Assembly: GCA_020832545.1 (NCBI GenBank)
Contig: JAFIEK010000037.1
Coordinates: 1-37,835 of the forward strand
Origin: Pararhodobacter sp.
Lineage (GTDB): Bacteria > Pseudomonadota > Alphaproteobacteria > Rhodobacterales > Rhodobacteraceae
Length of the DNA stretch: 37,835 nucleotides
Reading direction: 5' to 3'
Both the position numbers and the translations under genes were made by a program. The notes under the pieces were generated by a model. It was given only the letters and a program-made list of their open reading frames with translations, did no database searches and was not told the origin of the DNA. Of the stretch, positions 1-37,835 are shown piece by piece; the stretch's first letter is position 1, and every line of letters begins with the position of its first letter.

Positions 1-1
1 C

Positions 2-915
<914 letters not shown>

Positions 916-919
<4 letters not shown>

Positions 920-3321
920 GCGTGCACAGCCCCCTGCCCCATGACGCGGCGCGCCTGCATGTCACCGGACAGGCGCGCTATGTCGATGACATCCCCACGC
1001 CCAAAGGCACGCTGCATTTGGCTTTCGGCCTGTCAGAGATCGCGCATGGCACTATCACCGCGCTGGACCTTGATGCCGTGCGCACCGCCCCCGGCGTGGT
1101 GGCGGTGCTCACCGCCACCGACCTGCCCCGCTCTGCCGATTGCAGCCCGTCGAACCACGACGAGCCGCTGCTGGCTGAAGGGGTCGTGCATCATCTGGGA
1201 CAGCCGGTCTTTCTGGTGGTGGCGCAAACCCACCTTGACGCGCGCAAGGCCGCGAGGCTGGGCAAGATCAGCTATTCCGAGAAACCCGCCCTTCTGAGCA
1301 TCGAGGACGCGCTGGCAGCGAACAGCCGGTTCGAGGAGGGGCCACGCATATGGGCACGCGGCGATGCTGACCGCGCCATTGCCGGGTCCGCGCAGGTGAT
1401 GGATGGCGTGATCGAGATGGGCGGACAGGAGCATTTCTATCTTGAAGGGCAGGCCGCCCTCGCCCTGCCGCAGGAAGGCGGCGATATGCTGGTCCATTCC
1501 TCTACCCAGCACCCGACCGAGATCCAGCACAAGGTGGCCGATGCCTTGGGCGTGCCGATGCATGCCGTGCGGGTCGAGGTGCGGCGCATGGGCGGAGGGT
1601 TTGGCGGCAAGGAAAGTCAGGGCAACCATCTGGCCATCGCCTGCGCGCTGGCGGCATCGCTGACCGGCCAGCCCTGCAAGATGCGCTATGACCGCGACGA
1701 TGATTTCATGATCACCGGCAAGCGCCATGATTTCCGCATTGCCTACCGCGTGGGGGTGAACGAGGACGGTCGCATTCAGGGGATCAACTTCACCCAATAC
1801 ACCCGCTGCGGCTGGGCGCAGGATCTGTCGCTGCCGGTGGCGGATCGCGCCATGCTGCACGCCGACAATGCCTATTTCCTTCCCCATGTGCGCATAGAAA
1901 GTCACCGGCTGCGCACCAACACCCAATCCGCCACCGCCTTTCGCGGCTTTGGCGGGCCGCAGGGGATGCTGGGGATCGAGCGGGTTCTGGACCATATCGC
2001 GCATGCCCTGGGCCGTGACCCGCTGGATGTCCGGCGTGCGAATTTCTACGCACCCTCCTGCCGCCCGGCACCCGCCGCGCCGGAGGTGGCGGAGGCACCG
2101 GTGCGCTCAGCCGACCCCGCCTCGCGAGGGGCGGTCGAAGCCGTCGCGCGCGCGGTGCCAGAGCCGCCCGCGAACGGGGCACAAACCACGCCCTACCTGA
2201 TGCCGGTAACGGATTTCATCCTGCACGAGCTGGTGGCGGAGTTGCAGCAATCCAGCCAATACACAGCGCGGCGGGCAAAGATCCGCGACTGGAACAGCAC
2301 AAATCCGATATTGAAGCGCGGCATCGCGCTGACGCCGGTAAAGTTCGGCATCTCCTTCACCCTCTCGCATCTCAATCAGGCGGGCGCGCTGGTCCATGTG
2401 TACAACGACGGCTCGATCCATCTGAACCACGGCGGCACCGAGATGGGACAAGGGCTGTTCCAGAAGGTCGCGCAGGTTGCGGCCCAAACCTTCGCCGTGC
2501 CGCTGTCGCGCGTCAGAATCACCGCCACGGATACCGACAAGGTGCCCAACACCTCGGCCACCGCGGCTTCCTCAGGGTCGGACCTGAACGGGATGGCGGT
2601 GCAGGCGGCCTGCCTGACCATCCGCGACCGGATCGCTGACATGTTGGCCGAGGAACACCAGTGCCAGCCCGGGGACGTGAAATTTGCCGATGACCGCGTG
2701 CAGGTGGCCGGGGCGGACTATGCCTTCACCGAGGTGATCGCGCGGGCCTATCAGGCACGGATCAGCCTTTCCGCCACTGGCTTTTACCGCACGCCGGGGC
2801 TGAGCTGGGACCGGATCGCCGGGCAGGGGCGGCCCTTTTTCTACTTCGCTTACGGCGCTGCGGTAAGCGAGGTGGTGATCGACACACTGACCGGCGAGAA
2901 CCGCATCCTGCGCACCGATATCCTGCATGACTGCGGTTCCAGCCTGAACCCGGCGCTGGATATCGGCCAGATCGAGGGCGGCTATGTGCAGGGCGCGGGC
3001 TGGCTGACGACTGAGGAGCTGGTGTGGGATGACAAGGGGCGGCTGCGCACGCACGCGCCATCGACCTACAAGATCCCGGCTTTTGGCGACCGCCCGCAGG
3101 TGTTCAACGTGGCGCTGTGGGACGGACGCAACCCCGAGGATACGATCCACCGCTCAAAGGCCGTAGGCGAGCCGCCGTTCATGCTGGGTATCTCGGTATT
3201 GATGGCGCTGTCCGATGCCATAGCTGCCTGCGGCGATGGCAGCGTTTACCCCGCGCTGGATGCCCCCGCCACGCCCGAGCGGGTGCTGGCGGCGGTCGAA
3301 CGGCAAAGGGCGGGCGCATGA
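916..3321 (+). CDS. xdhB: Xanthine dehydrogenase large (molybdopterin) subunit
   Basis: This is the molybdenum-cofactor subunit that hydroxylates hypoxanthine and xanthine. An N-terminal a/b hammerhead domain (about residues 15-125) precedes the molybdopterin domain. Visible active-site elements are GGGFGGKE (226-233), the substrate-binding Arg in FRGFGG (R343), GTEMGQGL, ASSGSDLNG, and the catalytic Glu in KAVGEPPFMLG (E752). At 801 residues it is a little longer than the roughly 780 usual for XdhB. The surplus sits at about residues 380-422, where an Ala/Pro-rich segment interrupts the usual stretch between RRANFY and TPYLMPVTDF. The start codon overlaps the xdhA stop and the stop overlaps the xdhC start, both as ATGA. 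All catalytic residues I can place are intact, so the enzyme is probably active. Confidence 0.96.
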
Positions 3322-4259
3322 TTGACCGACCCGCCCTCGCCCGGATTCTGGCGCAGGTGCCGGTGGTGGTGCGGGTGGTGATTGCCGCGTATCAGGGGTC
3401 TTCCCCGCGCGAAGCCGGGGCGGCGATGCTGGTCTGGGACAGCGGGCAGGAAGGCACCATCGGCGGCGGTGCGCTGGAATTCGCGGCCGCTGCAAAGGCG
3501 CGTACACTGCTGGCAGGCGGCGGGCCGCAGGTCGAGCGGGTGGCGCTGGGTCCGGCCCTGGGCCAGTGCTGCGGCGGGGCGGTGACGCTGGTGTATGAGC
3601 GTTTCACCGCCGTTGATCTGGGTGGCCTGCCAGAGAGTGGGCTTTACCCGCGCCGGATCGAGGGCACGGCGGAAATGCCGATGTCCATCACCCGCGCGCT
3701 TCGGCAGGCACGTGGGCAAGGCATGGCGCAAACGATGTGGAAATCAGGCTGGCTGGCGGAGCCCGTCACCGCCCCCACCCGTGCGCTGTGGATCTGGGGC
3801 GCGGGGCATGTGGGCCGCGCGCTGGTGTCTGTGCTGCACCCCCTGCCGGGCCTTGGGCTGACGTGGATCGACACCACGCCCGCCCGCTTTCCCACTGAGA
3901 CCCCCCCCGGTGTGACCCAGCGCGTCCATGAAAACCCGGCTGCGGTGGTGAATGAAGCCCCGGCGCAGGCGGAACACCTGATCGTCACCTATTCCCACAC
4001 GCTGGACCTTGAGCTGTGCCACCGCCTGCTGACCCACGGGTTTGGCGGCGCGGGCTTGATCGGCTCGGCCAGCAAATGGGCGCGGTTTCGCAACAGGTTG
4101 CGGGCTCTGGGGCATCAGGATGCCCAGATTTCACGCATTCAATGCCCCATCGGCGCGCCGGAACTGGGCAAGCATCCTCAGGCCATTGCCGTGGGGGTGG
4201 CCGTCGCGCTACTGAATGCCAGTGCCATGAAAACGCACCAACAGAAGGCCGCCGGATGA
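3318..4259 (+). CDS. xdhC: Xanthine dehydrogenase accessory protein XdhC
   Basis: XdhC binds molybdenum cofactor, has it sulfurated and delivers it to the XdhB apoprotein. The 313-residue product has the family's N-terminal block (GSSPREAGAAMLV, GGGALE, and the paired cysteines of GQCCGGAVTLVYE). A C-terminal Rossmann fold follows, with the nucleotide-type glycine loop IWGAGHVGRAL and the late motif GLIGSASKWARFR. The ATG is chosen because it overlaps the xdhB stop (ATGA) and gives the usual family length; the frame is open about 200 bases further upstream, but only as an overlap with xdhB. The gene in turn overlaps the following transporter ATPase gene by ATGA, tying cofactor maturation and substrate uptake into one transcript. 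Confidence 0.95.
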   Translation: MIDRPALARILAQVPVVVRVVIAAYQGSSPREAGAAMLVWDSGQEGTIGGGALEFAAAAKARTLLAGGGPQVERVALGPALGQCCGGAVTLVYERFTAVDLGGLPESGLYPRRIEGTAEMPMSITRALRQARGQGMAQTMWKSGWLAEPVTAPTRALWIWGAGHVGRALVSVLHPLPGLGLTWIDTTPARFPTETPPGVTQRVHENPAAVVNEAPAQAEHLIVTYSHTLDLELCHRLLTHGFGGAGLIGSASKWARFRNRLRALGHQDAQISRIQCPIGAPELGKHPQAIAVGVAVALLNASAMKTHQQKAAG

Positions 4260-5773
4260 CCGAACCCCTGCTTGCCATTGAGGGCCTGACCAAGAGCTAC
4301 CCGGGTGTCGTCGCCAACAGCGATGTCACATTCGAGATCGGCAAGGGTGAGGTGCACGCGCTTCTGGGGGAAAACGGCGCAGGAAAATCCACACTGGTGA
4401 AGGCGATCTACGGGCTGATCCGGCCGGACGCCGGGCACATGCTGTGGCGCGGCCAGCCCTATGCCCCCGCCGCGCCACAGCAGGCGCGTGCTGCGGGGGT
4501 GGCAATGGTGTTTCAGCATTTCAGCCTGTTCGAGGCACTGGATGTGGCCGAGAACGTGGCGCTGGGGATGGACAACCCGCCACCGATCCGCACGCTGGCG
4601 GCCCGGATCCGCGAGGTGTCGAACGCCTATGGCTTGCCGCTGGACCCGGGCCGTCTGGTGGGCGATCTGTCCGCAGGAGAGCGTCAGAGGGTGGAAATTA
4701 CCCGCTGCCTGCTGCAAGACCCGCATCTTTTGATCATGGACGAACCCACCTCGGTGCTGACCCCGCAGGAGGTGGAGATTCTGTTCCGCACCTTGCGCCA
4801 GTTGCGCAGTGAGGGGCGCTCGATCCTTTACATCTCGCACAAGCTGGAGGAAATTCGCGCGCTTTGCGAGAATGCCACCGTGTTGCGGCTGGGCAAGGTG
4901 GTGGGCCGCTGCGACCCGCGCGAGAAAAGCGCGCGCGCGCTGGCCGAGATGATGGTGGGCACCAAGCTGCACCAGCCTGAGCGTGCGGCCCACAAGCCCG
5001 GACAGGTGTTGCTGGAGGTGAAGGCACTTGACCTGCGCGCGCCCTCGGCCTTTGGCACCAGCTTGAAGGAGGTGTCGCTGCAAGTTCAGGCAGGCGAGAT
5101 CCTGGGAATCGGCGGGGTGGCCGGGAACGGCCAGGACGAATTGCTGGGCGCACTGTCGGGCGAATTGCGCACCCGGCCAGGTGCTGTATCTTTCAAAGGC
5201 GCAACGGTGGGTCATTTCGGCCCCACTGCACGCCGGGCGCTGGGGCTTTTGTGCGCGCCAGAAGAACGGCTGGGCCACGCCGCCGCCCCGGACATGAGCC
5301 TGACCGAGAACGCCCTGCTGACCGGCGCCTGGCGCGAGAAACTGGTGAAGAACGGCTTCATCAACGCCAGACGCGCGCGCGCGTTTGCCGAGAGCATCAT
5401 CAAGCGCTTCGATGTGCGCACGCCGGGGCCACATGTGGCCGCGCGGGCGCTGTCAGGCGGTAATTTGCAGAAGTTTGTCATTGGCCGCGAGATCATGCAG
5501 CGGCCTGAGGTTCTGGTGGTCAATCAGCCGACATGGGGTGTCGATGCCTCGGCGGCGGCGGCGATCCGGCAGGCGCTGATGGATCTGGCGCAAGGGGGCG
5601 CGGCGGTGGTGGTGATCAGTCAGGATCTGGATGAAATTCTGGAGGTGGCTGACACTTTTGCCGCGCTTAACGGCGGGCGGCTGAGCGCCAAGCGCCCGGT
5701 GCAGGGCCTGACGATGGAGGCCATTGGCCTGTTGCTCGGCGGCGCGGAGGGAGACAGCGATGCTGCGGCTTGA
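4256..5773 (+). CDS. ABC importer ATPase, duplicated, BMP/nucleoside type
   Basis: A 505-residue tandem ATPase energising the importer made with the next three genes. The first half is complete: Walker A GENGAGKS (38-45), Q-loop at VFQHFSLF, signature LSAGERQRVEI (138-148), Walker B LLIMDEPTS (D162/E163) and switch His in YISHK. The second half lacks a canonical Walker A (GVAGNGQDEL), keeps a signature (LSGGNLQKF, from 399) and has a Walker B ending VVNQPTWGVD. This one active, one degenerate arrangement is typical of the ribose/nucleoside (RbsA/YufO-like) family. The ATG is preferred because it overlaps the xdhC stop as ATGA and gives the normal N-terminus MTEPLLAIEGLTK. The neighbouring xdhABC suggests purine bases or nucleosides as cargo; the sequence alone does not fix the substrate. 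Confidence 0.93.
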   Translation: MTEPLLAIEGLTKSYPGVVANSDVTFEIGKGEVHALLGENGAGKSTLVKAIYGLIRPDAGHMLWRGQPYAPAAPQQARAAGVAMVFQHFSLFEALDVAENVALGMDNPPPIRTLAARIREVSNAYGLPLDPGRLVGDLSAGERQRVEITRCLLQDPHLLIMDEPTSVLTPQEVEILFRTLRQLRSEGRSILYISHKLEEIRALCENATVLRLGKVVGRCDPREKSARALAEMMVGTKLHQPERAAHKPGQVLLEVKALDLRAPSAFGTSLKEVSLQVQAGEILGIGGVAGNGQDELLGALSGELRTRPGAVSFKGATVGHFGPTARRALGLLCAPEERLGHAAAPDMSLTENALLTGAWREKLVKNGFINARRARAFAESIIKRFDVRTPGPHVAARALSGGNLQKFVIGREIMQRPEVLVVNQPTWGVDASAAAAIRQALMDLAQGGAAVVVISQDLDEILEVADTFAALNGGRLSAKRPVQGLTMEAIGLLLGGAEGDSDAAA

Positions 5774-6845
5774 AAAACGCCCCCAACCGTCGAAATTCTG
5801 GAACTGGGCAACACCGGTGCTGGCCGTGGTGCTGACCATGATCGCGGGCGGGTTGTTGTTCATGGCACTGGGCAAGGACCCGTTCGCCGCGATCAAGATG
5901 ATCTTCTGGGACCCGTTGTTCAGCCCGCAGTTCGCCGCCTATTCGCGACCGCAACTGCTGGTCAAGGCCGGGCCGCTGATCCTGATCGCGGTGGGGCTGG
6001 CGGTGGGGTTCCGCGCGGGCATCTGGAACATTGGTGCCGAGGGGCAGTATATCATCGGCGCACTCTGCGGGGCTGCGGTGGCACTTTGGTTCTGGCCCGC
6101 GCCGGGCTGGTATATTTTCCCGCTGATGGTGCTGGCCGGGGCGTTCGGCGGATGGGCCTGGGCGATGATCCCGGCCATTCTGAAGACGCGGTTCAACACC
6201 AATGAAATTCTGGTGTCGCTGCTGCTGGTCTATGTGGCCGAGAAAATCCTCGCAGCCATGTCCGTGGGCCGGATGCGCAACCCCGATGGCGCGGGCTTTC
6301 CCGGCTCGCGCAATATCTCACAGTATCCGGCGGCCTCAAATCAGGAACTGATCGCCAACACCGGCATGCACTGGGGGGTGGTCGCGGCGTTCATCGCAGT
6401 GATCTTCACCTATATCATGCTGCACCGCCACATTCTGGGCTTTCAGGTGCAGCTTGCCGGTCAGGCCCCGCGTGCCGCGCGTTTTGCCGGCGTGGCCCCG
6501 GCGCGGCTGATCGTGCTATGTCTGGGGTTTTCGGGCGCGATGGCCGGGCTTGCGGGGATGTTCGAAGTGTCCGGCCCCGCGCGCATGATCTCGATTGATT
6601 TCAACTCATACTACGGCTTCACCGCGATCATTGTGGCCTTTCTGGGCCGGTTGCATCCGGTGGGAATTGTGCTGGCGGGGCTCTTGATGGCGCTGACCTA
6701 TATCGGCGGCGAGCTGGCACAGTTCATGCTGGGCCTGCCCTCGGCCGCGATTCAGGTTTTTCAAGGGATGCTCCTGTTCTTCCTGCTGGCGGTCGATGTG
6801 CTGTCAAATTACCGTATTCGATTGTCAGTGCGCGAGGCCGTGTGA
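5760..6845 (+). CDS. ABC importer permease 1 (BPD_transp_2 family)
   Basis: A polytopic inner-membrane permease of 361 residues, in the branched-chain amino acid/ribose/nucleoside permease superfamily. Several hydrophobic helices are visible (for example around residues 19-38, 70-88, 98-140, 205-225 and 255-275). Recognisable family segments are AVGFRAGIWNIGAEGQYIIG and FNTNEILVSLLLVYVAE. It pairs with the second permease as a heterodimer, as in BmpA-type systems. The ATG is chosen because it follows a purine-rich ribosome site (GGAGGGAGA) and overlaps the end of the ATPase gene by 14 bases. An earlier in-frame ATG at 5724 would lie deeper in the ATPase gene and add a non-hydrophobic stretch. 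Confidence 0.92.
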   Translation: MLRLEKRPQPSKFWNWATPVLAVVLTMIAGGLLFMALGKDPFAAIKMIFWDPLFSPQFAAYSRPQLLVKAGPLILIAVGLAVGFRAGIWNIGAEGQYIIGALCGAAVALWFWPAPGWYIFPLMVLAGAFGGWAWAMIPAILKTRFNTNEILVSLLLVYVAEKILAAMSVGRMRNPDGAGFPGSRNISQYPAASNQELIANTGMHWGVVAAFIAVIFTYIMLHRHILGFQVQLAGQAPRAARFAGVAPARLIVLCLGFSGAMAGLAGMFEVSGPARMISIDFNSYYGFTAIIVAFLGRLHPVGIVLAGLLMALTYIGGELAQFMLGLPSAAIQVFQGMLLFFLLAVDVLSNYRIRLSVREAV

Positions 6846-7777
6846 TGGATTTCTCATCGATCAATCCGGTGGTTCTGATGGCCGCGCTGATGGTGGCGGC
6901 CACGCCCATTCTGCTTGCTGCCATTGGCGAGTTGGTGGTGGAAAAGGCAGGTGTGCTGAACCTTGGTGTCGAGGGGATGATGATCACCGGCGCGGTGGTG
7001 GGTTTTGCCGTCGCGGTGACAACCCGCAACCCCTATCTTGGCATGCTGGCAGCGATGGGCGGTGGGGCGGCGATGTCGCTGGTCTTTGGCATCCTGACCC
7101 AGCTTCTGAAGGCCAATCAGGTGGCCTCGGGCCTGGCGCTCACACTCTTCGGGCTTGGGTTTTCTGCGCTGGTGGGGCAGGGCTATGTCGGGATATCGCC
7201 GCCGCGCACGGCCAAACTGAACTTCGGCTTTCTCAGCGATCTGCCCGTGATCGGCCCCATTCTGTTCCGGCATGACCCCATGGTCTATGCGTCCATCGCG
7301 ATCGTGGCGGGGGTCTGGTACTGGCTGAACTACACGCGTGGCGGGCGCATCTTGCGCGCGGTGGGCGAGAACCACGACGCCGCGCATGCGCTTGGATACC
7401 GGGTGCTGCGCGTGCGCATGCTGGCGATCATGTTCGGGGGTGCCTGTGCGGGCATGGGCGGGGCGTACCTGTCGCTGATCCGGGTGCCACAATGGACTGA
7501 AGGCATGACCGCAGGTGCCGGCTGGATCGCGCTGGCGCTGGTGGTCTTTGCCTCATGGCGGCCGTGGCGCGCACTTCTGGGCGCCTATCTTTTCGGCGGC
7601 ATCGTCGTGTTGCAGCTGAATTTGCAGGCCGCAGGCTTTCGCATTCCGGTGGAATACCTTGCCATGTCGCCGTATCTGATCACTATTCTGGTTCTGGTGA
7701 TCATGTCCTCGGGCCGGGCGCGCAAATCGCTCGCCGCACCCGGTTCGCTGACCAAACCTTTCCATGCCGCCGGCTGA
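6845..7777 (+). CDS. ABC importer permease 2 (BPD_transp_2 family)
   Basis: The second transmembrane subunit of the importer, 310 residues, almost entirely hydrophobic helices with the hallmark LAAIGELVVEKAGVLNLGVEG near the N-terminus and GVVWY-like and AVGENHDAAHALGYR cytoplasmic segments (residues about 175-190) that contact the ATPase. The start ATG shares its A with the stop of permease 1 (TGATG); a GTG three bases earlier in the same frame is less likely. The last codons are followed by two short GC hairpins before the binding-protein gene. The length and order (ATPase, permease 1, permease 2, binding protein) match nucleoside/BMP transport operons. Confidence 0.92.
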   Translation: MDFSSINPVVLMAALMVAATPILLAAIGELVVEKAGVLNLGVEGMMITGAVVGFAVAVTTRNPYLGMLAAMGGGAAMSLVFGILTQLLKANQVASGLALTLFGLGFSALVGQGYVGISPPRTAKLNFGFLSDLPVIGPILFRHDPMVYASIAIVAGVWYWLNYTRGGRILRAVGENHDAAHALGYRVLRVRMLAIMFGGACAGMGGAYLSLIRVPQWTEGMTAGAGWIALALVVFASWRPWRALLGAYLFGGIVVLQLNLQAAGFRIPVEYLAMSPYLITILVLVIMSSGRARKSLAAPGSLTKPFHAAG

Positions 7778-7811
7778 GGCCGGAGGATCAAACCAGCGGG
7801 CTTCGCCCCGC
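7770..7811 (+). promoter_or_regulatory. Paired GC hairpins ahead of the binding-protein gene
   Basis: Two adjacent inverted repeats lie between permease 2 and the binding protein: CCGGC-TGAG-GCCGG (7770-7783, spanning the stop codon) and GCGGG-CTTCGC-CCCGC (7796-7811). Neither has a T-tract. In transporter operons such intercistronic hairpins often mark an RNA processing or stability boundary that raises the binding-protein message above the membrane subunits; here that role is inferred. Confidence 0.5.
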
Positions 7812-7831
7812 CTCCAACAGGGAGCCTTTAC

Positions 7832-8914
7832 ATGAAACGCAGAATCCTTCTGGCCACCTCGGCCTTCGCCCTCGGCCTGTCCGCGCTGAGTGGCGCGGCG
7901 TTGGCCGATGACCCGCTGAAAGTGGGCTTTATCTATATCGGCCCGGTGGGCGATCATGGCTGGACCTTCACCCATGATCAGGCCCGCGTGGCGGTTGAAG
8001 AGCATTTCGGCGATGCTGTTGAAACCAACTATGTGGAAAACGTAGCCTATGGCGCTGATGCCGAGCGGGTGATGAGCCAGATGGCGCTGTCCGGCGTGGA
8101 CATGATCTTTGCAACGTCATTCGGCTATGGCCCGGATGTGAATTCGGTGGCGCAGCGCTTCCCGGATGTCGCGTTTGAACATGCTACCGGCTACATTCAG
8201 GAAGCACCAAATGTCGGCCTCTACAACGCGCGCTTCTATGAGGGCCGCGCGGTGATCGGCCATATTGCAGGCCGCATGACTGAAACCAACACCATCGGCT
8301 ATATTGCCTCGTTTCCGATCCCTGAAGTCATCATGGGCATCAACTCGGCCTATCTGCACGCGCGCGCGGTCAACCCCGATGTGCAGTTCCGCGTGGTCTG
8401 GGCCTATAGCTGGTATGACCCGGCACAAGAGGCTGCCGCAGCCGAGGCGCTGATTGAACAGGGTGCCGACATCCTGATGCAGCATACCGATTCGACAGCA
8501 CCGGTGACCATCGCCCAGGATCGCGGCATTCTGGCCTTTGGCCAGGCCTCGGACATGACCGCCTTTGCCCCTGAATCGCATCTTACCGCGATCCTTGATG
8601 AGTGGGCGCCCTATTACATCGATCGCATTCAGGCGCGGATCGATGGCAACTGGGAAGCCGGGAATGTCTGGCACGGGATCGTCGATGGTATGGTGGGCTT
8701 TGCGCCGATGAATGAGCGTATCCCGGCCGATGTGCTTGAAGAGGCCGAAGCCATGATCGCCGCCATCGAGGCGGGCGAATACCACCCGTTCACTGGCCCG
8801 ATCAACCGTCAGGACGGCTCTGCCTGGCTGGCCGAGGGTGAGGTTGCACCTGATGGCGATCTTCTGGGCATGGACTTCTATGTCGAGGGCATGACCGGCG
8901 ACGTACCCAACTGA
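7832..8914 (+). CDS. Periplasmic BMP-family substrate-binding protein
   Basis: A 360-residue solute-binding protein of the BMP/PnrA family (PF02608), members of which bind purine nucleosides or related ligands. A Sec signal peptide is clear: basic MKRR, hydrophobic core to about residue 22, and a likely cleavage after ALA at about residue 25. No lipobox cysteine is present, so it should be a soluble periplasmic protein. The mature part opens with LKVGFIYIGPVGDHGWTF, the family's first strand and ligand loop, and contains the ATSFGYG and FPIPEVIMGINS segments. The ribosome site (AGGGAG) is well spaced from the ATG. It is the last gene of the xdh-transporter unit, directly before a strong terminator. 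Cargo is inferred from xdhABC to be a purine. Confidence 0.94.
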   Translation: MKRRILLATSAFALGLSALSGAALADDPLKVGFIYIGPVGDHGWTFTHDQARVAVEEHFGDAVETNYVENVAYGADAERVMSQMALSGVDMIFATSFGYGPDVNSVAQRFPDVAFEHATGYIQEAPNVGLYNARFYEGRAVIGHIAGRMTETNTIGYIASFPIPEVIMGINSAYLHARAVNPDVQFRVVWAYSWYDPAQEAAAAEALIEQGADILMQHTDSTAPVTIAQDRGILAFGQASDMTAFAPESHLTAILDEWAPYYIDRIQARIDGNWEAGNVWHGIVDGMVGFAPMNERIPADVLEEAEAMIAAIEAGEYHPFTGPINRQDGSAWLAEGEVAPDGDLLGMDFYVEGMTGDVPN

Positions 8915-8932
8915 CTGCTGCAAAAACCTCTC

Positions 8933-8960
8933 AAAGCCCCCGGCCAGCGCCGGGGGCTTT
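8933..8960 (+). terminator. Rho-independent terminator of the xdh-ABC operon
   Basis: A perfect 12-bp inverted repeat (AAAGCCCCCGGC, loop CAGC, GCCGGGGGCTTT) lies 19 bases after the binding-protein stop, followed by a weak T-containing tail. It closes the eight-kilobase purine unit. Confidence 0.92.
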
Positions 8961-9043
8961 CTGCTTAGCGCCGGTCACGGTCGCTTGTTTGCCACCTTGA
9001 ATGGTGCCAACCTGCCTCCTGGCAAATTTGCGAGGAGCAGAGC

Positions 9044-9937
9044 ATGCCCATATCGCAAGACACGCCGCTTATCCGATCGATCCAGGTGGGCACAACGGGG
9101 CGGGGCAGTATGCATCCGGAGCATCGCTATGGTTCGCCCTTGCCGGTCATGCTGTGGCTGCTGTTCTCGCGCCGCTGGGTGGATGGGGTTCCGGTGCATT
9201 TCTTCGCAATCGAGCATCGCGACGGGCTGGTGCTGTTTGATACCGGCCTGGACCCGGCCATCGCCGCCGACCCCAAGGCGTATCTGGGCAGTTCGATGGG
9301 TGTGTTCTTCCTCAACCGGCTCTTTCGCTGGAACCTGGTCCCGGAAGACAATCTCAGCCATCAACTTGCGCTCATGGGGCATGACGCTGCGTCGGTCCAC
9401 ACGGTTGTCTTTTCGCATCTGCATTTTGACCATACCGGGTGTATCGATCATGTCCTGCAAGCCCCGCTCTTGGCGCCACGCCGGGAATGGGCCGCGATGT
9501 CAGAGCCGCAATCAGAGCGCAAATGGTACCTGCGTCAGCACATTGAAAAGCCCGGCGCGAAATGGTCGCTGTTCGATCTGACGCCGTGTGAAGATCCAGC
9601 GCTGGCCCCCTTTGAGACCTGCCATGATGTGATGGGCGACGGCTCCATCGTGCTCTTGCCGACGCCCGGTCATACTGAAGGCTCGGTCTCCATGCTGGTG
9701 CGCAGCGCCGGGATGCCGCCTGTACTTCTGGTCGCTGATCTGTGCTTTGAAGTCGATATGCTGCTCAAGGATCAGATGCCCGGCGTCGCCGAAGATTTTG
9801 AGGCGCTGCGGGCATCCTATGCCAAAGTGCGGGCGCTGAATGACAACATGCCGGGGTTGGTGATCCTGCCCAGCCACGACATGAATACTGCCAGTCGGCT
9901 GGCGCAGGCGATGCAGGCAGCGCCCGGCATTGGGTGA
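9044..9937 (+). CDS. Metallo-beta-lactamase-fold hydrolase, AHL-lactonase-like
   Basis: A 297-residue metallo-hydrolase resembling N-acyl-homoserine lactonases (AiiA/AttM group), which open the lactone ring of quorum-sensing signals. The dinuclear metal site is complete: H125-x-H127-x-D129-H130 in SHLHFDHTG, H210 in PTPGHTEGS, D232 in VADLCF and H278 in LPSHD. The N-terminal part (VHFFAIEHRDGLVLFDTGLDP) is the usual first metallo-fold strand pair. No signal peptide is visible, so it should be cytoplasmic. The start has a good ribosome site (GAGGAG). It stands alone, convergent with the FMN reductase 18 bases beyond its stop. Related folds hydrolyse other esters and lactones, so the AHL activity is a family-based guess. 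Confidence 0.85.
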   Translation: MPISQDTPLIRSIQVGTTGRGSMHPEHRYGSPLPVMLWLLFSRRWVDGVPVHFFAIEHRDGLVLFDTGLDPAIAADPKAYLGSSMGVFFLNRLFRWNLVPEDNLSHQLALMGHDAASVHTVVFSHLHFDHTGCIDHVLQAPLLAPRREWAAMSEPQSERKWYLRQHIEKPGAKWSLFDLTPCEDPALAPFETCHDVMGDGSIVLLPTPGHTEGSVSMLVRSAGMPPVLLVADLCFEVDMLLKDQMPGVAEDFEALRASYAKVRALNDNMPGLVILPSHDMNTASRLAQAMQAAPGIG

Positions 9938-9955
9938 GTGGTGGCAGCATGACTG

Positions 9956-10516
9956 TCAGGCCGCGTCGCGCCGAACCCGCACCCTTGCCGCCTCGGTCAA
10001 CCGCGCCATCAATGCCGCCACTGCCTTTTGATACCGCTCGGACAGCAGCGCACCGGTCTCATCAAATTCCTTGCTGGCACTGCCCACCAGAACTTCGGGA
10101 TGGGTCAGAACCTCGCCGCGCAACGGCTGCAACATCAAGCGCAGGACCGATTGCGTACGCTCGCCCCCCGCGCGGCCCGCCGTGGCCGAGACAATGGCTA
10201 CCGGCTTGCCTTGCAGCACATGCCCTTCGGCCCGGCTGATCCAGTCCAGCGCGTTCTTCAACACGCCCGGCGGGGCCTTGTTGTATTCCGGGCAGGCTAT
10301 GAGAACGGCATCGGCCTCGCGGATCTGTTCGACAAGGTGCGCAACCGCCTCAGGCAGTCCGACTGCATCTTCCAGATCTCCGTCATAAAGCGGCAGGCGC
10401 AGATCACCCACTTCAACGCGCCCGTCAAAGCAGGCCGCCGCCTGTTTCATCAGCTTGCGGTTGAGCGAGGCCTTGCGCAGCGATCCGCACAGGCACAGAA
10501 GTTTCAGCTCGTTCAT
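9956..10516 (-). CDS. NAD(P)H-dependent FMN reductase family protein
   Basis: A flavodoxin-like oxidoreductase of 186 residues (NADPH-dependent FMN reductase, ChrR/azoreductase-like). The N-terminal phosphate-binding loop CGSLRKASLNRKL and the central motif CPEYNKAPPGVLKNALDW are the family signatures for FMN binding. Such enzymes reduce quinones, chromate or azo compounds with NAD(P)H; the substrate cannot be told here. The frame is open far upstream across the neighbouring ThDP enzyme gene, but the ATG at 10516 is right: it has a GGAGAG ribosome site and begins directly before the first beta strand. It is divergent from the ThDP enzyme gene, with which it shares a 105-base promoter region. 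Confidence 0.9.
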   Translation of the reverse strand: MNELKLLCLCGSLRKASLNRKLMKQAAACFDGRVEVGDLRLPLYDGDLEDAVGLPEAVAHLVEQIREADAVLIACPEYNKAPPGVLKNALDWISRAEGHVLQGKPVAIVSATAGRAGGERTQSVLRLMLQPLRGEVLTHPEVLVGSASKEFDETGALLSERYQKAVAALMARLTEAARVRVRRDAA

Positions 10517-10621
10517 GTCACTCTCCGTTTCCTGAACACCTAAGTCGCATTGGTCCCGGGGCAAGCTTGCGCCTGTCGCGCCAATGCGCAATTCTGCCGC
10601 TCGAACAGCAAGGAGCAGATC
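10517..10621. promoter_or_regulatory. Divergent promoter region, FMN reductase / ThDP enzyme
   Basis: A 105-base gap separates two divergent start codons and must carry both promoters. Each start has a ribosome site at its end of the gap (GGAGAG leftward, AAGGAG rightward). I see no convincing -35/-10 pair or operator. Confidence 0.45.
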
Positions 10622-12301
10622 ATGCAAAGCAACACGCGCCACGGTGGGCAAATTCTCGTCGATCAGCTGAAGGCGCAGGGCGTCCGGCGCGTTTTCTCGG
10701 TGCCCGGCGAAAGCTTCCTGGCGGCGCTGGACGGGCTGCATGACAGTGGAATTCAGAACATCGTCTGCCGCCATGAAGGCGGGGCAGCGATGATGGCAGA
10801 GGCGCATGCCAAGCTGACCGGCCAGCCCGGCGTGGTTTTTGTGACACGCGGGCCGGGGGCGACTAATGCCTCGGCTGGTATCCATATCGCCAAACAGGAT
10901 TCGACACCGCTGATCATGTTCGTCGGCCAGATCGACAACAACCACCGCGACCGCGAAGCGTTTCAGGAGGTCGATTACCGCGCCTTCTTCACCCCGCTCG
11001 CCAAATGGGCCGCCGAAATCGACCAGACCGACCGCATCCCCGAATATGTCAGCCGCGCCTTTCATACCGCACGCTCGGGGCGGCCCGGGCCTGTGGTGCT
11101 GGCGCTGCCCGAAAACATGCTGTCCGCGCATGCCGATGTCGCCGACATCGCGCCCGTCGCCCCTACCCCGCCCTCGGTCTGCGCTGAGCAGATCGACGCG
11201 GTTCTGGACATGCTGTGCAAGGCGAAGGCCCCGCTGGTGGTGGCAGGTGGATCGGTCTGGTCGTCTGAAACCGCGCAGGACCTCGCCACCTTTGCCGAGA
11301 CATTCGATCTGCCCGTGGTCGCCACCTTCCGCCGCATGGATCGGATGGACAACCGCCACACCCATTACGTCGGTGATCTGGGCGTGGGCATGAACCCCGC
11401 ACTCGCAAATCGGCTGCAAGAGGCCGATTGCCTGCTGATCCTTGGCGCGCGGTTCGGTGATATCGCCACCGGCGGGTATGAGCTGGTCAAGCCCGGCAAC
11501 CCCGACAAGGTGCTGATCCATGTGCATCCTGACCCTAACGAGCTGGGCCGCGTGTTCCGCCCCGATCTGGCACTCGCCGCCCCCGCCATCGACGTGATCG
11601 CCCGCCTGTCACGGCGCGAGGCTCCGCCGCATCCGGATTGGGCCGGGTGGACCACCGCCGCACGGGCCGACTATGAAACCTGGATCACTCCGGTCGAGAC
11701 CCCGGGCGCGGTGAAGCTGGAACAGGTGATGAAACACCTGTCCGATACCCTGCCCCACAACGCGATCATCACCAACGGCGCGGGCAATTTCGCCGCATGG
11801 CTGCACCGTTATTTCCGCGCCCGCGCTTTTCCAGGGCATCTGGCGCCGACCTCAGGCAGCATGGGCTACGGCTTTCCGGCGGCGGTCGCGGCCAAGCTGG
11901 AACACCCTGAGCGCCCGGTGGTCTGCGTGGCGGGCGACGGTGATTTTCAGATGACATTGAACGAGATGTCGACCGCCCGCCAGTATGGCGCGGCGGTGGT
12001 GACCGTAGTCTGCAACAATGGTCGCTACGGCACCATACGCATGCATCAGGAGCGCCATTATCCCGGGCGCGTCAGCGGCACCGACCTGTTCAACCCTGAT
12101 TATGCGGCACTGGCCCGCGCCTATGGCGGGCATGGCGAACTGGTCGAACGCACCGAGGATTTTGCCGATGCCTTTGCGCGCGCGCAAGCCTCAAACCTGC
12201 CCGCTGTCATCGAACTGCGTCTTGACCCCGAGGCCCTCGCCCCCGGGCAAAGCCTGTCCATGACGCGCGCACAAGGGGAAAGAGCCACGGCGGCCTCCTG
12301 A
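10622..12301 (+). CDS. Thiamine-diphosphate enzyme, acetolactate-synthase-like
   Basis: A 559-residue ThDP-dependent enzyme of the acetolactate synthase/decarboxylase superfamily. Domains in order are the Pyr domain with the cofactor-activating Glu (RHEGGAAMMAE, E52), a central Rossmann-like domain (about 190-330), and the PP domain with GDGD (from G438) ending at the NN pair 465-466, the expected spacing for the metal-ThDP motif. The ATG with AAGGAG seven bases upstream is chosen over an open extension to 10550. There is no ilvN-type regulatory subunit beside it, which argues against the biosynthetic acetolactate synthase; oxalyl-, sulfo- or benzoylformate-type decarboxylases of the same superfamily are alternatives. 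The product is uncertain, but the family is secure. Confidence 0.9.
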   Translation: MQSNTRHGGQILVDQLKAQGVRRVFSVPGESFLAALDGLHDSGIQNIVCRHEGGAAMMAEAHAKLTGQPGVVFVTRGPGATNASAGIHIAKQDSTPLIMFVGQIDNNHRDREAFQEVDYRAFFTPLAKWAAEIDQTDRIPEYVSRAFHTARSGRPGPVVLALPENMLSAHADVADIAPVAPTPPSVCAEQIDAVLDMLCKAKAPLVVAGGSVWSSETAQDLATFAETFDLPVVATFRRMDRMDNRHTHYVGDLGVGMNPALANRLQEADCLLILGARFGDIATGGYELVKPGNPDKVLIHVHPDPNELGRVFRPDLALAAPAIDVIARLSRREAPPHPDWAGWTTAARADYETWITPVETPGAVKLEQVMKHLSDTLPHNAIITNGAGNFAAWLHRYFRARAFPGHLAPTSGSMGYGFPAAVAAKLEHPERPVVCVAGDGDFQMTLNEMSTARQYGAAVVTVVCNNGRYGTIRMHQERHYPGRVSGTDLFNPDYAALARAYGGHGELVERTEDFADAFARAQASNLPAVIELRLDPEALAPGQSLSMTRAQGERATAAS

Positions 12302-12320
12302 CAGGCAACCTGCTTTTCCT

Positions 12321-12401
12321 GTCCGCATCGGACGCTGCATTTTCTGTCTGAAAATATCCTGGGGGTGAATGGGCGCAGCCCGGAAGGGGCAAGGCCCCCT
12401 T
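12321..12401. terminator. Hairpins between convergent genes (composite intergenic element, copy 1)
   Basis: After the ThDP gene come GTCCG-CAT-CGGAC (12321-12333), then a degenerate copy of the composite element: TCTGTCTGAAAATATCC, GGGGGTGAAT, the hairpin GGGC-GCA-GCCC (12371-12381) and an imperfect G/C hairpin (AAGGGGC...GCCCCCTT, 12384-12401) reaching the pit stop codon. It may end both convergent transcripts; T-tracts are poor. Confidence 0.5.
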
Positions 12402-13881
12402 ACCCGGCCCCGCCCACCGCAACCAGGATCAGGAACAGTATCCCTGACAAGGTCGCCGCAGCAGGTACCGTGACGACCCAGGCGGCGAGGATGGTCAGCA
12501 GATGGACCCGCCGGACCACCTTGCGACGGGTCCGTTCCTCGACCGGCAGGGCGCTCATCTCGCGGTTCTCCTTGAGAACCTTTTCATGATACCATTCGCG
12601 ATAGAAGCCGACGCCAAAAATCCCGCCGATTGCGATATGGGTGGAGCTGACCGGCAAACCCAGCCATGACGCGATGATCACCACCACCGCAGCCGCCAGC
12701 GCCACGCAATAGGCGCGCATTGCGTTCAGGCGGGTGATCTCGGACCCGACGATATTGATCAGCTTCGGGCCAAACAGCACCAACCCGAACGACAGCCCCA
12801 CCGCACCGATCACCATCACCCAAAGCGGGATGACCACCTGTTCGGCGGCACCCCCCTCTTGCACCGCATGCACAATGGCCGCCAGCGGACCGACGGCATT
12901 GGCCACGTCATTCGCTCCATGAGCAAACGACAACAGCGCGGCAGAAAACACCAGCGGGATGGCGAACAGCGTCTTGAGTGATTTGTTGCGGTTCTCCAGC
13001 CCGCGTGCCTGATGTCGGATCACCGGGCGCATCACCAGGCCCAGCGGCACGCCCACGGCAATCCCGATCATGACCGACTCGCTGAGGCTGAAGCTGATGA
13101 TCCGCGAAATGCCCTTGAGCGCCATATAGGTCACAAACACTCCGCCCATCACCCCGATCAGCACCGGCACCCAGGTGCGGGCAGCGGCGATCTTGTCGTC
13201 GCGGTAAATGATGCGGTCGTTGATGAAGGCTAGAAACAGCGCCGCGATGACGCCCCCCAGCACTGGCGAGATCACCCAGCTTGCCGCAATCGCGCTCATG
13301 GTAACCCAGTTGACTGCCGTGAACCCCGCCGCCGCGATGCCAGCGCCCATGACGCCACCGACGATGGAATGCGTGGTCGAAACCGGCGCGCCCAGCCATG
13401 TCGCCAGATTGATCCAGAGCGCACCGGCCAAAAGCGCGGCCATCATCGCCCAGATGAAGATGCGTGGTGCAGCGACACTTTCCGGCGCGATGATCCCGCG
13501 GGAAACCGTGCCCACCACATCGCCCCCCGCCAGAAGTGCGCCCGCCGTTTCGCAGATTGCCGCAATCACCAGCGCACCGCCCAGCGTGACGGCATTCGCC
13601 CCCACTGCCGGGCCCATGTTATTGGCCACGTCATTGGCGCCGATATTGAGCGCCATGTAACCGCCGATCACCGCTGCCGCGATTACCACCAGCGCGCCGG
13701 GCTGCGCCCCGATGAAGCCCGTAACAACAATGGCCACCAGCGCCAGAAAGGCCAGCGCCAGACCGGGTGCGATCAGCGGGCGCGCGGTAAAGACCAGCGC
13801 CTGTTCCATCAGGCTGATACGGCCCAGGTCCTTGTCGAGCGTCTTGATCCCCTTGGCGTTGGGGTCAGCAGGGGCAGACAT
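12400..13881 (-). CDS. pit: Inorganic phosphate transporter, Pit family
   Basis: A 493-residue low-affinity phosphate (metal-phosphate):H+ symporter of the PiT family (PF01384) in the inner membrane. The two inverted family signatures are both present: GANDVANNMGPAVGA in the N-terminal half and GANDVANAVGPLAAI in the C-terminal half, each followed by a conserved VSTTHSIVGG- or VSSTHIAIGG-type stretch. About ten or more hydrophobic segments are visible, with a charged cytoplasmic loop (ARGLENRNKSLKT) between halves and a basic tail (EERTRRKVVRRV). There is no DUF47/PhoU-like partner next to it, which many Pit genes have. A Pho-box-like direct repeat lies just upstream of the start. Confidence 0.95.
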   Translation of the reverse strand: MSAPADPNAKGIKTLDKDLGRISLMEQALVFTARPLIAPGLALAFLALVAIVVTGFIGAQPGALVVIAAAVIGGYMALNIGANDVANNMGPAVGANAVTLGGALVIAAICETAGALLAGGDVVGTVSRGIIAPESVAAPRIFIWAMMAALLAGALWINLATWLGAPVSTTHSIVGGVMGAGIAAAGFTAVNWVTMSAIAASWVISPVLGGVIAALFLAFINDRIIYRDDKIAAARTWVPVLIGVMGGVFVTYMALKGISRIISFSLSESVMIGIAVGVPLGLVMRPVIRHQARGLENRNKSLKTLFAIPLVFSAALLSFAHGANDVANAVGPLAAIVHAVQEGGAAEQVVIPLWVMVIGAVGLSFGLVLFGPKLINIVGSEITRLNAMRAYCVALAAAVVVIIASWLGLPVSSTHIAIGGIFGVGFYREWYHEKVLKENREMSALPVEERTRRKVVRRVHLLTILAAWVVTVPAAATLSGILFLILVAVGGAG

Positions 13882-13896
13882 CGGCGGGCTCCGCGA

Positions 13897-13914
13897 CTGT
13901 CATGAATCCGTTAC
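13897..13914 (-). promoter_or_regulatory. Candidate Pho box upstream of pit
   Basis: Two 7-mers repeated with an 11-base period, CTGTCAT and CCGTTAC, separated by GAAT, resemble the alphaproteobacterial PhoB site (CTGTCAT-N4-CTGTCAT). The second half is imperfect. They lie only 15-33 bases before the pit start, a position fitting repression by PhoB, as described for some rhizobial pit genes. Confidence 0.4.
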
Positions 13915-13972
13915 AAAAACGGCCCTAACGGCTTTCGGATCAAGTTTCAACGCAACAAATGGCGGCGTAGCG

Positions 13973-14428
13973 TCACAGGGACAACAGCAAGGTTTTCAAC
14001 TCCACCTCGTCCACTGCGGCGGCAGCCTTGTCGAGGGTCATCCATTTGCGTTTGCGGCGGCTGCGTTCGGGCCAGTCCTTCGCCAGATCGGCCACATGAA
14101 GGCGAAAAACCTCCACCCGGCAGGAAACCGGCACGCCACCCGCGCGCTTTTTTTCATAGGTGTAAAAGCCGATCGGGCTTTCCTCGGCCTTTCCGACCAC
14201 CCCGGCTTCTTCCCAGGCTTCCTGCTGGGCGGCCCCGGCCAGAGTGCGGTTCTTCATCGGCCAGCCCTTCGGCACGATCCAGCGCCCTGAGTCGAGGCTG
14301 GAAACCAGAAGAACCTCACGCCCGCGCTTGCCTTCGCGCAGGCATACGGCCCCCGCCTGAATGAACTCAGGTCGCCGGAACACCGGCTCGATCAACGACA
14401 CAAGTGTCTGGAATGCGGTCTGTTTCAT
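13973..14428 (-). CDS. NUDIX hydrolase, diphosphoinositol-polyphosphatase-like
   Basis: A 151-residue NUDIX-fold hydrolase cleaving nucleoside-diphosphate-X type substrates. The Nudix box lies at GWPMKNRTLAGAA followed by QQEAWEEAGVVG: the metal-binding EExG pair is intact, while the consensus first Glu and the Arg of REUxEE are Arg and Gln here. This pattern (PKGWPM... EAWEEAGV) is common in the DIPP-like subfamily of alphaproteobacteria, so it does not imply loss of activity. The start ATG follows AAGGCGAG. It is transcribed towards pit, 91 bases upstream of it, and may share its transcript. The substrate is unknown. Confidence 0.88.
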   Translation of the reverse strand: MKQTAFQTLVSLIEPVFRRPEFIQAGAVCLREGKRGREVLLVSSLDSGRWIVPKGWPMKNRTLAGAAQQEAWEEAGVVGKAEESPIGFYTYEKKRAGGVPVSCRVEVFRLHVADLAKDWPERSRRKRKWMTLDKAAAAVDEVELKTLLLSL

Positions 14429-14508
14429 GACTGCTCGCCTTTCGCGCCAATCGTTGCACGGACCTTGTCCGTATCGACGGTTCGTGTTTGTGCCGTTTCA
14501 AGGTGCGC

Positions 14509-14934
14509 TCACTCCTCGCGCGGATCAACCCGTCCCCGCAACGATTTGACCGAGCCGCGGCGGTTTTTTGCATCAACCCGGCGGCGCTGGCTTGAAAGTG
14601 TGGGCCGGGTGGCGATCCGGCGTTTGGGGGCAACCAATGCGCGCTCGATCAGGTCGGCCAGCCGCTCGCGCGCGATTTCGCGGTTGCGGGCCTGGCTGCG
14701 GGTATCCTCGACCCGGATGATCAGCGCACCGTCCAGCGTCCAGCGCCGCCCGGCCAGCTTTTTCAGCCGCGTCTTGACGGCGGGCGGCAGCGCGGGGCTG
14801 CGCTCGGCCTCGAAGCGCAGCTCAACGGCGGTGGACACCTTGTTGACATTCTGCCCCCCCGGCCCGGTGGCGCGGGTGAAAGTTTCGGACAGTTCCCAGT
14901 CGTGAATAGTGATCTGATCGGTGATACGCAGCAT
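14509..14934 (-). CDS. arfB: Alternative ribosome-rescue peptidyl-tRNA hydrolase ArfB
   Basis: A 141-residue ArfB/YaeJ (ICT1-type) protein that enters the A site of ribosomes stalled without a stop codon and hydrolyses the peptidyl-tRNA. The catalytic GGQ loop is present in TGPGGQNVNKVST at about residues 23-35. The long basic tail (RRIATRPTLSSQRRRVDAKNRRGSVKSLRGR) is the segment that threads into the empty mRNA channel. No codon-recognition domain is present, which separates it from release factors RF1/RF2. It is transcribed leftwards ahead of the NUDIX gene. Its upstream region holds an unusual leader with a very strong ribosome site, a short rare-codon ORF and hairpins, described separately. 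Confidence 0.94.
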   Translation of the reverse strand: MLRITDQITIHDWELSETFTRATGPGGQNVNKVSTAVELRFEAERSPALPPAVKTRLKKLAGRRWTLDGALIIRVEDTRSQARNREIARERLADLIERALVAPKRRIATRPTLSSQRRRVDAKNRRGSVKSLRGRVDPREE

Positions 14935-14975
14935 GGCCGAGGTTCTTGTCAGTTTATCGGGACAGTTAATCTAAC

Positions 14976-14998
14976 GGCCCCCCCGACTCCGGGCGGCC
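14976..14998 (-). promoter_or_regulatory. Hairpin 42 bases before the arfB start
   Basis: GGCC(G)CCC / GGG(G)GGCC form a stem with one mismatch around the loop GGAGTC, followed on the minus strand by an AT-rich stretch (GTTAGATTAAC). It could be a weak attenuator in the arfB leader. There is no real T-tract, so termination is uncertain. Confidence 0.35.
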
Positions 14999-15054
14999 CT
15001 CACGAGCTTTCAGGAGATGGGGCCGGTTAGAGACCGTGCCCAATCAGAGGTCGC

Positions 15055-15069
15055 GCAGCCTCGGGCTGC
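15055..15069 (-). promoter_or_regulatory. Hairpin immediately after the leader ORF stop
   Basis: A perfect 6-bp stem (GCAGCC-CGA-GGCTGC on the minus strand) starts two bases after the stop codon of the 18-codon leader ORF. No T-tract follows, so it is more likely a stalling, processing or attenuation structure than an intrinsic terminator. Confidence 0.4.
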
Positions 15070-15071
15070 CT

Positions 15072-15128
15072 TCAGCTGACGCCCCCACTGACTGTTCCGA
15101 CACCTCTCTCCAACATCACTCTAGACAC
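15072..15128 (-). CDS. Candidate 18-residue leader peptide upstream of arfB
   Basis: A GTG-started frame encodes an 18-residue peptide (VMLERGVGTVSGGVS after a Met-Ser-Arg start). Its ribosome site is extraordinary: the 17 bases 15144-15128 on the minus strand (GAAAGGAGGTGGTCCAG) can pair over their whole length, with one G-U, to the usual bacterial 16S 3' tail. GGAGG lies seven bases before the GTG. The codons are atypical for this GC-rich window: two AGA, plus TCT, TTG, GGT, GGA and ACA. A hairpin follows the stop by two bases, and arfB starts 137 bases downstream. I recognise no homologue. It may be a regulatory leader ORF for arfB, or the remnant of a lost gene or insertion element. Confidence 0.4.
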   Translation of the reverse strand: MSRVMLERGVGTVSGGVS

Positions 15129-15165
15129 TGGACCACCTCCTTTCGCTGGGTTGACTGTAAGGACG

Positions 15166-15193
15166 ATGGTGGCACAGATTTTGTGTTTGTCAA
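15166..15193 (-). promoter_or_regulatory. Candidate sigma-70 promoter for the arfB leader
   Basis: A perfect -35 hexamer TTGACA (15193-15188) starts seven bases after the yhhQ stop. Sixteen bases on is a weak -10 (CACCAT, 15171-15166). A start near 15158 would leave about 30 bases before the GTG of the leader ORF. Confidence 0.4.
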
Positions 15194-15199
15194 AAGTTT

Positions 15200-15823
15200 T
15201 TATGCGACAGGTAGCGTCAATTTTCGAACAAGTATCCGAAACGGCGCCAAAGCGAGCAGCGCGAGGGCCAGTTTGACCATCCAGTCGGCCACCGCCATGC
15301 TGACCCAGAAGGGCGCGACAAATCCCCAGCCCAGCAGTGGTGTGGCCTCACCAGCCCAGGACACGTCGTTGCCCGGCTCCAGAAAGGTCAGGCCGGCAGC
15401 AAAGGCGATGGAGAAGAACAGCGCGGTGTCAACGGTAGAGCCCACGAGGGTTGAGGCAAGCGGGGCCTTCCACCAGCGCTGATCACGCAGCCGGTCAAAG
15501 ATGGCGACATCGAGCATCTGCGCCGTCAGGAATGCCAGGCCCGAGCCGATGGCGATGCGCAGTGTCACCAACGGGCCGAACTCGCCGATAATCTGCGTGC
15601 CGATCAGCGAACACGCTACACCGGTGGCAAAGCCCGCCCAGACGACACGCCGCGCGGCTGCAGGCCCATAAACACGGTTCATCACGTCATTGACCAGAAA
15701 GGCCAACGGGTAGGTCAGCGCACCCCAGGTGAGGAAATCCCCCATCAGGAACTGCACAAGAATATTGGAGGCCACGACAATGGCGGCCATGGCAAGAATG
15801 CCGGGCAAGTATATGCGGGTCAT
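15200..15823 (-). CDS. yhhQ: Queuosine precursor transporter (VUT family)
   Basis: A 207-residue inner-membrane protein of the VUT/YhhQ family (PF02592), which imports preQ0/preQ1 for queuosine modification of tRNA. About six hydrophobic helices are visible. The conserved block TYPLAFLVNDVMNRVYG near residue 38 is diagnostic, followed by ARRVVWAGF and, later, ASTLVGSTVDTALFFSIAF, the second family motif. The start ATG has a GGAAGA ribosome site. It is transcribed leftwards toward the arfB leader, and a possible structured leader precedes it. No queuosine biosynthesis gene is nearby, which fits a salvage role. Confidence 0.92.
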   Translation of the reverse strand: MTRIYLPGILAMAAIVVASNILVQFLMGDFLTWGALTYPLAFLVNDVMNRVYGPAAARRVVWAGFATGVACSLIGTQIIGEFGPLVTLRIAIGSGLAFLTAQMLDVAIFDRLRDQRWWKAPLASTLVGSTVDTALFFSIAFAAGLTFLEPGNDVSWAGEATPLLGWGFVAPFWVSMAVADWMVKLALALLALAPFRILVRKLTLPVA

Positions 15824-15836
15824 GAGATCTTCCGTT

Positions 15837-15871
15837 TTGACAAGGTAGTCGGAGACTTGGCCCTTTCACAA
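15837..15871 (-). ncRNA. Possible structured 5' leader of yhhQ
   Basis: On the minus strand these 35 bases can form a nested hairpin: TTG/CAA and AAGG/CCTT outside, AGTC-TCC-GACT inside. A second stem (GGCGC...GCGCC, 15881-15904) lies upstream. The element ends about 13 bases before the yhhQ start. I cannot match it to the preQ1-I or preQ1-II consensus by eye, so a riboswitch is only a possibility. Confidence 0.25.
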
Positions 15872-15939
15872 TGTCCGGGCGGCGCTTCATTAGGCCGGTG
15901 CGCCGGATCACGCAAGGGTCAGCAAACTAAGGTCGCTTG

Positions 15940-16347
15940 TCACTTGGCAAGCGCAATCTGGCATGGCACGATCGCTACCTGAACAATCAGGGCGTGCAGG
16001 CACACTTCAATGCCAATTCCGCACCGAACCGTGACATATAGGCCGATTGTTGCGAAATTTTGCCCAAAAAAGACCGCATTCAGACGGCTGTATGCATCTT
16101 GCAAGATTACGCAGAGGACAAAGTTAAAACATAGCGTGACACATAGAATTGACTCCCCGCAGTGCATCGACACTGGCGCAAGACCAGACGCCGCTGCGGA
16201 ATAGAGGCCGGGAAAGGCAAGTATGAGCAGGCAACATACGGACGCGGCAAATGCGCCCCACAAGATGACAGAGGCCGCAGGCCGCAAGCGGTACGCGCGC
16301 AGCACACCTGCGCATGACGTCGCGCCCACCGGGGTGTCGGCTTTCAT
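15940..16347 (-). CDS. Doubtful Cys-rich hydrophobic ORF in a 550-base gene gap
   Basis: Between yhhQ and the sensor kinase about 550 bases carry no recognisable gene. The only sizeable frame encodes 135 residues with roughly three hydrophobic stretches (about 25-52, 64-82 and 98-132) and about ten cysteines, which is unusual. The region is visibly less GC-rich than its surroundings and the codons have a weaker preference for G/C at the third position. I recognise no family. It is divergent from the kinase and has no clear ribosome site. It may be a small membrane protein of foreign origin, or a chance frame in regulatory or decayed DNA; I lean to the latter. Confidence 0.25.
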   Translation of the reverse strand: MKADTPVGATSCAGVLRAYRLRPAASVILWGAFAASVCCLLILAFPGLYSAAASGLAPVSMHCGESILCVTLCFNFVLCVILQDAYSRLNAVFFGQNFATIGLYVTVRCGIGIEVCLHALIVQVAIVPCQIALAK

Positions 16348-16373
16348 TACGGGTGATTTGGCAAGGTAACGGT

Positions 16374-19300
16374 ATGCGGTCTGACAGAACCCTTCAACAA
16401 GCGAGTACCGACGCCGTACCCGAAGGCATCGAGCCCGAGGTTATCGGGCGGATCGGTCTTGCGCGGCTGCACAGGAACGGGCGGTTCTCATCTGCCGATA
16501 CCAGCCTGAGCGAACTTCTGGACTTTGCCGTCGACGAATTCGAGCATATGACACTCGGTGACATCGTTCATCCAGAGGACATGTCCCAGGTTCAGCGGCT
16601 TCTTGACCAGCTTAACGCCGAAGACATGCGGGGCTTTTCGATTGAGGTGCAGATCCTGCCCAAGGGTGGGGCACCGATCTGGGCGGTCTGTCAGGTCATC
16701 ACCGTTTGCACCTCCGGCCAGTCGCGGCAGGATTTCGCACTGATTGTCAGCGAACTGCCGGGCTACACGCAGACCGTCAGCGCGCTGCGAACCAGCGAGC
16801 GGCGCTACAAGACGCTTTTGTCCAACCTGGCCGGTGTTGTCTATCGTTCGATCCCTGATGGCAAAGGCGACTTCAGGCTGGACTACATCAGTGACGGCAC
16901 ACGCGATCTGTTCGGTATCGACCCGGAAGACATGATGAGCGGCGCAGTCACGCCTGCAGATGTCGTTCATCCGGATGATTTCGATGGCATGCGCGCTGCA
17001 ACGCGCAAAGCGATGGATGAGCACAAAATGGCGCGGAACCTGTTCCGGGTTCGCCAGTCTGACGGGGAATATCGCTGGGCGCTGGAAACATGCCGCGGCA
17101 TCGAGGACGGCAAGGGCAATATCGAAGCGCTTGAGGGCTTCATCACCGACATCCATGAACAAAAACAGATCGAGGAACGCCTGAGCGAAAGCGAGCGCGC
17201 GCTGATCGAAAGCGAGCGCCAGCACAAGGCACTTCTGTCGAACCTTGTGGGTGTCGCGTTTCGGATGGGGGCCACGGAAACAGATGTCTGGCTGGAATAT
17301 GTCAGTGATGGTGTGCGCGATCTGTTCGGGATCGAACCCGATGCACTGACAAGCAATCAGATCACACTCGCTCAGGTTATCAACAAGGAAGACCGCAGGG
17401 CAATGCGGGACAGCATCCACGCGGCGCTGAAAACCGGCACCTCCACCAGAAATGTGGTGCGGGGACTTCAGCCCGACGGCAGCTTTCGCTGGATGGTGGT
17501 GACTATGCGGGCGGTCATGAATGAAGATGGCGAAACATTTGCCATTGAGGGGCTGATCACCGATATCCATGAGCAAAAGGAAATCGAAGAACGGCTTTAT
17601 CGCAGCGAGACGGAACTGCGCGAGGCGCATGAGTTGGTGGGCCTGGGACGGTGGGAGCTGGATTGCGTTACAGGCGAGTTGACCTGGTCAGAAGAAACCT
17701 ACCGTATCTTTGGCCAAGACCCCGAGAGCTTCACACCCACCCTTGAAGCCTTTCAGGCGTCGATCCACCCGGAGGACCGAGAGGAAGAAAACGACGTGCG
17801 ACACACCGCAGAGGCCGGGGTGGCGCCCTACGATTCCGTACATCGGATCATTCGTCCGGATGGCGAGACCCGGTACATCGCCGAACGTGGAGAAACGACA
17901 TTCGATGAACAGGGTAACCCCCTGCGCACCATCGGCACAACGCTGGACATAACCGACCTCAAACGCACCGAACAGGCGTTGATCGAAGAGCAGGCCTTCA
18001 AGAACGCCTTGCTGGAGTCTTCTGATTTCGCGGTGATTGCCTGTGACGAGCACGGACAGCTGAAAATGTTCAACCGCGCCGCGCGTGAGTGGCACGGCCT
18101 GGACGCCTTTGCCATTCCGCCAGAGGAATGGGCGCAGCATTATGCTCTGCGCACGGCGGACGGTTCACGCCCGCTCAATACCAGTGCGATTCCGCTGGTG
18201 CGCGCACTCAACGGCGAAACCGTGCGCGACGCAGAAATGTCGATCCATCGGGAAGGAAAGGCGCCGCGCTTCATCACCTGCAACGGTGCGTCGCTTTATG
18301 ATTCCAAAGGGCGCAAGCTGGGCGCGATGGTGATCATGCGCGACATCACGCGCCAGCGCATCACCGAGGCCAATCTGCGTCAGCGCGATGCGATCCTGAG
18401 TGCTGTCGCCTATGCCGCCGAACGCCTGCTGACAACGTGGGATTGGGAGCAGGAGATCGATACCATCCTGTCGACGCTGGGTCAGGCCATCCACTCTGGC
18501 CGCGCCTATGTCCTGCGTGCCAAGACCGACCGCGAGGGCCACATCCACATTTCAGCGCATCACGAATGGTGCGCGCCCGGGATCTCGCCCACCTTCCTGT
18601 GGTCCATGCCCAAAGGGTTCAACATGATGACTGCGGGGCTGGGCCACTGGGCTGAGCGCATGCAGCTTGGCGGCGTAATGCAGTCCCGCTCAAGCGAATA
18701 CCTGCCGGCCGAAGAAAAGCTGATGAAGCCGGACGGGATCAAGGCGATCATCGCAATTCCGATATTCGTGCATGGAGAATGGTGGGGCATTCTGGGCTTT
18801 GACGATTGCCAGACTGATCGCCATTGGTCACTGGCCGAGCAAGAAGCCCTGCGCGCGGCGGCCAATACCATCGCCTCTGCCATTGAGCGGCGGCGCCAGC
18901 AGGAAGACCGGCTGGCACGCAATGTCGCCGAAGAGGCAAACCACGCCAAATCAGCTTTCCTGGCAACCATGAGCCATGAAATCCGCACGCCTATGAATGC
19001 AATCCTTGGGTTGTCCGAGGTGCTTGGCCAGAGCGCGATGACCGAGGAACAATCCGATCTGCTGGGCGCCATGCACGATGCCGGGCGGCATCTTCTGACA
19101 CTGATCGACGACATTCTGGACATCTCGAAGATCGAGGCCGGGCAAGTCAAGATGCTGCCAGCCGAGGTCAGGGTTTTTGACACGGTCGATGCCGTCGTTG
19201 GCAGCCTGATCAACACGGCAGCCGACAAGGGCGTTATGTTGCATGTCTTCGTTGCGCCAGACCTGCCCGAGATGATCAGAACCGACGAACTGCGGCTGCG

Positions 19301-20906
19301 GCAGGTGATCTATAACCTGCTCGGCAATGCCATAAAGTTCTCCGCCGAGATGCCGGACCGCGACGGCAGGGTTGAACTGCGTGTGGACCGCGATGAAGGC
19401 GCAACGCAAGAGTTGCGGGTCACGGTGCGCGACAACGGGATCGGCATGTCAGAGGAATTGATGGAGCGGGTGTTCGACCCCTTCGCGCAGGGCGATTCTC
19501 AGCTCACACGGCGCTATGGCGGGACCGGGCTGGGGCTTGCAATCACCCACCGGATCGTTGCAATGATGGGCGGTCGGGTCTCGGTATTCAGCACGGCGGG
19601 CGAAGGGTCGACCTTCACGCTCAACCTGCCCCTTGATCCCGCCACCGACGAAACACCCGCCGCACGCGCGCAACCGCTCCAGGGTCTTCGCTGCCTCGTG
19701 CTGGAAAGCGAGGGCTACATTGCCCACGATATCGCCGCCTATTTGCGCCACGCCGGGGCCAGCGCGAGCGTTGCCAGCACGGCCGGGACCCGCCCTAAAC
19801 AGTCTCCGGACGACCGGGTTTCGTTGCTGATCCACGGGCCAGAACATGCCCGGCACGCGCAATCACTGTCCGACATCCCGCACCTGCTGATAGAGCCGGG
19901 ACGGGGACGGCGGGCACGCCTTATCGCAGACCGGATCACCGCCGTTGACGGCACCGGGTTGTCCCTTGGCCGCCTGATCGAAGCCGCCTCGCTGGCCACC
20001 GGGCGTGTTCAGGCCAGCGATGTTGACCCCGCAGGCCTCGGTGAGGCCGAGCACGGTTATGCTGATTATGCCGGTGTAAAGCCGATCCTCGTGGCCGAGG
20101 ACGACCCGCTGAACCAGAAGGTCATCCTGCGCCAGCTTGCCTTGCTCAACCTGAGTGCCGAGATCGCAGACGATGGCAATCAGGCGCTGATCATGGCCCG
20201 GGAGGGCGCGTATTCAATGTTGCTGACCGATCTTCATATGCCGGACATGGACGGCTACGCCCTTGCCCGCAAAATCCGCTCGGAAGGAATTTGCGCTGTC
20301 GACAAGAGCGAAACACCACGCCAACTGCCGATTCTGGCGTTGACGGCTGATGCCCGCCAGCAAGTCGTGGATTCAGTGTATGAAGCCGGAATTGACGGCC
20401 TCCTGATCAAGCCTGTCACGCTGAAGGCACTGGATGCCGCACTGCGGCCATGGCTGGGCAATGGCACTAACGCTGACGAAGATCGGGCGCAGCAGGCTGC
20501 CGCCGCGCCTGCACCTGAAGCCAAACCAGCCGCGGAACCTGCAAGCACGCAACCGGTGCTCGACCTGACAGAGCTTTCGGCACGGATCGGCGATGATGAG
20601 GATTTACAGCATGAATTTCTGACCGAGTTTCACAACCAGATGACGCCGATTGCCAGCGAGATCCAGGAAGCCGCCAGCGCCCGGGACCTGCACAAGGTAG
20701 GCGCGCTTGCCCATCGCCTGAAATCGACCTCGCGTGCTATCGGCGCGATGGAACTGGGTAGCGTGTGTGCCCATATTGAAGATGCCTGCCGGAAGGAGGA
20801 TCCTGATGAACTCAGCCCCTTACTCGCCCGTTTCGGGCGCTCTTCAGAGGCCGTTGGGCTTGCAATCGCCCGCACCGTTGGAAGCGAAGCCTATGTCAGC
20901 CATTGA
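16374..20906 (+). CDS. Hybrid sensor histidine kinase: PAS x5, GAF, HisKA, HATPase, REC, HPt
   Basis: A 1510-residue phosphorelay kinase with no membrane segment, so a cytoplasmic sensor. Order (approximate residues): PAS 28-126 (divergent), PAS 143-270, PAS 283-409, PAS 415-536, PAS 543-663, GAF 673-840, HisKA with phospho-acceptor H868 (SHEIRTPMN), HATPase with N985 (NLLGNAIKFS), G boxes DNGIGM and GGTGLGL, a degenerate receiver-like block 1103-1213, a receiver with D1286 (LLTDLHMPDMDG), a Pro/Ala linker, and HPt with H1447 (LAHRLKSTSR). The second and third PAS domains are close copies. The ATG at 16374 (AAGG upstream) is preferred to an ATG at 16314. The receiver-EAL gene overlaps its end, suggesting that phosphoryl groups pass to that protein. 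The input signal is unknown. Confidence 0.93.
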   Translation: MRSDRTLQQASTDAVPEGIEPEVIGRIGLARLHRNGRFSSADTSLSELLDFAVDEFEHMTLGDIVHPEDMSQVQRLLDQLNAEDMRGFSIEVQILPKGGAPIWAVCQVITVCTSGQSRQDFALIVSELPGYTQTVSALRTSERRYKTLLSNLAGVVYRSIPDGKGDFRLDYISDGTRDLFGIDPEDMMSGAVTPADVVHPDDFDGMRAATRKAMDEHKMARNLFRVRQSDGEYRWALETCRGIEDGKGNIEALEGFITDIHEQKQIEERLSESERALIESERQHKALLSNLVGVAFRMGATETDVWLEYVSDGVRDLFGIEPDALTSNQITLAQVINKEDRRAMRDSIHAALKTGTSTRNVVRGLQPDGSFRWMVVTMRAVMNEDGETFAIEGLITDIHEQKEIEERLYRSETELREAHELVGLGRWELDCVTGELTWSEETYRIFGQDPESFTPTLEAFQASIHPEDREEENDVRHTAEAGVAPYDSVHRIIRPDGETRYIAERGETTFDEQGNPLRTIGTTLDITDLKRTEQALIEEQAFKNALLESSDFAVIACDEHGQLKMFNRAAREWHGLDAFAIPPEEWAQHYALRTADGSRPLNTSAIPLVRALNGETVRDAEMSIHREGKAPRFITCNGASLYDSKGRKLGAMVIMRDITRQRITEANLRQRDAILSAVAYAAERLLTTWDWEQEIDTILSTLGQAIHSGRAYVLRAKTDREGHIHISAHHEWCAPGISPTFLWSMPKGFNMMTAGLGHWAERMQLGGVMQSRSSEYLPAEEKLMKPDGIKAIIAIPIFVHGEWWGILGFDDCQTDRHWSLAEQEALRAAANTIASAIERRRQQEDRLARNVAEEANHAKSAFLATMSHEIRTPMNAILGLSEVLGQSAMTEEQSDLLGAMHDAGRHLLTLIDDILDISKIEAGQVKMLPAEVRVFDTVDAVVGSLINTAADKGVMLHVFVAPDLPEMIRTDELRLRQVIYNLLGNAIKFSAEMPDRDGRVELRVDRDEGATQELRVTVRDNGIGMSEELMERVFDPFAQGDSQLTRRYGGTGLGLAITHRIVAMMGGRVSVFSTAGEGSTFTLNLPLDPATDETPAARAQPLQGLRCLVLESEGYIAHDIAAYLRHAGASASVASTAGTRPKQSPDDRVSLLIHGPEHARHAQSLSDIPHLLIEPGRGRRARLIADRITAVDGTGLSLGRLIEAASLATGRVQASDVDPAGLGEAEHGYADYAGVKPILVAEDDPLNQKVILRQLALLNLSAEIADDGNQALIMAREGAYSMLLTDLHMPDMDGYALARKIRSEGICAVDKSETPRQLPILALTADARQQVVDSVYEAGIDGLLIKPVTLKALDAALRPWLGNGTNADEDRAQQAAAAPAPEAKPAAEPASTQPVLDLTELSARIGDDEDLQHEFLTEFHNQMTPIASEIQEAASARDLHKVGALAHRLKSTSRAIGAMELGSVCAHIEDACRKEDPDELSPLLARFGRSSEAVGLAIARTVGSEAYVSH

Positions 20907-22128
20907 TCGCAGCCTGCGGGTCATCGCCATCGATGACGACCCGTTCGAACTCAAGCTCATCACCCATCAACTTTCACGGTTGGGGCAGCACGATGTCATG
21001 GTCTTCACTGACCCGGTCGAGGCGCTTGATTGCATCGACGAGGCGGGCGTGAGCGCCTTTGATCTGGTGTTTTGCGATCTTCAGATGCCGGGCATCGACG
21101 GCATTGCTTTTCAGCGCCGTCTGGTGCGCTCGCATTTCGAAGGCGAGCTGGTTCTGTTCAGCGGCGAGGATGACCGCACCGTGCAGGCCGCCGCCAATCT
21201 GGCGCGGCGTCAGCAACTGCGGCTGCTCGGCATTTTGAAAAAACCGATCAACCTTGAAGCTCTGCGCAAGATCCTTGTAGCCGCGACCCCGGTCAGCAGC
21301 GACGAGACAAAGCCGGCCCGGAAGATGTATTCGCCCGAAGAACTGCGCCGGGCTATTGATAACGATGAGCTGATCAATTTCTACCAGCCCAAGGTGCTGC
21401 TGGCCGATGGCAAGCCGATCGAAGCCGAATGCCTTGTGCGCTGGCAGCACCCGACCGATGGCATGGTATATCCTGACCAGTTCATCCCTGTGGCCGAACA
21501 GCATGGCCTGATAGATGATCTGACCCATCTGGTGCTGACCAAGGCGCTGGATCAATCAGCCCAGTGGCGCAAGGCGGGGCTATCGCTTCGCGTTGCGGTC
21601 AATATCTCGATGGACAATCTGAGCACGCTGGATTTTCCTGAAAAGGTCATGGCCGCTCTGGAAACGGCTGCCATGCCCGCCGAAAGCCTGATCCTTGAGA
21701 TTACCGAAAGCCGCCTGATGCAGGACCCGATCGCGGTGCTGGACATCCTGACACGGCTGCGGCTGCGCCGGGTCCGTCTGTCGATCGACGATTTCGGCAT
21801 CGGCCATTCCTCGCTCGCACAGCTGCGCGATCTGCCGTTCGACGAGTTGAAGATCGACCGCAGCTTCGTTCATGGGGCCAGTGGCAACCCGCAGAAACGC
21901 GCGATCCTGCAAGCAAGCATCGACATGGGCCGCCAGCTGGGTATGCAGACCATTGCCGAAGGGGTCGAAACCATCGAGGACTGGAAGGTGCTGAAGGATC
22001 TGGGCTGCGAACTGGCGCAGGGCTATTTCTGCGCCCGCCCGATGCCCGGTGAAAAGATGCCCCGCTGGATCAGTGACTGGCGTCAACGGTATCAGGAGAT
22101 CGAACGCGAGAGCGTGCTGCTGTCATAG
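20893..22128 (+). CDS. Response regulator with receiver and EAL (c-di-GMP phosphodiesterase) domains
   Basis: A 411-residue regulator. The receiver (about 6-130) has acidic IDDDP, phospho-acceptor D62 in FCDLQMPG and the KKP lysine; the EAL domain (about 145-400) should hydrolyse c-di-GMP. The signature is ECL rather than EAL (E179 in AECLVRW). Other catalytic positions look intact: NIS, EITES, DDFGIGHSSL, KIDRSF, AEGVET and QGYFCARP. The start is ambiguous. ATG 20893 begins directly before the receiver and overlaps the kinase by 14 bases with only a modest GGAAG upstream. ATG 20806 has a near-perfect AAGGAGGA site but adds a featureless 29-residue extension inside the kinase's HPt codons. 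Co-transcription with the kinase implies that phosphorylation controls the phosphodiesterase. Confidence 0.93.
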   Translation: MSAIDRSLRVIAIDDDPFELKLITHQLSRLGQHDVMVFTDPVEALDCIDEAGVSAFDLVFCDLQMPGIDGIAFQRRLVRSHFEGELVLFSGEDDRTVQAAANLARRQQLRLLGILKKPINLEALRKILVAATPVSSDETKPARKMYSPEELRRAIDNDELINFYQPKVLLADGKPIEAECLVRWQHPTDGMVYPDQFIPVAEQHGLIDDLTHLVLTKALDQSAQWRKAGLSLRVAVNISMDNLSTLDFPEKVMAALETAAMPAESLILEITESRLMQDPIAVLDILTRLRLRRVRLSIDDFGIGHSSLAQLRDLPFDELKIDRSFVHGASGNPQKRAILQASIDMGRQLGMQTIAEGVETIEDWKVLKDLGCELAQGYFCARPMPGEKMPRWISDWRQRYQEIERESVLLS

Positions 22129-22139
22129 GCCGGGGCGCA

Positions 22140-23063
22140 TCAATCAGCGCGCAGGAGCATGACCAGCGCCAGCGCGATCACTGCGATACCGGGCAGAACC
22201 AGAAGGTTGGGCCCATCGTGGCCCAGCGCAATCTCCCACCCGATGATCCACGCGGGCGTCAGATAGGTATAGGCCATCACCTTCGACGACGGCAGCCGCT
22301 GTCCGGCAAATTGTAGCAAGACCACGGTCAATGCACTGGCTGCCAATGACAGATATATCAGCGTGATCCAGATCACCGGTGACAGTTCGCTCCAGCGGAT
22401 GTCGCGCAAATCCTGCCAGCCGTAGAGCGCCAGCACGAAAAAACCCGCTGCCATCACCAGCGAGGTGATGACCAGCGTCGGCTCTCCCCGGTTCAGGCGT
22501 CGCAACAATGGTGTGAACGCAGCATGCAACACGCACCCGGCGAAATAGATCGCCTCGCCATAGCCCAGTTGAAGGGTCGCCAGTGCGGACATATCGCCGC
22601 CAAAGATCACCCAGACCGCCCCGACCGCGCCGATCGCCAACGCAAGCGCCATCCAGCCGTTGAGGACCTGGCGCAGCAAAAGCCAGGCGAAGCCTGCGGT
22701 GATCAGCGGCGTGAGTGTGAACACCGCACCTATTGACACCGGCGAGGCTGTTTTCAGCGCCTCGAACATCAGCACGAAATAGGTTGCGAACACAGCGCCC
22801 AGCAGCAGGTAGCGCCAGGGCGCGCGGAAATCGGTGCGCCGGTAGCCTCGCCGCGACGCGCCACCCACCACCATCGCCAGCCCCGCCAGCACCGCCGCCG
22901 TAATCAGAAACCGCAGCGCGTTCACGGCCGCCGGGGCAATCTCATTGGCCACCAGCGCGCCCAGGCTGAACGACCCCGCGACCAGGGCCGAGAACGCCAG
23001 CATCGCCGCATGGCCTTTCAACGCCTCGGCGCGCGGCGCATTGCCCGGTTGTGCTGGCCTCAT
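22140..23063 (-). CDS. EamA/DMT-family transporter
   Basis: A 307-residue inner-membrane protein of the drug/metabolite transporter superfamily, with about ten hydrophobic helices in two EamA repeats. Family landmarks are the end of the first repeat (YFVLMFEALKTASPVSIGAVFTLTPLITAG) and of the second (YLTPAWIIGWEIALG). Such proteins export or import small metabolites; the substrate is unknown. The ATG at 23063 overlaps the stop of the upstream lysR gene as ATGA, so the two are translated together and the regulator probably controls its own operon. It ends 11 bases from the convergent EAL gene. Confidence 0.92.
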   Translation of the reverse strand: MRPAQPGNAPRAEALKGHAAMLAFSALVAGSFSLGALVANEIAPAAVNALRFLITAAVLAGLAMVVGGASRRGYRRTDFRAPWRYLLLGAVFATYFVLMFEALKTASPVSIGAVFTLTPLITAGFAWLLLRQVLNGWMALALAIGAVGAVWVIFGGDMSALATLQLGYGEAIYFAGCVLHAAFTPLLRRLNRGEPTLVITSLVMAAGFFVLALYGWQDLRDIRWSELSPVIWITLIYLSLAASALTVVLLQFAGQRLPSSKVMAYTYLTPAWIIGWEIALGHDGPNLLVLPGIAVIALALVMLLRAD

Positions 23064-23923
23064 GCCTGCGTTCCGCCCTTCAGTGCTGCCAGCGCCGCCT
23101 GAACCTTGGGTGTGCGGTGCAGATCGACATGGGTCACCAGCCACAACGTCACTTCCCATTCTGGACGCGGCGGCATTACCTGCACCAGATCCGGCCCCAT
23201 CTGTCCCTCGAACAGAAAGCCCATGCCCAGCCCGGCGGCAATCGCCGCGCGCTGCGCTACCGGCTCGTTGCTGCGAAAGCTCTGCGCATGTCCCTGCGCG
23301 TTGAGCCAGCGAAAGAACGGAGCGCGCGAGCCATCTGTGTCATCGCCGATGAAAAGGTGGTTCTTCAGGTCAGCGTCACTTTCGGGTCTGCCATGGCGCG
23401 CCAGATACGCGGGGCTGGCAAAAAGCCCCACCGGGCAACGGTGCCAGAGTTGGACCACATTGTCCGGTTCAGAGGGCTGTGCACCGGCCCGGATCGCCAC
23501 ATGCGCTTCGCCATACTCCAGCCGCAGCACCCGTGTTTCGGTGCGCAAGCGGGGGCGCAGCGACGGGTAGTCGTCAATCAGCCGGGACATGGCGGGCAGG
23601 ATCAGATCGATCAGTTCCGGCAAAGCAGTGATCACCAGATCGCCGGAAACCCCATGCCCCAACCCGCATAACCTTGCCTCCAGTTGCGCAAACTGTTCTT
23701 CGGTGGTGCGGCCCACCTGCGCCAGCGCCGCGCCCGACTCGGTGGGCGTGTAACCCTTTGCGTGCCTTTGAAAAAGTTTGATGCCCAGCCGTGCCTCAAG
23801 GGCATCGACATGACGAATGACCGTTGCATGGTGCACGCCCAATGATTCGGCTGCGCCACTGACGGTGCCGGCCCGGGCCACATGCCAGGCGGTTCGAACT
23901 TCATCCCAGGTATCGATTGCCAT
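23060..23923 (-). CDS. LysR-family transcriptional regulator
   Basis: A 287-residue LysR-type regulator. The N-terminal winged helix-turn-helix (residues about 5-62) shows VARAGTVSGAAESLGVHHATVIRHVDALEARLGIKLFQR, with the usual pattern of the family. The rest is a periplasmic-binding-protein-like effector domain, including ELIDLILPAM and GLGMGFL. The ATG at 23923 is placed one helix before the HTH; longer open frame upstream lies in the divergent promoter and is not protein-like. It is coupled to eamA downstream and divergent from pncA. The effector is unknown; control of eamA and possibly pncA is inferred from position. Confidence 0.92.
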   Translation of the reverse strand: MAIDTWDEVRTAWHVARAGTVSGAAESLGVHHATVIRHVDALEARLGIKLFQRHAKGYTPTESGAALAQVGRTTEEQFAQLEARLCGLGHGVSGDLVITALPELIDLILPAMSRLIDDYPSLRPRLRTETRVLRLEYGEAHVAIRAGAQPSEPDNVVQLWHRCPVGLFASPAYLARHGRPESDADLKNHLFIGDDTDGSRAPFFRWLNAQGHAQSFRSNEPVAQRAAIAAGLGMGFLFEGQMGPDLVQVMPPRPEWEVTLWLVTHVDLHRTPKVQAALAALKGGTQA

Positions 23924-24059
23924 GATGGCGCGTGCCCCTACATCCTGCGCGCAGTCTGGCCAATCACCCGGCGGCGCACAAGGCGCATTGGCAACGTCAC
24001 CGCGATTGACGGCACGCCCCCCGCCGCTTACCCCTGAAGAAAAGCCCGGAGAACCGACC
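23924..24059. promoter_or_regulatory. lysR-eamA / pncA divergent promoter region
   Basis: This 136-base gap separates divergent starts. It holds a spaced 6-bp inverted repeat (GCCAAT ... ATTGGC, about 23954-23991) that could be a LysR-type binding site. No clear -35/-10 was found, so the operator is speculative. Confidence 0.3.
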
Positions 24060-24665
24060 ATGCGCGCCCTGAGCGAAGCCCTGATCGCCATCGACATCCA
24101 GAATGATTTCTGCCCCGGCGGGGCGCTGGCCGTCACAGACGGTGACGCGATCATCCCAGCCGTCAACGCCCTGATGGAGGACTTCGCTATCACCGTCCTC
24201 ACCCAGGACTGGCACCCTGCCAATCACAGCTCATTCGCAGCAAATCACCCCGGAACCACCCCGTTCAGCCAGATGCAGATGCCCTATGGCGCGCAGGTCC
24301 TGTGGCCCGCGCATTGTGTGATCGGATCGCATGGTGCCGAATTTCACAAGGGCCTGAACACCGACCACAGTGATCTGATCCTGCGCAAAGGCTTCAACCC
24401 GGCTATCGACAGCTACTCGGCCTTTTTTGAAAACGACCGCCAAACGCCCACCGGGCTTGAAGGGTATCTGCGCACGCGCGGGGTCAGCGCATTGACCCTT
24501 GTCGGGCTGGCCACGGATTTCTGCGTCGCCTATTCGGCGCTGGACGCGGCAAAGCTGGGGTTTGATGTCACCCTGCGCACCGATGCCTGCCGCGCCATTG
24601 ATCTTGACGGCTCGATGGATCAGGCGATGACCGCGATGCAGGCGGCGGGTATCTCAATCACCTGA
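24060..24665 (+). CDS. pncA: Nicotinamidase
   Basis: A 201-residue isochorismatase-fold amidase that converts nicotinamide to nicotinate for NAD salvage. The catalytic triad is readable: D12 (AIDIQNDF), K110 (LRKGFN) and C155 (TDFCVAYSALDA). The metal site is D50-W-H52 in QDWHP, with the later His of GTTPF... WPAHC. The product length and C-terminal end match nicotinamidases. The start ATG has a GGAGA ribosome site; a longer open frame begins in the lysR promoter and is not used. It is a single-gene unit, divergent from lysR. Confidence 0.95.
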   Translation: MRALSEALIAIDIQNDFCPGGALAVTDGDAIIPAVNALMEDFAITVLTQDWHPANHSSFAANHPGTTPFSQMQMPYGAQVLWPAHCVIGSHGAEFHKGLNTDHSDLILRKGFNPAIDSYSAFFENDRQTPTGLEGYLRTRGVSALTLVGLATDFCVAYSALDAAKLGFDVTLRTDACRAIDLDGSMDQAMTAMQAAGISIT

Positions 24666-24813
24666 TTGGCGTGCCGCCCTCGCTTCGCGACGCAAAAGCC
24701 ACAGAGCGGGGGGATAACTGGCGGTATCAGCAGCGTTTTTCTGGACCATTGAGTTTTTTATCGGTATCTTCCGGGCTGTACGGGGCGTTACGACCCCGAA
24801 ATGAGAGGCAGAC
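24666..24813. promoter_or_regulatory. Intergenic region before the aminotransferase
   Basis: 148 bases between pncA and the aminotransferase-ftsK pair. It contains T-rich stretches and a small hairpin, CGGGG-CGTTACGA-CCCCG, about 24780-24797, close to the aminotransferase start. The promoter of the pair should be here, but I cannot point to a clear -35/-10. Confidence 0.3.
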
Positions 24814-25992
24814 ATGGCATTTCCTGAGCGGTTTTCGAACCTGCCAGAATACGCATTCCCGCGCCTGCGCGCCCTGATCGATCACCTGCCTGCGGGCGGT
24901 GCGCCCATTGCCATGACCATTGGCGAGCCACGCCACCCGATGCCTGATTTCATGCCTCGCGTTCTGGCTGACGCGGTGGATGGCTTTGCGCGCTACCCGG
25001 CCAATGACGGCACGCCCGCGCTGCTGGATGCGATATCGGGCTGGGTGATGCGGCGCTACGGTGTACATCTGCCGCACGCGCGGCTGATGGTGCTCAATGG
25101 CACGCGCGAGGGGCTGTTCAACGCCGCTCTGGCGCTGTCCCCTGAAGAGAAGCGCGGGCGCAAACCCGTGATCCTGACGCCGAACCCGTTCTATCAGGTC
25201 TATGCCGTGGCGGCGCTCGCCGTGGGGGCAGAGCCGGTCTATGTTCCGGCGACAGTGGCCAGCGGTCATCTGCCTGACTATGCCGCCTTGCCGTCCGCGC
25301 TTCTGGACCGCGTTACCATCGCCTATCTCTGCTCGCCCGCCAATCCGCAGGGGGCGGTGGCCAGCCGCGCGTACTGGGCGGACCTGCTGCGTCTGGCGGA
25401 GAAACACGATTTCCGTATCTTTGCCGATGAATGTTACGCCGAGATATACCGCGACAGCCCGCCGCCCGGCATTCTGGAGGTCGCGCAAGAGATTGGCGCC
25501 GACCCCGAGCGGGTGGTGAGCTTCCATTCGCTGTCCAAGCGTTCCAACCTGCCCGGCCTGCGCTCCGGGTTCGTGGCTGGTGGACCGGCCTCGATCAAGG
25601 CGATCCGCCAGTTGCGCGCCTATGCCGGTGCGCCCCTGCCCGAGCCCCTGCAAGCTGTTGCCGCCGCTGTCTGGGCCGATGAGACCCATGTCAAAGCCAG
25701 CCGCGCGCTCTACCAAACGAAATACGCCATCGCCGACGAGGTGTTCGCCGGGTTTGATGCCTATCAGGCACCGCAGGCGGGGTTCTTTCTTTGGCTGCCA
25801 GTGCCTGACGGCGAGGCCGCCACTGTCAGGCTTTGGCAGGAAACCGGCGTGCGGGTGCTGCCCGGTGCATATCTGTCGCGCGACGTGAACGGCGAAAACC
25901 CCGGCGCGGGCTATATCCGCGCGGCCCTTGTCGCCCCTGAAGATGAAACACTGCGCGGGCTCACGCTTTTGCGCAACTGCCTTTACACCTGA
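24814..25992 (+). CDS. Class I aminotransferase, probably succinyldiaminopimelate type (DapC-like)
   Basis: A 392-residue fold-type I PLP aminotransferase. The Schiff-base lysine is K242 in SLSKRSNLPGLRSG, followed by the phosphate-binding Arg; the PLP-stacking and Asp regions are NPFYQVYAVAA and FADECYAEIY. The N-terminus (MAFPERFSNLPEYAFPRLRALID) and the SLSKRSN spelling resemble N-succinyldiaminopimelate aminotransferases of lysine/peptidoglycan synthesis, although other class I enzymes are close. It lies 12 bases upstream of ftsK and is presumably co-transcribed with it. The ribosome site GAGAGG is acceptable. The family is sure; the substrate is moderately so. Confidence 0.88.
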   Translation: MAFPERFSNLPEYAFPRLRALIDHLPAGGAPIAMTIGEPRHPMPDFMPRVLADAVDGFARYPANDGTPALLDAISGWVMRRYGVHLPHARLMVLNGTREGLFNAALALSPEEKRGRKPVILTPNPFYQVYAVAALAVGAEPVYVPATVASGHLPDYAALPSALLDRVTIAYLCSPANPQGAVASRAYWADLLRLAEKHDFRIFADECYAEIYRDSPPPGILEVAQEIGADPERVVSFHSLSKRSNLPGLRSGFVAGGPASIKAIRQLRAYAGAPLPEPLQAVAAAVWADETHVKASRALYQTKYAIADEVFAGFDAYQAPQAGFFLWLPVPDGEAATVRLWQETGVRVLPGAYLSRDVNGENPGAGYIRAALVAPEDETLRGLTLLRNCLYT

Positions 25993-26004
25993 GCGAGGAT
26001 TACC

Positions 26005-29000
26005 ATGGCCTCTTACCCCAGCCCCCAGCGCCAGCCGCTTCTGGATCACCGTCTGCAGCAGGCCCTCAGCCAGCGCGGCAAGGAGCTGCTGGGCCTCGGG
26101 CTGATCGGCGCGGGTGCTGCAATGGCGTTGATTCTGGGCTCATACTCGCCCGAAGATCCGTCCTGGATGGCCGCCAGCGATGGGCCGGTGAACAACACAC
26201 TGGGCCGCGCCGGGGCCGCCCTCGCCGCGCCGGTGACAATCATCATGGGCATGGCTGGCTGGGGGATTGTGGTGGCGCTGCTGGCGTGGGGGCTGCGGCT
26301 GGTCACCCACCGAGGTGAGGAGAATATTCTTGGCCGCTCGGTATTCGTCCCCATTGCCATCGCCTTGAACGCGGTCTGGCTGGCCACGCTGGTGCCCGGC
26401 GCGGGCTGGGCGTTGGATTTTGGCTTGGGCGGCATGTTCGGCGACACGGTTCTCGGTGCGCTGCTGACAGCAGTTCCCCTGACATCGGCTGCCGGGCTGA
26501 ACATGCTGACGCTCGCCACCTTTGTGACGATGGTCGTTCTATGGCTCTATGTGCTGGGCACATCGTTTCAGGAGCTGCGTCAATTCGGCCGGTTCCTGCT
26601 GACCGGGCTGATCCTGAGCTACATGGGCCTGATCGCCGCCCTTGGTGGCGGGGCGCGCGGCATGGGCGGGTTGGCCCGGATGGCGCATGGGAAGTGGCAG
26701 GACCAGCGCGACGCACGTCTGACTGCTGCACAAGCTGCGGGTATGCGGGCACCGGCGGCCACCGCGTCGCAGGCCGGGTGGTATCATGACCCCCGCCACC
26801 CTGCACCGACAGAACCGCACACGCCGCCCGTTTCGCGCGGTGGCCGTGTGTTGCGGGCCGAGCCCCATATCGCCCCCCCAGTTGCACCCAATGTAGCCGC
26901 ACCCGTATCCCGGCCCGGTGCCGCGCCTGTCGCCTCCCACGTGGCGCCGCACAGGCCGCCGCAGCGGCCTGAACCGGCGGCCAACTGGCATGCACCGATC
27001 CCGCCGCAATCAGCAGCGGCCGCGGCGCCCATGTTCCAGCATCATCCACAGCCTGCCGCGACAGTTGAAAGCTGGGAACCGGCACCGCGCCCCGGTCTTC
27101 TGGCGCGGGTGCTGGGCTTTCGCAGCGGCGAAGCCGCAGGCACCGCAACGCCCCCTGCGCTTTCAGAAGCCGGTTCACCGGGCGACGAGCGGATCAAAAG
27201 CCGCATCAGCGACGTGATCCGCGCCCGGCAGCGCCAGGTTCCCACCATGCGCATCGACCGCGACGCGGCAGCGATGCAGCCACCAATGGCGATGGCAGCG
27301 CATGGCCCGGCCCTGCATCAGCCCCCTGCACCACCGCTGACCGCCCCGCCGCTGACCGCTGCGCAGTATGGCCAGCGCCCGGAGCCGGCCTTGTCAGCGG
27401 CGCAGTCGCTGGCCGGGCCAAGGCCCATTTCCGCGCATCCGACGCCTGCGGCCCCTGCCCGGCATGTCAATCAGGCAGACCTTTACCCTGATTTCGACGA
27501 CGATGACGATGAAGTGGTGTTTGAAGACAACCACCCCCCCGCGCCCCAGCCTGTGCGCACCACATCGGTTCTGAACCGCCGCGTGGTCCAGACCGGACAG
27601 CGCCGCATGCCGCCACCCTCACGCCAGGCTCAGGCTGAGGCCCAGCCGCATCTGAAGTTCGAGGAATCGCGCCCGGTCTACGAACTGCCAGCCCTGTCGC
27701 TTCTGGCCGATCCTTCGCATGTCGAACGCTACACCCTCTCGGATGACGCGCTGGAAGAGAACGCGCGGATGCTGGAATCAGTGCTGGATGACTACGGCGT
27801 GCGCGGCGAAATCGTCTCGGTCCGGCCCGGGCCAGTGGTGACGATGTATGAACTTGAACCTGCCCCGGGCCTCAAGGCCAGCCGGGTCATCGGCCTGGCT
27901 GACGATATCGCGCGCTCGATGTCAGCGCTTTCGGCACGGGTGTCAACCGTGCCGGGGCGCTCGGTCATCGGCATCGAACTGCCCAATGCCACGCGCGAAA
28001 AAGTGGTGTTGCGAGAGATCCTGAGCGCGCGCGATTTTGGCGACAGCCAGATGCGCCTGCCCTTGGCACTGGGCAAGGACATCGGCGGCGAATCCGTCGT
28101 GGCGAATCTGGCAAAGATGCCCCACCTGCTGATCGCCGGGACCACCGGCTCGGGCAAGTCGGTGGCGATCAACACAATGATCCTCTCGCTGCTCTACAAG
28201 CTGTCGCCGCAGGAATGCCGACTGATCATGATCGACCCCAAGATGCTGGAATTGTCGGTCTATGACGGCATCCCGCATCTGCTTTCGCCAGTGGTGACCG
28301 ACCCCAAGAAAGCCGTTGTGGCGCTGAAATGGGTCGTCGGCGAAATGGAAGAGCGCTATCGCAAGATGTCCAAGATGGGCGTGCGCAACATCGAGGGCTT
28401 CAATGGCCGGGTGCGCGAGGCGCTGGCCAAGGGCGAAATGTTCAAGCGCACCGTTCAGACCGGTTTTGACGACGAAACCGGCGATCCGATCTTTGAAACG
28501 GAAGAGTTCGCGCCTGAGTTGCTGCCGTTCATCGTCGTCATCGTCGACGAGATGGCCGACCTGATGATGGTCGCAGGCAAGGAGATCGAAGCCTGCATCC
28601 AGCGACTGGCGCAGATGGCACGGGCCAGCGGCATTCATCTGATCATGGCCACGCAGCGCCCATCGGTCGATGTGATCACCGGCACCATCAAGGCCAACTT
28701 CCCCACCCGGATCAGCTTTCAGGTGACCTCGAAAATCGACAGCCGCACCATTCTGGGCGAGCAGGGGGCCGAGCAGCTTTTGGGTATGGGCGACATGCTC
28801 TACATGGCGGGCGGCGCCAAGATCACCCGTATCCACGGGCCTTTCGTCTCAGACGAAGAGGTTGAGGAGGTGGTGAATCACCTGAAATCCTTCGGCCCTG
28901 CGGAATACATGTCCGGCGTTCTGGAGAGTCAGGATTCTGAGCGCGAGGCCGATATCGATGCGGTGCTGGGGCTGGGCGATTCCGGCGGCGAAGATGCGCT

Positions 29001-29184
29001 CTATGATCAGGCGGTGGCGATCGTGGCAAAGGACCGGAAGTGTTCAACCAGCTACATCCAGCGCAAGCTGGGGATCGGCTACAACAAGGCCGCGCGACTG
29101 GTTGAGCAGATGGAATCAGAGGGCGTGGTCAGCGCCGCCAACCACGTTGGCAAGCGCGAGATACTGGTGCCGGAAAGCCACTGA
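26005..29184 (+). CDS. ftsK: DNA translocase FtsK
   Basis: A 1059-residue septal DNA pump that clears chromosome termini and activates XerCD at dif. The N-terminal domain (to about residue 220) has four or five membrane helices. A Pro/Ala/His/Gln-rich linker (about 240-560) contains an acidic cluster ([13 protein letters not shown], about 496-508). The RecA-like motor has Walker A GTTGSGKS (712-719) and Walker B D848/E849 (IVDEMADLM). The C-terminal gamma winged helix (996-1059) contains [18 protein letters not shown], the part that reads KOPS sequences. A GAGGA ribosome site precedes the ATG. The linker length and composition are normal for this group. It ends at a double hairpin shared with the convergent amidotransferase-like gene. 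Confidence 0.97.
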
Positions 29185-29202
29185 GGCCGCGGGGCGCGAA
29201 GA

Positions 29203-29272
29203 CGGCGCAGGGGGGCCAGCCCCCCTCACGGCTGCGCCGCTCACCCCCCGGCGTACTTCTGGCAAGATGAGG
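29203..29272 (-). terminator. Composite intergenic element copy 2, bidirectional hairpins
   Basis: Between the converging ftsK and C26 genes lies, on the minus strand, CATCTTGCCAGAAGTACGCC, GGGGGGTGA, then two nested hairpins: GGCGCAG/CTGCGCC (29203-29239) around AGGGGGGC-CA-GCCCCCCT (29209-29226). The stems are symmetric, so they can stop transcription from either side. It is one of four related elements in the window. Confidence 0.6.
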
Positions 29273-29292
29273 GCGCCGGATTAGGGTGCAGG

Positions 29293-30054
29293 TCAGCCGT
29301 TGCGCGCTGCCCAGTCGCGCACAGCCTCACCAAAGGCAGTGAACAGCGGGCGCGAAACCGGATCGTTGGCGGCGTTCCATTCCGGGTGCCACTGGACGGC
29401 CAGCGAAAAGCCCGGCGCATCCTTGATATAGACAGCCTCGGGCGTGCCGTCGGGCGCGAAACCCTCGATCACGATACGCTCGCCCGGCGTGTTGATGCCT
29501 TGTCCATGCAGCGTGTTGGTCATCACCTCAGCGGCCCCCAGCAGACGGTGATAGACACCACCCTCTGTAAAGCGCACCGAATGGCGCAGGGCGAATTTTT
29601 CTTCCAGTGTACCGTCGGGCGGCATGCGGTGGTTCAACCGGCCCGGCAGATCGCGGATTTCCGGGTGCAGCGTGCCGCCCATCGCCACATTGACCTCCTG
29701 GAACCCGCGACAGACGCCAAAGAACGGCTGCCCGCGCTCGACACAGGCGCGCACCAGCGGCAACACCACAGCATCGCGGCCGCGGTCAAAATCACCATGC
29801 GCGGGGGTCGGCGCCTCGCCATATTCCTCAGGGTGTACATTCGGGCGGCCGCCGGTCAGCAGGAAACCGTCGCAAACCTCCAGCAGCTCCGCGACCGAGA
29901 CATACCGCGGGTCAGCGGGAATCAGAAGCGGCAGGGCGCCCGCCACTTCGGACACCGCCTGACTGTTCATCGTTCCGCCCGCATGGACGGAATACTGGTC
30001 ATTGATCAAATGGCTGTTGCCGATGATCCCGACAACCGGGCGCTTGCGCGGCAT
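29293..30054 (-). CDS. Peptidase C26 / glutamine-amidotransferase-like hydrolase (PuuD-like)
   Basis: A 253-residue class I glutamine-amidotransferase-fold hydrolase resembling gamma-glutamyl-gamma-aminobutyrate hydrolase (PuuD) of putrescine catabolism. The nucleophile is the Cys in FFGVCRGFQEVNV, the partner His-x-Glu is in QWHPEW, and the oxyanion-side motif GFLLTGGRPNVHP is typical. The ATG at 30054 (GGGGAA upstream) is preferred to a TTG seven codons earlier. No other putrescine genes lie nearby, so the exact substrate is open. It is transcribed away from glcG with a 68-base gap and ends at the convergent hairpin element next to ftsK. Confidence 0.88.
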   Translation of the reverse strand: MPRKRPVVGIIGNSHLINDQYSVHAGGTMNSQAVSEVAGALPLLIPADPRYVSVAELLEVCDGFLLTGGRPNVHPEEYGEAPTPAHGDFDRGRDAVVLPLVRACVERGQPFFGVCRGFQEVNVAMGGTLHPEIRDLPGRLNHRMPPDGTLEEKFALRHSVRFTEGGVYHRLLGAAEVMTNTLHGQGINTPGERIVIEGFAPDGTPEAVYIKDAPGFSLAVQWHPEWNAANDPVSRPLFTAFGEAVRDWAARNG

Positions 30055-30122
30055 GGTTTTCCCCGATGGCTTCAAGCCTGTGAGGAATACCTAGCCCGCC
30101 CGACAGCCAAGGTGAAGACCCC

Positions 30123-30548
30123 TCACGCCTCGCCGGTCAATCCGGCAGCCGCAGCGCCTGCCAGCGCCGCCTCAGCATCATTGTCCGAAGTATCACCGGT
30201 CACACCCAGCGCACCGATCACCGCGCCCGCCGCGTCACGCAACAAAACACCGCCCGGCACCGGAACCACCTGCCCGCCGTAAACCCCGTTCACGGCCGCC
30301 ATGAAATACGCCTGCGCCTCAGCCCGCGCCATCTGCGCGCGTCCTGCCATGCCCAGCATCACCGCGCCATAGGCCTTGCCCTGAGCAATCGCAAACCGCC
30401 CCGGCGCGGCACCATCCTCGCGCTCAAAGGCCAGTACATGACCCCCCGCATCCAGCACCACCACCGACAGCGGCTTGAGCCCCATTTCCCGCCCCTTTGC
30501 GCGCGTCGCTGCGATCATCGCCTGCGCCTGCTCCAAAGTCACTGCCAT
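30123..30548 (-). CDS. glcG: GlcG/HbpS-family protein
   Basis: A 141-residue protein of the GlcG/HbpS (heme-binding, PF03928) family. The usual features are SVVVLDAGGHVLAFEREDG near the N-terminus, ARAEAQAYFMAAVNG and the glycine-rich end VPVPGGVLLRDAAGAVIGALGVTGDT. In the glycolate operon of E. coli glcG sits next to glcB; the same pairing occurs here, glcB being upstream on the same strand. Its biochemical role in that pathway is not established. The start has a good AAGGAG site, which forms the end of the conserved CATCTTGCC box (read in reverse) lying directly upstream. Confidence 0.88.
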   Translation of the reverse strand: MAVTLEQAQAMIAATRAKGREMGLKPLSVVVLDAGGHVLAFEREDGAAPGRFAIAQGKAYGAVMLGMAGRAQMARAEAQAYFMAAVNGVYGGQVVPVPGGVLLRDAAGAVIGALGVTGDTSDNDAEAALAGAAAAGLTGEA

Positions 30549-30560
30549 CTCTCAATCTCC

Positions 30561-30656
30561 TTCATCTTGCCAAAAATACGCACGGGTGGTTCTCCAAGGG
30601 GGGCGCGTGCGTCCCCCTTGGACGCAGGAGCGCGAGGGGCGCGCAGCCCCTCGCTC
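30561..30656. terminator. glcB terminator hairpins with composite element copy 3
   Basis: The gap between glcB and glcG (both leftward) holds CGAGGGGC-GCGCA-GCCCCTCG (30633-30653), which follows the glcB stop, then CCAAGGGGG/CCCCCTTGG around GCGCGTGCGT (30594-30621), then the box TCATCTTGCCAAAAATACGC (30562-30581), here immediately before the glcG ribosome site. The two stems fit a strong transcription brake or processing site between the genes. Confidence 0.65.
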
Positions 30657-30660
30657 CCCG

Positions 30661-32805
30661 TTAGCCGGCCCGCGCCGCCTTCAACTCCAGCCGACGCGCA
30701 TGCAACACCGGTTCCGTATAACCCGAGGGCTGCTCGCGCCCCCTGAACACCAGATCGCACGCCGCCCTGAACGCAACTCCGTCAAAACCCGGCGCCATCG
30801 GCACATACGCCACATCACCGGCGTTCTGACGGTCCACCACCGCGGCCATCTTCTTCATCCCGGCCATCACCTGCGACTCGCTCACCACGCCGTGGTGTAG
30901 CCAGTTCGCAAGCGCCTGACTACTGATCCGGCAGGTCGCGCGGTCTTCCATCAGGCCCACATCATTGATGTCCGGCACCTTAGAGCACCCCACCCCATGA
31001 TCGACCCAGCGCACCACATAGCCCAGAATGCCCTGCGCGTTGTTCTCGATCTCGCGGGTCAGTTCCTCGCCGGTCCAGTTGCGGCCTTCGGCCACAGGAA
31101 TGGTCAGCAGATCTTCCAGCGATCCACGCGCGCCACCTTCCAGAATCTCCACCTGACGCGCCAGCACATCGACCTTGTGGTAATGCGTGGCATGCAGAGT
31201 GGCAGCCGTGGGCGAGGGCACCCAGGCGCAGTTCGCGCCCGCCTTTGGGTGGCCGATCTTCTGTTCCATCATATCGGCCATCAGATCCGGCATCGCCCAC
31301 ATGCCCTTGCCGATCTGCGCGCGCCCCTGCAACCCGCAGGCCAGCCCGATATCCACATTGCGGTCCTCATAGGCCTTGATCCAGGCGGCGTTTTTCATCT
31401 CGCCTTTGGGCACCATCGGCCCGGCCTCCATCGCGGTGTGGATCTCGTCGCCGGTGCGGTCCAGAAAACCGGTATTGATGAAGGCCACCCGGTGCTTCGC
31501 CGCGCGGATGCATTCTTTCAGATTGGCCGAGGTCCGGCGCTCCTCATCCATGATGCCCAGCTTGACGGTGTTCTGCGGCAGACCCAGCGCGGCCTCGACG
31601 CGGGTAAAGATTTCATCGGCAAAGGCCACTTCCTCAGGCCCGTGCATCTTGGGCTTCACCACATAGACCGAGCCTGTGATCGAATTGCGCAGGCCGTCAC
31701 TCTTTTGCAGGTCATGCATGGCACAAAGCGTGGTGACCATCGCATCAAGAAGCCCCTCACCTGCCTCGTTACCCTCGCGATCCAGCACAGCCGGGTTTGT
31801 CATCAGATGACCGACATTGCGCACCAGCATCAGCGCGCGGCCCTTCAGCGTGAGCGTGCCACCATCTGCAGCGGTGAAAGACAGGTCCGGGTGCAGACGG
31901 CGGGTGATTGTGCGGCCGCCTTTTTCCAGACTCTCATCCAGATCGCCCTTCATCAGCCCCAACCAGTTGCCCCAGGCCAGAACCTTGTCTTCGGCATCGA
32001 CAGCGGCAATCGAATCCTCGCAGTCCATGATCGAGGACACCGCAGATTCCAGCCGGATATCCGCCACATGCGCCGGGTCAGTCTTGCCGATGGCGTGGGT
32101 GGCATCGATATCGATGATGATATGCAGCCCGTTGTTGCGCAGAACGATGGCCGAAGGCGCATCTGGCGCGCCATTATACCCTACGAACTGTGCAGGTGCT
32201 TTCAGCGCTGGCACAAGCGCGCCATCTTCCACCCGGTATCCGCCGCAATCGGCATGGCCACTTTGTTCAAGCGGCGCAAATTCATCCAGCAGCGCCTTGG
32301 CCATGGCCACCACACGCGCGCCGCGTGCGGCATCAAAAGGGCCGGGCACAGGCACATCGCCCAACGCATCGGTGCCATAGAGCGCGTCATACAGACTGCC
32401 CCAGCGCGCATTCGCGGCATTGAGCGCATAGCGCGCATTCATTACCGGCACCACAAGCTGCGGGCCGGGGACTTGTGCGATTTCGGGGTCCACATTTGCG
32501 GTTTCGATACTGAAATCGGGGCCCTCGGGCAGCAGATAGCCGATTTCACGCAAGAATTCTGTATAGGCGGCGCTGTCATGGGGCTTGCCGCGCCGGGCGA
32601 TATGCCAGTCATCAATCACTTTCTGAAGTGATGCGCGTTTGTCCAGCAAGGCGCGGTTTTTCGGCCCCAGATCATGGATCAACCCCGAGAGAGCGCTCCA
32701 GAAATGGCCTGCCGAAATGCCGGTGCCGGGAAGTGCCTGCCCCTCGATGAATTCCACCATCCGGGGATCAACCTGCAACCCGTCCTTGTTGATGCGCTCT
32801 GCCAT
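30661..32805 (-). CDS. glcB: Malate synthase G
   Basis: A 714-residue malate synthase G, which condenses glyoxylate with acetyl-CoA to malate in the cytoplasm. Characteristic segments are [35 protein letters not shown] (metal/glyoxylate Glu-Asp), [19 protein letters not shown], and near the C-terminus [26 protein letters not shown], carrying the catalytic Asp. The length is that of the monomeric G isoform. The start is the ATG at 32805, six bases after AGGAGG; an ATG at 32811 lies in the ribosome site itself. The promoter region contains an IclR-like palindrome and a second palindrome over the -10 region. The downstream gene is glcG. Confidence 0.97.
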
Positions 32806-32853
32806 CTTCATCCTCCTCGAAAGGTCCCTGCGGTCATTCGCGCACAGAGTTAG

Positions 32854-32866
32854 GGAAAAAGTTTCC
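32854..32866 (-). promoter_or_regulatory. IclR-type palindrome upstream of glcB
   Basis: The sequence GGAAA-AAG-TTTCC is a perfect 5-bp palindrome with a 3-base centre, the same architecture as the E. coli IclR operator core (GGAAA-N3-TTTCC) at the glyoxylate-shunt operon. It lies 49-61 bases before the glcB start, downstream of the proposed promoter, a place where a bound repressor could block transcription. Confidence 0.45.
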
Positions 32867-32881
32867 GATAGGCAACAGGAT

Positions 32882-32900
32882 TGGTAAGCTTATTTTACCA
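32882..32900 (-). promoter_or_regulatory. TGGTAA-N7-TTACCA palindrome over the glcB promoter
   Basis: A perfect 6-bp inverted repeat with 7 bases between the arms overlaps a -10-like TAAAAT (32892-32897, minus strand); a TTGATC lies 15 bases upstream as a possible -35. The arm TGGTAA resembles half-sites of FadR/GlcC-type GntR regulators. Binding here would compete with RNA polymerase. Confidence 0.35.
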
Positions 32901-32931
32901 CAAGCCGCGCTTGATCAATTTTCGAGCGGCA

Positions 32932-34425
32932 TCAGAGGTCCAGCATCAACTGAGCGCCGTCGCGGCGAAGGGTGCCGCGTAATGGGGGTTTGCCCTTGCG
33001 GCTGGCGTGTTTGCGGGCCACATGGGCGGCCTGATCTGCAAAACCGGCGGCCTTGCGCTGTGACCAGATTCTTTCGCGGGCGGCGCGGGCCGCCGCGGCA
33101 GGGTCAATCACCGGCTCAGGGTAGCGCGCGCCCAGCAGGTCACGTGCAGCGGGCCATTTCCAGGGTTCGTGCAGAAAGGCATCCGGCACGGGGGCCAGTT
33201 CAGGCAGCCAGCGGCGGATGAAGCGGCCCGCCGGGTCCTGCTCCAGCCCCTGTTTGACGGGGTTATATATGCGGATTGCGTTGATGCCCGTGGTGCCAGA
33301 TTGCATCTGCATCTGACTCCAGTGAATGCCCGGCTCATAATCCGTAAACTGGCGGGCCAAGAACGGACCGGTCACACGCCAATCCAGCCACAGTTGATAG
33401 CTGGCCACCGACACCAGCATCGCCCGCATGCGGAAATTCAGCCAACCAGTGGCATGCAGATAGCGCATACAGGCATCGACAAACGGCAACCCGGTCTCGC
33501 CTCGCTGCCAGGCAGCTAACCGGGCGGCATCAGACGCGGGGCGCAGGTGTTCCATGGCGGGGTGGAGGGCGTGATGCTCAAGCGCCGGTTCATCCTCAAG
33601 CTTCTGCATGAAATGGTCGCGCCAGGCCAGCCGCGCCTCGAAACTGCGCAGGGAGGCGCCCCAGCCGGGTTGCCCGCGCCAACGAGGCTTTGCGGCTTCG
33701 GTGGCCCGAACCACCTCGCGCACCGACAGCGCGCCGAAAGCCAGATAGGGCGACAGCCGTGAACAGCCCCGCTCAGCGCTGAGCGGCGAGGACATTGCGC
33801 CACGATACCCCTGTCCGCGTCGCGCCAGGAAGCTGTCGAGCAGTTGCAGTCCCTGTTCCCGCCCGCCGTTCTGGCGAAAGGCACAGCGATCTTCCGGCAG
33901 CTTCAGCGACCGAGCCGTGGGAATTGCCCCCGAACCCTCTGCCACAGGGGTCAGCGCCGGGGGCGGCCCTGACGGCTGGGCCATGAAAGCATTGCGCCGC
34001 GCCGCCCAACCGTCACGCCCCGGCAGCCGCCGCACCACGCCTGTTTGCGGCAGTTCCAGCCACTCAACCCCCTGCCCGCGCGCCCAGGCCCCGACCCGCC
34101 GGTCGCGCGCGTAGGTCCAGCCATTGCCGGTTTCCTCGTGCGAGATGATACAGGAAAATCCGCTCAGACCCTGCAGACGCGCCAACACCTCGACCGCATC
34201 GCCCACGCGGATCAAAAGCGGCTGACCCAACGCAGCCAGATCGCGGCGAAGATCGGTCAGGCACTCGGCTACAAAGTCCCATTGCCGCGCCGACGCGTCT
34301 GGCTGCGCCCAGAGTTCCGGCTCGACGATGTAGACAGGCAGAACCCGCCCCCGTTCGGCGGCAACGGCAAGGGCCGGGTGATCGGCCACGCGCAAATCGC
34401 GTTTGAACCAGAGCAAGGACAGCAT
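32932..34425 (-). CDS. Cryptochrome/photolyase-family protein, non-canonical active site
   Basis: A 497-residue flavoprotein of the DNA photolyase/cryptochrome superfamily. The N-terminal a/b domain opens with LLWFKRDLRVADHPAL; the C-terminal FAD domain has RLSPYLAFGALSVREV, WRDHFMQKL and INAIRIYNPVKQGLEQDP (the usual FRIFNPxxQ stretch). Where class I photolyases have N-N-G-x-W-Q-W, this protein reads HWSQMQM (369-374), so the substrate-stacking Trp and the flavin-contacting Asn are replaced. This argues against ordinary CPD repair and for a divergent subfamily with (6-4), single-strand or sensory function. The basic C-terminal tail (KHASRKGKPPLRGTLRR) may bind nucleic acid. The ribosome site is weak. 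It is divergent from the 53-codon gene. Confidence 0.9.
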   Translation of the reverse strand: MLSLLWFKRDLRVADHPALAVAAERGRVLPVYIVEPELWAQPDASARQWDFVAECLTDLRRDLAALGQPLLIRVGDAVEVLARLQGLSGFSCIISHEETGNGWTYARDRRVGAWARGQGVEWLELPQTGVVRRLPGRDGWAARRNAFMAQPSGPPPALTPVAEGSGAIPTARSLKLPEDRCAFRQNGGREQGLQLLDSFLARRGQGYRGAMSSPLSAERGCSRLSPYLAFGALSVREVVRATEAAKPRWRGQPGWGASLRSFEARLAWRDHFMQKLEDEPALEHHALHPAMEHLRPASDAARLAAWQRGETGLPFVDACMRYLHATGWLNFRMRAMLVSVASYQLWLDWRVTGPFLARQFTDYEPGIHWSQMQMQSGTTGINAIRIYNPVKQGLEQDPAGRFIRRWLPELAPVPDAFLHEPWKWPAARDLLGARYPEPVIDPAAAARAARERIWSQRKAAGFADQAAHVARKHASRKGKPPLRGTLRRDGAQLMLDL

Positions 34426-34612
34426 GCGATCCAGATATGGCGGCGCGGGGCCAAGTCAAACCCGGCAGATGTTCCCGTTTTACCCCTACCGGACTATCCG
34501 GTCAACCGCGCGCGCAGAATCCGCAAATGGCACCACTGCGCCACAATTTCGCCGTATCGCCCTTGCAGATTAACTATGTCCGGCGCCCCCGGGCCGACCA
34601 ATGGAGACACCG
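34426..34612. promoter_or_regulatory. Divergent gap between photolyase and small-gene starts
   Basis: 187 bases holding the promoters of two divergent genes. I see an AT-rich stretch (TTGCAGATTAACTATG, about 34564-34577) that could include a rightward promoter element, but no convincing hexamer pair or operator. Confidence 0.3.
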
Positions 34613-34774
34613 ATGAAAAGCATGCCTGAAGCGCTGAACAGACTGGGCCAGACGGGAAAGTTTCCGTTCAACCTTTTTGCGAACCATGAGCCTGATCGCT
34701 TCGAAGAGCGGTTGGAGGAGTTGCACAAGTCAGTGCCGAACACCCTGCCCGAAAAGCGGTTCTTCAAACACTGA
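34613..34774 (+). CDS. Small 53-residue hypothetical protein
   Basis: A short gene encoding MKSMPEALNRLGQTGKF... ending LPEKRFFKH. It is polar and charged, with a predicted amphipathic stretch DRFEERLEELHKS and no membrane helix or cysteine. An ATGGAGAC ribosome site lies seven bases upstream, and codons follow the window's GC-rich third-position habit apart from a few Phe codons. Its last 11 bases overlap the 3' end of the convergent mipZ gene. I recognise no family; good codon use and the ribosome site make it likely real. Confidence 0.6.
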   Translation: MKSMPEALNRLGQTGKFPFNLFANHEPDRFEERLEELHKSVPNTLPEKRFFKH

Positions 34775-35573
34775 CCGTCACGCCCGGCAGTTTCAAAGCG
34801 TTCAGCAGGTCGCGCAGCTCTTGCCGCGCGGCCACGTTTGACATGTTCAGTTGTTCAATGCCGATATCCTTCAGGTCCAGTAGCGTCAGACCTCGCGGGA
34901 ACAGCTCGCGGAAGATCACCCGCTCGCTGAAGCCCGGCGCCACCCGGAAGCCGATGCGCTTTGACAACTGCTCCAACGCCTCGCCCACTTTGCGCTTGTT
35001 GTGCATCTGCTGTGCGCCCAACCGGTTGCGCAGCACAATCCAGTCGATGGGCTTCAGCCCGGCCTGTGCGCGCAACTGACGCGCCTGCCAGACCATTTCA
35101 GCATAGATCGAAGGGCCAAGCACCTTGTTGGTGGCCGAATCGATCCGCGCCAGAAGATCAAAATCAATGAAACTGTCATTCAGCGGCGTGATCAGTGTAT
35201 CTGCCAGCGAATGCGCCACCTGACTAAGGCGGGTATGCGAGCCGGGGCAGTCAATCAGGATGAAGTCACATTCGGCATCCAGCCCGGCCATGGCCACTGA
35301 CAGCCGGTGATCGTTGATATTCTCGCCCGGGTCCAGACTGGCCGGGTCAACCTCGGGGAGGTCGCGGTAATCGGGGGTGGGCAGTGCCAGCGATTCGCGC
35401 TGGCAGAAGGCGATCCGGTTTTCGATATAGCGGCCAAAGCTGCGCTGGCGCAGGTCCAGATCCAGCGCGCCGACCTTGTAGCCCATGCGCGCCAACGCCG
35501 TGGCAATATGCATCGCGGTGGTCGATTTGCCCGATCCACCCTTCTCGTTGCCGGTGACAATAATATGCGCCAT
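34764..35573 (-). CDS. mipZ: Division-plane positioning ATPase MipZ
   Basis: A 269-residue ParA/MinD-family ATPase of the MipZ type, which forms gradients from the ParB-bound poles and keeps FtsZ at midcell in alphaproteobacteria. The deviant Walker A is GNEKGGSGKSTTA (residues about 8-20), switch I region LDLDLRQRSFGRYIENR and Walker B FILIDCPGSHTRLS, which are the recognised MipZ spellings. There is no adjacent parB or other partition gene, as usual for mipZ. It is convergent with the small gene, and its upstream side faces the rpmE terminator, so it has its own promoter in the 96 bases before the start. Confidence 0.95.
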   Translation of the reverse strand: MAHIIVTGNEKGGSGKSTTAMHIATALARMGYKVGALDLDLRQRSFGRYIENRIAFCQRESLALPTPDYRDLPEVDPASLDPGENINDHRLSVAMAGLDAECDFILIDCPGSHTRLSQVAHSLADTLITPLNDSFIDFDLLARIDSATNKVLGPSIYAEMVWQARQLRAQAGLKPIDWIVLRNRLGAQQMHNKRKVGEALEQLSKRIGFRVAPGFSERVIFRELFPRGLTLLDLKDIGIEQLNMSNVAARQELRDLLNALKLPGVTVSV

Positions 35574-35668
35574 ACGTCCTGCGATCCCCGAACCCGGTGT
35601 GTGCCACGGGCTTAGTCAAACCTGTGTGAATGCGCAAGCAATCGCGCATCGTCAGGGTGCAGAATGCA

Positions 35669-35696
35669 AAAGGGCGTGGCTTTTGCCACGCCCTTT
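35669..35696 (-). terminator. Terminator of the rimM-trmD-rplS-rpmE unit
   Basis: A perfect 12-bp inverted repeat (AAAGGGCGTGGC, loop TTTT, GCCACGCCCTTT) 20 bases beyond the rpmE stop; on the minus strand it ends in TTTTGC. Its loop and tail fit an intrinsic terminator. Confidence 0.92.
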
Positions 35697-35716
35697 CAAA
35701 ACCCATGTGACGTGGC

Positions 35717-35938
35717 TCAGAAGCCCAGGCCCGAGTACTTGTTCTTGAACTTCGACACGCGGCCGCCGCTGTCCATCAGGCGGGCCGAGCCGCCGGTCCA
35801 GGCGGGGTGCACCGACGGGTCGATATCCAGCGCGATGGTGTCGCCGTCGCTGCCCCAGGTGGAGCGCATCTGAACCACTGTGCCGTCAACCAGCTTGACG
35901 TTGATGGTGTGGTATTCGGGGTGAATTGCGTCTCTCAT
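35717..35938 (-). CDS. rpmE: 50S ribosomal protein bL31
   Basis: A 73-residue bL31 that bridges the subunits at the central protuberance. It begins [19 protein letters not shown] and ends [28 protein letters not shown]. The zinc-binding cysteines of the classical form are absent (the CxxC position reads KLVDG), i.e. the C-minus type common in alphaproteobacteria. It lies 11 bases downstream of rplS in the same operon; the ribosome site is GAGGAT. The strong terminator follows. Confidence 0.97.
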
Positions 35939-35949
35939 GACTCTGATCC

Positions 35950-36333
35950 TCAGCTCTGGCCGCCGCCAAGGGCGCGGTAATTGGTCTTTTCGGCGATCCG
36001 GGCCGATTTGCCGCGACGCTCACGCAGATAGTACAGTTTGGCACGACGCACCTTGCCACGGCGCACCACCGCGATCGAATCGATGTTGGTCGAATAGAGC
36101 GGGAACATACGCTCAACCCCTTCACCGAACGAAATCTTGCGCACGGTGAACGATGCGGCGATGCCGTTACCGCCCCGGCGGCTGATGCAGACGCCTTCGA
36201 AGTTCTGCACCCTCGAACGGGTGCCTTCGGTCACTTTGTAGCCCACGCGAACGGTGTCGCCGGGTTTGAAATCCGGAATATCCTTGCCAAGCTCAACAAT
36301 TTGCTCGGCTTCAATCTGCGCGATCAGGTTCAT
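35950..36333 (-). CDS. rplS: 50S ribosomal protein bL19
   Basis: A 127-residue bL19 at the 30S-50S interface. Typical segments are [58 protein letters not shown] and [24 protein letters not shown]. The ATG at 36333 is chosen because it follows GAAAGGA at a good distance and starts the family's first residues ([11 protein letters not shown]); an ATG three codons earlier lies too near the ribosome site. It sits 52 bases after trmD and 11 before rpmE. Confidence 0.97.
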
Positions 36334-36385
36334 CGCGATCATCCTTTCAATGGCACGGGTGTTTCCCGCAACGTGTGATGCCCCC

Positions 36386-37222
36386 TCAGAGCTCTTGGTC
36401 TCTATCCGGGTCCCTACCGTGGTGTTCACAGTAAGCCCGCCAGAGGTCAGGGCGGCGTTCTTTGGTCAGCCTTTCGGCCTGCGCCCTCCGCCAGTCGGCA
36501 ATCTTTGCGTGGTGCCCGGACAAGAGAACTTCCGGTATCGCGCGGCCTTCCCAGACAGGAGGTTTGGTGTAGTGCGGGTGCTCCAGCAACCCTTCCGAGA
36601 ATGATTCCTCTTCGGTGGATGCGTGATTCCCAAGCACGCGCGGTATAAGCCTGACTGTCGCATCAATCAAGGCCTGAGCCGCGATCTCGCCGCCGGTCAG
36701 GACGAAATCCCCTATCGAGACCTCTTCTATGCCGAAATGCTCAATCACGCGCTCATCCAGCCCCTCAAACCGGCCGCAGATCAGGGTGATTCCGTCACCA
36801 TCCGCAAAGCGCTGCGCCATTGCCTGATCGAACCGGCGCCCGCGCGGGGACAGATATACCAGCGGCCAGCGACCGCGTGGCCCACTGCCCGTTTGCGCCG
36901 CGTCCAGCGCGCGCGCCATGACATCGGCGCGCAGCACCATACCCGCACCGCCACCGGCAGGGGTGTCATCGACATTGCGGTGACGTCCCTCGCCAAAGGG
37001 GCGCAGATCGACGGGCTCCAGCGCCCAGAGGCCGTCTTCCAGCGCCTTGCCGGTCAGCGACTGGCCCAGAACGCCGGGGAACGCCTCAGGAAACAGGGTG
37101 ATAACCTTCGCCATCCAGGCGCCTTTCAACACCGGCGGGCCCGCCATCAGGTCGCGCGGTTGCGCGGTAAGACTGACGCGCATGCGCCCATGTGAACGGG
37201 TTTTGGGGGCGTCACCTGTCAT
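36386..37222 (-). CDS. trmD: tRNA (guanine37-N1)-methyltransferase
   Basis: A 278-residue SPOUT methyltransferase that makes m1G37 next to the anticodon and prevents frameshifting. Recognisable are [56 protein letters not shown] and the knotted S-adenosylmethionine site [17 protein letters not shown]. An N-terminal extension of about 36 residues precedes the core; relatives in this group also seem to carry one, and the ATG at 37222 is therefore kept, although an internal ATG before AKVITLFPE is possible. It is in the conserved order rimM-trmD-rplS-rpmE. Confidence 0.96.
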
Positions 37223-37273
37223 GGTCCGGCCCCGCCGAACTCCAACCAGGCACGGTCTTGCAAACAGACCGCC

Positions 37274-37780
37274 TCATTCAAACAGCCCCTCGGGCGGGTC
37301 GGCAATGATCCGGCCCGAGGTCAGATCGACCGTCGGCACAACGGCAAGGGTAAAGGGCAACAACACCCCCGGCGCGGCCTTGCGCTGAACTTCCAGCAGA
37401 TCGCCCGCACCATGGTTGAGCACTGCAGATACCGTGCCCAGCACCGTGCCACCGGTATCCAGCACCTGCAGCCCGATCAGATCGGCATGGTAATACTCAT
37501 CATCCGGCAACGCGGGCAGTTTTGAACGATCTGCATATAGCCGGGTGCCGCGCAGCGCCTCGGCCTCTTCGCGCGTGCCGATACCTGACAGCCGCGCCGA
37601 TAGCCCGTTGGGAATGGTGCCGCGTAGCGTCACGTCAAAGCGGCGGGCGCCGTCTTCTGTGAACAGCGGCGCGTATGCGGCAATCGCCTCGGCCTCGGCG
37701 CAAAAGCTTTTCAGCCGCACCTCACCGCGCACGCCGAAAGCCCCGGCAATGGCGCCCACACAGACCCGATCCTTGCTCAT
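37274..37780 (-). CDS. rimM: 16S rRNA processing protein RimM
   Basis: A 168-residue 30S maturation factor that binds uS19. The N-terminal RimM barrel ([19 protein letters not shown] ... [10 protein letters not shown]) is followed by the PRC-barrel ([23 protein letters not shown] ... [16 protein letters not shown]). The start ATG has AGAGGG upstream. It is the first gene of the operon visible here; rpsP, its normal partner, would be upstream outside the window. It lies 51 bases ahead of trmD. Confidence 0.96.
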
Positions 37781-37785
37781 CCGGC

Positions 37786-37835
37786 CCTCTTCATCTTGCC
37801 CGAAATACGCTCGGGGGGTGAATTCGGCGAAGCCA
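37786..37835. repeat. Composite intergenic element copy 4 (cut by window edge)
   Basis: The box TCTTCATCTTGCCCGAAATACGC followed by TCGGGGGGTGAATT and a GGCGAAGCC end lies directly before rimM, read in the opposite direction. Its reverse (GCGTATTTCGGGCAAGATGAAG) merges into the rimM ribosome site, exactly as copy 3 does before glcG. Confidence 0.7.

Follow-up and report, generated by a model that had tools for sequence, protein, structure and literature searches.

A conserved 18-codon open reading frame with a full-length Shine-Dalgarno sequence upstream of arfB in a Pararhodobacter genome, and its probable relationship to the CC2171 RNAs of Alphaproteobacteria

The stretch of DNA analysed here (the window) comprises 37,835 nucleotides of a Pararhodobacter sp. 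genome (GCA_020832545.1, contig JAFIEK010000037.1). On its minus strand, the gene for a queuosine-precursor transporter (15823-15200), the element described below, the ribosome-rescue gene arfB (14934-14509) and a NUDIX gene (14428-13973) follow one another in that order. On the plus strand, a 1530-codon ORF (16314-20906) resembles, as judged by eye, a large multi-domain sensor histidine kinase. Read 5' to 3' on the minus strand, the element consists of TTGACA, an extended -10 region, a 17-nt Shine-Dalgarno (SD) sequence, an 18-codon ORF, two hairpins (P1 and P2), the motif CATCTCC and a further hairpin at about 15002-14972. The features are:

15200-15823, minus strand: queuosine-precursor transporter gene (Vut_1/YhhQ-like; PF02592 and TIGR00697), the upstream neighbour
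15188-15193, minus strand: TTGACA, -35 element of the element's own putative promoter, seen directly in the letters
15166-15176, minus strand: extended -10 region TGTGcCACCAT (consensus TGTGnCAnnnT), from aligned Rhodobacteraceae promoters
15128-15144, minus strand: extended SD, 17 nt, GAAAGGAGGTGGTCCAG, the last G of which is the first base of the GTG start codon
15072-15128, minus strand: short ORF of 18 codons plus TGA (stop 15074-15072), (M)SRVMLERGVGTVSGGVS, with its GTG start at 15128
15109-15132, minus strand: hairpin H0, in which UCCAGUGUC (SD end and start codon) pairs with codons 5-7
15041-15094, minus strand: hairpin P1, beginning at codon 12 and spanning the stop codon, from the arm-swap test
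15021-15040, minus strand: small hairpin P2, before CATCTCC, from folding and the arm-swap test
15013-15019, minus strand: CATCTCC, an anti-SD-like strand whose pairing with GGAGGTG (15140-15134) closes the junction
14972-15002, minus strand: hairpin at the terminator position, its T-run lost in the window's genome, from folding and same-genus relatives
14509-14934, minus strand: arfB, the next gene downstream (NF006718, 181.3 bits, cutoff 100), treated as a neighbour of the element

The initial annotation had described a 17-nt stretch that pairs along its whole length with the expected 3' tail of 16S rRNA, and this was confirmed. The SD pairs over its full length, with one G-U, with CTGGATCACCTCCTTTC, the expected tail, at a computed -30.4 kcal/mol. 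A 38-nt stretch containing this expected tail gave a 100% match to Rhodobacteraceae plasmid records, and it was not found in the assembly of the window's genome or in five other assemblies. Only one SD site of this kind occurs in the window's genome. Among 175 distinct Rhodobacteraceae sequences it is almost invariant, variation at positions -15 to -1 being confined to single sequences except at -5 (A in 103, G in 71 and C in one), and its duplex with 16S rRNA has a calculated energy of -30 to -31 kcal/mol. Pairing over the full length of the SD is generally considered to hinder ribosome escape, and such strict conservation therefore calls for explanation.

A 271-base query recovered the element from all 17 same-genus genomes and matched 22 of 40 relatives, some over 42-59 bases only and one (L022) outside the SD part. 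A 30-base pattern spanning SD and ORF, with up to three mismatches, was present in 47 of 149 Rhodobacteraceae genomes (one per genus) and its reversed control in none, while a 20-base core with up to two mismatches was found in 119 of the 149, against five for the reversed pattern. The exact pattern occurs in at least 118 stretches of named genomes, and the titles among the 80 matches listed are those of Rhodobacteraceae-type organisms or metagenome bins. Altogether, 194 of 197 Rhodobacteraceae loci could be located (L022 and L269 are without the motif, and L057 is too short), giving the 175 sequences after removal of identical cores and 107 after an 80% identity filter. The comparison with related Rhodobacteraceae that the initial annotation had proposed shows the ORF, the SD match and the hairpins to be conserved. 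The original observation holds up and lies far beyond chance expectation. The element is present in a single copy in the window's genome, not as the same sequence at many unrelated loci, and searches of plasmid and phage collections gave no match to it. Together with its conservation, this excludes, as far as tested, the decayed gene or insertion remnant that had been offered as the alternative; chance, decay or the end of a mobile element, in favour of which nothing was found, can be assigned a negligible probability, refuted as it is by conservation and single copy.

Beyond the family, an SD pattern followed by RTGTC (up to one mismatch) was matched in 61 of 289 alphaproteobacterial genomes, with one match for the reversed control; most genomes have it once, and genome G035 has it at two places. 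Of 299 genomes drawn across the phylum, 86 were Alphaproteobacteria, of which 51 matched, versus eight of the 213 others (counted by hand), all eight with one mismatch and close in number to the reversed control (5/213). The alphaproteobacterial loci outside the Rhodobacteraceae (hereafter class loci) comprise 53 distinct sequences.

The GTG-started ORF was also borne out. Exactly 18 codons precede the stop in 163 of the 175 Rhodobacteraceae sequences; the start is GTG in 173, ATG in one and ACG in one, and the stop codons over all 175 are TGA (86), TAG (60) and TAA (29). In neither of the other two frames do the lengths converge on codon 18 in this way: 97 sequences reach a stop after three codons in frame +1 and 69 after one codon in frame +2, early stops that arise because the bases near the start are fixed. 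AGA at codon 3 (170/175) and ACA at codon 12 (166/175) are kept beyond what the amino acid alone demands. The AGA codon (15120-15122, minus strand) sits in the loop of H0, where it is dispensable for pairing, and in other lineages this codon is often CAT.

A plain small mRNA for a functional micropeptide, with RNA structure only tuning its translation, would fit the length fixed at 18 codons, a second codon that changes almost only synonymously (TCG 80, TCT 72, TCA 19, TCC 3) and the motif LERGVGTV, which is kept within the Rhodobacteraceae. However, the last five residues vary widely, between families the peptides share no sequence beyond the starting MS, and pairing accounts for codons 5-7 and 12-16, so that we consider a micropeptide role doubtful.

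The perfect minus-strand TTGACA reported upstream of the SD was confirmed at 15193-15188. This hexamer is found in 110 of 173 Rhodobacteraceae upstream regions, nearly always at -46 to -51 from GAAAGG, and 125 aligned promoters share an extended -10 region (T97 G98, then A99 and T99 in the -10 hexamer), from which transcription would start near 15159. Within 15166-15193 (minus strand), the first base of the -10 hexamer is C, not T, as in nearly all 125 aligned loci. A consensus scan of 14900-15300 recognised neither a promoter nor a terminator. The motif CAAC lies 4-15 bases before GAAAGG in 45 of 53 class loci and 122 of 174 Rhodobacteraceae loci, compared with six and 17, respectively, after shuffling.

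A plain alignment of the 107 filtered sequences gave only a weak RNAalifold consensus (-13.6) that missed P1, and arm-swap tests were adopted for this reason. The arms of P1 pair better with each other than when swapped between sequences (n = 107, Wilcoxon p 1.5e-10); only 17 of the 107 rank within the best two of 41, though the mean shift is significant. For P2, the difference between own and swapped arms has p 5e-6 (86 of 107 sequences usable). H0 forms nine of nine pairs in 129 of 175 sequences and eight of nine in 39 (mean 8.67, versus 3.4-5.1 for shifted partners), and the CATCTCC-like motif forms seven of seven pairs with GGAGGTG in 160 of 175, versus 29 of 175 when the 3' part is shuffled. 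In the first 50 of the 107 filtered sequences, opening the SD and start codon would cost on average 12.4 kcal/mol versus 7.4 in shuffles, with z>1 in 41 of the 50. The closed junction is the minimum-energy fold of the window sequence, the overall energy of which is only modestly better than that of shuffles (z -1.90; 8/200 as good). Burial of the SD and start codon in a conserved predicted fold is a trait of the window's family.

These folds alter part of the original description. The first hairpin had been placed two bases past the stop codon, while P1 begins inside the ORF at codon 12, so that the stop lies within its upper portion. A second hairpin is indeed present at about 15002-14972, and it sits where 17 of 17 same-genus relatives have a terminator. 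The proposal that rare codons act as slow codons is weakened: codons 5-7 (ATA TTG GAG) pair with the SD/start strand, with all nine pairs in most sequences, and base pairing can therefore explain them, which leaves AGA at codon 3 unexplained by pairing. A very strong initiation site, a conserved ORF that looks translated and conserved hairpins are all supported.

The relation of the element to arfB bears on the initial annotation's suggestion that this gene is the regulatory output. All 17 same-genus relatives have an intrinsic terminator ending in CCCTTTC before arfB, and the window's copy, GGGGGGGCCGTTAG, is without the T-run, which may mean higher arfB read-through or may be an assembly error. 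The transporter gene lies upstream of the element in 158 of 165 Rhodobacteraceae loci, and in 133 of 173 it is followed by arfB in the same orientation; the other 40 have no arfB start within 900 nt, although seven of them carry the gene 1.1-2.9 kb further on, and the sequence retrieved for the remaining 33 shows none. These 40 loci, of which L265 is probably a chance match, keep the element: 39 have 18 codons, 39 the SD-sequestering helix and 38 a terminator-like hairpin (37-39 for the features overall). Six genomes from such loci were searched whole, with two genomes carrying an adjacent arfB as positive controls: three of the six have arfB on a different contig and two have it about 3 kb downstream, and no arfB was found in the sixth, a genome estimated to be 100% complete. 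At the class loci, neither ArfB nor the transporter was found within about 1.5 kb at any of 30 loci.

Since the element is kept without arfB, arfB is found elsewhere and the 30 class loci are without it within about 1.5 kb, the comparison indicates that the element does not depend on arfB. A transcription attenuator specific to the Rhodobacteraceae, in which ribosome supply or stalling on the ORF alters terminator read-through and hence ArfB, would draw on the frequent downstream position of the gene on the same strand, on the window's terminator without a T-run, and on the short distance from the terminator to the arfB start (60 nt or less in 88 of the 132 Rhodobacteraceae loci measured, 35 nt or less in 42), which leaves little room for another promoter. 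Against it stand the equal conservation of the element at arfB-less loci, the occurrence of arfB away from the element and the 0/30 class loci, and a search by eye found no conserved antiterminator. An attenuator of this kind is thus unlikely, and as a general role it was rejected on synteny; the terminator before arfB likewise leaves arfB unsupported as the general output. Given the closeness of the arfB start to the terminator and the window's missing T-run, read-through transcription of arfB may well occur in Rhodobacteraceae, and more so in the window.

CC2171, the Caulobacter RNA represented by Rfam family RF01867, reportedly goes back to Landt et al. 2008. At gathering thresholds, Rfam gave no matches in the whole window. 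Below them, RF01867 aligned with the element at 26.5 bits (gathering score 75; E 4.9e-4 in 251 nt), end to end over positions 1-159, so that the Rfam search pointed to by the initial annotation yielded no formal assignment but a full-length candidate. Searching with RF01867 at E<=0.001 gave matches in 60 of 289 alphaproteobacterial genomes, nine of them above the cutoff and the window's own genome not among them; of 14 named controls, Caulobacter vibrioides was matched. The element and CC2171 share the 5' stretch GAAAGGAGGUGRUCCAGUGUCU, an SD-like block followed by RTGTC, as well as a GC-rich 3' hairpin at the terminator position (an intrinsic terminator in the same-genus relatives, without its T-run in the window), similar size and unlinked neighbours. 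They differ in that the long-range helix of the Rfam model, CAUUGUC:GACAAUG, is absent from the window, where, as in other Rhodobacteraceae, SD:CATCTCC pairing and H0 are used instead and the SD and start are predicted to be buried; furthermore, the Rfam type label is sRNA and the search output mentions no ORF. The element is probably a diverged relative of RF01867, not a formal member.

An ORF is a regular feature of the class loci. All 50 that were kept (ORF counts exclude, by judgement, L204 with 58 codons, L226 with 28 codons and L228, which runs off its contig) have an ORF of 18-35 codons, starting with GTG in 26 and ATG in 24; the other frames give nine and 17 of 50. Codons 3-5 pair with bases just before the terminator, and this helix shows compensatory changes (CATTGTC:GACAATG, CATTGCC:GGCAATG, CATAGTT:GACTATG, CACCAAA:TTTGGTG and AATGAGATT:AATCTCAT). 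In the arm-swap test (43 loci after a terminator filter, 25 arm types), own arms gave -8.8 and swapped arms -5.15 kcal/mol (p 1e-8), although a weaker difference persists in the control with an 8-nt shift (-9.49 vs -7.56). When the closing helix was compared with shuffles, 28 of 50 loci reached P<=0.05 and 15 reached P<=0.01. In the 52 class loci long enough for the opening test, the SD is on average less enclosed than in shuffled sequences (mean z -0.83; z below -1 in 28 loci), and burial of the SD was rejected as a class-wide trait.

The shared SD could be convergent, since it copies one 16S tail. We favour homology with RF01867-type RNAs over convergence because traits beyond the SD are shared. 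L023, a Rhodobacteraceae locus between the transporter gene and arfB, has a beginning, ATGTCTCAT, that resembles the Caulobacter type, which makes it a possible intermediate. In six of the 53 class loci (L172, L174, L239, L241, L242 and L243), the ORF includes a 16S-tail copy lengthened by three bases (CTGGAnnGTnRCCTCC). This copy could pair with the RNA's own SD, but few predicted folds use it (L172 does, most others do not) and it was set aside as a mechanism. A common theme among neighbouring genes was also rejected: of 20 flanking ORF translations, several of them probably in wrong frames, four of ten upstream and six of ten downstream had Pfam matches, all different, and three of the downstream ones are encoded on the opposite strand.

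Leader-peptide attenuators of the trp type, as commonly described, resemble the element in having a short ORF, hairpins and a terminator position upstream of a gene; the element, unlike these, has no consistent downstream gene and no regulatory codon run, and its SD is far stronger. We know of no homology between the element and the leader ORF with an extended SD in Staphylococcus aureus. That leader (PMC13009471) likewise combines extended SD pairing with a small ORF containing rare codons, and it differs in belonging to unrelated bacteria and preceding a defined gene. Pos19 of Rhodobacter sphaeroides, from the same bacterial family, is similar by its description as a small coding RNA and differs in being 219 nt long and stress induced (PMC5036791). 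MH_s33 of Mesorhizobium huakuii is annotated as RF01867 in PMC5596092, where RNA-seq products are given for 34 of 35 non-riboswitch candidates, the missing one being MH_s6; a relative of the element is, on that account, transcribed. The Rfam 15 paper adds one covarying base pair to RF01867. According to Schrader et al. 2014, 75.4% of Caulobacter genes are without an SD, and the 133 ncRNAs, among them 27 already known, are mostly untranslated, although two of those 27 are translated. A literature search, with most subscription journals outside its coverage, found no paper describing the ORF or the 16S match of a CC2171-type RNA. That search likewise turned up neither the short ORF of these 'sRNAs' nor an SD and start predicted to be buried in Rhodobacteraceae and open elsewhere.

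An ordinary trans-acting sRNA, with a CATCTCC-like strand or a loop as its seed and an incidental ORF, would agree with the sRNA classification of CC2171 in Rfam and with the separate promoter and terminator. The RTG start in 50 of 50 class loci and the fixed ORF length would not be expected of an incidental ORF, and we regard this explanation as improbable. Comparison instead supports, as the parts of one unit, a promoter motif, the extended SD, the 18-codon ORF, a predicted fold that buries the SD and start, and a terminator in relatives. On balance, the element is probably a small transcription unit of its own and represents, within the Rhodobacteraceae, a type of alphaproteobacterial RNA to which CC2171 also belongs; it would act as a ribosome-docking small mRNA opened by pairing with 16S rRNA.

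For such a docking mRNA, a 30S subunit would displace a strand of the closed fold and so open it, since the energy of the 17-bp SD-16S duplex, about -30 kcal/mol, exceeds the roughly 12 kcal/mol needed to free the SD and start; by these nearest-neighbour energies, the subunit should win over the fold. The ribosome would then translate the ORF and unfold P1 at the fixed stop codon, and the RNA would exist in a closed and a ribosome-occupied state. In the latter it might serve as a 30S decoy or sensor, act through its peptide, or make the anti-SD-like strand available to other mRNAs. An effect through occupancy by the ribosome seems most likely, since the SD, start, ORF and folding persist from family to family, unlike the peptide sequence and neighbouring genes. 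More tentatively, it is possible that the RNA reads the state of the small subunit throughout the class, its 5' end complementing the mature 16S tail and docking 30S subunits or parking initiating ribosomes on a throw-away ORF, with folds that differ between lineages (an open form that has a covarying long-range helix, or a buried SD in Rhodobacteraceae) setting the number of free subunits at which it switches. In many Alphaproteobacteria, an RNA catalogued as an sRNA appears, on comparative evidence, to carry a short conserved ORF together with the longest kind of SD that a 16S tail allows, and the function of such an RNA is now directly testable in laboratory strains.
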